In this document: in pieces, positions 1 through 64,000 of the stretch
Numbering within the stretch: position 1 is the first letter of the stretch
Layout of the letters: each line of letters begins with the position of its first letter
NCBI GenBank assembly: GCA_028688015.1
Contig: JAQTZB010000006.1
Span: forward strand, 176,739-240,738
Direction: 5' to 3'
From: Elusimicrobiales bacterium
GTDB taxonomy: Bacteria; Elusimicrobiota; Elusimicrobia; Elusimicrobiales; UBA9959
Length of the DNA: 64,000 bases
The notes under the pieces: generated by a model
Told to the model about the DNA's origin: nothing
Database searches by the model: none
The model's input: the letters and a program-made list of their open reading frames with translations, nothing else
Program-made: the position numbers and the translations under genes

Positions 1-1506
1 ATAAAGCTGGAGAGCGCCATCGGCAGAGAGCTTAAGGAAGAGGCCGAGGACGACCCCGGTCTGACCAGCCGCAAGCTCAAAAGCCTGGGCCAGACCCAGC
101 CGCCCGCCTACGTCTACGGCTCCCATTACGACAAGCCGCTGCCTGGTCCCGAGGCGGCCCCCGCCGGAGCTTTCAAACCGGAGGCCCTCGAGCCCCTGCC
201 CCAGCAGGCGGGCGGCCTGGTTTACGATTTTACCGTGGTCACCGCTAAACCCGACGTGCAGCAGTTCAAGATAGAGCCCCGTCAGGAGGCCGCGCCCGCC
301 GAGCCCCGCCCCGTCAAGCCGCCCACTTACGATTTCGGCGTGCCGCAGCAGGCGCCGGCCCCCGCACCCGCGCCTGCCCCGGCGCCCCAGGGCTACCAGT
401 TCCCTCCGGTGCAGCACCAGGCGCCCGCGCCGGCCCCCGCACCCGCGCCTGCCCTGCAGCCGCAGCACGCTTTCCAGTTCGGCGGCTCGCAGCCCGCTCC
501 GGCCGCGCAGCCCCAGCACACTTTCCAATTCCCCGGCGCCCAGCCCGCCCCGGCGCCGCAGGCCCAGCCTGCCCCGGCGCCGGCCCCCGCCCCCGCGGCG
601 GCCGCCCCGCTGGAGAAAGCGGCCGTAGCCGCCCCGGATTCCCCCGACAAGACCCTCCGCATGCCGGTCTCCCAGGCCAAGGGCAAGGCCGACGCCAAGG
701 CTGCCCCCGACCGGCCCAAGAGGAAGGGCGGCCGCACCGCCTTCGTAGCTGTGCTCGTAATTTTCGGGTCCATAGCCGCCGGCGGCCTGGGCTACTTCTT
801 CATGGGCGAAGGCGGCGGTTTCCCCGGCCTTTCCAAGATGATCCCCACCGGCAAGGTGCCCTCCTCCGGCATGACCTCGCAGATCGAGGCTGCTCAGCCC
901 CAGGAACAGCCGGTCCCCGAGCAGGCCGTTCCCGAGCAGGCGGCCCCTGCCCCCGAGCAGCCGGCCGCCCCTAAGCCGGCCGTGCCCGGCCCCCAGCCCG
1001 CCAACGAAAATATAAAGAAGGCGCTGGATATCGTGAAAAACTACAAGCTCTCCGGCGGCCGCGGCACTATTGCCTCCTGGTTCGCCAACTCCTTCCTCAG
1101 CGGCAGCGGCGGCGACAACGAGGAATGGACCGCCACCCCGCTGCACGGCGACAGCCTGGTGGTGCAGTACCGCCTGCTCCGCCCCAGGCAGGAACCCCTG
1201 ATCTATCAGTTCGAAGTGGACGCCGCCAAGCTCGACATCGTACGCGGCATCAACAACAACGCCATAGAACTGCTGGACCTCTCCGGCAAGGACAAGACGG
1301 TCAGCGCGGCGCCGGTCAAGAAGCAGGCCAAGCCCAAGGTCCGCAAGCCGGCGCGCTCCAAAGAGATCCCGATCCTGCCGCTGCCTGATGCGCCCTCCGG
1401 CCAGGCCGGGGACCAGGACCCGACCGGTTTTGAAAACCCGCAGGCCGAAGGTTCCGAGCAGGTGAAGTACCTCAAGGCGCAGGAATCCGACGAAGAGCTT
1501 TTTTGA
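1..1506 (+). CDS. Pro/Ala-rich single-pass membrane protein, 5' end missing
   Basis: The frame is open from the first base, so the start lies before the window; 501 residues are visible. Residues about 117-203 are low-complexity Pro/Ala/Gln repeats, followed by a basic stretch and one hydrophobic segment at about 246-268, so the repeats are probably cytoplasmic and the C-terminal part periplasmic. After a second Pro/Glu-rich linker there is a compact domain of about 100 residues with alternating strands, then a basic Lys/Pro tail. I do not recognise the family. It lies just upstream of pilB-pilT-pilC on the same strand, so a role with the pilus or secretion machine is an inference from position only. 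Confidence 0.75.
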   Translation: MKLESAIGRELKEEAEDDPGLTSRKLKSLGQTQPPAYVYGSHYDKPLPGPEAAPAGAFKPEALEPLPQQAGGLVYDFTVVTAKPDVQQFKIEPRQEAAPAEPRPVKPPTYDFGVPQQAPAPAPAPAPAPQGYQFPPVQHQAPAPAPAPAPALQPQHAFQFGGSQPAPAAQPQHTFQFPGAQPAPAPQAQPAPAPAPAPAAAAPLEKAAVAAPDSPDKTLRMPVSQAKGKADAKAAPDRPKRKGGRTAFVAVLVIFGSIAAGGLGYFFMGEGGGFPGLSKMIPTGKVPSSGMTSQIEAAQPQEQPVPEQAVPEQAAPAPEQPAAPKPAVPGPQPANENIKKALDIVKNYKLSGGRGTIASWFANSFLSGSGGDNEEWTATPLHGDSLVVQYRLLRPRQEPLIYQFEVDAAKLDIVRGINNNAIELLDLSGKDKTVSAAPVKKQAKPKVRKPARSKEIPILPLPDAPSGQAGDQDPTGFENPQAEGSEQVKYLKAQESDEELF

Positions 1507-1523
1507 CGGCGGCGGGGGTAAGG

Positions 1524-1540
1524 AAGATTGAGGCAATCTT
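1524..1540. other. Small perfect inverted repeat upstream of pilB
   Basis: AAGATTG and CAATCTT form a 7-bp stem with a 3-base loop between the preceding stop and pilB. There is no T tract after it, so it is a weak terminator at best. It sits just before the possible pilB promoter and could equally be an operator. Confidence 0.35.
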
Positions 1541-1571
1541 GAATTAACCCCGGCCGGAGATATTGTATTAT
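1539..1571 (+). promoter_or_regulatory. Possible pilB promoter
   Basis: An AT-rich island in GC-rich DNA holds TTGAAT (1539-1544) and, 16 bases later, TATTGT (1561-1566), overlapped by TATTAT (1566-1571). Both hexamer pairings are imperfect, so the exact boxes are uncertain. Confidence 0.4.
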
Positions 1572-1612
1572 ATAGATATCAACGCGGCCTGCCGCAGAGC
1601 CGCGGCCCAAAC

Positions 1613-3382
1613 ATGTCCGAAAAAGGCATATCCGTAAACATTTCAAGGCGCCTCGGGGAGATGCTCGTGGCCTCGGGCCTCATCACGTCCGCGCAACTGG
1701 CCGAAGTGCTGGACATGCAGCGCACCAGCGGCGGCAAGCTGGGCCAGTTGCTGGTTCATAAAAAATTTATCGACGAGCGCAAATTGCTGGAATTCCTCAG
1801 CAAGCAGTTCGGCATCGAGTTCGTGGATCTCCGGGTCACGGAGATCCCTCAGGACATCATCAAGATCATCCCCGAGAACATCGCCCGCCGCTACGGGCTG
1901 ATCGCCGTGGCCAAGGCCGAGAACAAGCTGAAGGTGGCCATGGAGGACCCGCTGAACATCGTGGTCCTCGACGACCTGAAGATGATGACCGGCTACGACA
2001 TCAAGCCGGTCTTCGGCGCGGAGTCCGACATCAGCGCGGCGATAGACAAGAACTACGGCACCAAGACCGCCAAGGAAGCCCTCGACGACATCCTGATGAA
2101 GACCACGCAGGGCACCACGGACGTGTCGCTGGTGGAAGAGGACGCGAACAAGGGTGGCGGCGACGACCTGATCTCCCTGGAGGCTACCGGCGAGGCCGCC
2201 CCTATCGTGAAGATGGTGAACCTCATCATCTCCAGCGCCATCAAGGCCCATGCGTCCGACATCCATATCGAGCCGACCTACAAGGAGACCAAGGTCCGCT
2301 TCCGCATCGACGGTGTGCTGCACGCGCAGCCCTCGCCTCCTAAAAAATTTCACAACGCCATCATCAGCCGCCTCAAGATCATGTCCACGCTGGACATCTC
2401 CGAGCGTCGCCTGCCGCAGGACGGCCGCACCAAGCTCAAGATCGAAGACCATGAGATCGACCTGCGCGTCTCCATCCTGCCCTGCGGCCCCGGCGAGAAG
2501 GTGGTCATGCGCATCCTGGACTCCTCCGGCCTCAAACTGCGGCTGGAGGATTTGGGTATGGAGCCCGAGAACCTGGCTATCTTCGCCAAGTGCCTCAAGG
2601 CCCCGCACGGCATCAACCTGGTGACCGGCCCCACGGGCTCCGGCAAATCCACCACGCTTTATTCCGCCCTCGCCACGCTCAACGACCCCGACGTCAACAT
2701 CGTCACCATCGAGGACCCGATCGAGTACCAGCTGGAGGGGATCAACCAGGTGATGGTCAACAACGACGTGGGCCTCACCTTCGCCGCCGGCCTGCGCTCT
2801 TTCCTGCGCCAGGACCCGGACGTCATCATGGTGGGCGAGATCCGCGATTTCGAGACCATGTCCACGGCTATTAACGCCGCCATGACCGGCCACCTGGTCT
2901 TCTCCACGCTGCACACCAACGACGCCCCCGGCGCTATAGCCCGCATAGGCATGATGGGCATAGAGCCGTTCCTGACCTCCTCCACGCTGCTGATGGTGGT
3001 GGCCCAGCGCCTGGTGCGCGGCATCTGCAAGAACTGCAAGGAAACCTACGAGGTGGCGCCCGAGCTGCTGGTCAGTTTAGGGGTGCCCAAGGCGCTCCTT
3101 GATAATAATATTAAAAATGGTAAAATTATCCTGTCGAGGGGCAGGGGTTGCGACATCTGCGCCAAGACCGGCTATAAGGGCCGCATGGGCATCCATGAAA
3201 TCCTCGAAGTCAACGACGTGATCCGGGGCCTTATCATAGAGAAGGCGCACACCTCCAAGATCAAGGAGGCCGCGCGCAAGAACGGCATGATAACGCTGCG
3301 GGAATCGGCGCTGCGCAAGCTTTTTACGGGAGCGACCACGGTTGAGGAAGTTATCCGCGTTACCGGGTCCGACGTAGACTAG
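1613..3382 (+). CDS. pilB: Type IV pilus assembly / type II secretion ATPase PilB/GspE
   Basis: Hexameric cytoplasmic ATPase that powers pilus extension or pseudopilus assembly. At 589 residues it has the usual length. The N-terminal GspE/MshEN domain covers about residues 8-150. The ATPase core has the Walker A motif GPTGSGKST at 339-347, a Walker B region reading DPDVIMVGEIRD, and a His box in STLHTND. A zinc-binding tetracysteine is present at C472/C475 and C513/C516, as in PilB/GspE. The ATG is the first Met of the conserved N-terminus; no clear Shine-Dalgarno precedes it. It is followed by pilT and pilC, the normal motor set. Confidence 0.95.
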   Translation: MSEKGISVNISRRLGEMLVASGLITSAQLAEVLDMQRTSGGKLGQLLVHKKFIDERKLLEFLSKQFGIEFVDLRVTEIPQDIIKIIPENIARRYGLIAVAKAENKLKVAMEDPLNIVVLDDLKMMTGYDIKPVFGAESDISAAIDKNYGTKTAKEALDDILMKTTQGTTDVSLVEEDANKGGGDDLISLEATGEAAPIVKMVNLIISSAIKAHASDIHIEPTYKETKVRFRIDGVLHAQPSPPKKFHNAIISRLKIMSTLDISERRLPQDGRTKLKIEDHEIDLRVSILPCGPGEKVVMRILDSSGLKLRLEDLGMEPENLAIFAKCLKAPHGINLVTGPTGSGKSTTLYSALATLNDPDVNIVTIEDPIEYQLEGINQVMVNNDVGLTFAAGLRSFLRQDPDVIMVGEIRDFETMSTAINAAMTGHLVFSTLHTNDAPGAIARIGMMGIEPFLTSSTLLMVVAQRLVRGICKNCKETYEVAPELLVSLGVPKALLDNNIKNGKIILSRGRGCDICAKTGYKGRMGIHEILEVNDVIRGLIIEKAHTSKIKEAARKNGMITLRESALRKLFTGATTVEEVIRVTGSDVD

Positions 3383-3412
3383 ATTTAAGCCTTTCCACAG
3401 GAGCACAAACAC

Positions 3413-4489
3413 ATGGTAACAATGAGCGAGCTGTTCATAATGATGCACGAGAAGAACGCCTCGGACATCCACATCACGGCCGGCGCCACCCCGATGCTCC
3501 GCATCGACGGCGACCTGATCCAGACGCCGTTCGAGAAGCTCACCCCCGAGATGTGCCAGACCCTGATCTTCTCGCTGATGACCGACGCGCAGCGCCAGCG
3601 CTTCGAGGCCACCAACGAACTTGACTTCGCCTTCGGCATAAAAGGCCTCGGCCGCCTGCGCATGAACGCCTACCGCCAGCGCGGCGTGGTCGGCGCGGCC
3701 ATCCGCTCCATCCCCAGCAAGTACAAGACTTTCGACGAGCTGAACCTGCCGCCCGTGGTCTACGAGCTCATGAAGATGACCAAGGGCCTGCTGCTCATCA
3801 CCGGCCCCACCGGCTCGGGCAAATCCACCACGCTCGCGTCGATGATAGACTACCTCAACGAGCACCGCAACTACCATATCATCACCGTCGAGGACCCCAT
3901 CGAGTACGTGCACACGCACAAGAAGAGCATTGTCAACCAGCGCGAAGTGGGCGCCGACACCGAGACCTTCGGCGCGGCCCTGCGCCACGTGCTGCGGCAG
4001 GACCCCGACGTCATCCTGATCGGCGAGTTGCGCGACCTGGAGACCATCGGCGCCGCGCTGAACATCGCCGAAACGGGCCACCTGGTGTTCGCCACGCTGC
4101 ACACCTCGGACGCCTCGCAGACCATCAACCGCATCATCGACGTCTTCCCGCCGCACCAGCAGGAGCAGATCCGCGTGCAGCTGTCGTTCGTGCTGCAGGG
4201 CGTGTTCGCGCAGCAGCTGCTGCCGATGGCCACCGGCACCGGCCGCACCCTCGCCTGCGAAGTGCTGATCGCCAACTCGGCCGTCCGCAACCTCATCCGC
4301 GAGCAGAAGATCGAACAGATCCCCACCATCATCCAGACCGGCGGCAAGTTCGGCATGGTCACGATGAACCAGTCGCTCGTAGAGCTTTACAAGAAGCAGA
4401 AGATAAGCTACCAGGAAGCCGTGACCCGCTCCGCGGACCCGGAAGACCTGAAGAAACTCCTGCAGAAGTCGCTGTCGGCCACGGGCTGA
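3413..4489 (+). CDS. pilT: Twitching motility retraction ATPase PilT
   Basis: PilT drives pilus disassembly and retraction at the inner membrane. At 358 residues it matches family length. Walker A GPTGSGKST lies at residues 131-139; the Asp box, Walker B (DPDVILIGELRD) and the His box (TLHTSDA) are all present. AGGAG at 3399-3403 is 9 bases before the chosen ATG; a second in-frame ATG at 3422 is possible. It sits 30 bases after pilB. A dedicated retraction ATPase favours a true type IV pilus over a pure type II secretion system. Confidence 0.95.
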   Translation: MVTMSELFIMMHEKNASDIHITAGATPMLRIDGDLIQTPFEKLTPEMCQTLIFSLMTDAQRQRFEATNELDFAFGIKGLGRLRMNAYRQRGVVGAAIRSIPSKYKTFDELNLPPVVYELMKMTKGLLLITGPTGSGKSTTLASMIDYLNEHRNYHIITVEDPIEYVHTHKKSIVNQREVGADTETFGAALRHVLRQDPDVILIGELRDLETIGAALNIAETGHLVFATLHTSDASQTINRIIDVFPPHQQEQIRVQLSFVLQGVFAQQLLPMATGTGRTLACEVLIANSAVRNLIREQKIEQIPTIIQTGGKFGMVTMNQSLVELYKKQKISYQEAVTRSADPEDLKKLLQKSLSATG

Positions 4490-4517
4490 CGGAGCGGGGG
4501 CGGGGGAAACAAGCTGA

Positions 4518-5714
4518 ATGCTATTCGCCTATAAAGCCAAAGACCCTTCCGGCAAAGCCGTAGAGGGCAATGTAGAGGCGGCCGACGAAAAAGCGGCGAT
4601 GGCGCGCCTGCGCTCGCAGCGCCTGTCCGTAACCGAGATCAAGGCCGGCAAGGGCCCCAAGCAGGGCAAGAAGGGCGGCAAGATCGACAACAAGGACGTC
4701 GTCATCTTCTCGCGGCAGCTCTCCACCCTGGTTTCCTCCGGCGTGCCTATCGTGCAGGGCCTCACCATCCTCAGCGAGCAGGCGGAGGCCCCTAATTTCA
4801 AACTGGTCCTGAACAACCTGCGCACCGACATCGAGGCGGGCCTCTCCATCGCCGACGGGATGAAGAAGCACCCGAACGCCTTCACCGAGCTCTACGTGGC
4901 CATGATCCGCGCGGGCGAGGTGGGCGGTATCCTCGACACCATCCTGGAGCGCCTCTCGGCCTACCTCGAAGCCAACGAGGCCCTGAAAGGCAAGGTCAAG
5001 AGCGCGCTGATGTACCCCATCGTCGTGTTCGGCGCGGCCGGCCTGATCACCATCTTCCTGATAGTCTTTGTCATCCCGATCTTCAAGGACATCTTCGCCG
5101 GCTTCGGCGCCAAGCTGCCGTTCATCACGCAGATGCTCATTGACATCTCTGATTTCATGCGCAACTACCTGGTCTACCTGCTCCCGCCCGGCGCGCTCGG
5201 CGTCTGGCTGTTCAAGAAATGGATGAAGACCGAGAAGGGGCAGTGGAAGATAGACGAGATCTCCCTTAAGCTGCCGATCTTCGGCATCCTGCTCAAGAAG
5301 GTGGCCGTGGCCAAGTTCAGCCGCACGCTGGGCACCCTGATCAAATCGGGCGTGCCGATCCTGCAGGGCCTGGAGACCGTGGCCAAGACGGCCGGCAACA
5401 AGGTCATAGAGAAGGCCATCGACAACAGCCGCGACTCCATCAAGGAAGGCGGCCGCATCTCCGACCCCCTCAAAAAATCCAACATCTTCCCGCCGATGGT
5501 CATCCAGATGATCAGCGTAGGCGAGGAGACCGGCAGCCTCGACAACATGTTGACCAAGATCGCCGACTTCTACGACACCGAGGTCGACACCGCCGTGAAG
5601 GGCCTCACCTCCATGCTCGAGCCGCTCATCATGATCTTCCTCGGCATCGTCATCGGCACCATCGTCATCGCCATGTTCATGCCGATGTTCAGCCTCGGCG
5701 AAATGGTCGGCTAA
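4518..5714 (+). CDS. pilC: Type IV pilus inner-membrane platform protein PilC/GspF
   Basis: Inner-membrane platform that couples PilB/PilT to the pilus fibre. It has 398 residues, with two tandem GspF (T2SSF) domains at roughly 70-190 and 270-395. Membrane segments are visible near residues 171-193, 221-240 and 370-392. The Pro-rich N-terminal start (FAYKAKDPSGK) is typical of the family. GGGGG lies before the ATG, 28 bases after pilT. It ends the pilB-pilT-pilC unit and is followed by a strong hairpin terminator. No prepilin genes are in the window. Confidence 0.94.
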   Translation: MLFAYKAKDPSGKAVEGNVEAADEKAAMARLRSQRLSVTEIKAGKGPKQGKKGGKIDNKDVVIFSRQLSTLVSSGVPIVQGLTILSEQAEAPNFKLVLNNLRTDIEAGLSIADGMKKHPNAFTELYVAMIRAGEVGGILDTILERLSAYLEANEALKGKVKSALMYPIVVFGAAGLITIFLIVFVIPIFKDIFAGFGAKLPFITQMLIDISDFMRNYLVYLLPPGALGVWLFKKWMKTEKGQWKIDEISLKLPIFGILLKKVAVAKFSRTLGTLIKSGVPILQGLETVAKTAGNKVIEKAIDNSRDSIKEGGRISDPLKKSNIFPPMVIQMISVGEETGSLDNMLTKIADFYDTEVDTAVKGLTSMLEPLIMIFLGIVIGTIVIAMFMPMFSLGEMVG

Positions 5715-5730
5715 ACCTTTAGAAGGCGCA

Positions 5731-5759
5731 AAAAAAGCCCGGCTGCCCCGGGCTTTTTT
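5731..5759. terminator. Bidirectional terminator between pilC and ogt
   Basis: A 12-bp stem, AAAAAAGCCCGG paired with CCGGGCTTTTTT, surrounds the loop CTGCC. It has a T run in both directions and sits between the convergent pilC and ogt-like genes. Confidence 0.9.
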
Positions 5760-5775
5760 GCTTTTGTCGGCCGCG

Positions 5776-6072
5776 CTAGCGGGCCTGTTCCTTTTTGAGC
5801 AGCCTTAATTTGGCTTTCAGGCCGCCCGGCGCCGAGAAGCCGCCCGGCGTGCCGTCGGACTTGATGACCCTGTGGCAGGGCACCACGGGCGCGAAAGGGT
5901 TCTTGCCCAGGGCCGACCCTACCGCGCGCACGGCGCCGGGCTTCCCGATCTGCTCTGCTATCCACTTGTAGCTGCGCGTCTGCCCCTCGGGTATGCGCAG
6001 GCAAGCTTTCCACACCGCCTGCTGGAACGGCGTATACGCCTTCATTTTTTCGAGGACTTCTTCCTTGTTCAT
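5776..6072 (-). CDS. ogt: Single-domain O6-alkylguanine-DNA alkyltransferase (MGMT family)
   Basis: Repairs O6-alkylguanine by transferring the alkyl group to its own cysteine. At 98 residues it is only the DNA-binding/catalytic domain; the N-terminal ribonuclease-H-like domain of Ogt/Ada is absent. The active-site motif PCHRV is intact, unlike alkyltransferase-like proteins where the Cys is Trp or Ala, and the helix-turn-helix with its recognition segment (AVRAVGSALGKNP) is visible. Its ATG directly follows the uvrC stop (TAAATG) and its Shine-Dalgarno GGAGG lies inside uvrC, so it is co-translated with an excision repair protein. Confidence 0.88.
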   Translation of the reverse strand: MNKEEVLEKMKAYTPFQQAVWKACLRIPEGQTRSYKWIAEQIGKPGAVRAVGSALGKNPFAPVVPCHRVIKSDGTPGGFSAPGGLKAKLRLLKKEQAR

Positions 6073-7377
6073 TTATCCCTCCAGCTCTGATCTGCCGCGC
6101 AATTTCCGGTGATAGGTGATGCCGAAGCGGTGCGCCTCGTCGCGCAGCGCCTGCAGCAGCCGCAGGCCCGGGTGCGCGCGGTCCAGCAGCAGCGGCCGCG
6201 CGCGGCGGGGGGAATAGATCTCCTCCAGCCGCTTGGCCAGGCTGATCACCTCCACCTTAACCTTGGCCGCGCCGATGGCTTTCATCGCCGCCGCCAGCTG
6301 CCCCGGCCCGCCGTCTATCACCAGCAGGTCTGGCAGCTCCTCGCCGCGCTTCTTGATCTGGGCCAGGCGGCGGCCCACGATCTCCTCTATCATCGCGAAA
6401 TCGTCGGAACCGCCAGGGGCGTTCTCAAACTTTATGCGGTAGCGGCGGTAATGGGGGGTGTTCTTCTCCCCGCCGGTAAAGCAGACCGAGGAGCCCACCG
6501 CCTGCCGCCCGAACAGGCTGGAAGTATCGAAACACTCGATATGCGCCGGGGGGCGGGCCAGGCCCAGCGCCTCTTTCAGCGCCGTCACCGCGCCGGTGCG
6601 GCCCACGGCCTTCTCCAGGAAGTCCGGCTCCAGCCTGCCCACCAGCACGCGCTCGGCCATGTGGTCGAAGGCGTTCAGGAAGTCCCGGTACAGGGCGGCT
6701 TCCTCGTAGCGGAGGGCCGCCGCGGCCCTGCCCATCTTCGCCTCGAAGCCGCCGCGCAGCTTGTTGAAATCCCCGGCCAGGAAATCCGCCACGCGTCCTG
6801 CCAGCGCGCCATAGGCCGTTCTGGAGATCCTGCCCGCGCAGGGCGCGGTGCACTGGCCCGTGTGAAAATACAGACAGGCCTTGATCTTCTTCTCCGCCAG
6901 CGGGGCGGCCAGAGAGAACTCCCAGCGGCAGCGGCGCAGGTTCACGAACTTGATCCGCCACAGGTAGGCCAGCAGCTTCTTGAGCGGCTCCACCTTGGGG
7001 TATGGCCCGAAGTAGCGCCCGCCGTCGCGCGTCTTGCGGCGGGTGAACAGCAGGCGGGGAAAATCCTCGCGCGTCAGCTCCAGGTACGGGTAAGACTTGG
7101 AATCCTTCCACATCTCGTTAAAGAAGGGCTGCAGCTTGTGGATCAGCTGCCGCTCGGTCAGCAGCGCCTCCCGCTCGCTGGCGGAGGCGACGTAGTCTAT
7201 GCGCCGGATCAGGGCCACTAAATTGGGGATCTTGCGGCGGGTGTCAGCGGGGGTTTTGCCGAAGTACTGCCCCACGCGGGCGCGCAGGTCCTTGGCCTTG
7301 CCGACGTAAAGCACGGTGCCCGCGGCGTCGCGCATCAGGTAGACACCGGGGCCGGCCGGCAGGTGGGACAGGTCCAT
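6073..7377 (-). CDS. uvrC: Excinuclease ABC subunit C, lacking the HhH domain
   Basis: UvrC makes both incisions in nucleotide excision repair. The N-terminal GIY-YIG nuclease (GVYLMRD, LYVGKAKDLRARV), the cysteines of the central cluster region (CLYFHTGQCTAPC), a UVR segment and the RNase H-like nuclease (CFDTSS, LPDLLVIDGGPGQL) are all present. It stops at residue 434, straight after the conserved RDEAHRF...HRKLR segment, where canonical UvrC (about 600 residues) continues into the tandem HhH DNA-binding domain. The stop is followed immediately by ogt, so this looks like a natural truncation. Its ATG overlaps the murJ stop (TGATG), with GGAGG before it. Confidence 0.9.
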   Translation of the reverse strand: MDLSHLPAGPGVYLMRDAAGTVLYVGKAKDLRARVGQYFGKTPADTRRKIPNLVALIRRIDYVASASEREALLTERQLIHKLQPFFNEMWKDSKSYPYLELTREDFPRLLFTRRKTRDGGRYFGPYPKVEPLKKLLAYLWRIKFVNLRRCRWEFSLAAPLAEKKIKACLYFHTGQCTAPCAGRISRTAYGALAGRVADFLAGDFNKLRGGFEAKMGRAAAALRYEEAALYRDFLNAFDHMAERVLVGRLEPDFLEKAVGRTGAVTALKEALGLARPPAHIECFDTSSLFGRQAVGSSVCFTGGEKNTPHYRRYRIKFENAPGGSDDFAMIEEIVGRRLAQIKKRGEELPDLLVIDGGPGQLAAAMKAIGAAKVKVEVISLAKRLEEIYSPRRARPLLLDRAHPGLRLLQALRDEAHRFGITYHRKLRGRSELEG

Positions 7378-8936
7378 CAGAACCTCCCGCCCGTGACCAG
7401 CTTGCGCTCCTCCACGCCCAGCAGGCGCAGCCCGGCAAAATAGACCAGGACGGCCGCCGGCACGGCGGCGGCGGTCACGGCCAGCGGGCCTGCCGGGGCC
7501 AGCGCCCGAGTCAGCGCGTAGGCGGCGGCGGCCGCGGCGGCCGCGCAGAGGGCCGGCCGGCCCAGCGGCAGGTCGGCCAACGGGCTGAAGCCGGCGTGCC
7601 GGCGCAGTTCGTAGAGAAAGGCCAGCGCGGCGGCCCAGGAGCTCAGCGAGGTGGCCAGCATCAGCCCGCCCGCACCCATTGAACCCATCAACGCCGCGCA
7701 GAGCGCCGCGTTCAGGAGGAGCTGCGCCGTGATGATGACCAGCGGCGGCCGCTGCCGCCCCAGCGCGTAGAGCGAGGAGGCCGCCACTTTGTTGATGCCG
7801 TAAGCCGGCAGGCCCAGCGCCAGCCAGGCCAGGGCCTGCGCGGTGACCGCGCTGGCTTCCGGCGTGAAGCGCCCGTGCTCGAACAGGGCCCGGCAGACCG
7901 GGAGGGCCGTCGCCATGATGCCGGCGGCCGCCGGCAGCATGATAAGCCAGGAGGCTGCCATCGCGTCTTTCAGGTGGCGTCGGAAGCCTTCAGTATCGCC
8001 TGCCGCGCTGCGCCCCGCCAGCTCGGGCAGGGAGGCGGCCGCCGCGGCGGCCGCGAAGAGGGAAACCGGGAACTGCACCAGGCGGGCGGCGTTATAGATG
8101 GCGGTGATGGAGCCCGCGGGGAGGAAGCTGGCGTAGACGGTGTTGATCAGGAGGGAAACCTGGTCCTGCCCCAGCGTGACCGCGGCCGGGGCCGCCGCCA
8201 GCAGGGCTGAGCCGGTGGAGAGGTTCTTGAAAGGGTTGGAAAACCTGAGGCTGAAGCCCGCCTTGAACAGCAGCGGCAGCAGCAGCAGCGCCTGCAGCAG
8301 GCCGGAGGCGGAGGCCACCGCGGTCAGCGCCACTATCCTGCTTGTCTCGTCAAGGCGGTGCAGGTAGCCTGCTTTAAACGCCAGAAGCATGCCGATCACG
8401 GCCAGCGAGAAGACGGCAGGGGCCAGCGCCGGCAGGAAGAAGCGCCGCGCCGAGTTCAGGGCGGCAGTAAAGAGGGCCGAGACGTTGACGAACAGCAGCT
8501 GAGGCATCATCACAGCCGCCAGGAAGGCCGTCAGGGCGAATTTCCCCGGCTCGGAGCGGAAGCCCCAGGCCGTCAGGAGCGCGAACTGGTCTTTGAAGAT
8601 GATCCCGGCTGCCGCGAGCAGCGCGGACAGCGTGAAAATTACGGTCCAGGCCGAGGAGAAGAAGGCCTGCGCCTGCGCCGGGCCTTCAAGCTTCTCCGCC
8701 TCCAGCCGCGGGATGAAGACGGCGTTCAGCGCGCCCTCCCCGGCCGTGCGCCGGAAGACGTTCATCAGCCGGAAGGCGGCGTAATAGGCGTCGGCCAGCG
8801 CGCCCGCGCCGAACACGGCCACCAGCAGGGCGTCGCGGACGTAGCCCAGGACCTTGCCCAGCAGGTTGGCGGCAGTCAGGCCGGCCATGCCCCTGGCGAA
8901 TCCCGTCTCCGTTACCGCATTTGCTTTTTCCGACAT
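7377..8936 (-). CDS. murJ: Lipid II flippase MurJ
   Basis: MurJ flips lipid II across the inner membrane for peptidoglycan synthesis. The 519-residue product has about 14 hydrophobic segments and the conserved N-terminal block (LLGKVLGYVRDALLVAVFGAG, shortened here to its core GKVLGYVRD) followed by DAYYAAFRLMN and the FRRTAGEGALNAVFIP region. I chose the start at 8936 (MSEKAN) because a longer frame back to 9131 would run antisense through rpsT. It is the first gene of a murJ-uvrC-ogt unit and is divergent from rpsT with only 22 bases between. Confidence 0.92.
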   Translation of the reverse strand: MSEKANAVTETGFARGMAGLTAANLLGKVLGYVRDALLVAVFGAGALADAYYAAFRLMNVFRRTAGEGALNAVFIPRLEAEKLEGPAQAQAFFSSAWTVIFTLSALLAAAGIIFKDQFALLTAWGFRSEPGKFALTAFLAAVMMPQLLFVNVSALFTAALNSARRFFLPALAPAVFSLAVIGMLLAFKAGYLHRLDETSRIVALTAVASASGLLQALLLLPLLFKAGFSLRFSNPFKNLSTGSALLAAAPAAVTLGQDQVSLLINTVYASFLPAGSITAIYNAARLVQFPVSLFAAAAAAASLPELAGRSAAGDTEGFRRHLKDAMAASWLIMLPAAAGIMATALPVCRALFEHGRFTPEASAVTAQALAWLALGLPAYGINKVAASSLYALGRQRPPLVIITAQLLLNAALCAALMGSMGAGGLMLATSLSSWAAALAFLYELRRHAGFSPLADLPLGRPALCAAAAAAAAYALTRALAPAGPLAVTAAAVPAAVLVYFAGLRLLGVEERKLVTGGRF

Positions 8937-8949
8937 AGAATGATAAACT
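8921..8949 (+). promoter_or_regulatory. Probable rpsT promoter inside the 5' end of murJ
   Basis: TTGCTT (8921-8926) and TAAACT (8944-8949) are spaced by 17 bases. Transcription would start about 2-4 bases before the rpsT ATG. The -35 lies within murJ codons. Confidence 0.5.
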
Positions 8950-8958
8950 GTATACACT

Positions 8959-9255
8959 ATGGCAAAACTCAAGACCGGAAGGCATACTAGCGCTATCAAA
9001 GCCTGGCGCAAATCAGAGAAACTGGCCGCCAAGAACAGGGGCATGAAGACCAGGATCCACGACACCTCCAAGGATTTCTCCGCGCTCGTCGCGAAGAAGG
9101 ACATGGAGAACGCGCAGAAGATGCTGCCCAAAGCTTACTCGCTGCTCGATAAAGCCGCGAAAAGCGGAACGCTGCACTGGAAGACGGCGGCGCGCAAGAA
9201 GTCCCGCCTGGCCGCGCGCATCAAGACGATAGCGCAGAATCCTTCCGTAAAATAA
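8959..9255 (+). CDS. rpsT: 30S ribosomal protein S20
   Basis: Primary 16S rRNA-binding protein of the small subunit. The 98-residue, Lys/Arg-rich, all-helical sequence has the S20 pattern (MAKLKTGRHTSAIKAWRKSEK, then an R..KK..LAARI C-terminal helix). There is no Shine-Dalgarno before the ATG (the upstream bases are CTGTATACACT), and the predicted promoter leaves almost no leader. It stands alone, divergent from murJ and convergent with holA. Confidence 0.95.
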   Translation: MAKLKTGRHTSAIKAWRKSEKLAAKNRGMKTRIHDTSKDFSALVAKKDMENAQKMLPKAYSLLDKAAKSGTLHWKTAARKKSRLAARIKTIAQNPSVK

Positions 9256-9277
9256 CTTTCCCTTAAAAGAAAGAACG

Positions 9278-9302
9278 AACCCCGGAGCAGTTGGCCGGGG
9301 TT
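9278..9302. terminator. Terminator between rpsT and holA
   Basis: AACCCCGG and CCGGGGTT make an 8-bp stem with a 9-base loop between two convergent genes. The T tracts on both sides are short, so efficiency is uncertain. Confidence 0.65.
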
Positions 9303-9305
9303 TCG

Positions 9306-10301
9306 CTATTTCCCGGCCGTGAGCTCCTGCGCCAGCTGGCGCAGCAGGATGGCCGGATCGCGCTTGGAGGAGGACTTCAGGAGTTCCTCCACCTCGAGGC
9401 AGCGGCGCAGGGAGCGGATCAGTTTGTCGTCGGACCAAACGGCTGCGTCGCGCAGCGCGTTGTTGAACTGCCACGGGGACAGGCCGGCCTGGTAGGAGGC
9501 CGCCGCGCCCTCGCCGGCCAGCCGCTTCACTTTCAGCAGCTTCTCTACGGTCCTGGACAGCTGCGAGAGCAGGGCCAGGGGCTCTGCCCCGGAAGCCAGC
9601 ATGGCGTTCAAGGCTTCTGAGGCCTGGGCTGCCCTGCGGGCGCCTACGGCGTTGGCCAGTTCGAAAGGGTTCTTTACCCGGGAAAAGCCAGCCAGGGCCA
9701 GCGCGTCCTCGGGGCTGAAAAAGCGGTCCTGCCCGTGCATGTAAAGGGCGATCTTTTCCGTCTCCCCGTCCAGCGTGACGGAGTCGGTGCCGAGCAGCTC
9801 CACCAGCAGCTCCAGCGCCTCGCCTTCGGCCTTTACGCCGCGCGCCAGCAGCGCGGAATTGACGTGGGCGACCGCCTCCGCGGGCTTCATCTGCTCGAAA
9901 TCCACCAGCGCGCAATCGCTGCCCAGCGCTGCCGGCACCGGGTCGGTCTTCTCGCGCGGCCAGTCCGCCAGCAGCACCAGGGTTGCGCTGGGGCAGGGAT
10001 TTTCCAGATAGGCCAGCAGCTTCTTCAGCGGTTCTTTCTTGAGCTTCTCGACGCGCTTCAGGATCACAAAGCGCACGTCGGCCAGCATCGGCGCGGTGCA
10101 GGCCTCGTCGAGCGCCTCCTCTATCTCGGCTGTCTCGGCGTCGCGCACGGAGAAATTAAAAGACTCCGGCTTGAAGGCTGCCTCCAGCTTCTTGAGGGCA
10201 ACCTCCTTCATGGCGGCCTCCTCGCCGCAGAGGTAATAGACCGGGCGCGTTTTCTTCCTGGCCCATTCTTCCGCCAGGGCCCTGGGTGAAAGCGTCTGCA
10301 T
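9306..10301 (-). CDS. holA: DNA polymerase III delta subunit (HolA)
   Basis: The delta subunit of the clamp loader opens the beta clamp. The 331-residue product (start MQTLSPRALAEEWARKKTRP) has the delta pattern: an N-terminal fold beginning with PVYYLCGEE, a mid-region (SDCALVDFEQMKP), and a helical C-terminus ending LLRQLAQELTAGK. A longer frame exists upstream but it overlaps lptE entirely; the start at 10301 overlaps the lptE stop by one base (TAATG). The order leuS-lptE-holA is the same as in E. coli, which supports both calls. Confidence 0.88.
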   Translation of the reverse strand: MQTLSPRALAEEWARKKTRPVYYLCGEEAAMKEVALKKLEAAFKPESFNFSVRDAETAEIEEALDEACTAPMLADVRFVILKRVEKLKKEPLKKLLAYLENPCPSATLVLLADWPREKTDPVPAALGSDCALVDFEQMKPAEAVAHVNSALLARGVKAEGEALELLVELLGTDSVTLDGETEKIALYMHGQDRFFSPEDALALAGFSRVKNPFELANAVGARRAAQASEALNAMLASGAEPLALLSQLSRTVEKLLKVKRLAGEGAAASYQAGLSPWQFNNALRDAAVWSDDKLIRSLRRCLEVEELLKSSSKRDPAILLRQLAQELTAGK

Positions 10302-10882
10302 TACTGGCCCTGGGCGCCCTGGGGCGGGGTCTCCACGGGGACCTTCTTGCGCGAGACGCCGGAGACGACGCCGAAGCCTGAGACCGTGCGCAGCATCACG
10401 TCCTTGGCGAGTATCTCCCACAAGGCCTCGCGGGCCTGTTCTTCGGTCAGGCCGCCCGGCAGGTTGGCCGCGGAGAACATCTTGGTCACCTGCAGGCCCG
10501 GCTCCTCCCAGAGGTAGCGGTTCTGCTCGCGGTCCAGCAGGCGCACGCCGGCTATCACGTTGAGCTTGTAGACCGTGGGCACCAGGTTCACATCGTACTG
10601 GATAGGGGTGAGGATGTAGTGGTTGATCTCGCCCACCACCACGCCCTGCGCCGCGCTCTCCGGCGAGACGGTGTATTCCCCGTTCTTCAGGAACTCGTCG
10701 ATGACCTTGAGGGTTATCTTCTCCTCCAGGCCGAATTGCTGCGTCTTGTTGGCGAACGGCCGCACCGCGATGCGCTTGATGTGCAGCGGCAGCTTCTGGT
10801 CCGCCGGCCGGTAGACTATGTCCGAACTGCCCGCGCAGCCGGCCAGCGCGGCCACCGCCGCTAGAAATGCCAGTTTCTTCAT
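10301..10882 (-). CDS. lptE: LPS-assembly lipoprotein LptE
   Basis: LptE plugs the LptD barrel that inserts lipopolysaccharide in the outer membrane. The 193-residue product begins with a lipoprotein signal (lipobox LAGC, Cys at about residue 16). It then follows the LptE layout, with IKRIAVRPFANKT at the first strand and a C-terminal helix before a Pro/Gln tail. GGGGGAG precedes the ATG. Position between leuS and holA is the classical lptE location. Sequence similarity within this family is low, so synteny carries much of the call. Confidence 0.82.
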   Translation of the reverse strand: MKKLAFLAAVAALAGCAGSSDIVYRPADQKLPLHIKRIAVRPFANKTQQFGLEEKITLKVIDEFLKNGEYTVSPESAAQGVVVGEINHYILTPIQYDVNLVPTVYKLNVIAGVRLLDREQNRYLWEEPGLQVTKMFSAANLPGGLTEEQAREALWEILAKDVMLRTVSGFGVVSGVSRKKVPVETPPQGAQGQ

Positions 10883-10904
10883 AATCGCTCCCCCATCTTC
10901 ATCG

Positions 10905-13421
<2,517 letters not shown>

Positions 13422-13463
13422 TTGAAGCCTCCGTACGGCCCTCGCTGCGCGTGCTGTTAGGCG

Positions 13464-13479
13464 CGCGCGTTAACGCGCG
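13464..13479. promoter_or_regulatory. 16-bp perfect palindrome upstream of leuS
   Basis: CGCGCGTTAACGCGCG lies in the leuS leader, just downstream (on the minus strand) of the AT-rich stretch TAGAATTATATAGATA that may hold the -10 box. It could be an operator or an mRNA hairpin. Confidence 0.4.
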
Positions 13480-13521
13480 TATCTATATAATTCTATCAAA
13501 AATGGGGAGCGGGGCGGGCCG

Positions 13522-14916
13522 CTAGGACCAGCCGCCCAGCAGCTTGAAGCGCAGCAGCACTTTCAGGACGTAGGGTTTATTGGGCACGGCCCGTATCATG
13601 CGCCACAGCTGCAGGGGGCGCAGGTAGAAACTGTAATCGGCCCAGTCCACCAGCAGCGTGAAAAGCCAGGTCGGCACGGCCGAGAAGTTGTCGGAGAACT
13701 TGAAATAGTTGGCCGCGCCCCCGGAGGTGTTCTTGCCGGCCGTCATGACGTAGAGCTCGGTGTTGGGCCGCGGCGAAACGTAGAAGAAAGAAGCGAAGTG
13801 GAACGGCAGCTCCCGGGCGAAGCGCGCCGTCAGCAGCATTTCCCCGCGGGTCTCGCCCGGAAAGCCGAACATGAAGAAGCCGGCGACGGTTATCCCCTGC
13901 GCGGCCGTGAACCTTACCATCGCGGCGGTCTTGTCCAGGTCCAGGTTCTTTTTTATCAGGAGCTGGATCCGCGGCGAGGCCGATTCCACTGCGTAGTAGA
14001 TCAAATGCGTCCCGGCCGCCTTCAGCTTCAGGACCAGCTCCTCGTCCATCCGGTCGGCGCGGAGGCCGTTGGGAAAGGACAGGGCTATCTTCAGGCCGCG
14101 CCGGACTATCCCGTCACAGATCCGCTTGGCGCGGTCGAGGTCTATGTTGAAGATGTCGTCGATGATCTCTATCTCTTCCGCGCCGTAGCGCCGCACCAGC
14201 AGCTCCAGCTCGTCGAGCACGTCCTCGGGGTCGCGCAGCCGGGCCCTCTTGCCGAAGATGTTGTGGCAGTAGACGCAGTTGTACGGACAGCCCCGGGAGG
14301 TGAACAGCGGGAGGACCCTCGCGGATTTCGGAAAAGGGTTCATCGCGTGCCTGGTCCAGGTCGCGAAATACTTCTCGAGCTGGAGCAGGCCCCAATCCGG
14401 CCGGGGCAGGGCGGAGGCGTCTTCCTCAACCTCCGGCGGGGGGCCGTAGACCGGGCCCCCGGGGCCTTTGCCCACCAGGCCGGCGATGCCCGACGTGTCC
14501 GTCCCGGCGGCCAGTGCCGCGGCCAGCCGGCAGGCCGCCCGTTCGCCTTCGCCCCTGACCGCGAAGTCCGCGTTCGGGTCCAGGAGGACCAGTTCGGGGG
14601 AACTGGAGGCGTAGGGGCCGCCCACGACCACCTTGCAGCCGGGGGCGCTCTCTTTGGCCAGGCGCGCCGCCACGGAGATCTCCGAAGAGTCCAGGCTCAT
14701 GCCGGTCAGCCCCACCAGGTCCGGGGCGAAGGTCTTGATGCGCTCCGCCAGCTCCTTGCGGTTCAGCCGCTCCAGCCTGGCGTCTATCAGCCCTATGTCG
14801 GAGAAGCCCGCGCGCCGCAGCGCGCCGGCTATGTAGAGCAGGCCTACCGGCACCAGGGCGTTAACCTGGCCGTTGAAGCAGTAGCGGGTGTTGGGCTGTA
14901 CCAGCAGGATCTTCAT
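13522..14916 (-). CDS. B12-binding-domain radical SAM protein
   Basis: The 464-residue protein has an N-terminal cobalamin-binding-like Rossmann region (KILLVQPNT, GLTGMSLDSSE, VVVGGPYAS), then a radical SAM core with the cluster motif CPYNCVYC and a GGE-like/ESASP strand region. The C-terminal domain (PRPNTELY, YFKFSDNF) is of the kind seen in BchE-like methyl/cyclase enzymes. Substrate cannot be read from sequence. Notably the GxxH motif of canonical B12 ligation is absent in the N-terminal domain. It is the last gene of the thyX-to-ybeY run, 17 bases after ybeY. Confidence 0.85.
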   Translation of the reverse strand: MKILLVQPNTRYCFNGQVNALVPVGLLYIAGALRRAGFSDIGLIDARLERLNRKELAERIKTFAPDLVGLTGMSLDSSEISVAARLAKESAPGCKVVVGGPYASSSPELVLLDPNADFAVRGEGERAACRLAAALAAGTDTSGIAGLVGKGPGGPVYGPPPEVEEDASALPRPDWGLLQLEKYFATWTRHAMNPFPKSARVLPLFTSRGCPYNCVYCHNIFGKRARLRDPEDVLDELELLVRRYGAEEIEIIDDIFNIDLDRAKRICDGIVRRGLKIALSFPNGLRADRMDEELVLKLKAAGTHLIYYAVESASPRIQLLIKKNLDLDKTAAMVRFTAAQGITVAGFFMFGFPGETRGEMLLTARFARELPFHFASFFYVSPRPNTELYVMTAGKNTSGGAANYFKFSDNFSAVPTWLFTLLVDWADYSFYLRPLQLWRMIRAVPNKPYVLKVLLRFKLLGGWS

Positions 14917-14933
14917 GCGGCGGGCGGTCCGTT

Positions 14934-15353
14934 TTAGAGCTTTTTCAGCAGGGCGGCGGTGCGGGCGTTCATCCGGCGGCGCTGGGCCGGGGCGGCGTCG
15001 TCCCAGCCGGCCAGGTGCAGCGCGCCGTGCGCGGTCAGCACCAGCAGTTCGGTCAACAAGGAGTGGCCCAGGGCGCGGGCCTGTCTGGCAGCTACGGGCA
15101 CGCAGATATAGATCTCGCCCCAGGGAGCGCCCGGCACCGGCGCGGGGGGGAGGTTGAAGGCGATGACGTCGGTGAGCCGGTCCTTGGCCAGGAAGCGCCG
15201 GTTCAGCTTTTTTATGGCGGGGCCTCCGGTGTAGATTATGTTGACCTGCCGGCGCGCGCGGCGGCCCAGGGCCAGCGCGGCGGCTCTCTTAAGGGCGGGG
15301 GCGGCGGCTTTGACCTCGGGCGGCGCGGGGTATTCGAAGAAGAGCTCAGGCAT
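14934..15353 (-). CDS. ybeY: Endoribonuclease YbeY (variant zinc site)
   Basis: YbeY matures 16S rRNA 3' ends and takes part in ribosome quality control. The 139-residue product carries the UPF0054 signature, but the usual HGxLHLxGYDH motif reads HGALHLAGWDD: His109 and His113 are kept and the third zinc ligand is Asp119. Asp can bind zinc, so activity may persist. It overlaps phoH by 8 bases; phoH-ybeY pairing is widespread and supports the call. Confidence 0.88.
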   Translation of the reverse strand: MPELFFEYPAPPEVKAAAPALKRAAALALGRRARRQVNIIYTGGPAIKKLNRRFLAKDRLTDVIAFNLPPAPVPGAPWGEIYICVPVAARQARALGHSLLTELLVLTAHGALHLAGWDDAAPAQRRRMNARTAALLKKL

Positions 15354-16296
15354 CGGGGTGCTTCCTCTCCCAGCCGTCGTAAGCGGCGAGGATCTCCTTG
15401 ACCAGGGCGTGGCGCGACACGTCCTTCGCGGTGAAATTTACGACCTTAACTCCGGCCACCTTTTTCAGGATCTCCCGCGCGAGCACCAGGCCGGAGCGGC
15501 GCTTCTCCTTCAGGTCTATCTGCGTGACGTCGCCGGTGACGACCACGCGGGAATGCTGGCCCATGCGGGTCAGGAACATTTTCATCTGCTCGGGCAGGGT
15601 GTTCTGCGCCTCGTCGAGGATGATGAAGGCGCCCTCCAGCGTGCGGCCGCGCATGTACGCCAGCGGCACGATCTCCACCACCTGGTCGGCGCGCAGCGCG
15701 CGGAACCTGTCCGGCCCCACCAGGGCGTGGAAGGCGTCGTAGAGGGGGCGCAGGTAGGGGTCGACCTTCTCGGAGATGTCGCCCGGGAGGTAGCCCAGCT
15801 TCTCCCCGGCCTCCACTATCGGCCTGGTAAGGATGACGCGCTTCACTTCGCCGGCGCGAAGCGCCCGCAGCGCGCAGACGGCGGCCAGGTAGGTCTTGCC
15901 GGTGCCGGCCGGGCCAACGCCGAACACCAGGTCCCTGGAGAGCACGGCCTCGACGTATTTTTTCTGGCCGTCAGTGCGGGGGCGGATCAGCTCGCCGTAA
16001 TGGGTCTTGAAGAGGACACCCTCCGGCAGCGGGGGCTCCTCCCTGGGCCTGGCTTCCTCGGGCGCCAGGCGGGCGGTATAAAAATCTTCCAGGGTTTCGC
16101 GCAGGGCGCGCAGGGCCTTTTCCACGGCCGCGGGGGAACCCTTGACCGTGAGGTCGGCGCTCTCGCTCTCGGGGTGGTGGCGGACGTAGACCTGCACGCG
16201 GTGCAGGCGCTCCAGCTCGCGCAGACCTTCGTCCTGCGCGCCGAGCACCACCAGGATCTCCTCCCGGTTCTTCAGCCGGAATTTCTTGCCTTCCAT
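15346..16296 (-). CDS. phoH: PhoH-like ATPase
   Basis: PhoH proteins are cytoplasmic P-loop ATPases/helicase-related proteins linked to RNA metabolism. The 316-residue product has an N-terminal KH-like segment, Walker A GPAGTGKT at 128-135, Walker B FIILDEAQN, and the RVVVTGDVTQIDL motif characteristic of the family. It overlaps ybeY at its 3' end and follows glgC by 33 bases. Confidence 0.93.
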   Translation of the reverse strand: MEGKKFRLKNREEILVVLGAQDEGLRELERLHRVQVYVRHHPESESADLTVKGSPAAVEKALRALRETLEDFYTARLAPEEARPREEPPLPEGVLFKTHYGELIRPRTDGQKKYVEAVLSRDLVFGVGPAGTGKTYLAAVCALRALRAGEVKRVILTRPIVEAGEKLGYLPGDISEKVDPYLRPLYDAFHALVGPDRFRALRADQVVEIVPLAYMRGRTLEGAFIILDEAQNTLPEQMKMFLTRMGQHSRVVVTGDVTQIDLKEKRRSGLVLAREILKKVAGVKVVNFTAKDVSRHALVKEILAAYDGWERKHPDA

Positions 16297-16329
16297 AAGG
16301 TTCAGGGCCCGGGGTTCAGCCCCGCCGGG

Positions 16330-17538
16330 CTACTGCCACTTCGAGATGCCGCGCGGTATCACCACGATGCCGTCGGGGTCTATGTAATAGCGCTGCGCGT
16401 CCTGGTCGGAGTTGTAGCCTATCGTGGTCTTGGCCTCGATGGTGTTGTAGCGGTCCATGATCACCTTTTTCAGACGCGAGCCGGCCTTGATCTCGCAGGC
16501 GTCCATGATGATGCAGTCTTCGAGCTGGCACTTCTCGTGCACTATCACGTCGTGGGCCAGGATACAGCGCTTCAGGGACGACTGGGTTATCATGCAGCCG
16601 TCGGCGAGCATGCAGTCCTGCAGGTTGGATTCTATCACCCTGGAGGGTCCGGCGGTGTGCTTCGAGTCCTGGATGGGCCAGAGCTTGTTGTTCAGGTCCA
16701 TCTTGGGCTTGGCGCCCAGCAGGTCCATGTTGGCCTGCCAGAAGGCCTCCAGCGTTCCCACGTCGCGCCAGTAGTTCTTTTCCTCCGAAGGCTTGCTGCC
16801 CGGCAGCACCTGGTCGGCGTAGTTGTAGCCGAACACGCGGTAGCGCTTGAGGATGTTGGGCAGGATGGTCTTGCCGAAGTCCAGCGCGGCGGCCTCGCCG
16901 GACTCTTCGTGCAGGATCTTGACCAGCGCGTCGTAGCTGAAAATATAGTTGCCCATCGAGGCCAGCACGGCGTTGGGGTTGCCGGGCATCGGCTTGGGGT
17001 TCTTGGGCTTCTCCTCGAACGCCGTTATCCTGTTCTTGGCGTCCACTACCACGGTGCCGAAGCGCGAGGCCTGCTTTATGGGCACGGTAAGGGCCGAGAC
17101 GGTAACGTCCGCTTTGGTGGCCACGTGAAAATCTATCATCTGCCTGATGTCCATCCGGTAGATGTGGTCGGCGCCGAAGATGGCCACGAGGTCGGGCTTG
17201 TAGTCGTTGATCAGGTTCAGGTTCTGCTTCACCGCGTCGGCGGTGCCGCGGTACCACATTTCGCCCAGGCGCATCTGCGGGGGCACTACGGTGATGAAGT
17301 GTTCCTTCGTGATGCCGCCCAGGTTCCACGTCGAGCGCAGGTACTCTATCAGCGACTGCGACATGTACTGCACCAGCACGTAGTTGGAGTAGATGCCGGA
17401 GTTGATGAAGTTGGAGAGCACGAAGTCGATGATGCGGTACTTCCCGCCGAACGGCACCGCCGGCTTGGAGCGCTCCTTGGTCAGCGGGTAGAGCCGCTCG
17501 CCCTTGCCGCCGGCCATGATTATGCCTATTGTTTTCAT
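16330..17538 (-). CDS. glgC: Glucose-1-phosphate adenylyltransferase
   Basis: Makes ADP-glucose, the donor for glycogen synthesis. The 402-residue protein opens with the nucleotide-binding signature GGKGERLYPLT and KPAVPFGGKYRIIDF, includes the substrate motif WYRGTADAV, and ends in a left-handed beta-helix with hexapeptide-like repeats. AAGGGG lies before the ATG. It fits with the GH57 and phosphohexomutase genes elsewhere in the window as part of glycogen metabolism. Neighbours in the operon are not glycogen genes. Confidence 0.95.
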   Translation of the reverse strand: MKTIGIIMAGGKGERLYPLTKERSKPAVPFGGKYRIIDFVLSNFINSGIYSNYVLVQYMSQSLIEYLRSTWNLGGITKEHFITVVPPQMRLGEMWYRGTADAVKQNLNLINDYKPDLVAIFGADHIYRMDIRQMIDFHVATKADVTVSALTVPIKQASRFGTVVVDAKNRITAFEEKPKNPKPMPGNPNAVLASMGNYIFSYDALVKILHEESGEAAALDFGKTILPNILKRYRVFGYNYADQVLPGSKPSEEKNYWRDVGTLEAFWQANMDLLGAKPKMDLNNKLWPIQDSKHTAGPSRVIESNLQDCMLADGCMITQSSLKRCILAHDVIVHEKCQLEDCIIMDACEIKAGSRLKKVIMDRYNTIEAKTTIGYNSDQDAQRYYIDPDGIVVIPRGISKWQ

Positions 17539-17557
17539 TTTGGTAACCCCTTTAAGC

Positions 17558-18256
17558 TCAGCTGATAGCGTCCATTATCTCCCGCAGGTCCCGGCCGAGG
17601 CACAGGAAGACGGGCTTGTCGTCGCAGGTGTAATTCTTGATGCGCTGCAGGCGCAGCTCGTGGGTGGCCGCGGTCAGGTCCTCCAGCGACTTGGCTTCCC
17701 GGGCCACTATCATGTCCGGCTCGTCCAGCCCGTAGGAGAGGAAAAAATTCTCCTGGATGTCGCGGTAGCGCGAGATCACCTGCGCGCGCTCTGCCATCAG
17801 CTTCCCGCGCTCGTCCTCCGACAGCTCGTACCAGGTGTGCGACTTTACCACCGGGTGCAGCAGCATGAAACGGTGGCGGCCGAAGGTGTCCTTCGGCAGA
17901 AAGCCGAACTCCAGGTCCTTCCTGGGGATGGCCGGGTCCGCTCCCGGGTGCACGCCGAGGTAGCAGTAGGACGGTGTGAAATACCTGCCGGCCCCGGCGG
18001 AGAAGGTGCGTGCGCCGATCTCCTGCAGGTAGGGCAGGTCGTCGGACATGCGCCAGATAAGGATGTCCGCGTCGGAGCGCAGGCCCGAGACCATGTAGGT
18101 CCGCAGGAAAAGCTTTTCCTGCGCGGCGCCCACCATGTTCTCGAACTCCTGCTTGGCCGCTATCTTCTCGTTGGAGATCAGCCGCCGGAACTCGGGCTGC
18201 AGCTTGACCAGCATGAAGCTGGAGTAAATGTTAGCGGCTTTTTTTGTTTTTTCCAT
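17558..18256 (-). CDS. Chlorite dismutase-fold protein, axial His not conserved
   Basis: The 232-residue sequence aligns with the chlorite dismutase / HemQ family: GLRSDADILIWRM, then the SHTWYELSEDERGKLM segment and a C-terminal half ending in CLGR. In HemQ the proximal heme ligand is the His in a segment LM..HG..GR.Y; here that stretch reads LMAERAQVISRY, with Arg157 where His is expected. Coproheme decarboxylation is therefore doubtful. GAGGT precedes the ATG, and the first 26 bases overlap the HlyD-like gene. The role is unknown; a non-heme or differently liganded member is the simplest reading. Confidence 0.75.
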   Translation of the reverse strand: MEKTKKAANIYSSFMLVKLQPEFRRLISNEKIAAKQEFENMVGAAQEKLFLRTYMVSGLRSDADILIWRMSDDLPYLQEIGARTFSAGAGRYFTPSYCYLGVHPGADPAIPRKDLEFGFLPKDTFGRHRFMLLHPVVKSHTWYELSEDERGKLMAERAQVISRYRDIQENFFLSYGLDEPDMIVAREAKSLEDLTAATHELRLQRIKNYTCDDKPVFLCLGRDLREIMDAIS

Positions 18257-19172
18257 CTTTGACCTCGGGGGGCTGAACCGCCGCGAAGGGCGGCTCCAGA
18301 TAGAGCGAGCTGTGCCCCAGTATCTCCGTATCCTCAGCCGTCTCCAGGCCGGTGGTGATCTCGGTCACCAGGAAGCGCCTGCCGCCGGCATCTATGATGT
18401 GCCGCCGGGGCACCAGCATGGCGTTCTCGCTCTTGCCTATGAAGAGCCGTCCGTTGAACTGTTCGCCTATCTTGACGCCGTTCTTCAGGTCGCTGACCTC
18501 CAGCCAGAGGCGGTTGAGGCCCGGAGAGCCCTTGACCCGAAGGAAGTTTACCAGCGTGGTGTCGAACTCCGCTTCGGTGCGCAGATGCTTCACCTTGGCG
18601 GTCATGCCCGGCGCCAGCTTGGAGTAGAGGGTCTCGGTGTTCTTGCCGATGATCACCACTTTTTTTGCCACGGTGAACAGGCGGTCGCCCTTGTTGACGC
18701 GGGTCCGCGGCTCTATGTAGACGTTAGTCACCACGCCCTCGGTCTCGGGCCTGACCTCGGTGAAACTGTAGACGTCCTGCCAGCGGCGTTCGGTCTGCTT
18801 GCGCGACTCCTCGGAGCTGGAGTCCAGCAGGGCGGCCATCTCGGTGGATACCATGCGGGCGAGGATTTGCTTGGGCGTGACGAAGGCGAACATCTCGGTC
18901 TGCACTTCCTCCACGCGCCCGTCGAACGGGGCGAAAATGTCGTAGGTCTCCTGGGCGGTGCTGATGCCGGTCACCGGGGTGTAGACCACTATCTCTCCGG
19001 TGCGGATATTGTGCTGGGGGGCGCTGTCCCACGGGGAGGCCGCCGTGGCTTGAGCCTCGGGGGCGGCCTTCTGCGGGGTTTTCTGCGCGGCAGCGCGCTT
19101 CGCCGGGGCGGCGGCTCCGGCCGGGCAAGCCAGCGCCAGGAGCAGCAGGGAATTAATGAGCTTTCTTTTCAT
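18231..19172 (-). CDS. Secreted HlyD/CusB-like periplasmic adaptor
   Basis: A signal peptide (MKRKLINSLLLLALACPAGA) precedes a 290-residue mature region. It shows membrane-fusion-protein features: a lipoyl-type half-motif (FAPFDGRVEEVQTE and later VRPETEGVVTNVYIEPR), a short helical hairpin of about 30 residues between them, and a beta-barrel/C-terminal part (LVPRRHIIDAGGRRFLVTEI). No inner-membrane pump or TolC partner is nearby, so the transport partner is unknown. It overlaps thyX by 20 bases and the next gene by 26. Confidence 0.7.
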   Translation of the reverse strand: MKRKLINSLLLLALACPAGAAAPAKRAAAQKTPQKAAPEAQATAASPWDSAPQHNIRTGEIVVYTPVTGISTAQETYDIFAPFDGRVEEVQTEMFAFVTPKQILARMVSTEMAALLDSSSEESRKQTERRWQDVYSFTEVRPETEGVVTNVYIEPRTRVNKGDRLFTVAKKVVIIGKNTETLYSKLAPGMTAKVKHLRTEAEFDTTLVNFLRVKGSPGLNRLWLEVSDLKNGVKIGEQFNGRLFIGKSENAMLVPRRHIIDAGGRRFLVTEITTGLETAEDTEILGHSSLYLEPPFAAVQPPEVKDGKNKKSR

Positions 19173-19851
19173 TGAGTTTAGCCCAGGCTTCCCAGGTCCA
19201 CGGCATCCTGTCCCGGAACATGCCCTGTATGGCCTCGGCGTAGCGGCGTATCTCCCACTGCGCGTGGGAGTCGGCGCGCAGATTTATGAAGTTCAGCAGG
19301 CTGCGCGCGTTGATGGTCCAGTGGAACTGCGTGTACTGCGCCACCGGCAGCACCATGCGCGCCATCTCGCGGGCCGCGCCGGCGTTCAGCAGCTCCTGGT
19401 AGGCGTCGTAGGAGGCCTTCACGGCCTTGTCGTAGAGCTCCAGCATCTTCTTCTGGTCAAGGTTCGCCGACGGCAGGGACCCCTGGCGGTTGCTGCGGTC
19501 CTGCGCGCGGAACTCGGCGGGGAAGTAGAACTCGTCGTGCACCTCGGTGTAGCGGGCCGAGATCTCGTTGTAGGAGGCTATGCGGTGGCGCATCCACTGC
19601 CGCGCCACGAAGATGGGGCACTTGATGTGGAACTGGAAGACCGAGTGCTCGAAAGGGCTGAAATGGCCGTGCTCGAGCAGGTACTCCAGGAGCTTGCGGT
19701 CTGCCGCTTCGCCTTTTGAGACGGACCCGAAGGAAACGCGGGCCGAGTCTACGGCGCGCTGGTCGCCGCCCATGAAATCGATCAGCTTAACGAAGCCCTT
19801 GTCCAGCACCTGGGACAGGTCCTGGCCGGTTTGAAGTCCTGAGTCTGACAT
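19153..19851 (-). CDS. thyX: Flavin-dependent thymidylate synthase ThyX
   Basis: Makes dTMP from dUMP with FAD, NADPH and methylene-tetrahydrofolate. The 232-residue protein has the ThyX motif RHRIASYNEISARY at 88-101. Upstream HGHFSPFEHS and the C-terminal RSLLNFINLR, which holds dUMP/FAD contacts, are present. GGAGGG precedes the ATG. It is the first gene of a seven-gene minus-strand run. The presence of ThyX rather than ThyA is a useful lineage trait. Confidence 0.96.
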   Translation of the reverse strand: MSDSGLQTGQDLSQVLDKGFVKLIDFMGGDQRAVDSARVSFGSVSKGEAADRKLLEYLLEHGHFSPFEHSVFQFHIKCPIFVARQWMRHRIASYNEISARYTEVHDEFYFPAEFRAQDRSNRQGSLPSANLDQKKMLELYDKAVKASYDAYQELLNAGAAREMARMVLPVAQYTQFHWTINARSLLNFINLRADSHAQWEIRRYAEAIQGMFRDRMPWTWEAWAKLNEKKAH

Positions 19852-19870
19852 GAGCCCTCCGCGGAGAAAT

Positions 19871-19898
19871 TTGAGAAACCCGGATAAAATTATATACT
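19871..19898. promoter_or_regulatory. Divergent overlapping promoters of mazG and thyX
   Basis: On the plus strand TTGAGA (19871-19876) and TATACT (19893-19898) are spaced by 16 bases and point to mazG. On the minus strand a perfect TATAAT (19889-19894) points to thyX, so the two -10 boxes overlap by two bases. No good -35 is seen for the minus direction. Confidence 0.65.
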
Positions 19899-19924
19899 TT
19901 TCAAAGTCTTATTAAAAGGGCGAC

Positions 19925-20365
19925 ATGAAAATCAAACTCACCGGTGAAGGTTCCCGCCTGGCGCGCAGCCGCAGCCTGCGCTCGCTTGAAAAGATCATGA
20001 AGGTCCTGCTGGACCCGGGTGGCTGCCCGTGGGACCGCCGCCAGAGCCACGCCACGCTGCTGAAATACCTGCGCGAGGAGGCCGGCGAAGTCGCCAGTGC
20101 GGTCCGGCGCCGCGACTGGCTCAACCTCAGGGAAGAGCTCGGAGACGTGCTGCTGCAGGTGGTGTTCCACAGCGAGCTGGCCCGCCGCGCCGGCCGCTTT
20201 TCGCTGGCCGATGTAATTGAGACCGTAAACTCCAAGATGGTGCGCCGCCACCCGCACGTGTTCGGCGCTGGCGCCAAGCTGGACACGCCGGCGCAAGTGC
20301 TGCGCCAGTGGAAAATTATCAAGAAGGCAGAAAAAGCCAAGGCTTCCCGCAAGGCGGGGAAGTGA
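19925..20365 (+). CDS. mazG: MazG-family nucleoside triphosphate pyrophosphohydrolase
   Basis: Hydrolyses nucleoside triphosphates to monophosphates, cleaning non-canonical nucleotides. The 146-residue single-domain form has the MazG signature: GGCPWDRRQSH, then EEAGEV and EELGDVLLQVVFH (the metal-binding E-E-x-x-E and D residues), and KMVRRHPHVFG. Canonical MazG has two such domains; only one is present. It lies under a good sigma70-type promoter. The stop overlaps the next start (GTGA). Confidence 0.92.
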   Translation: MKIKLTGEGSRLARSRSLRSLEKIMKVLLDPGGCPWDRRQSHATLLKYLREEAGEVASAVRRRDWLNLREELGDVLLQVVFHSELARRAGRFSLADVIETVNSKMVRRHPHVFGAGAKLDTPAQVLRQWKIIKKAEKAKASRKAGK

Positions 20366-21828
20366 ATTCTCGCAGGCTCGCGCGCCTGATCCATCCCGGT
20401 TTCCGGTTCGGCCTCTCCGACCCGGAGCGGGCGGTGCAGCTCGCCGGGCTGGGCGTGGGCGGCTTTTGTTTTTACGGCGGAGAGGCCGGAGAGGTTCGGG
20501 AACTTTCCCGCCGCCTGAAGGCCGCCTCCGAAACCCCGCTGCTGATCTCTTCCGACTACGAGAACGGCGCAGGCCAGCGCGCGCGCGGCGCGACGGACCT
20601 GCCCGCCAACATGGCCATAGGGGCCTCGGGCTCGGAGGCGCTGGCCCGCCGGAAAGGCGAGATCACCGCGCTGGAAGCCCGCGCGCTCGGCGTGGACTGG
20701 GTCTTCGCGCCGGTGCTGGACCTGGCGACGCGCCCTGGCAACCCGATAGTGAACGTGCGCGCCTACGGCGCCGACCCCGGGCTGGCCGCCCGGCTGGGCG
20801 GGGCTTTTATTTCGGGTCTGAACTCGCAGGGCGCGCTGGCCTGCGTGAAGCATTTTCCCGGCCACGGCGACACCACGGCTGATTCCCACCTCGAGCTGCC
20901 CTCCGTGCCGAAGAACCTGTTCGCGCTCGAAGAACTGGAACTGCGGCCTTTCAAGGCGCTGGCCGGCCGGGCAGACGCCGTGATGGCCGCCCACCTGCTG
21001 CTGCCGGAGCTGGACGCCAATAACCCCGCCTCGCTTTCCAAAGAGATCCTGACCGGTCTGCTGCGCAGGCGGCTCGGCTACGCCGGACTGATAGTCACCG
21101 ACGCGCTGGAGATGAAGGCCGTCTCCGCCGATCCCGCCGCCGGGGTGAAGGCCTTCCTGGCCGGGGCCGACGCGCTGCTGGTGCCGGACGACCCGTTCGC
21201 GTTGCACGCCGAGCTGGCCCGGGCCGCCAACGACGGCCTGGTGACCGCCGCCGCGGTGGACCAGGCGCTGGCCCGCCAGGACGCGCTGGTGCGCAAACTG
21301 GCCCCTTTCCGCTCCGTCCCGCCGCCCGATGCCCTGCGCTGTCCCGAGCACCTGGCCTTCAACTCCGAGGCTGCCCCGGCCTGCCTGGCCTGGGCCTCGC
21401 CCGGGCGGTTCTGGCTGAAGGCCGGAGAAACCTTGGGCTATTTTGAGCCGAAGACCGCGCAAAAGGATTGGCAGGGCGCGGCTTTTGTGGAGGAACTCGT
21501 CCGGCTGGGCGTGCGCGTGGAACCCTACCAGCCTGGCTGCGGCATGCGGCTGGCCGCCGGCTGCTTCTCGCGGCCGCGCGCCGGCAGCGGCAGCATAAAC
21601 CTTTCCGACGGGGAGTGGGGGGCGCTGGAAGCCGCGATCGCCGGCGCCGCCGATTCCGTGCTGCTGGCTTTCGGCAGCCCGTTCGTGCTGGACGGCCTCG
21701 CCCCTTCGGCGGGGCTCTGCGCTTTCTGCGCGCTCCCGGAATTCCAGCGCGGAGCTGCCGGAGTGCTGGCAGGGCAGGTCAAGGCAGGCGGCGTCATGCC
21801 GGTCAAAGTCTCACTTAGGAGTAAATAA
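20362..21828 (+). CDS. nagZ: GH3 beta-N-acetylhexosaminidase (NagZ-like)
   Basis: Removes beta-linked GlcNAc, in peptidoglycan recycling from GlcNAc-anhydro-muropeptides. The chosen start is GTG at 20362 with GGGGA upstream and overlapping the mazG stop; the product has 488 residues. The GH3 signature KHFPGHGDTTADSH begins at residue 163, and the nucleophile is Asp247 in VTDALEMKA. Family NagZ is about 340 residues; the C-terminal 150 residues are an extra alpha/beta domain as in larger GH3 proteins. There is no signal peptide, so it acts in the cytoplasm. A symporter follows with a one-base overlap. Confidence 0.88.
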   Translation: MNSRRLARLIHPGFRFGLSDPERAVQLAGLGVGGFCFYGGEAGEVRELSRRLKAASETPLLISSDYENGAGQRARGATDLPANMAIGASGSEALARRKGEITALEARALGVDWVFAPVLDLATRPGNPIVNVRAYGADPGLAARLGGAFISGLNSQGALACVKHFPGHGDTTADSHLELPSVPKNLFALEELELRPFKALAGRADAVMAAHLLLPELDANNPASLSKEILTGLLRRRLGYAGLIVTDALEMKAVSADPAAGVKAFLAGADALLVPDDPFALHAELARAANDGLVTAAAVDQALARQDALVRKLAPFRSVPPPDALRCPEHLAFNSEAAPACLAWASPGRFWLKAGETLGYFEPKTAQKDWQGAAFVEELVRLGVRVEPYQPGCGMRLAAGCFSRPRAGSGSINLSDGEWGALEAAIAGAADSVLLAFGSPFVLDGLAPSAGLCAFCALPEFQRGAAGVLAGQVKAGGVMPVKVSLRSK

Positions 21829-23306
21829 TGAACGAAGTTTCCGCTTTTCAGCAGATAACGGGCCTGGCGCCGCTGGACTACGCAATACTCGCCACGGCGC
21901 TGGCGGCGCTGTTCGTGATCTCCTACTTCAAGGGGCGCGACGAGAACGATACCAAGGACTACTTCCTGGGCAACCGCAAGACGCCGGTCTGGGTCGCCAC
22001 GCTCTCTTTCGTCGCCACCGAGATCAGCGCGATGACCATAGTGGGCATCCCGCCCATCGGCTACACCGAGAACTGGCAGTATCTGCAGTTCTTCATCGGT
22101 TCGGCCGCGGCGCGCATCCTGATCGCGTTCTTTTTTATCCCGGCGTTCTACAAGTTCAGCTGCACCACGATCTACGAGTTCCTGAAGCACCGCTTCGGAG
22201 TGGAGACGCAGTATGCGGGCTCGGCTTTTTTCTTCGTGACCCGCCTGTTCGCGTCGGGCGTGCGGCTTTACGCGGCTTCGCTGGCCGTGTCGGTCATCAT
22301 GGGCTGGCAGTTGCTGCCCACGATAGCGTTCTTCACCGTGATCAGCATCCTGTTCATCGGCTTCGGCGGCATCAAGGCGGTGCTGTGGACCGGCACTTTC
22401 GAATCGATAGTTTTCTACATAGCCGGCGGCGCGGTGGCGGGCTGGCTGCTGCTGCATATAGACGGCGGGCTGTCGGGGGCGTGGCAGCTGGCGTCGGAGG
22501 CGGGCAAGCTTTCGGTCTTCAAGCTGGGCTGGAACCTCAATGATCCCAACGTGCTGTGGGGAGCCGTGCTCAACGGCGTGTTCGGCTCGATGGCCTCCTT
22601 CGGCACGGACCAGGAGCTGATGCAGCGGCTGCTGACGCTGGAGACCCGCAAGGAGAGCCAGAAGACGCTGATCCTGACCATCTTCACCAGCTTCCCGCTC
22701 ACCTGGCTGTACCTGGGCCTGGGCACGCTGCTGTTCGTTTTTTACAGGCAGAACACGGGGCTGCCGCTGCCGGAGAACGCGGACAAGATCCTGTCGCATT
22801 TCACGGTGCACGTGCTGCCCGCGGGGCTGAAAGGCCTGGTGCTGACGGCGGTGGTGCTGGCGAGTATCGACTCGCCGCTGAGCTCCCTGTCGTCGTCCTT
22901 CATTACGGACATCTACCGGCCGCTGATAAAAAAGGACGGCGACGAGAAGCATTACCTGTTCGCTTCGCGGCTGAGCGTGCTCTGTTTCGGGCTGCTGCTG
23001 GCGGTGATCGCCTGGCTTTGCGCGTCGGGCTCGGGGCGCATGCTGTGGCTGGCCTTCAAGATCAACGGCGTGACCGCGGGCAGCCTGCTGGGCGTGTTCC
23101 TGCTGGGCCTGCTGACCGCGCGGGTTTCCAACAAGGTCAACGTGCTGGCCATGTTCGCCAGCGCCTGCTTCGCCGGCCTCACGCTCTACCTTTCCGAGAA
23201 GGGCCTGGCCCCCATCGGCTGGAGCTGGATCGTAGTCATCGGCACGGTCTCCACCTTCTGCCTCGCTTGGCTGCTGGCCCCGCTGGAGCCGAAGTTCAGA
23301 AAGTAG
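21828..23306 (+). CDS. Sodium/solute symporter (SSS family)
   Basis: A 492-residue polytopic protein with about 13 hydrophobic segments and the SSS core: DYFLGNRKTPVWVATLSFVAT near residue 44 (shortened core KDYFLGNRKTP), GGIKAVLWTG, and SIDSPLSSLSSSF in the helix that contributes sodium ligands. AGGAG precedes the ATG, which overlaps the GH3 stop (TAATG). The tight coupling to the GH3 hexosaminidase suggests uptake of an amino sugar or muropeptide; this is an inference from context. Confidence 0.9.
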   Translation: MNEVSAFQQITGLAPLDYAILATALAALFVISYFKGRDENDTKDYFLGNRKTPVWVATLSFVATEISAMTIVGIPPIGYTENWQYLQFFIGSAAARILIAFFFIPAFYKFSCTTIYEFLKHRFGVETQYAGSAFFFVTRLFASGVRLYAASLAVSVIMGWQLLPTIAFFTVISILFIGFGGIKAVLWTGTFESIVFYIAGGAVAGWLLLHIDGGLSGAWQLASEAGKLSVFKLGWNLNDPNVLWGAVLNGVFGSMASFGTDQELMQRLLTLETRKESQKTLILTIFTSFPLTWLYLGLGTLLFVFYRQNTGLPLPENADKILSHFTVHVLPAGLKGLVLTAVVLASIDSPLSSLSSSFITDIYRPLIKKDGDEKHYLFASRLSVLCFGLLLAVIAWLCASGSGRMLWLAFKINGVTAGSLLGVFLLGLLTARVSNKVNVLAMFASACFAGLTLYLSEKGLAPIGWSWIVVIGTVSTFCLAWLLAPLEPKFRK

Positions 23307-23449
23307 AGCGGTGGCCGGCCACAGGGGGCTACGCTTTCTCGGCCAGCCTGGGCTCCGGGCTTTCGCTCATCCATACCCTCCGGAGCCTTAACCCCGGGGC
23401 TCTCAGCCGTTCCCGGGGGAACTAAGTCAACGAAACTGGGAATACGCCA
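23307..23449. other. Intergenic stretch after the symporter
   Basis: About 140 bases without a gene. It contains the 12-bp palindrome GTGGCCGGCCAC (23311-23322) and a G/C-rich inverted region around 23390-23420 with no T tract. I see no convincing terminator. Confidence 0.4.
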
Positions 23450-23478
23450 ATTGCCCGCGCCCCCGCCGCGCTGTATAC
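23450..23478 (+). promoter_or_regulatory. Promoter of the FlgO/CsgG-like gene
   Basis: TTGCCC (23450-23455) and TATACT (23473-23478) with a 17-base spacer, followed by the Shine-Dalgarno GGGAGGGG and the ATG at 23496. Confidence 0.65.
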
Positions 23479-23495
23479 TTAACTTGGGAGGGGTT

Positions 23496-24368
23496 ATGAA
23501 GGGCAGCGGCTTGTGTGTCTTTTTTGAACTCGCGTACCTTTGCGGGTCGTGCGCCCCTGCGTGCGAAGCCGGGGGGGAAAGCGCGGAGTGCGGGAAATTT
23601 GCGGCCCAGGTCGTCACCCTCGCTAAGGCCGGCAATATAAACAGGATCTCGGTGCTGGAATTTGTCGGCAAGGGCGGGGTAGAAAAGAATGAGGCCGACT
23701 ATATCTCCGAAAAAATGGCCGCCTGCCTGGCCGGGCGCCCGAAACCGGCCCTGATCGAGCGGGCCCTGTTGGAAAAAATTCTGAAAGAGATGCGGTTTTC
23801 CTCATCGGGGGCGGACGACGCTGCGGGGCTGGCCGATATATTTTCCGTTGACGCGGTCGTGACCGGAACGGTCTTCTCGGCCGGAGGCAGGCTGAAGGTC
23901 CTGACGCGGCTGGTAGACCTGAAAACCGGGCGGGTGCTGCTGGCGGAGCAGTCTGAGGCCGAGCGGGAGTGGCCGCAATTCCCCGAAATGACTGGCATGG
24001 AACTTGACTGGGACGACCCGGCCTGGCCCCTTCCGCCTTCCGATCTAAGGGACGCCGTTTCGGAGCCGGGGCACGGGTCCTGTGCCGACAAGAAACTGCG
24101 GCTGACCAGGCTGAATTCGGAGCTGGTGGACGCCAAGGCGCTGTACTGGGCGGCAAAAATGAAGGAGCCCGGCTTTAGAGTCAGCGGCCTGACCAGGAAC
24201 CCCGGCACTGAAATATCAGACCCGGAGGTAAAGGCCAGGTTTTACAGGCTGCTGGACGCCTATTACCGGGGGGAAAGCGCCGGGCCTCAGCCCACCGACA
24301 AGTCTGAGGCCATCCGGGACCTGCTAGCCGAGGAAAACCGGGTCTACAACGAATGCGGCTCCCGCTGA
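23496..24368 (+). CDS. FlgO/CsgG-like secreted protein
   Basis: The 290-residue product starts at an ATG preceded by GGGAGGGG. A short hydrophobic N-terminus with several Cys suggests export. Residues about 45-160 resemble the FlgO/CsgG-type domain that acts at the outer membrane or periplasm: SVLEFVGKGG, then an ALIERALLEKILKEM helix, FSVDAVVTGTVF and LKVLTRLVDLKTGRVL. The C-terminal 130 residues are acidic and unrecognised, with Cys at the end. It stands alone under its own promoter. Its partner is unknown. Confidence 0.7.
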   Translation: MKGSGLCVFFELAYLCGSCAPACEAGGESAECGKFAAQVVTLAKAGNINRISVLEFVGKGGVEKNEADYISEKMAACLAGRPKPALIERALLEKILKEMRFSSSGADDAAGLADIFSVDAVVTGTVFSAGGRLKVLTRLVDLKTGRVLLAEQSEAEREWPQFPEMTGMELDWDDPAWPLPPSDLRDAVSEPGHGSCADKKLRLTRLNSELVDAKALYWAAKMKEPGFRVSGLTRNPGTEISDPEVKARFYRLLDAYYRGESAGPQPTDKSEAIRDLLAEENRVYNECGSR

Positions 24369-24399
24369 CTAGCCGCCGCTCGAGCAGGGCAAAATAAAA

Positions 24400-24421
24400 A
24401 CCCCGCGGCCTCCCGCGGGGT
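24400..24421 (-). terminator. Terminator of the ytxH-like gene
   Basis: ACCCCGCGG and CCGCGGGGT form a 9-bp stem with loop CCTC. On the minus strand it is followed by TTTTTATTTT, a clear intrinsic terminator. The plus-strand tail is weak. Confidence 0.85.
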
Positions 24422-24441
24422 CTTGTAAGCGCGCAGAACTT

Positions 24442-24663
24442 TCAGTTCGTGTGCTTGAGCAGGTGCTCTTTGCGGCGCTTTATCTCTTCTTCGAGCTTTT
24501 CGAGCTTTTCCTTGGCCTTTTCCTTGGTCTCTTCCATCCAGTCTCCCAGCTGCTCGCGGGTTTCCTTGCCCGCCTTGGGAGCGAACAGGATGCCGAGGGC
24601 CGCGCCGATCAGGCCGCCCACCAGGAAAGCGCCGATTATTTCTCCGCCTCTGTTTTCTGACAT
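24442..24663 (-). CDS. YtxH-domain small membrane protein
   Basis: The 73-residue protein has one glycine-rich membrane segment (about residues 8-28) followed by LFAPKAGKETREQL, the YtxH-domain hallmark, and a highly charged Glu/Lys coiled-coil tail. YtxH proteins are often stress-induced, but the function is not settled. GGAGG lies 5 bases before the ATG. It is a single-gene unit with its own promoter and terminator. Confidence 0.85.
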   Translation of the reverse strand: MSENRGGEIIGAFLVGGLIGAALGILFAPKAGKETREQLGDWMEETKEKAKEKLEKLEEEIKRRKEHLLKHTN

Positions 24664-24706
24664 AGGAACCTCCAGTAAAATCCGATTTTTCGCCGCTACC
24701 CCTAGT

Positions 24707-24733
24707 ATTATACATTGGCGGGGGCTTTGTCAA
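24707..24733 (-). promoter_or_regulatory. Near-consensus promoter of the ytxH-like gene
   Basis: On the minus strand TTGACA (24733-24728) and TATAAT (24712-24707) both match consensus exactly but are separated by only 15 bases. The short spacer may lower basal activity or call for an activator. Confidence 0.65.
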
Positions 24734-24771
24734 ACGCGGTTTAGCAGGGCCAAATCTTATATAATCCACCT

Positions 24772-26046
24772 ATGAGGTTCCTGCTGTTCCTCCTGCTGCT
24801 GCTGCCCGCGTCCGCCGGGGCGCTGCAGTACGACGCCCGCCTCAGCACAAAGCTGAAAAAAGAATTCGAGGGTAAGCTCTCCGCCGCCCCGACCGGCAAG
24901 GAACTGCTGGGCCGGCTGGCTAAAACGCCGCGCTACGCCCAGCTGAAGGTGCTGGCCCGCAAGGACGACTCGGAGACCTTCGCCTGGTTCGATCCCGACG
25001 ACAACGCCGTCTACCTGAACTCCCGCTTCATCCTGAAATTCTTCGCCGCCAAGGACTTCCGCGACGCAAGGATAGTTGAGATCCTGTGGGGCAACAAGGA
25101 GGTGCGCTCGGAACTGGTCAAGTACGTCGCCCCCATCTACCTGCACGAACTGGTTCACGCCGTGCAGTGCTACCTCTATCCGGAATACCGTCAGGACGCC
25201 GGCGCCAACCCGCTGGAGTTCGAATATGAGGCCTACCTCACCGAGGACATGTATGTCCACGAGCTGATGAAGGCGGACCCGGCGCTGCTGCGCGCCTTCA
25301 TCAGGGGTACCTATACCGACCTCTACACCTCTAACATTTTTGGCAGTTACTTCACGCTTTCCCTGGCCCCGGACAAATACCGCGAGAAGATCCGCCGCTA
25401 CTACGAGGAGCGCCTCGGGGGCTACGTCAGCATGGAGAAGGCGGCCGTCCGCAAGCAGAACAGCGTGGCCGATTCCAAGATCTTCGCCTACGCCGCCGGC
25501 GAGGTGGGTGCTTACGCGCGGGACAACACCGCCCTGGCCCGGCTGCGCAAGGAAAAGGACGACTACGCCCGGTTCCTTGAGGACTTCTACAAAAAGCGCT
25601 GGCCCGCCTTCAGCGCCGACGCGCTGCTCTTCGTGGGCGGGCTGGCGCTGAAGGAGAAGAACTACCCGCTGGCGCTGGACTGCCTGGCCGTGGCCGACGC
25701 CAACTCCGCGGGGTACGGCCTGGCCCCGGACGCGCTTAATTCCCTGAAGACCAAGGGCGCGCTTGCCGTGCTGGAGGCGGCCTCGTTCGTGCGGGACGCC
25801 CATAAAAAGATGGATATCGAGGTGCTCAGCCAGCACCTGAAGGCCCTGGAGAAAGCCTGCGCCGCAACCGGACGCCCTTTCCCGGAGGACCTGCGGGCGC
25901 TGGCGGAGAAGAATTACCCGGAGGCCATGGCCTACTACGCCAGGAAGCACGCCGCTGAGACGGACCCCTCCAGGAAGGATTACTACAAGGAAAACCTGGA
26001 CTACTTCGCCGCCAGGGGAGAGGGAGGCGCGGCCCTGCCGGAGTGA
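24772..26046 (+). CDS. Secreted protein with a zinc-metallopeptidase HExxH motif
   Basis: A signal peptide (MRFLLFLLLLLPASAGA) is followed by about 400 residues that I cannot assign to a named family. HELVH at 125-129 with Glu at 151/153 in EFEYEAY is the layout of a zincin active site. The C-terminal half is helical and charged, with TPR-like spacing. There is no Shine-Dalgarno, and a TATAAT (24760-24765) lies only 6 bases before the ATG, so the mRNA may be leaderless. It is followed by the promoter of the microcompartment operon. Confidence 0.7.
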   Translation: MRFLLFLLLLLPASAGALQYDARLSTKLKKEFEGKLSAAPTGKELLGRLAKTPRYAQLKVLARKDDSETFAWFDPDDNAVYLNSRFILKFFAAKDFRDARIVEILWGNKEVRSELVKYVAPIYLHELVHAVQCYLYPEYRQDAGANPLEFEYEAYLTEDMYVHELMKADPALLRAFIRGTYTDLYTSNIFGSYFTLSLAPDKYREKIRRYYEERLGGYVSMEKAAVRKQNSVADSKIFAYAAGEVGAYARDNTALARLRKEKDDYARFLEDFYKKRWPAFSADALLFVGGLALKEKNYPLALDCLAVADANSAGYGLAPDALNSLKTKGALAVLEAASFVRDAHKKMDIEVLSQHLKALEKACAATGRPFPEDLRALAEKNYPEAMAYYARKHAAETDPSRKDYYKENLDYFAARGEGGAALPE

Positions 26047-26072
26047 GTGTGGAGCAATTAAAACTTTTTTTC

Positions 26073-26101
26073 TTGAAACCCAAAGTTTAATTAAGTAGAT
26101 T
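26073..26101 (+). promoter_or_regulatory. Promoter of the aminotransferase/BMC operon
   Basis: TTGAAA (26073-26078) and TAGATT (26096-26101) with a 17-base spacer; GGAGG (26132-26136) then serves the aminotransferase ATG at 26142. It is the only good promoter before the BMC genes, so it probably drives the operon. Confidence 0.65.
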
Positions 26102-26141
26102 AGTTACAGGCGTACCAACTACAAGTCCAGCGGAGGAACTT

Positions 26142-27371
26142 ATGATCGACATCGCTAAGAATATCGCCACCACCCCGCGGCGCACCAAAGCTTCCGTCAT
26201 CCGCGAACTCCTCAAGACCACCAACCAGCCCGGTATCATCTCTTTCGCCGGCGGCCTGCCCGCCCCCGAACACTTCCCGTACGATTTCGTGGCCGACACC
26301 GTCAAGGAGATCATGGACAAGAAAGGCCGGGTGGCGCTGCAGTACGGCCCCACCGACGGCCTGCCTGAGCTGAAAGAAGAGTTCATAAAGTTCCTCAAGA
26401 AATACGAGGGCCTCAACGTGAAGCCCGACGAACTCATCATAACCACCGCCAGCCAGCAGGCGCTGGACATGGTGGGCCGCCTCTTCATAGACGCCTCCGA
26501 CCCGGTCATAGTCGAGAAGCCCAGCTACATGGGCGCGCTGCAGGTGTTCCGCTCTTACGGCGCGGAGTTTATCGGCGTGAAACTGGAAGACGACGGTATC
26601 AGCACCGAGGAACTGCAGGAAAAACTGGAGTGGCTGCACGCCCAGGACGAGCATTACAAGTTCCTCTACCTGGTGCCGGACTTCCAGAACCCCAGCGGCG
26701 TTACGCTGTCCGAAGCCAAGCGCCATAAGGTCATAGAGCTGTCCGAGAAGTACAATGTCGCCGTGATCGAGGACTCGCCGTACCGCCAGATCCGGTTCGA
26801 GGGCAAGGAGCCCAAGATGCTGTACCGCCTGGACCAGGACGGCAAGCAGACGCACAATATCGTCTCGCTGTTCACCTTCTCCAAGACCTTCGCCCCCGGC
26901 CTGCGCCTGGGCATCATCCTCGGCCACCCGCAGATCATCAAGAAGATGGAGATACTCAAGCAGTCCCTGGACCTCTGCACGTCGAGCCTGAACCAGCTGA
27001 TCGCCGCGGAGTTCCTGCGCACCGGCTTCTTTGAGAAGCACATAGAGGTGGTCAAGAAGGACTACAGGATCAAGAAGAACGCCATGGTGAGTGCGCTGGA
27101 AAGGTACATGCCCGAAGGCGTCACGTGGACCAACCCGGAGGGCGGCCTGTTCCTGTGGGTGCGCCTGCCCGAGACCATGAGCGCCGATGACATGTTCCAG
27201 GACGCGCTGAAGGAGAACGTGGCCTACGTCATCGGCTCCGCGTTCCATTCCGACGGCTCCGGCAAGAATACCATGCGCCTGAATTTCTCCTTCGCCAGCC
27301 CGGAAAAGATAGACGAGGGCATCAAGCGCCTCGCCGCCGCGGTCAAGAAGCGCCTGGTCGCAGTTAAATAG
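26142..27371 (+). CDS. Class I/II PLP aminotransferase (LysN/2-aminoadipate type)
   Basis: PLP enzyme of 409 residues with the fold of the free-standing (no HTH domain) MocR/LysN branch: ISFAGGLPAPE near residue 34, YGPTDGLPELKE, VPDFQNPSG, and the PLP lysine Lys248 in TFSKTFAPGLRLG. The substrate is probably a large amino or keto acid, but sequence does not fix it. Only 7 bases separate it from the PduS-like gene, so it is likely the first gene of the BMC transcript. It has no targeting helix and may simply share the promoter. Confidence 0.88.
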   Translation: MIDIAKNIATTPRRTKASVIRELLKTTNQPGIISFAGGLPAPEHFPYDFVADTVKEIMDKKGRVALQYGPTDGLPELKEEFIKFLKKYEGLNVKPDELIITTASQQALDMVGRLFIDASDPVIVEKPSYMGALQVFRSYGAEFIGVKLEDDGISTEELQEKLEWLHAQDEHYKFLYLVPDFQNPSGVTLSEAKRHKVIELSEKYNVAVIEDSPYRQIRFEGKEPKMLYRLDQDGKQTHNIVSLFTFSKTFAPGLRLGIILGHPQIIKKMEILKQSLDLCTSSLNQLIAAEFLRTGFFEKHIEVVKKDYRIKKNAMVSALERYMPEGVTWTNPEGGLFLWVRLPETMSADDMFQDALKENVAYVIGSAFHSDGSGKNTMRLNFSFASPEKIDEGIKRLAAAVKKRLVAVK

Positions 27372-27378
27372 ACAACCC

Positions 27379-28722
27379 GTGCCGGACTTTTCGTCTGAAT
27401 TCAGCAGAAGCCTCCGTACCGCCGGCGTAGTCGGCGCCGGGGGCGCCGGCTTTCCCGCCTATATCAAGGCGCAGGGCCGGGCCGAGTACGCGCTGGTCAA
27501 CGCGGCCGAGTGCGAGCCGCTGCTGAAGAAAGACCAGAAGCTCCTCGAATATTTCCCGGAGAAGGTCTTCGACGGGTTGGACCTGCTGATGCGCGCGACG
27601 GGCGCCTCCAAAGGCGTCGTCGGCATCAAGAAAAAGCACGAGAAGATCATCCCGCGCCTTAAAGAGATAGCGAAGTCGCGCCGGAACGTTTCCGTCCTCG
27701 AAATGGGGGACTACTACCCCGCCGGGGACGAGCAGTGCCTCGTCTACGAGGCTACGGGACGGATAGTGCCGCCCGGCGGCATCCCGCTCGAAGTGGGCTG
27801 CGTGGTCAGCAACGTCGAAACCCTTTACAACGCCGCGTTCGCGCCGCGCCCGGTCACCGAGACTTTTATAACCGTCAACGGCGGGGTAAAGAAGCCCGCC
27901 ACCTTCCGCGTGCCGGTCGGAGTATCCTGGCGCGAGTGCGTGGAGCTGTGCGGCGGCTTTACCGTCAAAGACCCCGCGTATATAGACGGCGGCCCGATGA
28001 TGGGCAAGGTACAGACCGATTTCGGCCTGCCGGTGGTGAAAGCCTCCGCCGGCATCATAGTCCTGCCTAAAGAACACCCGCTGATACAGAAGAAGGCGCA
28101 GGGCCGCCCGACGTTCACCCGCATAGGCCGCTCGGCCTGCGACCAGTGCTCGTTCTGCACCGAGTTCTGCCCGCGCTACCTGCTGGGCCACAACGTGCAG
28201 CCGCACCGCGTGATGCGCACCATGCTCTTCGCCGGCGGTCCGGAGCACAAACTGCACAGCCAGTACGGCCTGCTGTGCTGCGAGTGCTCGCTCTGCTCGC
28301 TCTACTCCTGCCCCGAGGGCCTGCACCCGCGCGAGGCCTGCGTCTCCGCCAAGAGCGACCTGCGGGAACAGAAGATCGGCTTCAAGAATTCGCAGCTCAA
28401 TACCGGCAAGCGGCCGGAGGCGCACCCGGTGCGCGACTTCCGCAAGGTGCCGGTCTCCAAACTGGTGCGGCGCCTGGGCCTGGATGAGTATAACAAGGAC
28501 GCCCCGTGGAGCGACGCCGTCTATAAACCGTCCCGCGTTAAGATTTTAATGAGCCAGCATATCGGCGCGCAGTGCGTACCCTGCGTTAAAGAGGGGCAGC
28601 GGGTGGAGAAAGGCGCCGTGGTGGGGGACGTTCCTGCCGACAAGCTGGGCTGCCCGGTGCACGCGAGCGTCTCCGGCACGGTGGGTAAGGTCAACGAAAA
28701 GTACGTGGAGATAATCGCTTAG
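27379..28722 (+). CDS. pduS: PduS-type flavin/iron-sulfur NADH dehydrogenase of a microcompartment
   Basis: PduS is an RnfC-related protein that takes electrons from NADH and passes them through Fe-S clusters. The 447 residues match PduS in length and layout. The N-terminal VGAGGAGFPAY is the nucleotide/FMN region, and an SLBB-like section follows. Two ferredoxin-type motifs are present, CDQCSFCTEFCP and CCECSLCSLYSCP, with a C-terminal barrel-sandwich domain. The GTG start at 27379 has no clear Shine-Dalgarno and lies 7 bases after the aminotransferase. It sits next to a PduT-type shell protein, its expected partner. Confidence 0.9.
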   Translation: MPDFSSEFSRSLRTAGVVGAGGAGFPAYIKAQGRAEYALVNAAECEPLLKKDQKLLEYFPEKVFDGLDLLMRATGASKGVVGIKKKHEKIIPRLKEIAKSRRNVSVLEMGDYYPAGDEQCLVYEATGRIVPPGGIPLEVGCVVSNVETLYNAAFAPRPVTETFITVNGGVKKPATFRVPVGVSWRECVELCGGFTVKDPAYIDGGPMMGKVQTDFGLPVVKASAGIIVLPKEHPLIQKKAQGRPTFTRIGRSACDQCSFCTEFCPRYLLGHNVQPHRVMRTMLFAGGPEHKLHSQYGLLCCECSLCSLYSCPEGLHPREACVSAKSDLREQKIGFKNSQLNTGKRPEAHPVRDFRKVPVSKLVRRLGLDEYNKDAPWSDAVYKPSRVKILMSQHIGAQCVPCVKEGQRVEKGAVVGDVPADKLGCPVHASVSGTVGKVNEKYVEIIA

Positions 28723-28730
28723 GGTTCAAT

Positions 28731-29279
28731 ATGCTAAATGCTATAGGCGGCGTAGAACTTTCCAGCGTGGCCAAGGGCCTCGAAGCGGCGGACGCGATGC
28801 TGAAGACCGCCAGCGTCAAACTGCTGCTGTCGCGCTCCATCTGCCCCGGCAAGTACATCATCCTGGCGGCCGGGGACGTGGGCGACGTCAGCGCGGCGGT
28901 AGAGGCCGGCTCGGCCAAGGCCGCGCACGCGCTGGTGGATAGTTTCGTCATCCCTAACATCCACCCCGAGGTTTTCCCGGCCATAGAAGGCACCACCGTG
29001 GTGGAGGGCCTGGAGGCCCTGGGCATCATAGAGGCTTTTTCCGTTTCGGCGCTGGTGCAGGCGGCGGACGCCGCAGTAAAGGCCGCCCCGGTAAAACTGC
29101 TGGAGATCCGCCTGGCCATGGCGCTGGGCGGCAAGGCCTTCGTCACCCTGACCGGCCCGGTGGCCGCGGCCGACGCCGCAGTGGCCGCGGGCGCCGCGGT
29201 AGTGGCGAAAAAAGGCCTGCTGGTAGAGAAGGTGGTTATTCCCCAGCCCCGTCCCGAGCTGCTGCGGGAATTGATTTAG
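28731..29279 (+). CDS. pduT: BMC-T shell protein with Fe-S pore cysteine (PduT type)
   Basis: Trimeric tandem-BMC shell protein of 182 residues with two BMC domains (about 4-88 and 95-180). Cys38 in SRSICPGKY matches the Cys38 that holds the 4Fe-4S cluster on the threefold axis of Citrobacter PduT. NIHPEVFPAI at the domain junction is also PduT-like. It follows pduS by 8 bases; together they suggest electron transfer across the shell. Confidence 0.92.
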   Translation: MLNAIGGVELSSVAKGLEAADAMLKTASVKLLLSRSICPGKYIILAAGDVGDVSAAVEAGSAKAAHALVDSFVIPNIHPEVFPAIEGTTVVEGLEALGIIEAFSVSALVQAADAAVKAAPVKLLEIRLAMALGGKAFVTLTGPVAAADAAVAAGAAVVAKKGLLVEKVVIPQPRPELLRELI

Positions 29280-29322
29280 CGTATTATTTGTATAATCTTT
29301 TTGATATTTAAGGAGACCCAAA

Positions 29323-30102
29323 ATGGCCGCCAATAACAGGACCCCGATGATAGCCGGCAACTGGAAGATGCACATGACCGCCAAGGAGGCCGCCGACCTG
29401 GCCGCCGCCATGCGCAAAGGCCTGGACCCGGACCTCAAGCACGAAGTGCTGCTGGCGCCCACCTTTACCGCCCTGCACGCCGTCAACGCCGTTCTCGGCG
29501 GCTCCAAAATCTTCCTGTCCTCTCAGGATGTCTGCTGGGAAGAGAAAGGTGCCTTTACCGGCGCGGTCTCCCCGTCTCAGATCAAGGACGCGGGCTGCAC
29601 GCACGCCATCATCGGCCACTCCGAGCGCCGCAAGGTCTTCCTGGAGACCGACGAGGTCATCAATAAGAAGATGAAGGCCGCCATAAAGGCCGGTCTCGTC
29701 CCCGTGCTCTGCATCGGCGAGACGCTGGAGGAGCGCGAGAGCCAGAAGACCTATCGGGTGCTGGAGACGCAGCTCAACGGCGCGTTCGCCGGAATCACAG
29801 CCGCCGAGGCCAACAGAGTGGTCATCGCCTACGAGCCCGTCTGGGCCATCGGCACCGGCAAGACCGCCACTCCCGACCAGGCGCAGGACGCCCACGTTTT
29901 TGTCAGGAAGCAGATGGAGCGCATCTACGGCAAAGGCTACGCCGACGCCGTGCGCATCCTCTACGGCGGTTCAGTGAAGGCCGACAATATCGACGAGCTG
30001 ATGGCCCAGGCCGATATCGACGGCGCGCTGGTGGGCGGCGAGAGCCTGAAGGCCGACAAGTTCCTGCGCGTTATCCATTTTCAGGCGGTGCTGAGCAAAT
30101 AA
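29323..30102 (+). CDS. tpiA: Triosephosphate isomerase, encoded inside the BMC operon
   Basis: Interconverts glyceraldehyde-3-phosphate and dihydroxyacetone phosphate. The 259-residue protein has all catalytic parts: GNWKM, IIGHSERR, AYEPVWAIGTGK (Glu and loop 6) and LYGGSVKADNI for phosphate. AAGGAG lies 8 bases upstream. A TATAAT at 29291-29296 may be an internal promoter, but no well-spaced -35 is seen. There is no targeting helix at the N-terminus. Its place between pduT and pduL links it to the triose-phosphate released by DeoC. Confidence 0.95.
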   Translation: MAANNRTPMIAGNWKMHMTAKEAADLAAAMRKGLDPDLKHEVLLAPTFTALHAVNAVLGGSKIFLSSQDVCWEEKGAFTGAVSPSQIKDAGCTHAIIGHSERRKVFLETDEVINKKMKAAIKAGLVPVLCIGETLEERESQKTYRVLETQLNGAFAGITAAEANRVVIAYEPVWAIGTGKTATPDQAQDAHVFVRKQMERIYGKGYADAVRILYGGSVKADNIDELMAQADIDGALVGGESLKADKFLRVIHFQAVLSK

Positions 30103-30735
30103 ATGGACGAGCGGCTGCTGAAGGAGATACTCGAGGACCTCAAACTCCGTCAGGAGCGGTCCTCCCTGCCCGTACCCGTGGGCGTCTCCAACCGGCACGT
30201 CCACCTGACGAAGGAAGATTTCAAGACGCTCTTCGGCGCGGACGCCGACGACACGCAGCTCAAGGCGGTGAAGCAGCCGGGGCAGTACGCCTGCAACGAG
30301 CGGGTGACCGTGGAGGGGCCCAAGGGCGCCCTCAAGGACGTCAGGATGATAGGCCCGTACCGGAAGTACAGCCAGGTGGAAGTCTCGCTGGGCGACGCGC
30401 GCCGGCTGGGCGTGGAGCCGCCTATCCGCGACTCAGGAAAACTCGAGAGTTCCCCGGGCATCCGGCTGGTCGGGCCCAAGGGCTCCGTCACGCTGCGGCA
30501 GGGGGTCATCCTGTCCAAGCGGCATATCCATTTCAATCTGAAGGAAGGCGCGGCGTACAGGGTGAAGGACGGCCAGGAGGTGCGCGTGCTCTGCGGCCGC
30601 GGCACCGACCGGGAAACCATTTACGAGCGGGTGCTGTGCCGTGTCTCCGACGCCTACTCGCTGGAGCTGCACCTGGACGTGGAAGAGGCCAACGCCGCCG
30701 GCCTGAAGAACTGCGACCAGGCCTATATAGTTTGA
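30103..30735 (+). CDS. pduL: BMC phosphotransacylase PduL
   Basis: Converts acyl-CoA and phosphate to acyl-phosphate and recycles CoA inside the compartment. The 210-residue protein has two PduL domains and the zinc ligands His32/His34 (SNRHVHL), His141/His143 (SKRHIHF) and His190 (LELHLD). The first 18 residues (MDERLLKEILEDLKLRQE) form an amphipathic helix, the usual encapsulation peptide. Its ATG follows the tpiA stop directly. With the aldehyde dehydrogenase downstream it gives acetyl-phosphate for ATP formation. Confidence 0.93.
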   Translation: MDERLLKEILEDLKLRQERSSLPVPVGVSNRHVHLTKEDFKTLFGADADDTQLKAVKQPGQYACNERVTVEGPKGALKDVRMIGPYRKYSQVEVSLGDARRLGVEPPIRDSGKLESSPGIRLVGPKGSVTLRQGVILSKRHIHFNLKEGAAYRVKDGQEVRVLCGRGTDRETIYERVLCRVSDAYSLELHLDVEEANAAGLKNCDQAYIV

Positions 30736-30772
30736 TTTGGTATTTTTAGTCTAGTTTACGGAGGTAGCAAAC

Positions 30773-31057
30773 ATGGACGCACTCGGAATGATAGAAACCA
30801 AGGGCCTCGTGGCCTGCGTGGAAGCTGCAGACGCCGCGGTGAAAGCCGCCAACGTCAAGATAGTCGGCTACGAGAAGGTCGGCTCCGGCCTCGTGACCAT
30901 CCTTTTCCGCGGCGAAGTCGCCGCCTGCCGCGCCGCCTGCGACTCCGGCGCCGCCGCCGCCCAGAAGGTGGGCGAACTGGTCAGCGTGCACGTGATCCCG
31001 CAGCCGCACGGCGACCTGGAAGGCAAACTGCCGATCAGCGACGCCAAGAAAAAGTAA
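30773..31057 (+). CDS. BMC-H hexameric shell protein (PduA/EutM type), first copy
   Basis: A 94-residue single BMC domain with LGMIETKG at the start and the pore loop KVGSGL at 35-40, as in PduA. It forms the hexagonal facet tiles and a polar pore for small metabolites. The last 17 residues are a short charged extension. GGAGG precedes the ATG. A long cruciform-like repeat separates it from the next gene. Confidence 0.95.
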
Positions 31058-31060
31058 AAA

Positions 31061-31132
31061 TAGGGACAGCGCCCTATTCCCTGCCGGGAATAGGGGCTGT
31101 TCATAATCTTAGAGAACAGGGCGCTGTCCCTG
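31061..31132. repeat. REP-like cruciform between BMC-H and EutN genes
   Basis: AGGGACAGCGCCCT (31062-31075) and its exact complement (31118-31131) make a 14-bp outer stem. Inside are a 10-bp hairpin (31072-31081 with 31086-31095, loop TGCC) and a 6-bp hairpin (31097-31102 with 31114-31119). The inner hairpins compete with part of the outer stem, giving a three-way-junction alternative. It resembles REP/BIME elements moved by RAYT transposases; none is in the window. Confidence 0.75.
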
Positions 31133-31149
31133 TTTTCGGCGGAGGAAAG

Positions 31150-31458
31150 ATGCTATTCGCACGAGTAGTGGGTAACGTAGTCTGCACCCGCAAGGACGAC
31201 AAGCTCGTCGGCACCAAGCTGCTGATGGTGCAGCCGGTGGGCCTTGACGACAAGCCGCGCGGCAATACGCTGGTCGGCATCGACGCCGTCGGCGCCGGCA
31301 CCGGCGAGCTGGTGCTGCTGGTGCAGGGCTCCAGCGCCCGCCAGACCTCGAAGACCGAGAACACCCCGGTGGACTGCACGGTCTTCGCCATCGTGGACAC
31401 CGTGGAGAAGGACGGCAAGATCATCTTCAAGAAATCGGCCGGCAAACTGCAGGAATAG
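31150..31458 (+). CDS. BMC-P pentameric shell vertex protein (EutN/CcmL type), first copy
   Basis: A 102-residue EutN/CcmL-fold protein (LFARVVGNVVCTRKDDKLVG, then LLMVQPVG and GIDAVGAGTGELVL) that caps the shell vertices. GGCGGAGG precedes the ATG. It is the first of three BMC-P genes in the operon and the longest. Confidence 0.93.
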   Translation: MLFARVVGNVVCTRKDDKLVGTKLLMVQPVGLDDKPRGNTLVGIDAVGAGTGELVLLVQGSSARQTSKTENTPVDCTVFAIVDTVEKDGKIIFKKSAGKLQE

Positions 31459-31468
31459 GTAAAAGTTT

Positions 31469-32881
31469 ATGCCCCTTAGCGAAGAAGACCTGAGGAAGAT
31501 AGTGACTGAGGTCGTGCGTAACCTCGGGACGGCCCCCGCCGCCCCGGCGCAGGCTTCCGGCGGCCCGGTGTTCGACACCGTGGACGCCGCCGTGAGCGCG
31601 GCCGAGCAAGCCCAGCCCGTGTTCCAGGATCTGGGGCTGGTAGCGCGGGAAAAGATAATCGCCGCCATACGCGAAGTCTCCCGCGCCAACTCCCGCCGCT
31701 GGGCCGAGCTGGCCGTGGCCGAAACGGGCATGGGCCGGGTGGAAGACAAAGTTTTGAAGAACCAGGTCTGCATCGACGGGACCCCCGGCGTGGAAGACCT
31801 GCGCGCGGTGTCCTATACCGGAGACAAGGGCCTGACCCTGGTGGAATACGCGCCCTTCGGAGTGGTGGCCGCCATCACGCCCTCCACCAACGCCGTGGCT
31901 ACCATCATCAGCAACGCTATCGGCATCCTGGCCGCCGGCAACGCGGTGGTGTTCTCGCCTCATCCGGCCGCCAAGGGCTGCGTGGCCGACGCCGTGCGCG
32001 TGCTGGATAAAGCTATCATCGCGGCGGGCGGCCCCGCCAATTTGGTGACCACTATCGCCAAGCCCACGCAGGAAGCCACCAAACAGCTGCTGAGCCACCC
32101 CCGGACCAACATGAACATAGTGACCGGGGGGCCGGCCATAGTGAAAGTGGCCATGACCTCAGGCAAACCCTGCAAGACCATAGCCGCGGGCCCCGGCAAC
32201 CCGCCCGTGGTGGTGGACGAGACCGCCGTGTTCCCGGACTGCGCCCGCGAAATAATTTACGGCTGCGGCTTCGACAATAACGTGCTGTGCATCTCCGAGA
32301 AGGAAGTGATAGTGACCGAAGCCGCGCGCGCCCGCTTCCTGGAAGCCATGCGCTCCGACCCGCGCGCTTACGAGCTGTCCGGAGCCCAGATGGACCAGCT
32401 TTCCAAGCTCGCCATCCCCGAGCCGGGGCCTGAACCCAAGGTCAACCGCGACTTCATCGGCAAGAACCCGTCGGTGATAGCCAGGGCCATAGGCCTGAAC
32501 CTTTCCGACGACATCCGCGTGCTCTGGGCGGAAGTGCCCAACGACCACCCGTTCGTGCACACCGAGCAGCTGATGCCGGTGCTGCCCGTGACCGTGGCGA
32601 AAGACGTGGACGCCGCTATCGAGCTGGCCCGCCGCGCCGAGGGGAACAACCACCACAGCGCCGGGATGTATTCGACCAATATCAGGAACATGACCAAGAT
32701 GGGCCGGCGCATGGCTTGCTCCATCTTCGTCAAGAACGGCTGCACGCTGCACGGCCTGGGCCTCGGTGAGGGCTACGCCTCCATGTCCATCGGGACGCCT
32801 ACGGGCGATGGCATCACCAAGACCAGCCATTTTGTGCGACCGCTGCAGTGCAGCGTAGTCGGAGATCTCAGAATCGCTTAA
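31469..32881 (+). CDS. pduP: CoA-acylating aldehyde dehydrogenase (PduP/EutE type)
   Basis: Oxidises acetaldehyde to acetyl-CoA with NAD+ inside the compartment. The 470 residues contain the catalytic Cys274 in DNNVLCISE, the NAD-binding region (FGVVAAITPSTNAV) and the C-terminal GEGYASMSIGTPTGDG region. The N-terminus MPLSEEDLRKIVTEVVRNLG is an amphipathic helix followed by an Ala/Pro linker, a typical encapsulation peptide. It starts 11 bases after EutN. No alcohol dehydrogenase is present to regenerate NAD+. Confidence 0.95.
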   Translation: MPLSEEDLRKIVTEVVRNLGTAPAAPAQASGGPVFDTVDAAVSAAEQAQPVFQDLGLVAREKIIAAIREVSRANSRRWAELAVAETGMGRVEDKVLKNQVCIDGTPGVEDLRAVSYTGDKGLTLVEYAPFGVVAAITPSTNAVATIISNAIGILAAGNAVVFSPHPAAKGCVADAVRVLDKAIIAAGGPANLVTTIAKPTQEATKQLLSHPRTNMNIVTGGPAIVKVAMTSGKPCKTIAAGPGNPPVVVDETAVFPDCAREIIYGCGFDNNVLCISEKEVIVTEAARARFLEAMRSDPRAYELSGAQMDQLSKLAIPEPGPEPKVNRDFIGKNPSVIARAIGLNLSDDIRVLWAEVPNDHPFVHTEQLMPVLPVTVAKDVDAAIELARRAEGNNHHSAGMYSTNIRNMTKMGRRMACSIFVKNGCTLHGLGLGEGYASMSIGTPTGDGITKTSHFVRPLQCSVVGDLRIA

Positions 32882-32892
32882 GGAGCTTTAAT

Positions 32893-33441
32893 ATGCAGGC
32901 TAACATAGCCGTGGGTTTGATGGAAACTTCCTCTATAGCCAAAGGCGTAGAGGCCCTGGACGCCATGTGCAAGGCCGCCGGCGTAAAGCCGGAGGTGCAC
33001 CAGGCTATCTCCAAGGGAAAATATATCATAGTGATCTCCGGCCCCCTCGGCGAGGTGGAATCCTCCCTGGCCAAGGGCGCTGAGATAGCCGGCAATACGG
33101 TGATAGCCCGCCACCTCATCCGCAATATCCACTCCGGCGCGCTGGCCGCGCTCAACAAGAAAGTAAAGCCCGCCAAGATCGAAGCCGTGGGCATCGTCGA
33201 GACCAAAGAGGCGCTGCCGGCCCTGTTCGCCGCCGACGCGGCCGCGAAGGCCGCCTTCGTGCACGTGGCCGAGGTCAACACCGGCAAGGGCATAGGCGGC
33301 AAAGGCTACTTCACCGTGGTCGGCGAACCCGGCGCGGTGCGCACGGCGGTTTCCGCCGGAGTTAAGGCCATCGGCGAAGACGCGGTAGTCAGCCGCATAG
33401 TGATACCCAACGCGCACGAGCACCTCGGCGCTGCAATTTAA
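32893..33441 (+). CDS. BMC-T shell protein without cluster cysteine, second copy
   Basis: A 182-residue tandem BMC protein (start at MQANIAVGLMETSSIAKG, AGGAG upstream). It is related to the PduT-like protein of the same operon, but the Cys38-equivalent is Ser in AISKGKY. A metabolite-pore or purely structural trimer is more likely than an electron conduit. It directly precedes the first structured leader element. Confidence 0.9.
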   Translation: MQANIAVGLMETSSIAKGVEALDAMCKAAGVKPEVHQAISKGKYIIVISGPLGEVESSLAKGAEIAGNTVIARHLIRNIHSGALAALNKKVKPAKIEAVGIVETKEALPALFAADAAAKAAFVHVAEVNTGKGIGGKGYFTVVGEPGAVRTAVSAGVKAIGEDAVVSRIVIPNAHEHLGAAI

Positions 33442-33443
33442 AG

Positions 33444-33591
33444 GAACTCCTCTTAGGAGGGGTTCAGCGAAGCGACGACGAAACGGGGAACCTTAGGTTC
33501 CCCTTGTGGAGCACCGGGACCGCACCTTGTAAGTCCCGGCGATAATCGCCCCGAGCGAATAGCGAGGGGTGCGACGAGAAGGAGAGAATTT
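33444..33591 (+). ncRNA. Structured leader element A before rpiB-like gene
   Basis: The element holds a 9-bp hairpin with loop TTAG (33444-33465), an 8-bp perfect hairpin with loop TTA (33485-33503), and a 7-bp hairpin (33514-33539), then a variable part. It ends in GCGACGAGAAGGAGA, the Shine-Dalgarno of the rpiB-like gene. Both conserved hairpins and the flanks GTTCAGCGAAGC and GACGACGAAA recur at 35605-35766. The first hairpin's 3' arm contains a Shine-Dalgarno-like AGGAGG. It could act in mRNA processing or translation control. Confidence 0.55.
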
Positions 33592-34038
33592 ATGAGAATA
33601 GTCATAGGCGCGGATCACGCTGGTTTCGACGCTAAGGAGCGGCTCAAGAAGTTCCTGCAGAAGCTCGGTCACGACGTCACCGACTTCGGCTGTTATTCCG
33701 TCGAGCCGGTGGACTTCCCGGACATCGCGCTGCTGGTCAGCGAGGCGGTGCGCCGCAAGGAATTCGACAAGGCCGTGCTGGTGGACGGTTTTAACGGCGC
33801 GATGCCGCTGGCCGCCAACAAGGTGCACGGCATCCGCGCGGTGGCCGCCTACGACACCATCTCCGCCCGCTTCGCCGCGGCGCACGAGGACTGCAATGTG
33901 CTGTGCCTGGGCGGCAAGACGCACGGCGAACTGGCTTTAGAGGAGATGATCAAGGTCTGGCTTAACACCCCTTTCGAGGGCGGCAAGTATCAGAAGCGGC
34001 TGGACAAGATCACCGCGATAGAGCAGAAGTGCTATTGA
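33592..34038 (+). CDS. RpiB/LacAB-family protein with altered active site
   Basis: The 148-residue protein aligns end to end with ribose-5-phosphate isomerase B. GADHAG (Asp8, His9), AANKVHGIRAV and His98 are kept. The catalytic-base segment, normally CGTGIGMS, reads DGFNGAMP: Cys65 becomes Asp65, the anion-binding GTG is changed, and the Glu used by mycobacterial RpiB is missing. Ribose-5-phosphate isomerisation is therefore uncertain. Because 2-deoxyribose-5-phosphate has no C2 hydroxyl it cannot be isomerised the usual way, but ring opening for DeoC is possible (inference). GAAGGAGA precedes the ATG; no targeting helix is seen. Confidence 0.85.
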   Translation: MRIVIGADHAGFDAKERLKKFLQKLGHDVTDFGCYSVEPVDFPDIALLVSEAVRRKEFDKAVLVDGFNGAMPLAANKVHGIRAVAAYDTISARFAAAHEDCNVLCLGGKTHGELALEEMIKVWLNTPFEGGKYQKRLDKITAIEQKCY

Positions 34039-34039
34039 A

Positions 34040-34339
34040 ATGAAACAGGCCAAGGTCATAGGAAGGGTTTTCTGCTCCCGCCAGTGCTGCGGCATGGAGA
34101 GCAAGACCCTGCTTTTGATCCAGCCGCTCGATTGGGAGACGGATAAACCTTCCGGCGACCCGCTGGTAGCCGGTGACACCGTAGGCGCCGGGGCCGGGGA
34201 GACCGTGTTCTTCGTGGCCTCGCGCGAGGCAATACTGGCTTTCGAGGGCTGGGAAGGCGAGACCGCGACGGGGGCGGCCCCGCCGCCGGTGGACGCCGCG
34301 ATAGTGGGGATCATAGACGGCAAGAGCTTCAGGCAATAA
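34040..34339 (+). CDS. BMC-P pentameric shell vertex protein, second copy
   Basis: A 99-residue EutN-fold protein (AKVIGRVFC, LLLIQPLDWETD, GDTVGAGAGETVFFVASREA). The loop SRQCCGMES has a Cys pair not found in the other two copies. Its ATG follows the rpiB-like stop by one base. Confidence 0.9.
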   Translation: MKQAKVIGRVFCSRQCCGMESKTLLLIQPLDWETDKPSGDPLVAGDTVGAGAGETVFFVASREAILAFEGWEGETATGAAPPPVDAAIVGIIDGKSFRQ

Positions 34340-34343
34340 ATTT

Positions 34344-34616
34344 ATGTTCGTAGCTAAAGTCATCGGGAATGTCTGGGCCACCCGCAAGCACGGGGGGCTG
34401 AAGAACGCCACCATGCTGCTGGTCAGGCCGCTGGGCGCCGACGGCAAGCTCACGGGCGAGGCGCAGCTGGTCATAGACAACCAGGGCGCCGGCCCCGGCG
34501 ACACCGTGCTGATCGTGGACGAGGGCGGCTCCGCCCGCAAGATCCTGAAAAATTCAAAAGCGCCGGTGCGGACCGTGGTAGCCGGCATAGTGGACAAGGT
34601 TCATTTAGGAGAGTGA
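34344..34616 (+). CDS. BMC-P pentameric shell vertex protein, third copy
   Basis: A 90-residue EutN-fold protein ([37 protein letters not shown]). It starts 4 bases after the second copy and its stop overlaps an alternative GTG of deoC. It is the most compact of the three and closest to canonical EutN. Confidence 0.92.
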
Positions 34617-34618
34617 CT

Positions 34619-35599
34619 ATGAACGACGACGATATAAAGAAAATAGCGGCCGAAGTGGCCAGGATCATGAAGGCCGGCGGCCAGGCCGCCCCCCGGCAGA
34701 GCCTGGGCGATTCGGTCAGCATCGGCTCCGCCGGTAAAGTCTTTCAGCGCCCGCTGGTGAACCAGCCGGCCGCCTCCGAAAAGAAGCCCTGCTCCGGGCA
34801 GGGCGACTGCCGCCTGGAAGAAAATACCTGCAGCTCCTCCTGCCAGAGCTGCAACCCGCTGAATAAATACACTCCGCAGCAGATCAAGGCCAGCGCCGAC
34901 CGCGTGAGTTTCTGCAACCCCAACGAGTCCAGCTCGTCGATAGCGGGCATGATAGACCACACCCTGCTCAAGGCCAACGCCACGCAGGAGGAAATAGGCA
35001 AGCTCTGCGAGGAGGCCCGCAAGTACCGCTTCGCCTCCGTCTGCGTGAACCCCGGCTATGTGGCTCTCGCCAGCCGCCTGCTGCGCGGCTCGTCCGTGAT
35101 GGTCTGCACCGTCATCGGCTTCCCGCTGGGCTCCACCACCCCGACGGTAAAAGCCATCGAGGCCCGCGACGCCATCGCCAACGGCGCCGACGAGATCGAC
35201 ATGGTCATCAATATCGGAGCGCTCAAAAGCGGCAACGACCAGCTGGTGCTGGACGATATCAAAGCTGTGCGCGACGCCACGCGCGGCAAATGCCTTAAGG
35301 TCATCCTGGAGACTTCGTACCTGACCAAGGACGAGAAGGTGCGCGCCTGCCGGATGAGCAAGCAGGCCCAGGCCGACTTCGTGAAGACGTCCACAGGCTT
35401 CGGGTCCGGCGGGGCCACGCCCGAGGACATCGCGCTGATGCGGGAGACCGTGGGCCCCGAGATGGGCGTGAAAGCTTCCGGCGGCATAAAGAACGCGGAG
35501 GTGGCCGCGGCCATGATCAAGGCCGGCGCCACGCGCCTGGGCACGAGCGCCAGCATCGCCATAGTTTCCGGCGGCGAGGCCGCCAAAGGGCAGTATTGA
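34619..35599 (+). CDS. deoC: Deoxyribose-phosphate aldolase with encapsulation helix and Cys-rich linker
   Basis: Cleaves 2-deoxyribose-5-phosphate to acetaldehyde and glyceraldehyde-3-phosphate, the proposed entry reaction of this BMC. The ATG at 34619 has AGGAG upstream; a GTG at 34613 is less likely. Residues 1-20 ([20 protein letters not shown]) are an amphipathic targeting helix. Residues 21-108 form a linker with six Cys (58, 64, 71, 75, 78, 99) that ordinary DeoC (about 220-260 residues) lacks. The catalytic domain carries Asp194, Lys227 and the Schiff-base Lys256 in FVKTSTGF. The linker could bind a metal or cluster, or form disulfides. Confidence 0.94.
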
Positions 35600-35604
35600 A
35601 TAAA

Positions 35605-35766
35605 GAACTCCTCTTAGGAGGGGTTCAGCGAAGCCTGAGCCGTAAGGCGAAGGCGCAGCGACGACGAAATGGGGAACCTTAGGTTCCCCTTGTAGAACAC
35701 CCGGCCGCCGAAGGCCGGGCCGCCTAATCGGTCCGCCGAAGGCGGATGCGACAGAGAAGGAGACAT
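35605..35766 (+). ncRNA. Structured leader element B before second BMC-H gene
   Basis: It repeats the two conserved hairpins of element A (35605-35626 and 35671-35689). Between them is a 25-base insert with a small GCC-GTAA-GGC hairpin. Two G/C hairpins follow (35700-35719 and 35732-35746), and the same ending, GCGAC...GAAGGAGA, forms the Shine-Dalgarno. The hairpins vary in sequence between the copies but their positions are kept, which suggests a conserved RNA structure. Confidence 0.55.
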
Positions 35767-36060
35767 ATGTCAGAACCTAAAGAAGCGCTGGGAATGATAG
35801 AGACCAAGGGTTTCATCGGCATGATCGAAGCCTCCGACGCCATGAGCAAGGCCGCCAAGGTGCGCCTGCTCGGCTACGAGAAGATCGGCTCCGGCTACAT
35901 GACCACGCTGTGCGTGGGCGAAGTGGGCGCCGTGCGCGCCGCAGTGGAAGCCGGCGCGGCCTCGGCCCAGAAAGTCGGAGAGCTCGTCGGGATGCACGTC
36001 ATACCGCGCCCCTCGGACGACCTGGACAAGTATCTGGCCAAGATCTCGGTAAAGCTTTGA
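35767..36060 (+). CDS. BMC-H hexameric shell protein, second copy
   Basis: A 97-residue single BMC domain ([20 protein letters not shown]) starting at the ATG with GAAGGAGA upstream; a longer frame from 35746 lacks a ribosome site. The pore loop is KIGSGY (39-44), with Tyr where the first copy has Leu, so the pore lining may differ. It is the last shell gene of the operon. Confidence 0.94.
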
Positions 36061-36069
36061 TAAACGGCC

Positions 36070-36099
36070 CGCGGCCCCGGCGTCTGACGCCGGGCCGCG
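36070..36099 (+). terminator. Hairpin with short T run after the second BMC-H gene
   Basis: CGCGGCCCCGGCG and CGCCGGGCCGCG pair with one bulged C and the loop TCTGA. A TTTT run follows a few bases later (36104-36107), next to the start of the small downstream gene. It may attenuate rather than fully end transcription. Confidence 0.5.
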
Positions 36100-36108
36100 C
36101 GCGGTTTT

Positions 36109-36348
36109 ATGCTTACCAAGGGCGCCCTCGAAGACCTGATCATGCAGCACCTCCGGCCCGCGCCGGGGGCGGTGCCCGCCGTCAAAAAAGTCCCTGCGCT
36201 GAAGAAGCGGATTTTCATCAGCGACTGGGAACTGCGCCGGTTGTACACGCCGGGGGCGCGTATGGTCTCGGTGCCGGCCAACGCCATCCTCAGCCCGCTC
36301 TCGCTGGACTGGCTGGACTACGACGGGGTTAAGGTGCTCAGGGTTTGA
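36109..36348 (+). CDS. Small candidate BMC cargo protein
   Basis: The 79-residue protein starts with a helix (MLTKGALEDLIMQHLRPA) resembling an encapsulation peptide, then a Pro/Ala/Lys linker. It ends in a 45-residue module (RIFISDWELRRL, PANAILSPLSLDWLD) that looks like the short module attached to several BMC-associated proteins (pattern: acidic-helix, then VP...I.SPL...L). It is the last gene of the BMC run; a hairpin separates it from the shell gene. No enzymatic motif is visible, so a scaffold or adaptor role is possible. Confidence 0.65.
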   Translation: MLTKGALEDLIMQHLRPAPGAVPAVKKVPALKKRIFISDWELRRLYTPGARMVSVPANAILSPLSLDWLDYDGVKVLRV

Positions 36349-36374
36349 TTTCGCTGAAAATTATTGGAGGTAGC

Positions 36375-37688
36375 ATGAACAAGCTGTTTTTAACTGGTAT
36401 CCTCGCGCTGGCCTGCGTCCGGCCCGCGGCGGCGCAGCTGGATTTCGACAAGCCCGCGGAGACGCAGACCCAGGCGGTCCAGGCTCCGGCCCCGGTCGCC
36501 CCGGTTAACGTAGTCGAGGCGGAACTGGCCTTCCTGAGCGCCGCCGCAAAAGATAAGGACGAGGACGTGCTCGAACTGGTCCTGCCGCAGGTGGAGGACT
36601 GGCTCCTCCGCAACCCGGCCGCGCCCGGAGCGGACGAGGCCCAGCTTCTGAAAGCGGACCTCCGTTACCGGCTCGGCGACTACAAATCCGCTATCATGGA
36701 CCTGCTCGTCCATTTTTACGAATATCCACAGGCCGCTTCTTCGGACGCCGCGCGCAAGTTCTTCCAGGAGCTGCTCGATAAGAAAGCGGACAAGAAGCTC
36801 AAACCCGTGCTGCTCGAGCTGGCCGGCGCGGCCGACGGGGAGGATACCGCCGCCCGCCTTTATGCCCTGCTGCAGGCGGCGCCCGCAGCCGCAGGCGCGT
36901 TCCTGTACGGCCCCATCATCGCCGAGGACCGGGCCTTCCTTAACAGGTTCCCCGGCCGCGCCGGCAACGACAGCCTGCGCGTGGCCATGGCCGACCTGCA
37001 CCTTAACATGAAGGAGTACCTGAAGGCGGCCCACGCTTACGAGAAGATGATACAGCTGCACCCCGACAGCCAGCTGGCTGCCAAGGCCAAGCTGCTGCTG
37101 GCCGTTGTGCTGGCCGACAACCTGAAGCAGTACGACAAGTCCATAGCCGTGTTCCAGGATATCACCGTGGCGCTGGCCGGCACCGAGCAGGCCAAGGCCG
37201 CCTACTCGCGCCTGCCCGGCCTGGCCGAGAAGCAGAAGAAGTACCAGCTCGCCGTAGACGTCTACGAAGAGATCATCGCCCGCTACCCGGACACCGAGGA
37301 AGCCTACAACGCCTACAAGGCCGAAGCCCGCGTGCTGCGCGAGGAGATGGACAAGTATTCCGAGGCCGTGGCGGTGCTGAACCGCCTGGCCGACAAGTAC
37401 AAGGGTGAAAAGGGCGTGGTCGCCCTGCTGCTCTCCGCCGAGATCTACCGCAAGAACCTCAAGGACACCGCCGGAGAGGTGGCCATGTACGACCGCATAG
37501 TCGCGGAGTACGACGCCGACCCGCAGGCCCCCAAGGCCCTCTACGCCGCGGGCGAACTGTTCGACAAGGCCAAGGACCTCGACAAGGCCAAGGAATATTA
37601 CCAGAAAATACTGGAGAAGTATCCCGAGGACCCGCTTTCCAAGAAGGCGGAGAAACGCGTCGCCGCGATCATCGCGGGCAAGCCCTAG
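36375..37688 (+). CDS. Secreted TPR-repeat protein
   Basis: A signal peptide (MNKLFLTGILALACVRPAAA) precedes about 415 residues of TPR-like helical repeats, spaced every 34-38 residues, with Tyr/Ala-rich motifs (for example EYLKAAHAYEKMIQLHPDS). The C-terminal repeats resemble BamD/CpoB-type outer-membrane-associated TPR proteins. GGAGG lies before the ATG at 36375. It begins 27 bases after the BMC-linked small gene and ends 8 bases before the GH84 gene. It probably works as a periplasmic scaffold. Confidence 0.82.
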   Translation: MNKLFLTGILALACVRPAAAQLDFDKPAETQTQAVQAPAPVAPVNVVEAELAFLSAAAKDKDEDVLELVLPQVEDWLLRNPAAPGADEAQLLKADLRYRLGDYKSAIMDLLVHFYEYPQAASSDAARKFFQELLDKKADKKLKPVLLELAGAADGEDTAARLYALLQAAPAAAGAFLYGPIIAEDRAFLNRFPGRAGNDSLRVAMADLHLNMKEYLKAAHAYEKMIQLHPDSQLAAKAKLLLAVVLADNLKQYDKSIAVFQDITVALAGTEQAKAAYSRLPGLAEKQKKYQLAVDVYEEIIARYPDTEEAYNAYKAEARVLREEMDKYSEAVAVLNRLADKYKGEKGVVALLLSAEIYRKNLKDTAGEVAMYDRIVAEYDADPQAPKALYAAGELFDKAKDLDKAKEYYQKILEKYPEDPLSKKAEKRVAAIIAGKP

Positions 37689-37696
37689 GAGCAAAG

Positions 37697-38788
37697 ATGA
37701 ACACACAACTGGGCGTGATAGAAGGTTTTTACGGCGAGCCGTGGAGCTGGGGCGAGAGGGCCGACTACGCCGGCTTCCTCCGCAAGCACGGCTTTTCGTT
37801 CTATATCTACGCGCCCAAGGGCGATCCCTACCTGCGCCGCAAGTGGCGTGAGGCCTACCCCAAGGCGATAGAGGAAAAGCTGGCTAAACTGGCCGGGCAG
37901 TGCCATTCCGCCGGCATAGAGTTCGGCGTGGGCTTCAGCCCCTTCGAGATCTACCTCTCTGACTTCAGCCTGGAGGTCAAGAAGCACCTGCAGGCCCGTC
38001 TGGACCTCTTCAACCGCCTGCGCGTCAACAAGCTGGGCATCCTGATGGACGACATGAAGGGCGACATCCCCGGCCTGGCCGAGAAGCAGGCGGAGATAGT
38101 CAACTGGATGGCCGCCCGCACCAGCGCCAAGCAGATAGTCTTCTGCCCGACGTATTATTCGGACGATCCCGTGCTTGAGAAGCTCTTCGGCAAGATGCCC
38201 GAGGGCTATCTCGGCGCGCTGGGCAAGGCGATGGACCCCAAGGTCAGCATGTTCTGGACCGGCGAGCAGGTCTGTTCCCCGGCCTACACGCCGGAGCACC
38301 TGAAGGACACCGCGGCCAAGTTCGGCCGCAAGCCGTTCTTGTGGGACAATTACCCGGTCAACGACGGGGCGCGGATGTGCAAGTTCCTGCACCTGCGGGC
38401 CGTCACCGGGCGGCCCGGGACCCTGGGCGAGCACCTGGCCGCGCACGCCGTGAACCCCATGAACCAGGCCGCGCTGTCCAAGATCGTGCTGCTGACGCTG
38501 AAGGCTTCTTACGAGAAAGGAGCCGCCTATGCTCCGGACAAAGCCTTCAAGAAGGCCGCCGACATGGTGACCTGCCGGGACATGTCCGAACTGCTGGCCC
38601 GCGACCTGCCAGCCTTCATGGATAAGGGCCTCGACGGGCTGACCGAAGCGGAAAAGCTGACCCTGAAGGAAGACTACGCGCCCTTCCTGGAGGAGCGGGA
38701 GAACGACACCGCGCAGGCCGCCCGGGAGATAACGGACTGGCTGTCCGGCCGCTACAACATCACCAAAGAGCAGGTTCAGGCGCAATAG
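37697..38788 (+). CDS. GH84 beta-N-acetylglucosaminidase without signal peptide
   Basis: Family GH84 removes beta-linked GlcNAc by substrate-assisted catalysis, and includes bacterial and eukaryotic O-GlcNAcases. The 363-residue protein has the family opening GVIEGFYGEPWSW and the catalytic Asp pair Asp118-Asp119 in GILMDDMKGD. The barrel's WDNYPVNDG segment is also present. There is no signal peptide or carbohydrate module, so it seems cytoplasmic. AGGAG precedes the ATG. Substrate is unknown: glycoprotein, glycoconjugate or amino-sugar breakdown product. Confidence 0.9.
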   Translation: MNTQLGVIEGFYGEPWSWGERADYAGFLRKHGFSFYIYAPKGDPYLRRKWREAYPKAIEEKLAKLAGQCHSAGIEFGVGFSPFEIYLSDFSLEVKKHLQARLDLFNRLRVNKLGILMDDMKGDIPGLAEKQAEIVNWMAARTSAKQIVFCPTYYSDDPVLEKLFGKMPEGYLGALGKAMDPKVSMFWTGEQVCSPAYTPEHLKDTAAKFGRKPFLWDNYPVNDGARMCKFLHLRAVTGRPGTLGEHLAAHAVNPMNQAALSKIVLLTLKASYEKGAAYAPDKAFKKAADMVTCRDMSELLARDLPAFMDKGLDGLTEAEKLTLKEDYAPFLEERENDTAQAAREITDWLSGRYNITKEQVQAQ

Positions 38789-38801
38789 CGCGGCTTAAAA
38801 T

Positions 38802-38838
38802 AAAAAGGCCGTCCGCTTTTCAGGCGGACGGCCTTTTT
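38802..38838. terminator. Bidirectional terminator between GH84 and kbl
   Basis: AAAAAGGCCGTCCGC and GCGGACGGCCTTTTT form a 15-bp stem with a 7-base loop; T tracts occur on both strands. Confidence 0.93.
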
Positions 38839-38851
38839 TTCGGTCCCGGGG

Positions 38852-40042
38852 CTAGATTATGCCCAGTTCCTTGCCGCACTTGCGGAACTTTTCCACGGCG
38901 ACCGTCAGGTTTTCCAGGGTGTGGCCCGCGGTCACTATGGTCCGCAGCCGCTCCTTACCCTTGGGCACCGTCGGGAAGCCCAGCGGCAGCGCAAAGACGC
39001 CTTCCTCGAACAGGCGCTGGGACAGCGCCTTGGCCTTTACAGGGTCGCCTATCATCACGGGGGTGATGGGGGTGACGGACTCGCCGGTGTTGAAGCCGGC
39101 TTTCTTCATCTCTTCCTTGAAGAAATTGGTGTTATCCCAGAGCCGCTTGAGGTACTGCGGCTCGGTGAGCAGGATGTCGAGCACCGCCAGGCAGGAGGCA
39201 GCCACCGACGGCGGCTGCGAGCTGGAGAACAGGAACGGCCGGGCCACCGAGCCCAGGTAATCGCGCAGGTCCTGCGTGGTGGCGGCGTAGCCGCCTACGG
39301 CCGCGAAGGCCTTGGACAGCGTGCCGATCTGGATCTCTACCTGGCCGTCCAGTCCGAAGTGGCTCACGGTGCCGCGGCCTTCCTTGCCTATTACGCCGGA
39401 GGCGTGCGCGTCGTCCACCATGACGAACGCGCCGTACTTGTGCGCGGTGGCGACGACCTCGTCCAGATTGGCGATGTCGCCGTCCATGGAGAACACGCCG
39501 TCGGTCACCACCATCTTGCGGCGGGCCTTGCGGGCCTCGGGGCTCTCCAGGATCTCGGTCAGGTGCTTGATGTCCTTGTGGCGGTAGATCTTGCGGGGGG
39601 ACTTGGCCAGGCGCGCGCCGTCTATGATGGAGGCGTGGTTGAGCTCGTCGGAGATCAGCAGGTCCTCCTCGGAGGACATCAGCGACTGGCAGACGGCCAC
39701 ATTGGAGGTGAAGCCGGACTGGAACAGGATGGAGGCCTCGGAGTGCTTGAAGGCCGCGAACTTCTCTTCCAGCTCGGTGTGCAGCGACATGGTGCCGATG
39801 ATCGTCCGCACTGCGGCCGAGCCGATGCCGTATTTCTCTACCGCGGCTATGGCCGCCTTCTTCACCTTCGGGTTGTCGGCCAGCGCCAGGTAGTTGTTGG
39901 AGGTGAGGTTGATGACCTCTTTGCCGTCTATGACAGAGACGGGGGCCTGGGCCGACTGGAGCACGCGGGGCTTGAGCAGGCGGTTCTCGCTTTTCAGCTT
40001 GGCCACCTCTTCGGCGGCGAATTTCAGCGTATCGAAAGACAT
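38852..40042 (-). CDS. kbl: Glycine C-acetyltransferase / 2-amino-3-ketobutyrate CoA ligase
   Basis: Alpha-oxoamine synthase that interconverts 2-amino-3-ketobutyrate plus CoA with glycine plus acetyl-CoA. The 396-residue protein shows the family motifs SNNYLALADNPKV, DELNHASIIDG, VDDAHASGVIG and the PLP lysine Lys244 in TLSKAFAAVGG. It lies 15 bases after the Tdh-like gene, the classical kbl-tdh pairing. Because that Tdh-like protein lacks its catalytic zinc ligands, the true substrate of the pair is open. Confidence 0.93.
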   Translation of the reverse strand: MSFDTLKFAAEEVAKLKSENRLLKPRVLQSAQAPVSVIDGKEVINLTSNNYLALADNPKVKKAAIAAVEKYGIGSAAVRTIIGTMSLHTELEEKFAAFKHSEASILFQSGFTSNVAVCQSLMSSEEDLLISDELNHASIIDGARLAKSPRKIYRHKDIKHLTEILESPEARKARRKMVVTDGVFSMDGDIANLDEVVATAHKYGAFVMVDDAHASGVIGKEGRGTVSHFGLDGQVEIQIGTLSKAFAAVGGYAATTQDLRDYLGSVARPFLFSSSQPPSVAASCLAVLDILLTEPQYLKRLWDNTNFFKEEMKKAGFNTGESVTPITPVMIGDPVKAKALSQRLFEEGVFALPLGFPTVPKGKERLRTIVTAGHTLENLTVAVEKFRKCGKELGII

Positions 40043-40057
40043 GTTTTTTCTCCTTAT

Positions 40058-41092
40058 TTAAGGGGTCAGGATTATCTTGCCGCACTTCGTGTCCTTCGAG
40101 TTGATGAGGTCGAAGGCTTTTTTGAAATCCTTGAAGGCGAAGCGGTGCGTCACTGCGGGGCGCGGGTTGACGGCCCCGGACTTCAGCAGACTTTCCATCT
40201 TGTACCAGCTGCGGAAGATCTCGCGGCCGGCCACGCCTTCCAGGCGGATGCCGCGCTTCACGATGTCGCCGGCGTAGTCCAGGCTCAGGTCGGAGGCGGG
40301 CAGGCCGAAGGCCACGAAGCGCCCGCCGGGGCGCAGCGCCTTCAGGCCGAGCGCCACGGCCTTGGCGCCGCCGCTCATCTCTATCACGGCGTCGGCGCCC
40401 TCGGGGCAGAGCTTGGCTATCTTGGCCAGGCAGTCGGCCCCGGCCGCCGGGTCTATGGCCGTGCAGGCGCCCATCTTCACCGCCAGCTTGCGGCGGTAGG
40501 GGGAGGGATCCAGCGCTATGACGCGCTTGGCTCCGGCGGCCTTGGCGATGCCGGCCGCGAACAGGCCGTGCGGGGTGCAGCCGGAGACGATCAGCGAGCG
40601 GCCCACCAGGTCCTCGTTCAGCACGGCGTGCACCGCGCTGCCGAAGGGCTGCATGACGGCGCCGACGTCCTTGAGGGAGTCGTCGGTGTGCTTCCACGCG
40701 CAGCGGGCCGGCACTACGGCGTATTCGGCGAAGCCGCCCGGCACGTCGCGGCCGATGACCTTCAGGTTCTGGCAGATGTGGCGCTGGTCGTTGCGGCACT
40801 GGCCGCAGACGCCGCAGAAGATGTGCGACTCGACCGAGACGAAGTCGCCTTTCGCGAAGCCCTTGGCCTGCGTGCCGATCTCCACCACCTCGCCGCAGAA
40901 TTCCTGGCCGAAGACGAAGGGCAGGGCCGGGGCGGCGCAGTCGGGGCCTGCGGAATTGTAGATCGCCAGGTCGCCCGGACTGATAGAGGCCGCGGTGACG
41001 CGGATCAGCAGGTCGTCCTTGGTTATTTCCGGCACGGCGGCGTCGCGGTAGCTGGCGCCGCGGGCGCAGGATGTCTTTACTATCGCTTTCAT
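40058..41092 (-). CDS. Threonine-dehydrogenase-like MDR protein lacking the catalytic zinc ligands
   Basis: The 344-residue protein aligns with E. coli threonine dehydrogenase end to end. The structural-zinc cysteines (CGVCGQCRNDQRHIC) and the NAD Rossmann domain are kept. The catalytic site is not: Cys38 is Ser38, Thr40 is Gly, His43 is Ala, and the GHE motif is GQE (His63 to Gln63). AAGGAG precedes the ATG at 41092. Threonine oxidation is therefore doubtful; a zinc-independent reductase or a degraded Tdh are alternatives. Confidence 0.85.
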   Translation of the reverse strand: MKAIVKTSCARGASYRDAAVPEITKDDLLIRVTAASISPGDLAIYNSAGPDCAAPALPFVFGQEFCGEVVEIGTQAKGFAKGDFVSVESHIFCGVCGQCRNDQRHICQNLKVIGRDVPGGFAEYAVVPARCAWKHTDDSLKDVGAVMQPFGSAVHAVLNEDLVGRSLIVSGCTPHGLFAAGIAKAAGAKRVIALDPSPYRRKLAVKMGACTAIDPAAGADCLAKIAKLCPEGADAVIEMSGGAKAVALGLKALRPGGRFVAFGLPASDLSLDYAGDIVKRGIRLEGVAGREIFRSWYKMESLLKSGAVNPRPAVTHRFAFKDFKKAFDLINSKDTKCGKIILTP

Positions 41093-41118
41093 CGTGGAAC
41101 TCCTTAGAAAACTTGTGC

Positions 41119-41135
41119 GGCGGGCGCTGCCCGCC
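41119..41135. other. Hairpin in the leader of the Tdh-like gene
   Basis: GGCGGGC and GCCCGCC form a 7-bp stem with a 3-base loop, followed by AT-rich DNA that probably holds divergent promoters for the Tdh-like gene and the DUF4912 gene. Confidence 0.45.
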
Positions 41136-41215
41136 AATTACTATCATATAAAATAAAAGCGGCTGAAAAAATATTCTTAAAACGCCCGGAAAATTTAGTA
41201 AATTATAAGTGCGTT

Positions 41216-41605
41216 ATGCCGGAACTCTCCAAGCCGCTGCCGCCAGAAGACAAGCTGGTGCTTCTCCCGAAAAACCCCGGGACATTTTTTGTTTTCTGGC
41301 AGTTTTCAGCCGGCCGCACCGAGGCCTTCCAGACCGCCTCCTTCGCGCCGGAGGTGGAGCTGCGCCTGGCCTACTCCGACGACAAGGCCCACGCCGCGGC
41401 GTACAAGGCGCAGTGGCAGGCCGGCCGGGCCTATCTGCCGGTGCCGGAGCGCGGCGGCACCTGCGAGGCCGCCCTCTACGCGCTGCGCAACGGCGCGTGG
41501 GAAAAACTGCTCGAATCCAACCAGGCCGCGGCCCCGGTCCGCGCCGGCGCGGAAGCCGACCGGGCCTACGCCAGCATGGAATTCCACAAGCGGGTGCAGC
41601 CGTGA
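41216..41605 (+). CDS. DUF4912-like protein
   Basis: The 129-residue protein has the DUF4912 hallmark LVLLPKNPGTFFVFWQFS, with a short beta-rich region after it. The family often sits next to GH57 glucan enzymes, as here, but its function is unknown. There is no Shine-Dalgarno; TATAAG (41204-41209) lies 6 bases before the ATG, so it may be a leaderless mRNA. It ends 19 bases before the GH57 gene. Confidence 0.8.
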   Translation: MPELSKPLPPEDKLVLLPKNPGTFFVFWQFSAGRTEAFQTASFAPEVELRLAYSDDKAHAAAYKAQWQAGRAYLPVPERGGTCEAALYALRNGAWEKLLESNQAAAPVRAGAEADRAYASMEFHKRVQP

Positions 41606-41624
41606 ACGCCGGGAGGAACGCGTA

Positions 41625-43232
41625 ATGGCCTCCCGCGGCTCCCTGATGTTCCTGCTGCACGCGCACCTGCCGTACGTGAACCACCCGCAGGATTCCTCGT
41701 TCCTCGAGGAGAACTGGTTTTTCGAGGCCGTGGTGGAAACCTACGTGCCGCTGATCTCGGTGCTCGAGCGCCTGGCCGGAGAGGGTATCAGGCCCGGCGT
41801 GGCCGTCTCCATTTCACCGACCCTCGGCGCCATGCTTGAGAACGAGGCGCTGGAGGCCAAGCTGGGCCTCTACGTGGAGTCCCGTCTGGAGCTGCTGGGC
41901 AAGGAGCTGGAGCGCGCCAAAGACGACCCCGCGCTGCTCAGGACCGTCCAGCTCTACCACGAACTTTATTCCGAGGCCGCGGAGCTGCTGCACAAGTACA
42001 GCGGCGACCTGATCACCCCGCTGAAGGCCCTTCAGCACGCCGGGCAGATAGAGATCCTCACCACTTCCGCCACGCACGCCGTGCTGCCGCTGCTGGCGCG
42101 GCCGGAGGCCGTCCGCGCGCAGCTGGCCGTGGCCGCCGAGGATTACACCGACCGCTTCAACTGCAAGCCCTCCGGCTTCTGGCTGCCGGAATGCGCCTAC
42201 GAGCCGCGCCTTAACTCCTATCTGAAGCTGTCCGGCTTCGGCTATACCTTTGCCGAATCCCACGCCGTGGAATCCGCCGCCGCTCAGGCCCCCAACGGGG
42301 TTTACTCGCCCTATCGCACTTCCAACGGCCTGGGGCTGTTCGCGCGCGACGCGGCCAGTTCGCGTGAGGTCTGGAGCTCGCGCTTCGGCTATCCCGGCGA
42401 CCCGGCCTACCGCGAATTCTACCGGGACCTCGGTTACGACGGCGACTACGAATACGTCCGCCCCTACCTGGGCTCCGACGGCATCCGCCGGCCGCTCGGG
42501 CTGAAATACCACCGCATCACCGACGCCGGCGCCGACCTGTCCGCCAAGCAGTATTACGACCCGGACGCCGCGCTGGCCCGCGTGGAGGCGCACGCCGCCG
42601 ATTTCCTGGAGCGCCGCCTCAAGCAGACCGACGACTTTTACGCCGCCCGCGGCGCACGGCCTCTGATCGTGAGCTGCTACGACGCGGAGCTCTTCGGCCA
42701 CTGGTGGTTCGAGGGCCCCGCCTTCCTGGAGGCCGTCATCCGCAAGATCAGGGTCGACCGCCTGCCGCTGCAGTTCGTTACCCCGACGGAGTACCTCAAC
42801 TCCTGCCAGGAGCCGCCCGAGCTCTCGCCCGGCATGTCCTCCTGGGGAGAGAACGGTTACTTCGACCCGTGGGTCAACGAGACCAACGATTTTACCTACC
42901 CCGCCGTCTACGCCGCCACCGACAAGATGATAGAGACGGCCAACCGCTTCCGCAACCAGGACCTGGGCAGCCTCGCGCAGCGCGCGCTCAACCAGGCCGC
43001 CCGCGAGACGCTGCTGGCGCAGTCCTCGGACTGGGCCTTCCTGCTCTACATCGGTTCCCACGCCGCCTACGCCAAGGGGCGGCTGGAGGACCACGCGGCC
43101 AACGCCGTGCGCCTGCTGGGCGAGGTCATAGAGAAAAAACTGGACGAGGGCGCGCTCGCGGCGCTGGAGCGCCAGAACAACCTGTTCCCGCGCCTGGATT
43201 TCCGCGTCTTCGCTTCCGTCTCTAAATTCTAA
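41625..43232 (+). CDS. GH57 1,4-alpha-glucan branching enzyme-like protein (DUF1957)
   Basis: Acts on alpha-glucans, making or remodelling branches in glycogen. The 535-residue protein begins with MASRGSLMFLLHAHLPYVNH; the HAHLPY motif is typical. The nucleophile Glu189 (WLPECAYEP) and acid/base Asp353 (SCYDAELFGHWW) are present, followed by the helical DUF1957 C-terminus. GGGAGG precedes the ATG at 41625; an overlapping longer frame upstream runs across the DUF4912 gene and is not the start. glgC in this window is a likely functional partner. Confidence 0.92.
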   Translation: MASRGSLMFLLHAHLPYVNHPQDSSFLEENWFFEAVVETYVPLISVLERLAGEGIRPGVAVSISPTLGAMLENEALEAKLGLYVESRLELLGKELERAKDDPALLRTVQLYHELYSEAAELLHKYSGDLITPLKALQHAGQIEILTTSATHAVLPLLARPEAVRAQLAVAAEDYTDRFNCKPSGFWLPECAYEPRLNSYLKLSGFGYTFAESHAVESAAAQAPNGVYSPYRTSNGLGLFARDAASSREVWSSRFGYPGDPAYREFYRDLGYDGDYEYVRPYLGSDGIRRPLGLKYHRITDAGADLSAKQYYDPDAALARVEAHAADFLERRLKQTDDFYAARGARPLIVSCYDAELFGHWWFEGPAFLEAVIRKIRVDRLPLQFVTPTEYLNSCQEPPELSPGMSSWGENGYFDPWVNETNDFTYPAVYAATDKMIETANRFRNQDLGSLAQRALNQAARETLLAQSSDWAFLLYIGSHAAYAKGRLEDHAANAVRLLGEVIEKKLDEGALAALERQNNLFPRLDFRVFASVSKF

Positions 43233-43243
43233 GCTCTTAGAAT

Positions 43244-43279
43244 AAAAAAAGAGCCTCCCGCAGGGGAGGCTCTTTTTTT
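43244..43279. terminator. Bidirectional terminator after the GH57 gene
   Basis: AAAAAAAGAGCCTCCC and GGGAGGCTCTTTTTTT make a 16-bp stem with loop GCAG, between convergent genes. Confidence 0.95.
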
Positions 43280-43291
43280 GCGCGCCGCCGC

Positions 43292-44527
43292 TTACTGCGC
43301 GGGGGGCGGGGTCACCGTCGCCGCGGGAGCCGCGGCCGCCGGGACTGCGGGCTGGACGGCCTGCGCGAAGGGGCGGGTGCCCATGCGCGTCATCCATGCC
43401 GCGCCCAGGCCCGTCATTACCCCGAAGGCCAGCAGCATGACCGCCGCCGCGGAGAGCGCCCCGCCGATGATGGGGATCAGCTTGCCGAAGAAGAACAGCG
43501 CGGCCACCAGCGCCGCCCCGGTAGCGGCCTGGGCGGGCAGGGAGACCGGGCCGGCCTTCTTCAGGCCTTCGAAGAAGCGGGCCTGCAGCAGCAGGCTGAA
43601 GGCGCTGAGCCCCAACAGGCCGGCCGCCGCGAACAGGATCAGCGCGAAAGGCACCAGCGGGATGCCGAGTATCGAGACCACCATCAGCAGCAGCCCGGGG
43701 AAGAGCCCCACCAGGATCAGGGCCCCTGTAGCGCAGGCCTTCCAGAGGTCGCCGCTTATCGCGGCCTTCGCCTTCTGCACGTTTTCGGGGAAGAAGATCG
43801 CGGGCAGCGTCACCAGCAGCACTTCGGCGGCCAGGACCAGCAGGATGACGGCCAGCCAGGCGGCCATCAGCCCGCCGAACATCCCGAGGTTGCCGGAGTT
43901 CAGGCCGGCCAGGTCGGAGAGGTTGCCCCTGAAGGAATAACTCTCGGTGCGCCAATTGCGGGAATCGTTCGGTCCGGGGTGAATGCCCGAGGCGGAGCGG
44001 GCGGCCGAGCGGGCCGTGCGCAGCGCGCTGGCGAGGGTGCCCCTGAGCGCGTCGGCGCTGAAAGAGTTGACCGCGCCGCGGTGTACCGCCTTGGGCCCTT
44101 TTTCCACTCCGCCGCCCAGGGCCGAGATCTCGCCGTCCACCTGGCCTTCGCCGGACAGCGTAACCTTGCCGCCCACGGCCGAGAGGTTGCCGTGCACCCT
44201 GCCGCTCACATCTACGGGGCCGCCGATGCTGGACACGTCCCCGCGCACCCGGCCGGGGATAAAGACCGGGCCTCCCATGGAGACCAGGTCGCCGGTTATC
44301 TCGCCGGCTACGGTTACCGTGCCGCCGCCCAGCGCGGTGGCGTCGCCGTTAAGGGTCCCTTCCACCGTGATGGACCTGTCGGTGGCGACGTCGCCGTTGA
44401 GGGTCTGGCCCTTGGCCACCATGATGTCTTCGTGCTTGACTTCGGGCTGCCGGGCCCAGGCGGTTCCGCCCATGACCAGCAGCGACGCCAGGTAGGCGAG
44501 CGCTAACTTTTTCATATTCTTCTTCAT
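43292..44527 (-). CDS. Polymer-forming-type beta-repeat membrane protein
   Basis: A signal-like N-terminus (start at 44527 with GGAGG; Met5 is an alternative) is followed by residues about 35-145 of short Gly/Val repeats (GDVATDRSITVEG, GDLVSMGGPVFIPG, GDVSSIGGPVDVSG). These resemble bactofilin-like right-handed beta-helices. A linker leads to four to five hydrophobic segments (about 210-385) and a Pro/Ala tail. It lies downstream of a sigma factor and a small membrane protein, so it may be their target or sensor; this is an inference. Confidence 0.8.
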   Translation of the reverse strand: MKKNMKKLALAYLASLLVMGGTAWARQPEVKHEDIMVAKGQTLNGDVATDRSITVEGTLNGDATALGGGTVTVAGEITGDLVSMGGPVFIPGRVRGDVSSIGGPVDVSGRVHGNLSAVGGKVTLSGEGQVDGEISALGGGVEKGPKAVHRGAVNSFSADALRGTLASALRTARSAARSASGIHPGPNDSRNWRTESYSFRGNLSDLAGLNSGNLGMFGGLMAAWLAVILLVLAAEVLLVTLPAIFFPENVQKAKAAISGDLWKACATGALILVGLFPGLLLMVVSILGIPLVPFALILFAAAGLLGLSAFSLLLQARFFEGLKKAGPVSLPAQAATGAALVAALFFFGKLIPIIGGALSAAAVMLLAFGVMTGLGAAWMTRMGTRPFAQAVQPAVPAAAAPAATVTPPPAQ

Positions 44528-44537
44528 AGTTCCTCCG

Positions 44538-45002
44538 TTAGATCCTCTGGGCGGCGGTCCTGCGGACGGTCGCCATCCTTATAACCGCGGCGCTGATGAG
44601 CGCCGCTATAACTATTTCGTGGGCCGGGGGCAGGGACGCCAGGGCCGCAGCCCCCAGTTCTCTGGCTAAAGAAACCGCCGCCGACAGTTTGACGGCCAGC
44701 AGCGCGGCCCGGGCGCCGAGCAGCTTCATCAACTGTGGCACACCGCCCGGCTCCAGCGCCAGCGGCGCGTAATCCGCAGCGAAGCGGTACAGCGGGCCGG
44801 CCGCGGCCAGGCCCAGAAGCCCCGCCCAGGAAACGGTCAGCGCCGCCAGGCCCTTCAGGGCCCAGCCCAGCCTTTCTCTGGCGGCAGCCTGCGCCGCTAT
44901 GGCCGCCAGCACCCTGCCCTTGAAACCGGCCGAGGGGGCGCGGTAAGGCAGGGCCGCTATGGCCGCCGCTATCCTGTCAGTCTGTCCCGTTCCCATATCC
45001 AT
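44538..45002 (-). CDS. Small membrane protein, possible anti-sigma factor
   Basis: The 154-residue protein has a cytoplasmic N-terminus with an amphipathic helix (DRIAAAIAALPYRAPS) resembling short anti-sigma domains, and about two to three hydrophobic segments (about 47-72, 95-118, 127-145). There is no zinc HxxxCxxC motif. It starts 15 bases after the ECF sigma stop, the usual place for an anti-sigma gene. No homology to a named family is recognised. Confidence 0.6.
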   Translation of the reverse strand: MDMGTGQTDRIAAAIAALPYRAPSAGFKGRVLAAIAAQAAARERLGWALKGLAALTVSWAGLLGLAAAGPLYRFAADYAPLALEPGGVPQLMKLLGARAALLAVKLSAAVSLARELGAAALASLPPAHEIVIAALISAAVIRMATVRRTAAQRI

Positions 45003-45017
45003 ATTACGCGCGGCCTC

Positions 45018-45566
45018 CTAAAACGGTTGCATCGTTTTCAGCTTTTCCTTAACGAGCGCCCGGCCCCTGAAGAGCCGGGCTTTCACCGTGCCCTCCGGCA
45101 CGCCCATCACGCGGGCGATATCGGCCGGGCCCAGGTCCTCGCGGTACTGCAGCAGCAGCGCCTCGCTGTAAATAACGGGGAGTGAGGCCAGCAGGGCCTC
45201 TATGCGCGCCGCGTCCAGGCCGTCGGCCACGGTTTCGTCCACGGCCCGCTCGCCGTCCGGCAGGTCGGGAAAATCCTCGGTGTCCATGGAAACGGTTTTG
45301 CCGCCCGCGCGCAGGGCGTCCATGCAGGCATTGTGGGCTATGCGGAAAAGCCAGGGGGCGAAGGGCTGGGCTGTATTATAGGAAGGCAGCGCGCTGAAGG
45401 CCTTTACGAACGCCCCCTGCGCCGCCTCCTCGGCGGCCGCGGGGTCTTTGAGCAGCCGCAGGGCGAAACTGTAGATCCTGTCCTGGTAAGCGTCGACGAT
45501 GCCGCCGAAAGCGTCATTGTCCCCGGCCAGGCAGCGGCCCAGCAGTTCCTTGTCGTTATCGCCCAT
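45018..45566 (-). CDS. ECF-family RNA polymerase sigma factor
   Basis: The 182-residue protein has the sigma region 2 (FGGIVDAYQDRIYSFALRLL...FAPWLFRIAHNACMD) and region 4 (LPVIYSEALLLQYREDLG..IARVMGVPEGTVKARLFRGR) expected of ECF sigma70 proteins. No Shine-Dalgarno is present, and a TATTAAT-like -10 lies 4 bases before the ATG. With the two downstream genes it forms a probable envelope-stress regulon, but no autoregulatory ECF promoter was recognised upstream. Confidence 0.93.
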   Translation of the reverse strand: MGDNDKELLGRCLAGDNDAFGGIVDAYQDRIYSFALRLLKDPAAAEEAAQGAFVKAFSALPSYNTAQPFAPWLFRIAHNACMDALRAGGKTVSMDTEDFPDLPDGERAVDETVADGLDAARIEALLASLPVIYSEALLLQYREDLGPADIARVMGVPEGTVKARLFRGRALVKEKLKTMQPF

Positions 45567-45602
45567 CGTTATTAATACGCGCCGGGCCCCGCTGCGGTTG
45601 CG

Positions 45603-46511
45603 TTACTTCTTTACGGCTTTCCAGGCCCGCTTGAAATCCTCGGGGAGGGGGGCTTCCAGGCGGGTTTCTTTCCCGGTGGAGGGATGGCTGAAGACCAGGC
45701 TGAAAGAGTGCAGCAGCATCCGCGCCGCGTCGGGCCCGCCGTAGAGCTTGTCTCCTATTATGGGGTGGCCTATGTACTCCAGGTGAATGCGGATCTGGTT
45801 GGTGCGCCCGGTCATGGGGTGGATGTGCAGCAGCGCGCAGTTCTTGCCGGTTTCCTTAACCCGGTACTCGGTCACGGCCTCGCGGCCGTATTCCCAGACC
45901 TTGATCTTTTTGAAGCCGCTGGCGCGGCCTATCGGCGCGTCTATCAGGCCCCGCCGCTTTTCGGGAATGCCGGCCACAGCGCCGATGTAGGTCTTCTCCA
46001 TCAACCGCTCGCGGAAGCCTTCCTTGAGCGCTTCCTGCACCTCCGCGTTCTTGGCCAGCAGCATCAGGCCGCTGGTGTCCCGGTCCAGGCGGTGCACCAG
46101 GCCAAGCCGCTCTATGCCGCCCTTGGCCAGCTCCGGGCGCGCGGAGAAGATCATGGAGACCAGCGTGGGCTCGCCGATCAGCGTGGCGGCGGGGTTGGTT
46201 TCCCAGCCGGGAGCGTTGGGGTGCACCGCCAGGCCGGCCGGCTTCTTCACCGCGATGAGGGACTTGTCTTCGAAGAGCACTATGTCCTCGAAGCCCGCCG
46301 ACAGGGTCTTGGCCGGGTCCAGCGAGGCGACCTCAACCACGTCCCCGTCGCTGAGCACGAAGCCGGGCTTCTTCCTGGCGCCGTTCACGGTGGCCAGGCC
46401 GTCTTCCGCCAGCCTGCGGGCGAAGGAGCGTGAGTAGTTCTCGCCGCTCTCCGTCAGGAATACGTCCAGCCGGCACGGCACGCCGGAATAAACCAGTTTA
46501 GTTTTTTTCAT
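45603..46511 (-). CDS. rluD: RluA-family 23S rRNA pseudouridine synthase
   Basis: Isomerises uridine to pseudouridine in rRNA or tRNA. The 302-residue protein has an N-terminal S4 domain (YSRSFARRLAEDGLATVNG) and the catalytic Asp in HRLDRDTSGLMLLAK. HPMTGRTNQIRIHL of the RluA/D family is also present. Specific position cannot be assigned. It overlaps lgt by 14 bases and is the last gene of the ftsB-to-rluD run. Confidence 0.92.
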   Translation of the reverse strand: MKKTKLVYSGVPCRLDVFLTESGENYSRSFARRLAEDGLATVNGARKKPGFVLSDGDVVEVASLDPAKTLSAGFEDIVLFEDKSLIAVKKPAGLAVHPNAPGWETNPAATLIGEPTLVSMIFSARPELAKGGIERLGLVHRLDRDTSGLMLLAKNAEVQEALKEGFRERLMEKTYIGAVAGIPEKRRGLIDAPIGRASGFKKIKVWEYGREAVTEYRVKETGKNCALLHIHPMTGRTNQIRIHLEYIGHPIIGDKLYGGPDAARMLLHSFSLVFSHPSTGKETRLEAPLPEDFKRAWKAVKK

Positions 46512-47295
46512 TTTTTGCCTTTAGCGCGGCTATCGCGGCCAGCGCACCCAAGAATACCGCCGCCGAGATCAGCTGCGCCGGGGAAAGGCCCAGGCGGACC
46601 GCCCCGCGGTCGTCGCCGCGCAGGAACTCGAGGGAAAAGCGGAGCAGGGCATACAGGGCCGCGTAGGCCGCGGCGAGCGTCCCCGCCCTGCGTTTGCCGG
46701 CCAGCGAGCGGGGCAGCGCCGCGTTCAAGGCCAGGAAGATCAGGAAGTCGCCCGCGGCCTCGTAGAGCTGCACGGGGTGCAGCGGCACGCCGAGGCAGAG
46801 CGGGCTCACTTCAGAGGCCGGGTTCGTGAAGGTTACGGCGAGCGCGCCCGAGGCCGCCCGACCGTGGCAGCAGCCGGCCAGGAAGCAGCCTATCCGGCCG
46901 AAGGCGTGGCCCAGAGCCAGCGCCGGCGCGGCGAGGTCCGCGGCCTTGATCGCGTTCATCCTCCTGCTCCGGGCGGTCAGCAGGAAGGCTGCGCCGCCCG
47001 CCAGCAGTCCGCCGTAGAAGACGAACCCGTACTGGAAGCTGCGCAGCAGGTACAGCGCGCGGGCCGGGAAATCCGGGCCGAACGCCTCCCAGTAGGTGAC
47101 GGCGTAGAACAGTTTCGCGCCCAGCATGCCGCTGAGCACCGTGTAGAAGACCAGGTCCGACAGGTCGTCCTTGCTGAAGCCCGCCGGGGCGGCTTTGCGG
47201 AAGAGGTAGAGGATGCCGGCCAGGTAGCCGCAGGCCACCAGCAGGCCGTAGGCCGGGAGTTTGAAGGAACCGAGCTGGAAGATTACAGGATGCAT
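46498..47295 (-). CDS. lgt: Prolipoprotein diacylglyceryl transferase
   Basis: Adds diacylglycerol to the lipobox Cys of prelipoproteins. The 265-residue product has about seven membrane segments and the Lgt signature HAFGRIGCFLAGCCHGR, plus LHPVQLYEAAGD. I chose the start at 47295 (MHPVIFQLGSFKLPAYG), the usual Lgt N-terminus; longer frames are implausible. Several lipoproteins in the window (LptE, TlpA-DUF3738) need this enzyme. No clear Shine-Dalgarno precedes it. Confidence 0.92.
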   Translation of the reverse strand: MHPVIFQLGSFKLPAYGLLVACGYLAGILYLFRKAAPAGFSKDDLSDLVFYTVLSGMLGAKLFYAVTYWEAFGPDFPARALYLLRSFQYGFVFYGGLLAGGAAFLLTARSRRMNAIKAADLAAPALALGHAFGRIGCFLAGCCHGRAASGALAVTFTNPASEVSPLCLGVPLHPVQLYEAAGDFLIFLALNAALPRSLAGKRRAGTLAAAYAALYALLRFSLEFLRGDDRGAVRLGLSPAQLISAAVFLGALAAIAALKAKNEKN

Positions 47296-47318
47296 AAATA
47301 AACCGTACCGGCCGGCTC

Positions 47319-47954
47319 TCAGCCGTTGCGTTTCATGAAGGCCGCTGCACGCGCGTAGCTGCGCAGCGGCTCGGCGGCCACGCCCCGCTCGCGGCACAGG
47401 CGCAGCAGGCGGCCGGCCGCGTAAACCTTGTCGGCCAGGCACGCCGCCTTGAAATCGTTGGGGCCGTCGCCGAAGAAGACCACTTTGCGGCCGGCCCGCT
47501 GGAAGCGCGCCACCCGCGAGGCCTTGAAGTCGCTGAGGTTGGTGCGGCGCAGGAAGGGGTAAGTGATCCTGATGCCGCCCTTTACCACCCTGGCGCGGCC
47601 GAAGAAGGACTTGACTTTCACTCCGTGCTTTTCGAAGAACGGGTCGGAATAGAGGTCCACGCCGCCGCTGGCTATCTCGAAAGGCACGCCGGCGGTTTCG
47701 CAGAAAAGGATGAACTGCCTGAAGCCCGGGCGGGTCCTGACTTCCTTGCGCACGAAGTCTGCTATGGTTTTCTCGGAGAGCGCCGCGCCGGCGAAGGCCT
47801 TCTTCATGAAGTCCTCCACCTTCACCTTCAGCGAGTAGGATTCCTCGATGGTCTTTTTGTCGGCGAAGCCGTAATGGAGCAGCAGGTGGTCGCCCACGTC
47901 GCGCAGGGTGATGGTGCCGTCGAAGTCGGAGACCGCGGCCCAGCCTTTCTTCAC
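47319..47954 (-). CDS. HAD-family phosphatase (PSP/MtnX-like)
   Basis: The 211-residue protein begins with a GTG that overlaps the upstream stop (GTGA). It has HAD motif I DFDGTIT near residue 10-16, motif III region with FFGDGPNDFKAA (motif IV), and an Arg/Lys-rich cap. The DVGDHLLLHYG segment is like MtnX, which dephosphorylates a methylthio-pentenyl phosphate. The substrate is not certain. Confidence 0.85.
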   Translation of the reverse strand: MKKGWAAVSDFDGTITLRDVGDHLLLHYGFADKKTIEESYSLKVKVEDFMKKAFAGAALSEKTIADFVRKEVRTRPGFRQFILFCETAGVPFEIASGGVDLYSDPFFEKHGVKVKSFFGRARVVKGGIRITYPFLRRTNLSDFKASRVARFQRAGRKVVFFGDGPNDFKAACLADKVYAAGRLLRLCRERGVAAEPLRSYARAAAFMKRNG

Positions 47955-48580
47955 AGGACCGCCTTCAGGAAGTCCGCGCGGCGGCCCTGCCGCGCCAGCT
48001 TCAGGTAGAGGTTGTATTCTTTCTGCACGCCTATCGTGGAGGTGTCGCCGTTGTAGGAGTGGCCGGGGTAGACCGCGGCGTCGTCGGGCAGCGCCGCCAG
48101 CCTGACGAAGCTGTCGTACAGGGCCTCCGGGCTGGAGCCAGGCAGATCCACGCGCCCGCATTCGCCTATGAAAAGCGTGTCCCCGGTGAAGACGGCGCCG
48201 GGAGCGGTGTAGCAGACCGAGCCGGGCGTGTGGCCGGGAGTGTGCAGCACACCCAGTTTAAGCGAGCCGGCCTGCACCTGCTCGCCGTCGGCCACGGTCT
48301 TGAGGCCGGCGGGCCTATGCTCCAGCATGAAATAGTCGGCCTCGTGAAGGTACACCGGCAGCCCGGGCGCGACCGAAACGGCTTCCACGGCGTTGATATG
48401 GTCGGGGTGACCGTGCGTGAGCAGTACGCAATGGAGCTTGAGCCCTTCGCTCTTTACGGCCGCCAGCAGCTTCTCCGGCTGCCAGGCCGGGTCCAGCACG
48501 GCGGCGTCCTTGGTGTCCTCGTCCCAGACGAGGTAGGAAAAATTGTCCATCGGGCCCAGCTTGAGCTGCTTCACCTTCAT
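47951..48580 (-). CDS. Metallo-beta-lactamase-fold hydrolase (GloB-like)
   Basis: The 209-residue protein (start at 48580 with AAGGAG upstream) has THGHPDH at 55-61 as metal ligands, HTPGHTPGSV, TGDTLF and PGHSYNGD, the glyoxalase II/persulfide dioxygenase layout. Substrate could be hydroxyacylglutathione or another thioester; sequence alone does not decide. Its start overlaps ftsB by 4 bases. Confidence 0.88.
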   Translation of the reverse strand: MKVKQLKLGPMDNFSYLVWDEDTKDAAVLDPAWQPEKLLAAVKSEGLKLHCVLLTHGHPDHINAVEAVSVAPGLPVYLHEADYFMLEHRPAGLKTVADGEQVQAGSLKLGVLHTPGHTPGSVCYTAPGAVFTGDTLFIGECGRVDLPGSSPEALYDSFVRLAALPDDAAVYPGHSYNGDTSTIGVQKEYNLYLKLARQGRRADFLKAVL

Positions 48581-48867
48581 TTGTCGGACTCCTTGGGCGC
48601 GGGAAAGCGGTATTCGGTCTCGCCGGGGCGCAGCATGCTGAGCTCCTTGCGCGCGGCCTGCTCTATGGCTGGCTTCGCGCTCACTTCCCTGCGCTGCCGC
48701 TGCAGGTCGCGGTGCTGGGCCTCCAGGCGCGCCTTCTCGGCGCCGAGCCGGCGGTATTCTCGGTAATTCTTGACCAGCGAGCGGAAACCGCTGTTGCCGA
48801 GCAGCGCCGCGGCGACGACCGCCAGCAGGAGGTATTTGAGGTTGAGCCTGAAGCGAAGTGGTTTCAT
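48577..48867 (-). CDS. ftsB: Septum formation initiator FtsB/DivIC-like protein
   Basis: A 96-residue bitopic protein with a short basic N-terminus, a membrane segment (YLLLAVVAAALLGNSG), a coiled coil of about 40 residues (EKARLEAQHRDLQRQRREV) and a C-terminal LSMLRPGETEYRFP. This end is the FtsB/DivIC mark. It bridges FtsL and FtsQ at the division site. It lies just downstream of eno, as is common for ftsB in other bacteria (eno-ftsB), which supports the call. Confidence 0.88.
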   Translation of the reverse strand: MKPLRFRLNLKYLLLAVVAAALLGNSGFRSLVKNYREYRRLGAEKARLEAQHRDLQRQRREVSAKPAIEQAARKELSMLRPGETEYRFPAPKESDK

Positions 48868-48879
48868 GGCGAATCTGTA

Positions 48880-48916
48880 AAAAAGCCCCGTCCGGGTTTA
48901 GCGGGCGGGGCTTTTT
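48880..48916 (-). terminator. Hairpin terminator between eno and ftsB
   Basis: AAAAAGCCCCG and CGGGGCTTTTT form an 11-bp stem with a 15-base loop. On the minus strand it ends eno, although ftsB immediately downstream has no obvious promoter, so some read-through is expected. Confidence 0.75.
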
Positions 48917-48927
48917 GTCGGGGCCGC

Positions 48928-50211
48928 TTACTTGAACTTGAAGACCATGTCCTTGGCGTACTTGGCCTTCTTGCCCAGCTCTTCCTCGATGCGGATGAGC
49001 TGGTTGTACTTGCACAGGCGCTCGGAGCGGCACGGCGCGCCGGTCTTGATGGCGCCGGCGTTGGTGGCCACGGCGAGGTCCGCTATGAACGCGTCCTCGG
49101 TCTCGCCGGAGCGGTGGCTGATCACGGTGGCGTAGCCGGCCTTGTGGGCCATCTCTATGACGCGCACGGTCTCGGTCAGGGAGCCGATCTGGTTGAGCTT
49201 GATGAGGATGGCGTTGCCGATCTGCTCCTCGATGCCGCGCTTGAGGCGCTCGGGGTTGGTGACGAACAGGTCGTCGCCCACCACGCGGGCCTTCTTGGCC
49301 AGGCTCTTGGAGAGGTGGTCCCAGCCTTCCCAGTCGTCTTCGGCGAGCGGGTCCTCGTAAGAGACTATCGGGAAATGCTTGCGCCACTCTGCGTACTTGG
49401 CCGTCATCTCGTTGGCGGTCAGGTTGGACCCTTCGAAGACGTAGCGGTCGTTCTGGAAGAACTCGCTGGCGGCGGAGTCCAGCGCTATCTGGACTTCCTT
49501 GAAGGTATAGCCGGCTTCCTTGATGGAATTGCAGATGGTCTCCAGCACGGCCTCGTGCGTGAAGATCTTGGGCGCGAAGCCGCCCTCGTCGCCCACGGAG
49601 GTGCTGTAGCCGGCCTTGGTCAGGACCTTCTTGAGCGTGTGGTAAACCTCGCAGCCCATGCGGATGGCGTCGGTGAAATGCGGCGCGCCCGTCGGGACTA
49701 TCATGAACTCCTGGATGTTGATGCCGGAGTCCGCGTGCTTGCCGCCGTTGATGATGTTCATCATCGGGGCGGGGATGACGAAGTCCTTGTGCTTGAGGCC
49801 GTAGGCCTTGCGGATGTAGGCGTAGAGCGGCAGCTTGGCCGAGGCCGCGCCCGCGCGGGCCAGCGCCATGGAGACGGAGAGGATGGCATTGGCGCCCAGC
49901 TTGCTCTTGGTCTGGGTATCGTCGAGCTTTATCATCATCTCGTCGATCTTTATCTGCTCGGCCTTCAGGCCGGTGATCTCGTTGGCGATGGCTTTGTTGA
50001 CGTTCTCAACGGCCTTGGCCACGCCTTTGCCCAGGTAGCGCTTGCCGCCGTCGCGCATTTCCAGCGCTTCGTGCGTGCCGGTGGAGGCGCCGCTCGGCAC
50101 GGCCGCCCGGCCGAAAGAGCCGTCGGTCAGCGTTACGTCGGCTTCCACGGTGGGAAAGCCGCGGGAGTCCAGTATTTCTCTCGCGGTGATTTTTTTGATT
50201 TTAGCGTCCAT
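48928..50211 (-). CDS. eno: Enolase
   Basis: Glycolytic 2-phosphoglycerate dehydratase, 427 residues. The N-terminal [19 protein letters not shown], the magnesium ligands region ([21 protein letters not shown], and VGDDLFVTN), and the SHRSGETED active-site loop are present. AGGAG precedes the ATG. A hairpin (50231-50254) lies between pgm and eno. It follows the phosphohexomutase on the same strand. Confidence 0.97.
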
Positions 50212-50257
50212 TGTGTTTTTTCTCCTGGGACCGGCGCCTTAAGCGGCGCGCCGGGCC

Positions 50258-51757
50258 TTAAAACTTGCCCGCCACTATCTTCCTGCCGGCCTCGCAGAGG
50301 GCGGCTATTTTCTTCTGGTCGGAGGCCTCGGCGTAGAGGCGTACCGTGGGCTCGGCTATGCCGGCGGGGCGCAGACCCAGCCAGCTGCCGTCCTTCATTA
50401 TGAATTTAAAGCCGTCGGTCTGGTCTATACGCCAGACCGGGGCGCCGGCCAGGCTCAGCGGCGGGTTGAGTTTGAGCTTCTCCACCAGCCCTTCCATGTG
50501 CACGTTCTTGTCCAGCTGCAGCGTCAGGCGGGTGTTGGTGAAGGTGCCTACCTTCTTGGCCAGGTCGGCCAGGATCTTCTTGATGGGCTTGCGCTCATAG
50601 GCCACCATCTCGGCTATCAGGAGGCAGGCCAGCACGCCGTCCTTCTCGGGCACGTGGTTCATGATGGTCAGGCCGCCGGACTCCTCGCCGCCCAGCAGGT
50701 ACTGCCCGGTGCGCATCAGGTTGCCGACGTGCTTGAAGCCCACGGCCGTCTCGCGCACCTCAAGGCCGTGCGACTTGGCTATCGCGTCCGTGAAATGGGA
50801 GGTCATCACCGAGCGGGCTACCTTGCCCTTGAGGCCGCGGTTCTTGGCCAGGTGTTCGAGCACCAGCCCCAGTACCAGGTTGGGGGAGATCCAGGTCCCG
50901 TCGGAGTCGATCACGCCGAAGCGGTCGGCGTCGCCGTCGCAGGCCAGGCCCAGGTGTAGCTTGCCCTTCACCACGGCTTCCCGGAGGCCCTTGAGGTTCT
51001 CCTCGCCGGTGTCGGGGGCGCGCCCGCCGAACAGCACGTCGCGCTCTTCGCGCAGGCCGAGCACCTTGGCGCCGGCCCGCTCCAGCATGGGCCGCAGGTA
51101 GCCGCGGGCCGCGCCGTTGACGGAGTCGGTCGCTATCTTAAGGCCGGCCTTCTTTATGGCTCCCAGGTCCAGCAGGGAGCCCAGTTGCTTGAAATAATCT
51201 TCGCGGAAATCCTTCACCATGATGATCCCGGCCGTCACGCCGTGGTCGAACGGGATGAGCTTCTCCACCTCGGCGATGGTCAGCGCCTGCACGCGGGCTT
51301 CGAGGTCCGCAGTGATCTCCGGCATGGCCGGGCCGCCCCAATACGGGGTCCACTTTACGCCGCTGTAATACGGCTGGTTCTGGCTCGCCGTCAGCATCAG
51401 GCCGCCGGAGGCGTCGTTCTTCATGACCTCGAACGCCACTACGGGGGTGGGGGTATCGGAGGCGGAAATTATGGCGGTGATGCCTTCCGAGGCGATGGCT
51501 TCGGCGGCGTTCTTCGCGAAATCCTCGGACATGTAGCGGGTGTCGTACCCGATGACGATCTTCGCGGTCTTCGGCGCGGGCTTGCCGGCTTTGCGGAGGC
51601 TGAGGAGGAATTCCTCGCCCTTGTAGCCGTATTCCCGGTTCTCCTTGACGTGCTCCGCCGCGGCGTGGGCTACGCGGCGCAGGGTGGCAAGGTTGAACTC
51701 CTCGCCGATCACGGCTCTCCAGCCAGAGGTGCCGAACTTGATATTTGGGGTCGCCAT
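50258..51757 (-). CDS. Phosphoglucomutase/phosphomannomutase family protein
   Basis: The 499-residue alpha-D-phosphohexomutase starts at the MATPNIKFGTSGWRAVIG of the family (51757); an upstream extension runs into the divergent gene. The catalytic Ser125 lies in TASQNQPYYSG, where the common form is TASHNP; GDADRFG (metal) and GEESGG (sugar) are intact. It may supply glucose-1-phosphate to GlgC. There is no Shine-Dalgarno, and TATATT on the minus strand ends about 10 bases before the ATG, suggesting a leaderless mRNA. Confidence 0.9.
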   Translation of the reverse strand: MATPNIKFGTSGWRAVIGEEFNLATLRRVAHAAAEHVKENREYGYKGEEFLLSLRKAGKPAPKTAKIVIGYDTRYMSEDFAKNAAEAIASEGITAIISASDTPTPVVAFEVMKNDASGGLMLTASQNQPYYSGVKWTPYWGGPAMPEITADLEARVQALTIAEVEKLIPFDHGVTAGIIMVKDFREDYFKQLGSLLDLGAIKKAGLKIATDSVNGAARGYLRPMLERAGAKVLGLREERDVLFGGRAPDTGEENLKGLREAVVKGKLHLGLACDGDADRFGVIDSDGTWISPNLVLGLVLEHLAKNRGLKGKVARSVMTSHFTDAIAKSHGLEVRETAVGFKHVGNLMRTGQYLLGGEESGGLTIMNHVPEKDGVLACLLIAEMVAYERKPIKKILADLAKKVGTFTNTRLTLQLDKNVHMEGLVEKLKLNPPLSLAGAPVWRIDQTDGFKFIMKDGSWLGLRPAGIAEPTVRLYAEASDQKKIAALCEAGRKIVAGKF

Positions 51758-51841
51758 AGATGTAGGAAATATAGCATATGACGGCAAAAGAAAGCAAAGA
51801 GGCGGGCGGGGCCTCCGATATTTTGTAAAATATAAACCCGA

Positions 51842-52339
51842 ATGAAATATATACTTATTATCTGCGCGCTGCTGACCCAGCCGCTCGCCGCCGCAGACGG
51901 CGCGCCGGAGCTGGAGCTCAAGGGCTACCTTTCCGCGTGGACGCAGGCCTGCACCGGCGCTTCCTGCCAGTTGCCCAAACCGGGGGAGCGCAGCCGGCCA
52001 GTCTCCCTGCGGCTGGCCCTGCCTTCCGCCCCCGGGGAGGCCGCCGCCGCCCACGCTTCAGAGAGGCTGCTGCTGCCCGGAGGCGGCGAGCTGGCCGTCG
52101 ACCTGAATTTTTACGCCGTCTGCCCCTACGTAGGCAAAGACGCCGCCCCGGCCCCTGCGGCCGAGCCCTGCGCAGGGCGCTATTTCCAGGCGCAGGTCTC
52201 GCTGTCCGGCCCGGCCGGCGCCTTCTGCGCCGCCGCGCTCAACGCGGCCGACTTCGCCCCTTTCCCCGTCCTGATGTGCGCCGGCCCCGGCCCGGACGGC
52301 CTGCGCTACGGTATCACCCTGCACCGCCAGCCCCTCTGA
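51842..52339 (+). CDS. Secreted small Cys-containing protein of unknown function
   Basis: A signal peptide (MKYILIICALLTQPLAAA) precedes a 147-residue mature chain with seven Cys, so disulfides are likely. I recognise no family. No Shine-Dalgarno precedes the ATG; TAAAAT (51826-51831) and TATAAA (51831-51836) lie 5-10 bases upstream, which suggests a leaderless mRNA. It is followed at 3 bases by the methyltransferase gene. Confidence 0.6.
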   Translation: MKYILIICALLTQPLAAADGAPELELKGYLSAWTQACTGASCQLPKPGERSRPVSLRLALPSAPGEAAAAHASERLLLPGGGELAVDLNFYAVCPYVGKDAAPAPAAEPCAGRYFQAQVSLSGPAGAFCAAALNAADFAPFPVLMCAGPGPDGLRYGITLHRQPL

Positions 52340-52342
52340 CCC

Positions 52343-53026
52343 ATGACTAAAGAAAAAATAAACCTGTTCTCCGGCCATTACCACACTCCGGAGCTCGCCT
52401 CTTACTTCGCCAGCCTGACCTCCGCGGACGAGGGCTACGCCTCCCATGTCATAGAAGCCATGGAGAAGGCCGGCGTGCGCGGCTCCGCCGTCACGGCGTT
52501 GGAGGGCAAGCTGCTGGAGACGCTGGCGCGCCTGTCCGGAGCGAAGAAGGCCGTGGAGATAGGGTCCCTCTACGGCTACTCCGCCCACTGGCTGGCCCGC
52601 GGCCTGCCAGAGGGCGCGCGCCTCTACTCGCTGGAACTGGACCCCGCCTGCGTGAACGCGGCCAAGGACGGCGTCGAGGCCTCCTCGCTCTCCCGCAAGG
52701 TCACCGTAATGGAAGGCCCGGCGCTGGAAAGCCTTAAGACGCTGGCCAAGCTGGGCCCTCACGACCTCTGCTACATCGACGCCGACGTGGTCAATTACCC
52801 CGCCTACCTGCGCTGGGCGGCGGCCAACCTGCGGCCGGGCGGCCTGGTGCTGGCCGCCGGCGCCTTCTTCAAGGGCAAGGTCTGCTACGAGGGCGACGAC
52901 GCCGCCGATAACGCCGGCGCGCGCGCCATGCGCGAGTTCTTCCACGTGCTCTTCGACGCGGACCGCTTCGTTTCCGCCTCCATCATCCCTACGGGCGAAG
53001 GCCTGGCGCTGGGGATAAAGGGATGA
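52343..53026 (+). CDS. O-methyltransferase (class I SAM, caffeoyl-CoA-type)
   Basis: The 227-residue protein shows the SAM-binding motif VEIGSLYGYSAHWLARGLP, then LYSLELDP and DLCYIDADVVNY, the family-3 O-methyltransferase layout. The DADVVNY segment carries the metal ligands. Substrate is unknown. It overlaps the TlpA gene by 4 bases. Confidence 0.85.
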   Translation: MTKEKINLFSGHYHTPELASYFASLTSADEGYASHVIEAMEKAGVRGSAVTALEGKLLETLARLSGAKKAVEIGSLYGYSAHWLARGLPEGARLYSLELDPACVNAAKDGVEASSLSRKVTVMEGPALESLKTLAKLGPHDLCYIDADVVNYPAYLRWAAANLRPGGLVLAAGAFFKGKVCYEGDDAADNAGARAMREFFHVLFDADRFVSASIIPTGEGLALGIKG

Positions 53027-54174
53027 GGAAACTCCTGCTGCCCGCGGCGCTGCTGCTGCTGGCAGCCTGTTCCGGCCGCCCGGCCGAGCGCCCGGCGCTG
53101 GCTAAAAAAGGCCTGCCGGCCCCGCAGATAACCCTGCCCAAGTTGCTCAACGCCCCGGTCGGGGAACTGCGGGGCTGGGACGCCCTGGAGGGCAAGGTGG
53201 TGGTGCTGGAGTTCTGGGCCACCTGGTGCGAGCCCTGCGTCGATTATCTTCCCAAGCTCAACCTGCTGGCCGAGCGCTTCCGCGGCAAGCCGGTAGTCTT
53301 CCTGCACGTTACCGACGAGAGCGAAGAGGACGTGCGAGAGTTTTTGAAGCTCAACCGCATAGACGGGTGGATAGCGCCTGAGGCCGCGGCGGAGGTCTTC
53401 AAAGCCTTCCGGGTTTACGGGCGGCCCCACACGGTGCTGATCGGCCGCGACGGCGTCGTGGCCGGCTTCCCGCACGGCGACCTGGCCCCCGATACCGTTA
53501 TGGAGCTGCTGGCCGGGCAATATACCCCTAAGGAGAATCAGGCGCCCGCGCTGTCCACGGGCATGGCGCTGGCGGAGTTTTATATCGCGGTTTCCGGGGC
53601 GCGCTCCGGCACGGCCCAGTACGGCCCGGCCTCGCTGACCGCCTCGGCCATGCCGCTGGAATACGCGCTGGAATGGCTCTACGGCCGGGTGGATAAGTTC
53701 GACGTTAAGCCGTCCGCCGCGGCTGAGCTGGCCGCCTCTTACGATATCCGCTTCCGCCTGCCCGAAAGCCGCGCGGGCCGGAAGAAAGAATTTTTTCTGC
53801 AGGGCCTCGAGTCTTCGCTGGGGCTGAAAGTGGCGCGGACCGAGCGGGAGGGAGAGGTGCTCGTCCTCCGGAAAGCCCCGGGCGGGCCGCTCAACGTCAA
53901 GCCGCGGCGCGACTACGGCGGCGCCGAGCTCAACGGCGCGGCGCTGCAGGTCAACGGCGGGGATTTCGGCGCGGTGGCGGCGCGCCTCAAAGAAGTGCTC
54001 CGCGAGCCGGTGCTGGACGAAACAGGCGAGCGCGGCCCCTACGAATACGAGTTCGAGCTGGACAGCGCGGACCCCAAGCGGATAGACCTGCTGCTGCAGG
54101 AACAGCTGGGCCTGCGGCTGGTCCGCAAGCTCCGGAAGCTGGCCGTCGTGGAGATCTCCAAGCCCGCGAAATGA
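53023..54174 (+). CDS. Thioredoxin-like lipoprotein TlpA fused to a DUF3738 domain
   Basis: A lipoprotein signal (lipobox LAAC, Cys16) leads to a TlpA/ResA thioredoxin domain (about residues 30-165) with the redox motif WCEPC in FWATWCEPCVDYLP. A C-terminal region of about 210 residues resembles DUF3738, including the ending VLDETGERGPYEYEFELD and LLLQEQLGLRLVRK. TlpA-DUF3738 fusions are known in Acidobacteria-like genomes. It would act in the periplasm. It is coupled to the methyltransferase (4-base overlap) and to the NYN gene. Confidence 0.87.
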   Translation: MRKLLLPAALLLLAACSGRPAERPALAKKGLPAPQITLPKLLNAPVGELRGWDALEGKVVVLEFWATWCEPCVDYLPKLNLLAERFRGKPVVFLHVTDESEEDVREFLKLNRIDGWIAPEAAAEVFKAFRVYGRPHTVLIGRDGVVAGFPHGDLAPDTVMELLAGQYTPKENQAPALSTGMALAEFYIAVSGARSGTAQYGPASLTASAMPLEYALEWLYGRVDKFDVKPSAAAELAASYDIRFRLPESRAGRKKEFFLQGLESSLGLKVARTEREGEVLVLRKAPGGPLNVKPRRDYGGAELNGAALQVNGGDFGAVAARLKEVLREPVLDETGERGPYEYEFELDSADPKRIDLLLQEQLGLRLVRKLRKLAVVEISKPAK

Positions 54175-54596
54175 AAAGACTTTCCTCCAAACCTACCGTC
54201 TACCTGATAGACGGGTCCAATTTCTCCATGCGCTTCTGGGAGAAGGCCGGCGGCGCCAAGCCCGACGAGCTGGAGCGGGAATTTCTGGCCTGGCTGGCGG
54301 AGGCCGCCCGTACCGAGGCCCTGCGCGCCTCCTGCTTCCGCGTGGTCTTCGACGGGCCCTGGCGCAAACCCGGCGCCTCGGGGCCGTCCATCACCGTTTA
54401 TTACAGCGAGAACGAACCGGCCGACGAAATGCTCGCCGAGCGGGGCTACTTCATGCAGTCGGAAGGCATCCGCGCCTTCATAGTCACCTCGGACAACGGC
54501 CTGCGCGACCGCGCCCGCGCCGAAGGGGTGAAGACGCTGGACTGCGAGACCTTCCAGCGCCTTGCCGAGGCCGAACTCCGCAAGGAAACCCGGTAA
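54171..54596 (+). CDS. NYN-domain (YacP-like) nuclease-like protein
   Basis: The 141-residue protein has the NYN/PIN-like layout: VYLIDGSNF (Asp14 near the start), VVFDGPW, and TSDNGLRDRARAEG with the second acidic cluster. YacP/Rae1 relatives cleave RNA on ribosomes. Its start overlaps the TlpA stop by 4 bases; a tRNA-Leu follows 32 bases later. Confidence 0.8.
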   Translation: MKRLSSKPTVYLIDGSNFSMRFWEKAGGAKPDELEREFLAWLAEAARTEALRASCFRVVFDGPWRKPGASGPSITVYYSENEPADEMLAERGYFMQSEGIRAFIVTSDNGLRDRARAEGVKTLDCETFQRLAEAELRKETR

Positions 54597-54628
54597 ATTT
54601 GTAGAATAGTAAAGTTGTATCGGCTTAA

Positions 54629-54712
<84 letters not shown>

Positions 54713-54745
54713 AGCAGATTTCGGGGATATTTTCTGGAGGCTAAC

Positions 54746-55372
54746 ATGGGATTCGCTCCTGCTGGTATTAAATTGATCGTCGGCGGCGTGCTGGCCGCGG
54801 CCATAGGCGGCGTGGTGATAGTCTGGTGCCGGGGCACCGGCATCACCATCCTGGGCCTGGGGCTGCTCTTCGCCGCCTTCTCCGCCTACTTCTTCCGCGA
54901 CCCGGACCGCGACAAGGTCTTCGCTCCCGGCGAAATAGCCTGCCCGGCCGACGGTACCGTGATGAGCGTTAAGAACGAAGGCAAGCCCGGCATCGTCGTA
55001 GTGCGCATCTTCCTCTCCGTGCTCAACGTGCACGTGCAGCGCGCCCCGATGGAGGGCAAGGTGGAAAAAACCCTTTATACCAAAGGCAAGTTCGCTATCG
55101 CCTACAAGCCCGAGGCCGCCGATAACGAGCGCAACCTGATCCGCATCGCCGGCGAGTACGGCCGCTTCGTGGAGATAGAGCAGATAACCGGCTCGATAGC
55201 GCGCCGCATCGCCTGCTACGTCAAAGAAGGCCAGGCCGTGCGGCAGGGCGAGCGCGTGGGCATGATCTACTTCGGCTCGCAGGTGGCCGTTTACCTGCCG
55301 GACACCGTGCGCGTGCTGGTGAAGCCCGGCGACAAGGTGGAAGGCGCCGAGACCGTGCTGGCCCTCTGGTAA
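54746..55372 (+). CDS. psd: Phosphatidylserine decarboxylase proenzyme (short form)
   Basis: Decarboxylates phosphatidylserine to phosphatidylethanolamine. The 208-residue protein has two membrane segments near the N-terminus, LSVLNVHVQRAP, and the self-cleavage site Gly177-Ser178 in YFGSQV, where Ser becomes the pyruvoyl group. A GGAGG-containing Shine-Dalgarno is present; a frame extended into the tRNA is not used. It is followed 10 bases later by pssA, its normal partner. Confidence 0.94.
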   Translation: MGFAPAGIKLIVGGVLAAAIGGVVIVWCRGTGITILGLGLLFAAFSAYFFRDPDRDKVFAPGEIACPADGTVMSVKNEGKPGIVVVRIFLSVLNVHVQRAPMEGKVEKTLYTKGKFAIAYKPEAADNERNLIRIAGEYGRFVEIEQITGSIARRIACYVKEGQAVRQGERVGMIYFGSQVAVYLPDTVRVLVKPGDKVEGAETVLALW

Positions 55373-55382
55373 GGTTCAAATC

Positions 55383-56180
55383 ATGGAAGAGATACACGAG
55401 AAAAAGCGCATAGACATGGTCAAGCTGAAGAAGACCGGCGCCATCGTGCTGCCGTCCATCTTCACCATCGCCAACATGGCCTTCGGCTTCTTCGCGATCC
55501 TGCTGGCCTCCGAGGGTCGGTACGTGCAGGCGGCCTGGTTTATAGTGGTGTCCTATTTTATGGACATGCTCGACGGGCGCGTGGCGCGCCTGGTGCACGG
55601 CGAGAGTTCCTTCGGCGTGGAGATCGACTCCCTCTCCGACTGGATCTCGTTCGGCATCGCGCCGGCCTACATGATCTACAAGCTGGCGCTCAAGGACTAC
55701 GGCATGTGGGGCTACCCGGTGGCCTTTCTGTACGTGCTCTGCGGCGCGCTGCGGCTGGCCCGCTACAACGTAAAGTCCCATTTCGGCGGCAGCGACAAGG
55801 ATTACTTCCAGGGCCTCCCCATCCCCGGCGCCGCCGGCGTGATGATCTCGTTCGTGCTGGCCTACAGCATGCTCGAGGGCGAGGGCGGCACGCGCAGCAT
55901 CCCGCAGGTGATGGCCCTGATGCCGTACGTCTACGCGGCCATCCCGTTCATCGTCGTTACGCTGGCGCTGCTGATGGTCTCCAACGCGCCGTACGCCGCC
56001 TTCAAGGGCGACAAGGTGAAGCTCAGCTCCATCAAGGGCATCCTGCTGGTCACCGCCGTGCTGTCGCTGGTGGTGGCCTACCCGCAGGACGCGATGTTCG
56101 TGTTCTTCTCCATCTACGCACTGTCCGGGCTGATAGGCGGCCTCTACAACGCCGTGAGGGGCAAGCCCGCCACGGCCTGA
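55383..56180 (+). CDS. pssA: CDP-diacylglycerol-serine O-phosphatidyltransferase
   Basis: Makes phosphatidylserine from CDP-diacylglycerol and serine. The 265-residue membrane protein has the CDP-alcohol phosphotransferase motif spanning DGRVARLVHGESSFGVEID and SLSDW, and about seven hydrophobic segments. Together with psd it gives the phosphatidylethanolamine branch. Confidence 0.94.
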   Translation: MEEIHEKKRIDMVKLKKTGAIVLPSIFTIANMAFGFFAILLASEGRYVQAAWFIVVSYFMDMLDGRVARLVHGESSFGVEIDSLSDWISFGIAPAYMIYKLALKDYGMWGYPVAFLYVLCGALRLARYNVKSHFGGSDKDYFQGLPIPGAAGVMISFVLAYSMLEGEGGTRSIPQVMALMPYVYAAIPFIVVTLALLMVSNAPYAAFKGDKVKLSSIKGILLVTAVLSLVVAYPQDAMFVFFSIYALSGLIGGLYNAVRGKPATA

Positions 56181-56194
56181 GCGCGGCCCGAAGA

Positions 56195-56224
56195 AAAAAG
56201 CCCGGGAAAGTTCCCGGGCTTTTT
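56195..56224. terminator. Bidirectional terminator between pssA and metG
   Basis: AAAAAGCCCGGGAA and TTCCCGGGCTTTTT form a 14-bp stem with a 2-base AG gap, so the real loop is slightly larger. It has T runs on both strands between convergent genes. Confidence 0.9.
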
Positions 56225-56241
56225 CTTTTTGCGTCCGCGGC

Positions 56242-57747
56242 TCAGTTGGTCTTGGGGTCGCCGGTCTTCTCGTCGATCTTGCGGGGGAAGAGCGGGGGAA
56301 CCTTCTTCGGCTCGGTCCCGTCGGCGGTCCGGCCCACGCCGAGCTGCAGGTGCATCCGGCTCGCGGTGTCGGGCATGAACGGGTCTATCCAGCCGGCTAT
56401 CAGGCGCAGGCACCAGACCATCTCGTCGAGGAAGGGCTTCAGGGCGGCCGGGTCCTTCTTGGCCAGCTCCCAGGGCTTCTTCTCGTTCACCAGGTGGTTG
56501 AGCCGGCTGACGGCCTTCCAGATCTTCTCCAGCGCGTCGCTGAACTGCAGCTCCTCGATAGCGCGGTCTATCTCCGGCGTCCAGGTCTGGAACTCGCCGA
56601 AGATGACAGAGCCTTCCGGCTTTTCGGGCAGCTGGTGGTCCAGGTACTTGGCGGCCATGTTCATCAGCCGCGAGAACAGGTTGCCGAGGTCGTTGGCTAA
56701 GTCTGCATTATATCGGCGCCGGAAGGCCTCCATCGAGAAGTCGCCGTCCTGCCCGAACGAGACCTCGCGGAAGATGAAGTAGCGCAGCGCGTCCACGCCG
56801 TATTCCTGCACGACGTCCTCGGCCTTGATGAAGTTGCCCTTGGACTTGGACATCTTGTCGCCGTTAATGGTCCACCAGCCGTGCGCGTACACCTTGCGCG
56901 GCAGCTCCACGCCCAGGGCCATCAGCATGGCCGGCCAGATCACGCCGTGGAAGCGGAAGATCTCCTTGCCGACCAGGTGCACGTCGGCGGGCCAGAGCGT
57001 CGGGAAGTCCGGCGAGGAACCGCCCGGGTTGTAGCCGGGGCCGGTGGCGTAGTTCAGCAGCGCGTCGAACCAGACGTAGACGGTATGCTTGGGGTTGGAC
57101 TTTACCGGCACGCCCCAGGCCACCTTGGTGCGGGAGATGGAGATGTCCTTCAGCCCGGACTTGACGAAATTGATCAGTTCCTGCGCCCGGTAGCGGGGGG
57201 AGAGGAAGTCGGGGTGCTTCTCGTAATACTCAAGCAGCGCGCCCTCGTACTTGGACAGTTTGAAGAAATAGGTCTCCTCGCTGACCTGCTCCACCGGCTT
57301 GCCGTGCACGGGGCAGTTCTTTTCCTTCAACTCGCCCTCGTCGTAGAAAGCCTCGCAGGAACGGCAGTAAAGCCCTTCGTAGGAGCCCAGGTAGACGTCG
57401 CCGGTTTTCAGCAGCTGTTCGAACACGGCCTGCACGCCGGCCTCGTGCGCGGGGTCGGTGGTGCGGATGAAATAGTCGTACTTCACGTTCAGCATTTTCC
57501 ACAGCGCGCGGAAGTCGGCCGAGATGCCGTCGCACCAGGCCTTGGGCTCTACTCCCCTCTCTTTGGCTATCTTCTCTATGTTGGAGCCGTGCTCGTCGGT
57601 GCCGGTCTGGAAATGCACCGGGACGTCCTTGGCGCGCAGGTGCCGGGCCAGGATGTCTGCGGCCAGCGTGGTGTAGGCGTGGCCTATGTGCGGCTTGTCG
57701 TTGACGTAGTAGAGGGGGGTAGTGATGTAGTATTTTTTATTTTTCAT
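56242..57747 (-). CDS. metG: Methionyl-tRNA synthetase, short form
   Basis: Charges tRNA-Met. The 501-residue protein has PHIGHAYTTLAADILARH as HIGH motif, KMSKSKGN, and a zinc module with C-x2-C (YCRSCEAFY) and CPVHG. The C-terminal tRNA-binding dimerisation domain of E. coli MetG is absent, a common short form. AGGA precedes the ATG at 57747; longer frames run into holB. Confidence 0.95.
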   Translation of the reverse strand: MKNKKYYITTPLYYVNDKPHIGHAYTTLAADILARHLRAKDVPVHFQTGTDEHGSNIEKIAKERGVEPKAWCDGISADFRALWKMLNVKYDYFIRTTDPAHEAGVQAVFEQLLKTGDVYLGSYEGLYCRSCEAFYDEGELKEKNCPVHGKPVEQVSEETYFFKLSKYEGALLEYYEKHPDFLSPRYRAQELINFVKSGLKDISISRTKVAWGVPVKSNPKHTVYVWFDALLNYATGPGYNPGGSSPDFPTLWPADVHLVGKEIFRFHGVIWPAMLMALGVELPRKVYAHGWWTINGDKMSKSKGNFIKAEDVVQEYGVDALRYFIFREVSFGQDGDFSMEAFRRRYNADLANDLGNLFSRLMNMAAKYLDHQLPEKPEGSVIFGEFQTWTPEIDRAIEELQFSDALEKIWKAVSRLNHLVNEKKPWELAKKDPAALKPFLDEMVWCLRLIAGWIDPFMPDTASRMHLQLGVGRTADGTEPKKVPPLFPRKIDEKTGDPKTN

Positions 57748-57752
57748 TTGTC

Positions 57753-58829
57753 CTAGTCCGGTCTTACGAGGTCTTCCAGCTTTACGCCGGCGCGCTCGCT
57801 CTCTAGCAGCGCGGTCTCCAGCAGCAGCATGTAGGAAACGTTGCGGTCGGCCATGCGGCGCAGGTCCAGCGTGCGGCGCAGCAGGGCGGTATAGCGGGCC
57901 TTGGCCTGGCCTTCGGCGCCCCGCCAGGCCAGCCGGGTCTTGGCCAGCACCAGGTCCAACAGGGTCTTTACCTCGTCGCGGGCCTTGTGGCTGTCGCGCG
58001 GCAGGCCGGCGGCGAACTTGAAGGCCCGCGCCGGGTCGCCGGGGCGCAGCGCCGAAACCCGCTTGAGGAAGGCCGCGGCCTCGGCGGCTTTCTCCAGCGA
58101 GCCCACACCCAGCGCCGCCAGCGCGGCGGCCTGCGCGGGGTCGGTGCCCTGCGCCTCCAGGATCGCCTTCAGGGCGGCATTGGGCAGCGGGGCGAAATCT
58201 ATCATGCAGGAGCGCGACAGGATGGTGGAGAGCAGCGCGGTCTTGCGCGAAATGGTCAGGATCACGGCGGTGCCGGGCGGCGGCTCCTCCAGCGTTTTCA
58301 GGATCGCGTTCTGCGCGTTGCCCAGCATGGCCTCCGCGTCGCGCACTATGAAGACTTTCCACGGCGAGAGCATGGACTTCTGCTGCGTCCAGCGCGTCAT
58401 CTCGCGCATGATCTCTATCTTCAGGTTGGAGGTCTCCTCTTCCTTGAGGAAAGCCGCCTGTGTCTCGGTATCTATCACGCGGATATCCGGGTGCGCGCCG
58501 CTGGCGGCCTGCCGGCAGCTCAGGCACACGCCGCAGGAGTCCGACTTGTCGGCGTGGACCTTAAGGGGGGGCAGCTCCGGCTCCGGAGGAGGCGGCGGCG
58601 CGGCCGCGGCGAACAGGTCGTCGGGATCGGGCGGCGGCGGCGCCGGGCGGGCGTCGCGGTGCTCGGTGTGGGAGCAGTTCAGGGCCTTCGCGAATTCCAG
58701 CGAGGCCAGGAATTTGCCCACGCCGGGGGGGCCGTGGAAGATCAGGGCCGGGGGCACGCGGCCGGATTCTATCATAGCGCGCAGGCGCTTGACGGTCTTG
58801 TCCTGGCCGAGGAGGGAGGAAAATGACAT
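57753..58829 (-). CDS. holB: DNA polymerase III delta' subunit with insertion in zinc module
   Basis: Clamp-loader delta' ATPase-like subunit. The 358-residue protein has the P-loop HGPPGVGKF near residue 32-40 and the zinc module: Cys52, then Cys99, Cys102 and Cys105. Between the first and second Cys lies an insertion of about 40 residues (57-96), rich in Pro and Ala. SRSC and the rest of the AAA+ core are present. It starts 2 bases after tmk; the tmk-holB pairing is widespread. Confidence 0.88.
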   Translation of the reverse strand: MSFSSLLGQDKTVKRLRAMIESGRVPPALIFHGPPGVGKFLASLEFAKALNCSHTEHRDARPAPPPPDPDDLFAAAAPPPPPEPELPPLKVHADKSDSCGVCLSCRQAASGAHPDIRVIDTETQAAFLKEEETSNLKIEIMREMTRWTQQKSMLSPWKVFIVRDAEAMLGNAQNAILKTLEEPPPGTAVILTISRKTALLSTILSRSCMIDFAPLPNAALKAILEAQGTDPAQAAALAALGVGSLEKAAEAAAFLKRVSALRPGDPARAFKFAAGLPRDSHKARDEVKTLLDLVLAKTRLAWRGAEGQAKARYTALLRRTLDLRRMADRNVSYMLLLETALLESERAGVKLEDLVRPD

Positions 58830-58831
58830 GA

Positions 58832-59446
58832 TTAACGGAGCAGCTTCGCCACGCTCGCGCGGATGTCGTTCTGGATCTCGCCCACGGAGCGGCCGCCGTC
58901 CACGCGAGTCACTCCCGGCCGGCGGGCCAGCAGCTTGTAGGCGCGGTTCACGCGCCGGCGGAACAGGTCGGACTGCCGCTCCATGCGGTCGCGGCCGGGG
59001 CGCGTCTTTTCCCGCTGCACGAAGGCCTTGTCGGGGATATCCAGCACTATCGTGAGGTGCGGCTTCAGGTTCAGCGTGGCTATGCGGTTGAGCGTTTCCA
59101 CGGTCTTCAGGTCCAGGCCGCGGCCGTAGCCCTGATAGGCCGTAGTGGAAAGAGTGTAGCGGTCCGAGATTATAACTTTGCCGGCTTTCAGCGCCGGGAG
59201 TATCTTCTCTGCCGTATGCTGGGCGCGGGAAGTCTCGTAGAGAAAAAGTTCGGTGAGCGGCGCTATCTCGCTTTTGGGGTCCAGCAGTATTTCCCTGACT
59301 TTTTCGGCGACGCTGGTGCCGCCGGGCTCGCGTGTGACGAGGACTTCACGGCCGCGCTCCTCCAGCCAGGCCTTCAGCAGCCCGGCCTGCGTGGACTTGC
59401 CGGACCGGTCAGGGCCCTCGAGAACGATGAAAATACCCCGTTTCAT
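58832..59446 (-). CDS. tmk: Thymidylate kinase
   Basis: Phosphorylates dTMP to dTDP. The 204-residue protein has the P-loop LEGPDRSGKST, a DR-Y motif (ISDRYTLSTTAYQG), and a lid region rich in Arg. No Shine-Dalgarno precedes the ATG at 59446; TATCAT lies 6 bases upstream, suggesting a leaderless mRNA. Together with ThyX in the window it completes dTTP supply. Confidence 0.95.
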   Translation of the reverse strand: MKRGIFIVLEGPDRSGKSTQAGLLKAWLEERGREVLVTREPGGTSVAEKVREILLDPKSEIAPLTELFLYETSRAQHTAEKILPALKAGKVIISDRYTLSTTAYQGYGRGLDLKTVETLNRIATLNLKPHLTIVLDIPDKAFVQREKTRPGRDRMERQSDLFRRRVNRAYKLLARRPGVTRVDGGRSVGEIQNDIRASVAKLLR

Positions 59447-59573
59447 AACTATATGATAGCAAAGCCCGGGGCCGGGGGGCTAGAACCAGCGGGGGCGGGC
59501 GAGCCTTAAGGCTTGCTGTCGCGGGCCCGGATATATCAGAATCTATACACCGACGGAGGGCCGTGCGGGAACT

Positions 59574-61943
59574 ATGCCGAAATTAACAGGGGCGCTCTCA
59601 GCCCTGACGGAACGCTTGAACAGGCGCCGCGCGCCGACCGCGGCTTTCGCGGCCGCCGTCGCCCTGCTGGCGGCCTGGCTGCAGTACGACCCCCGCCTGG
59701 CAGCCGCCCAGAGCCCCTCGCTGGCCTTCATGGCCGACAAGGGCGAGCCGCTGCTGCACGCCGTCAAGAGCGCCGCCCTGGCCTGGTCCATGCCGGGGCC
59801 GTCCGTACTGTCGGCGCTGCTGGTCTACCACGCCTGGCCCGGCGCTTACGCCGCGGTTTTTATCGGCCTGAAAGCGGCTTCCTTCTTCCTCGTGTTCGCG
59901 CTCGGGGCAGGGGCGGGGGCCCCGCTGGCCGGCCTGGGCGCCCTGCTGGCCGCGCTGTCTTTTGCCGGCGGAAATTTCGAGCAGCTGCTCTACACCTTTT
60001 CGCTGCTGGCCTTCCTGAACCTCGCGGCGGCGCGCGCCGCCGGCGGCGCCCGCGCCAACGCCGCGGCGGGCTTCAGCTTCGGCCTGACGCTGCTGGTGCG
60101 GCCGGCGCTTTTCCCGCTGGCCCCGCTGCTGCTGCTGCCGTGGCTCGCCGGGAAAGTCAACGCGCGGCCGCTGCGGGCGCTGGCTTTCGCGGCCGCCGCC
60201 TGCGCCGCGCTGGCGCCGTGGGCGCTGGTGAATTACCGGCTGGATAAAAAACTCGTGCTGTTCGAGCGCGGCCGGGCGGATTGCAATCTCATCAGCACGG
60301 TCAGGCGCAGCGATTATACCGTCGAGGGGGACTGCCGCGCGCTGGCCGGCCTGGCGCCGGGCCAAAGCGCCCTGCGCTGGGCCGCGGCCAAAGTGCTCCC
60401 GGCGCCCTGGCCCTATGCCGCCGACGCGGCGCGCCGGTTTTTCCGGCTTTTCCTGGCGCACCCGCTGCTCTGGCTCCCGGCCCTTGCAGGGCTGCTGCTG
60501 GGCCGGGCCGGCGCCGCGCGGCTAAGCGGGGCCTGCGCCATGGGTCTCGGGCTCTTCTATTCGGCGTTTTCCTTCGAGCCCAGGTATGCCGAACCTCTCA
60601 CCTACCTGCTCGCGCTCCCGGCCGCGGTTGGACTGGGCGCGCTGCTGCGGCTGAAGGCGCCTGCCCCAAACCCGTACGCCGCGCCGGGCCTTGCCGTTTC
60701 CGGGGCGGGCCTCGGCGCCGGACTGGCGCTGGCGGCGCTGCTGCTGGCGCACTCTCTCAGCGCGAAAAACCCTTACTCCGCCTTGACCTCCGCCCTGGCG
60801 CGGCACCCGGGCGATCTCTGGCTGCTGGAAAAGCGGGCCGACCTGCTGTTATGGAACGATAACACGGCGGAGGGCCTCGCCGCCCAGGCGGCGGCCGCCG
60901 AAGTTTCCGGCAGCGGCAGCTTCCCGCTGGCTCCCGGAGGGGAACAGGGCGGGCGCTCGGGCGAAGTACTGGCCAGGGCCGCCCTGGAGGACCTGGCGGC
61001 CGGGCGGAAATCCGAGGCCGCCGACGGGCTTGGCGCCCTGGCCGGTTTCGTTTCTGAAAATCATGTAAAGGTGCGCGGGCCTGGCGGCGAGCGGGCCGCG
61101 AAGCTTCTGCAGGAACTGCGGGAGGTGGGCAATATCCCTTGGCACTACGTCTCACAGGCGCTGCGGTACTGGCCCCGCGAACGCCGGCCGGAACTGCTGC
61201 GCCGCCTGTCGGCCGCCGCGCCGGGTTTCGCCGTTCCTCCGGGGGCACTGCCGCTCAACGTCCCGCAGGAATTCGAGCTCGACGGGGAAGGCCTGGCGCG
61301 GGACCTGTTCTCCGGCGCCTGCGCGGGCGCGGACGCTTCGGGGGACTTCCCGCTGGAATACTCCTATGGCCGGTACCGCGCCTTTGCCCCGGCCGCCCCG
61401 TGGACGGCGCTCTGGCTGGCCCTCAGCGGCAGGGACATCCGCTTTTCACAGTCGGAGCGCTCCGCCCTGTTAGCAGCCGCTGTTTCCCGCGGCAAAAACG
61501 CTCCGCCCCCCGCTGGCGCGCAGCCGGCGCTGGACCTGCTTGCGGTCTGCCTGAACGGAGGGGCGGCCCCGGCCGGCTGGACCGCCGGCCGCAGGCCCGG
61601 GCTCTTTGAGCTGGCCGCCCGGCTGGCCGGCGAGGCTAAAGATTCCTCCGCGCTGGCGGCCCTGGGCTTGTACCTGGACGCGCACCCGCGCGAGCTGGGC
61701 GCCTACGGCCACCACCTGGCGCTGGCCCTGCAGCAGGCCGGAGAGCACATGGCGGCGATAGCCAGGCTCGATAAATTGCTGGCCGCCAAACCGGGCGACC
61801 CGAAACTTTTGAACGACAGGGGTATGTGCCGCCTGCTCGCCGGGCACCGGGCCGCCGCCGGCGAGGATTTCCGCGCCGCCCTGGCCGCCTCGCCCGGCTT
61901 CTCCGAAGCGCAGCGGAACCTGGCCTACCTGGCCGGGCTGTAG
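59574..61943 (+). CDS. Large polytopic membrane protein with C-terminal TPR-like repeats
   Basis: The 789-residue protein has about ten to twelve hydrophobic segments in residues 20-410 (for example ALLVYHAWPGAYAAVF and ALLLAHSLSA). Its architecture is like membrane glycosyltransferases of the PMT/ArnT kind, but I see no clear DE-type catalytic motif. The C-terminal 350 residues are soluble with TPR-like helices (ARLDKLLAAKPGDPKLLNDRG). It stands alone between divergent tmk and nrdJ. The function is unknown. The codon usage is very GC-rich like the neighbours. Confidence 0.6.
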   Translation: MPKLTGALSALTERLNRRRAPTAAFAAAVALLAAWLQYDPRLAAAQSPSLAFMADKGEPLLHAVKSAALAWSMPGPSVLSALLVYHAWPGAYAAVFIGLKAASFFLVFALGAGAGAPLAGLGALLAALSFAGGNFEQLLYTFSLLAFLNLAAARAAGGARANAAAGFSFGLTLLVRPALFPLAPLLLLPWLAGKVNARPLRALAFAAAACAALAPWALVNYRLDKKLVLFERGRADCNLISTVRRSDYTVEGDCRALAGLAPGQSALRWAAAKVLPAPWPYAADAARRFFRLFLAHPLLWLPALAGLLLGRAGAARLSGACAMGLGLFYSAFSFEPRYAEPLTYLLALPAAVGLGALLRLKAPAPNPYAAPGLAVSGAGLGAGLALAALLLAHSLSAKNPYSALTSALARHPGDLWLLEKRADLLLWNDNTAEGLAAQAAAAEVSGSGSFPLAPGGEQGGRSGEVLARAALEDLAAGRKSEAADGLGALAGFVSENHVKVRGPGGERAAKLLQELREVGNIPWHYVSQALRYWPRERRPELLRRLSAAAPGFAVPPGALPLNVPQEFELDGEGLARDLFSGACAGADASGDFPLEYSYGRYRAFAPAAPWTALWLALSGRDIRFSQSERSALLAAAVSRGKNAPPPAGAQPALDLLAVCLNGGAAPAGWTAGRRPGLFELAARLAGEAKDSSALAALGLYLDAHPRELGAYGHHLALALQQAGEHMAAIARLDKLLAAKPGDPKLLNDRGMCRLLAGHRAAAGEDFRAALAASPGFSEAQRNLAYLAGL

Positions 61944-62083
61944 CCCGCCTTTTCCCCGGAAGAAAACCGCTCTATAACCAGGGGCTCCGGCACGCCCGCC
62001 TGGCGCCAGTCGGCTATATCCAGGCCGGCCCAGAGAGGCGCCAGGGCGTCGGTGGGTGCTGGCTTCTCTTCTCCTGGTTCCAT
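61925..62083 (-). CDS. Small hypothetical protein of 52 residues
   Basis: An ATG at 62083 preceded by GGGAGGAACT, a good Shine-Dalgarno, opens a 52-codon frame. It is acidic, Pro-rich, with LWAGLDIADWRQAG and PLVIERF, and ends at TAG 61925-61927 with a 19-base overlap with the end of the convergent gene. TAATAC-like -10 boxes lie upstream. No family is recognised. It lies downstream of the nrdJ terminator, so it would need its own promoter. Confidence 0.5.
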   Translation of the reverse strand: MEPGEEKPAPTDALAPLWAGLDIADWRQAGVPEPLVIERFSSGEKAGYSPAR

Positions 62084-62145
62084 AGTTCCTCCCTGCTCCT
62101 TAACAGGTATTACGCGCGGCGCGGCAGAGTATTACAGCCAAAAGA

Positions 62146-62171
62146 AAAGGCCCCGGGTTGCCGGGGCCTTT
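62146..62171 (-). terminator. Terminator of nrdJ
   Basis: AAAGGCCCCGG and CCGGGGCCTTT form an 11-bp stem with loop GTTG; on the minus strand it is followed by a T-rich tail (TTTTCTTTT). It lies just after the nrdJ stop. Confidence 0.9.
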
Positions 62172-62190
62172 CTGTCCGTTTCCTGTTTCT

Positions 62191-64000
62191 TCAGGAACAC
62201 TCGGAATAGCCGCAGTCGTGGCAGGTGGGGCCGGAGCAGCCGGACTCGTAACTGACATTGGACGAGTAGCACTTGGGGCAGTACTGCGTGTGCGAGGCGT
62301 CCCACAGCTCCAGCTTCTCCTGGCCGTTGATCTCGGCGTCGCTGGCTATCACGCCCGAGCGCTTCAGGTGGCTGCGCAGCGCCACGGCGATGCCGTGCGC
62401 CACCGAGTTGATGCGGTTCTCGCCCAGGCCCACGGGCCGGTCGCCCTTCACCGAGTTGAGGTGCTTGATCACCTTCACCGGGTCTCCGCCCTCCTCGAGG
62501 TACTTGGAGAGCAGGATTCCTATCAGCGAGGTGAGGCCGCTGATCTCGGTGCCCAGGGGCGGCATGTTGGTGAACACCTGGTACGGGCCGTGCTCGTTGT
62601 AGTTGATGTGCACATGCAGCGGGCCGTAGCCGGTCTTCAGCTGGAAATATTCCGAAGACACGCCGAAGGACTGCAGCGGCGCCTTCTTTTTCTTGGTCTT
62701 GGCCTGCGCCTGCGCGTCGCCGCCGATGTTGAGCACCTGCTGCGCCTTGCAGCCGTCGCGGTAGACGGTGAGGCCCTTGCAGCCCAGCTTGTGGGCCAGC
62801 AGGTAGCAGCTCTTCACGTCCTCCACCTTGGCGGAGTTCGGCATGTTGATGGTCTTGGAGACGGCGTTGTCGACGTGCTTCTGGAAGGCCGCCTGGATGC
62901 GGATGTGACCTTCCACGCTCACGTCGTGCGCGGTGGGGAACAGGGCCTGCACCTGCTTGGGGATCTCAGGGATACCGCGCACGGCCTTGTGATTGGCCTC
63001 TATCTTTTTCCACAGGGCCTTCTCGTCGAGGCCGAAGTACTGCTGTTCCTTCGCGAGCTGCTTGAAAAGCGTGTTCACCTCGTAGAAGGTGTCCTTGCCC
63101 TCGGGGTCCCGCTTGTTCTTTATGGCGTCCAGCGCCCGCGCGTTGTAGCGCGTGTAGGCGATGGCGAAGAACGGCTCTATGCCGGAACCCTGCAAGCCGG
63201 CGGCGATGGCGATGGTGCCGGTGGGGGCGATGGTGGTGCGCGAGGCGTTGCGGGGCCGCGCGGCCACGCCGCGGAAATGCTTGCTCTCGGCGTCGTAGAT
63301 AGAGCCTTTCCAGTTCTGGAACACGCCGCGCTCGCGGGCCAGCTCTTCGGAGGCCTCGAGCGACTTGTCATTGATGAACTTCATCACCTCTTCGGCCTTC
63401 TTCAGGCCTTCGGGGCTGTCGTAGGCCACGCCCAGTTTCACGGCGGCCTCGGCCCAGCCCATCACGCCCAGGCCTATCTTGCGGTTGCCCTTGGCGATCT
63501 TCTCTATCTCGGTCAGCGGGTAGTTGTTTATCTCTATGACGTTGTCGAGGAAGCGGATGGCGCTGACTACGGTGGCGCCGAGGCGGTCCCAGTCCAGGGC
63601 GCCGCGCGTGAGCTCGCCCGTGACGTAGTTGGCGAGGTTGATGGAGCCCAGGTTGCAGGACTCCCACGGCAGCAGCGGCTGCTCGCCGCAGGGGTTGGTG
63701 CTCTCTATCTGGCCCAGCGCCGGGGTGGGGTTGGAATTGGTGTCGTTGATGCGGTCGATGAAGACGATGCCCGGGTCGCCGCTGGCCCAGGCGGATTCCA
63801 CCATGCTGTTGAACACTTCGCGCGCCTTCAGCGTGCCGGCCGGCTCCTTGGTGCGGGGGTTGATGAGGTCGTAGTTGGCGTTGGTCTCCACGGCCCTCAT
63901 GAACTTCTCGTCGAGGGCTATCGAGATGTTGAAGTTCTCCAGCGCGCCCTGCTGCGACTTGATGGTGATGAAATCCTTGACCTCGGGGTGCCAGTAGGGA
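62191..64000 (-). CDS. nrdJ: B12-dependent (class II) ribonucleotide reductase, 5' end missing
   Basis: Reduces ribonucleotides to deoxyribonucleotides with adenosylcobalamin. Only the C-terminal part of 602 residues is visible; the frame stays open to the window edge and the region before the first Met, WHPEVKDFITIKSQQ, is conserved, so no start is inside. NPCGEQPL (catalytic cysteine loop), the PTGTIA region and the C-terminal zinc-like CPKC...CHDCGY are present. It pairs in function with ThyX and Tmk. Cobalamin dependence is also suggested by the B12-type radical SAM gene. Confidence 0.96.
   Translation of the reverse strand, partial: PYWHPEVKDFITIKSQQGALENFNISIALDEKFMRAVETNANYDLINPRTKEPAGTLKAREVFNSMVESAWASGDPGIVFIDRINDTNSNPTPALGQIESTNPCGEQPLLPWESCNLGSINLANYVTGELTRGALDWDRLGATVVSAIRFLDNVIEINNYPLTEIEKIAKGNRKIGLGVMGWAEAAVKLGVAYDSPEGLKKAEEVMKFINDKSLEASEELARERGVFQNWKGSIYDAESKHFRGVAARPRNASRTTIAPTGTIAIAAGLQGSGIEPFFAIAYTRYNARALDAIKNKRDPEGKDTFYEVNTLFKQLAKEQQYFGLDEKALWKKIEANHKAVRGIPEIPKQVQALFPTAHDVSVEGHIRIQAAFQKHVDNAVSKTINMPNSAKVEDVKSCYLLAHKLGCKGLTVYRDGCKAQQVLNIGGDAQAQAKTKKKKAPLQSFGVSSEYFQLKTGYGPLHVHINYNEHGPYQVFTNMPPLGTEISGLTSLIGILLSKYLEEGGDPVKVIKHLNSVKGDRPVGLGENRINSVAHGIAVALRSHLKRSGVIASDAEINGQEKLELWDASHTQYCPKCYSSNVSYESGCSGPTCHDCGYSECS

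Follow-up and report, generated by a model that had tools for sequence, protein, structure and literature searches.

Background

The closest described counterpart of the locus reported here is the SPU microcompartment. In the excerpts of two surveys used here (Axen 2014, PMC4207490; Sutter 2021, PMC8217296), this compartment is proposed to degrade 2-deoxyribose-5-phosphate (dR5P), its PF02502 protein is treated as an RpiB-type isomerase, and the missing catalytic Cys goes unmentioned. Our search of the open literature found nothing on the active site of the SPU PF02502 protein.

In RpiB, the Cys65 equivalent is the base that removes the proton from C2, a Thr moves the proton from O2 to O1, and His102, corresponding to His98 in the present numbering, is proposed to protonate the ring oxygen O4; replacement of the Cys by Ser or Ala inactivates known RpiBs (PMC4783025). 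M. tuberculosis RpiB uses Glu75 as the base (PMC3755991). In the related LacAB, the distance between Cys65 and O1 of the product is 3.3 A, and Thr67 is in contact with both O1 and O2. LacAB has a single active site at the LacA-LacB interface, compared with two in RpiB; LacB contributes residue 65 of this site, and residue 65 of LacA is not listed in it (PMC3755991).

The operon and its genome setting

The window, i.e. the whole stretch of 64,000 nucleotides of Elusimicrobiales DNA that was analysed, contains an operon at 27379-36060 with shell genes, DeoC and an RpiB-like gene (Table 1). Since BMC shell genes, a PF01791 DeoC and a PF02502 protein, the defining set of the SPU type, occur together in one locus, the operon is an SPU-type (DeoC) microcompartment. 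The acylating aldehyde dehydrogenase and the triosephosphate isomerase are expected to take the acetaldehyde and the glyceraldehyde-3-phosphate, respectively, that are made by DeoC. The true start of the second tandem-BMC protein may be further in, because its listed start overlaps the upstream gene. By eye, the 150-base gap ahead of the RpiB-like gene (33442-33591) appears rich in inverted repeats, and the genes downstream of the operon on the reverse strand (38852-41137) resemble 2-amino-3-ketobutyrate CoA ligase and threonine dehydrogenase.

Table 1. Position and basis of assignment of the features in the window
Feature	Position	Strand	Basis
PduS/RnfC-like electron-transfer protein	27379..28722	+	profile matches
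Tandem-BMC shell protein 1	28731..29279	+	PF00936, two stretches
Triosephosphate isomerase (TPI)	29323..30102	+	PF00121; TIGR00419 above cut-off
PduL-type phosphotransacylase	30103..30735	+	PF06130; NF011652 above cut-off
BMC-H shell protein 1	30773..31057	+	PF00936
BMC-P vertex protein 1	31150..31458	+	PF03319
Acylating aldehyde dehydrogenase	31469..32881	+	NF011927, 570 vs cut-off 403 bits
Tandem-BMC shell protein 2	32848..33441	+	PF00936, two stretches
Asp65-type RpiB-family protein, 148 aa, without encapsulation peptide	33592..34038	+	translation, profile matches, AlphaFold model
Asp8-His9, kept	33613..33618	+	alignment; invariant in all Asp types
Active-site loop 65-72, DGFNGAMP replacing CGTGIGMS	33784..33807	+	translation, alignment
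His98 (RpiB ring-opening acid), kept	33883..33885	+	alignment; role from PMC4783025
BMC-P vertex protein 2	34040..34339	+	EutN/CcmL-family matches
BMC-P vertex protein 3	34344..34616	+	EutN/CcmL-family matches
DeoC (deoxyribose-phosphate aldolase), N-terminal encapsulation-peptide-like helix and Cys-rich linker	34613..35599	+	TIGR00126, 297 vs cut-off 117 bits; alignment
BMC-H shell protein 2	35746..36060	+	PF00936

The genome carries a separate Cys-type RpiB elsewhere (G000:C51; L001), which excludes the window protein as a replacement of the housekeeping enzyme. Of 88 genomes of the same phylum that gave a strong match, 86 gave a second one as well, these second copies being read only in part. 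The named row closest to the window in the tree belongs to an Elusimicrobia bacterium, and the relatives belong to the Elusimicrobiota. A phosphopentomutase-like gene lies elsewhere in the genome, with a score of 208 bits that is below the curated cut-off of 256. No relatives of DeoA or DeoB were present in any Asp-type locus examined, and the neighbours suited to nucleoside or pentose use comprise a uridine-phosphorylase-family gene (L177) and ribokinase-family genes (L204, L247).

In SPU DeoC, the Cys-rich linker (Table 1; also L070, L106, L148, L190 and L210) connects the encapsulation-peptide-like helix at the N-terminus to the aldolase domain. Two of the linker cysteines are aligned in 8/8 rows, and the linker is a possible metal or Fe-S site. 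The DeoC frames of L106, L119, L058, L187, L042 and L043 are about 450-550 aa long with an extra N-terminal region before the Cys motif; in the L106 frame, Pfam detects only DeoC and, overlapping it, a weak match to NanE. Frames of class II (FucA/AraD-like) aldolases occur near DeoC-BMC genes of Chloroflexota (L177:19021-19854; L171:1476-2327, the latter by eye), and might represent a second aldehyde source.

The window protein

Both fold and sequence place the window protein in the RpiB/LacAB family. It matches PF02502 (RpiB/LacA/LacB family) with an E value of 7.7e-44, belongs to TIGR00689, and clears two broader NCBIfam cut-offs, but it does not reach the RpiB equivalog TIGR01120 (129.6 vs 138.65 bits). 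The AlphaFold model, built with 84 aligned relatives, has a pLDDT of 97.6, and its best PDB match is the RpiB of C. thermocellum (3he8; TM 0.98, 39% identity).

The translation bears out the first-pass annotation, which had read Asp65 (codon gac, 33784-33786) in place of the catalytic Cys and had listed Asp8, His9 and His98 as present, the latter three also being confirmed in the alignment. The same annotation had described the GTG loop as lost, which holds for Thr67 (now Phe) and Gly68 (now Asn); Gly66, however, is still there. Gly70 is also replaced, by Ala, and further substitutions are Asn99 to Glu, Arg132 to Lys and His133 to Tyr; Arg136 is retained beside His9 and His98. The protein thus has no known RpiB base, as it carries Asp65 instead of Cys65 and Met71 instead of Glu, position 71 being what we take to be the place of the M. 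tuberculosis Glu base in the numbering used here. In M. tuberculosis RpiB, His133 is the residue to which the part of O1-H base has been assigned as a proposal.

The window protein shares with LacA both Asp at position 65 and the retained His98, a resemblance on which the first-pass annotation was silent, as it was on the gene pairs described below. It stays below the LacA equivalogs PRK08621 (87.5 vs 164 bits) and TIGR01118 (64.8 vs 181.1 bits), and no LacB-type gene is adjacent to it in the window locus.

Asp65 in DeoC microcompartments

Loci were gathered from a same-phylum search, from a single scan across 84,980 species genomes, and from genomes sampled around relatives with the labels Chloroflexi, Planctomycetales, Armatimonadetes and Bacillota. 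The sampled genomes are assigned to phyla by the contig title of the genome at the centre of each sample. All counts refer to distinct sequences, and the locus searches used Asp-type queries. With Cys-type partners set aside, Asp65 is present in 144 of 144 RpiBs from the DeoC/BMC loci of six phyla; 14 of these have an adjacent Cys-type partner and 130 do not. Cys65 is found in 44 of 44 stand-alone RpiBs away from such loci. This is the outcome that the first-pass annotation had predicted for RpiBs of DeoC-BMC loci; its contrary case, a change unique to the window sequence, is not what the alignment contains, and fixation across six phyla also excludes a private mutation or a sequencing error. 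BMC genes, DeoC or both accompany each of the 144 genes in its locus; for ten of them, the stretch examined has DeoC and no shell gene. Cys-type genes occur in DeoC/BMC loci 14 times, only as partners beside an Asp-type gene, and the Asp65 sequences outside the 144 are those of LacA only. Asp65 is therefore confirmed as a mark of the DeoC-microcompartment RpiB in each lineage examined.

Because Asp-type queries could bias the locus searches, we also ran a search that started from DeoC. In a 249-genome sample of the phylum Bacillota, Asp65 was present in 11/11 SPU DeoC loci with enough upstream sequence, and loci with only a Cys type numbered 0; the DeoC locus of L226, which lies near a contig end, was left out of judgement. 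In the phylum of genome G304, the same search detected no BMC-linked DeoC in the short stretches covered.

No alignment column other than 65 has a single residue throughout both Asp clades and a different one in ordinary RpiB. The Asp types have Asp8, His9, Asp41, His98, Asn102 and Arg136 as invariant residues, a conservation that argues against simple decay into a pseudoenzyme. Thr67 is absent from 130/130 unpaired Asp types, which have Phe (70), Ala (52), Ile (5) or Val (3) at this position; Thr or Ser occupies it in 43 of the 44 free Cys types, and Thr67 is kept in 10 of the 14 Asp types that are paired with a Cys partner. Position 99 is Asp or Glu in the clade of the window protein, and Asn99 is retained in the other Asp clade (Chloroflexota/Bacillota/Armatimonadota/Planctomycetota). 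Across the 144 Asp types position 71 is Ser, Val or Met, which is not acidic and hence excludes a base of the Glu75 type as in M. tuberculosis RpiB.

In Chloroflexota and Planctomycetota, the N-terminus of the Asp types usually resembles, by eye, an encapsulation peptide and leads into a short conserved stretch, which suggests that the protein is carried inside the shell in these two phyla. The translation of the window protein lacks an encapsulation peptide.

Gene pairs and phylogeny

Two neighbouring RpiB genes are found in many loci of Elusimicrobiota and in a genome of Caldiserica. Each Asp/Cys pair detected in these groups is on one strand, with the Asp type first and the Cys type second, and His98 and the two arginines are all present in the paired Cys types.

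In the best tree, the Asp types form two clades with the Cys types between them. Over the bootstrap range 2-3 changes to Asp65 were obtained, never one; the AU test, however, does not reject a single Asp clade (p 0.20), and for this reason we do not claim convergence of Asp65. LacA falls outside the clade of the window protein, and its placement next to the other Asp clade depends on a long branch.

Discussion

We tentatively propose, with a probability of roughly 0.4, that the Asp65-type protein may be a dR5P ring opener ("openase" or anomerase) that feeds DeoC. The protein would no longer be a ribose-5-phosphate isomerase, and would work alongside DeoC in the SPU microcompartment. We infer the substrate, the reaction, the part of Asp65 as base and the exact geometry as follows. 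The phosphate would be gripped by His9, Arg/Lys132 and Arg136, as in RpiB. His98 would act as the acid that gives a proton to the ring oxygen O4, and Asp65, sited where Cys65 touches O1, would accept the proton of the anomeric hydroxyl. The furanose would thereby open to the free aldehyde required for the Schiff base of DeoC, and in the unpaired forms the non-polar residue in place of Thr67 would face the C2 methylene.

The pattern of lost and kept residues supports, short of proof, the ring opening that the first-pass annotation had already suggested. Since 2-deoxyribose has no 2-hydroxyl, the isomerisation residues would be useless on it and Cys65 could be replaced; the residues that have been lost, Cys65 and Thr67, are those without use on a 2-deoxy substrate. 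The kept residues His9, His98 and Arg136 are those that would serve phosphate binding and ring opening. In addition, dR5P is 99.8% furanose, and the catalytic His with which phosphoglucose isomerase opens the ring is missing from DERA (PMC5975929).

The main objection to a ring opener is kinetic. Ribose-5-phosphate opens spontaneously at 40-100 per second; from these rates the opening of dR5P has been judged not to be rate-limiting for DERA, and DERA itself may open the ring (PMC5975929). Such fast opening weakens the need for a dedicated protein, although an opener could, as a matter of argument only, help in a shell with concentrated DeoC and scarce substrate. Several sequence features would also count against the proposal: Thr67 persists in most paired Asp types, the window protein has His133 changed to Tyr and Arg132 to Lys, and it lacks the encapsulation peptide, so that its encapsulation is only putative. 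LacA, whose Asp65 is outside the listed active-site residues, counts against it as well. The wider proposition, that RpiB-fold proteins of several phyla form a family of non-isomerase dR5P ring openers in DeoC microcompartments, with the change of Cys65 to Asp arising more than once in parallel, is somewhat less likely. If it is true, this would be, to our knowledge, the first anomerase with an RpiB fold and also the first to be packed in a bacterial microcompartment.

The best-surviving alternative, to which we give about half the weight of ring opening, is a non-catalytic pseudoenzyme in which the RpiB fold and phosphate site would hold or sense dR5P, or organise DeoC in the shell. The loss of Cys65 and Thr67 would fit such a role, given that Cys to Ser or Ala substitution kills known RpiBs (PMC4783025), as would the position of the gene beside DeoC or vertex-protein genes in most loci and the fused aldolase-isomerase protein of Marinimicrobia that is reported in an excerpt of the Axen survey (PMC4207490). 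Position 65 has not drifted, however, but is invariantly Asp; likewise invariant is His98, which is a ring-opening residue and not a published phosphate anchor.

Slightly less probable is that Asp65 would be a working general base in an isomerase of another aldose or ketose phosphate. A carboxylate base has a precedent in M. tuberculosis RpiB with its Glu75 (PMC3755991), the Chloroflexota/Bacillota/Armatimonadota/Planctomycetota clade retains Asn99, and further substrates are hinted at by the class II aldolase encoded close to a Chloroflexota locus. This reading has to contend with the disappearance of Thr67 from all unpaired Asp types, and with a window operon (DeoC, aldehyde dehydrogenase, phosphotransacylase, TPI) that contains no obvious user of a ketose product.

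The Asp type might instead be a LacA-like subunit that gives His98, Arg132 and Arg136 to an active site in which the Cys-type partner provides the loop with Cys65 and Thr67. Since LacA has Asp65 and LacB supplies residue 65 of the single interface site, a heteromer of the LacAB kind is possible for the paired loci, and the invariable same-strand, Asp-first order of the Elusimicrobiota and Caldiserica pairs, as well as the retention of Thr67 in paired vs none of the unpaired Asp types, would agree with it. The resemblance is nevertheless incomplete, because the Asp types keep His9, which the LacAs examined have lost, because most of their loci, including the window, have no Cys-type gene, and because the Cys partners, in which His98 and the two arginines are intact, do not resemble LacB. 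With LacA also outside the Asp clade of the window protein, we consider this arrangement improbable, a little more so than the preceding two.

Least credible is an ordinary RpiB that still converts ribose-5-phosphate to ribulose-5-phosphate despite a neutral Asp change, as excerpts of the surveys that name it RpiB assume (PMC8217296; PMC4207490) and as its fold and overall sequence would allow: a neutral change would not be 144/144 in these loci vs 0/44 elsewhere, characterised RpiBs cannot do without the Cys equivalent (PMC4783025), and the window genome has its own Cys-type RpiB.

The isomerase label of the SPU RpiB is doubtful, and the ribose-5-phosphate isomerase job usually assigned to it is probably wrong. 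If the isomerase base is absent throughout the SPU type, one step of the published pathway may be non-existent, and the real function of a signature enzyme has to be reconsidered. Asp65 offers a one-residue marker by which the RpiBs of DeoC microcompartments can be recognised, and the residue pattern makes the role of the enzyme directly testable by cheap recombinant assays.

Comparison with known systems

The window locus shares with the SPU microcompartment (Axen 2014; Sutter 2021) DeoC, the RpiB-family protein, the acylating aldehyde dehydrogenase, PduL, the shell proteins and TPI. With RpiB (3he8), the Asp-type protein has in common the fold and the phosphate-binding and ring-opening residues; it differs in having Asp for Cys65, in the loss of the loop residues Thr67 and Gly68 in the window protein, and in that Asp types are found only in DeoC/BMC loci. 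The likeness to LacA (LacAB, 4lfk) comprises Asp65, an aromatic residue 67, His98, both basic phosphate residues and, in some lineages, a Cys-type neighbour. Unlike the LacAs examined, the Asp-type protein keeps both His9 and Asn102, and the window has no LacB-like partner and fails the NCBIfam LacA cut-offs.

Two further systems resemble the proposed function rather than the protein. GalM-type mutarotases, which are another protein family, use a Glu/His base-acid pair (PMC5902678), comparable to the carboxylate base and His acid proposed here. Experiments have demonstrated that YhcH opens Neu5Ac for NanA, which is a Schiff-base aldolase (PMC8141875). The proposed logic is the same, namely an accessory opener of a cyclic sugar for a co-encoded Schiff-base aldolase, but YhcH is a DUF386 metalloprotein with an experimentally established role, whereas the Asp-type RpiB is a putative opener.
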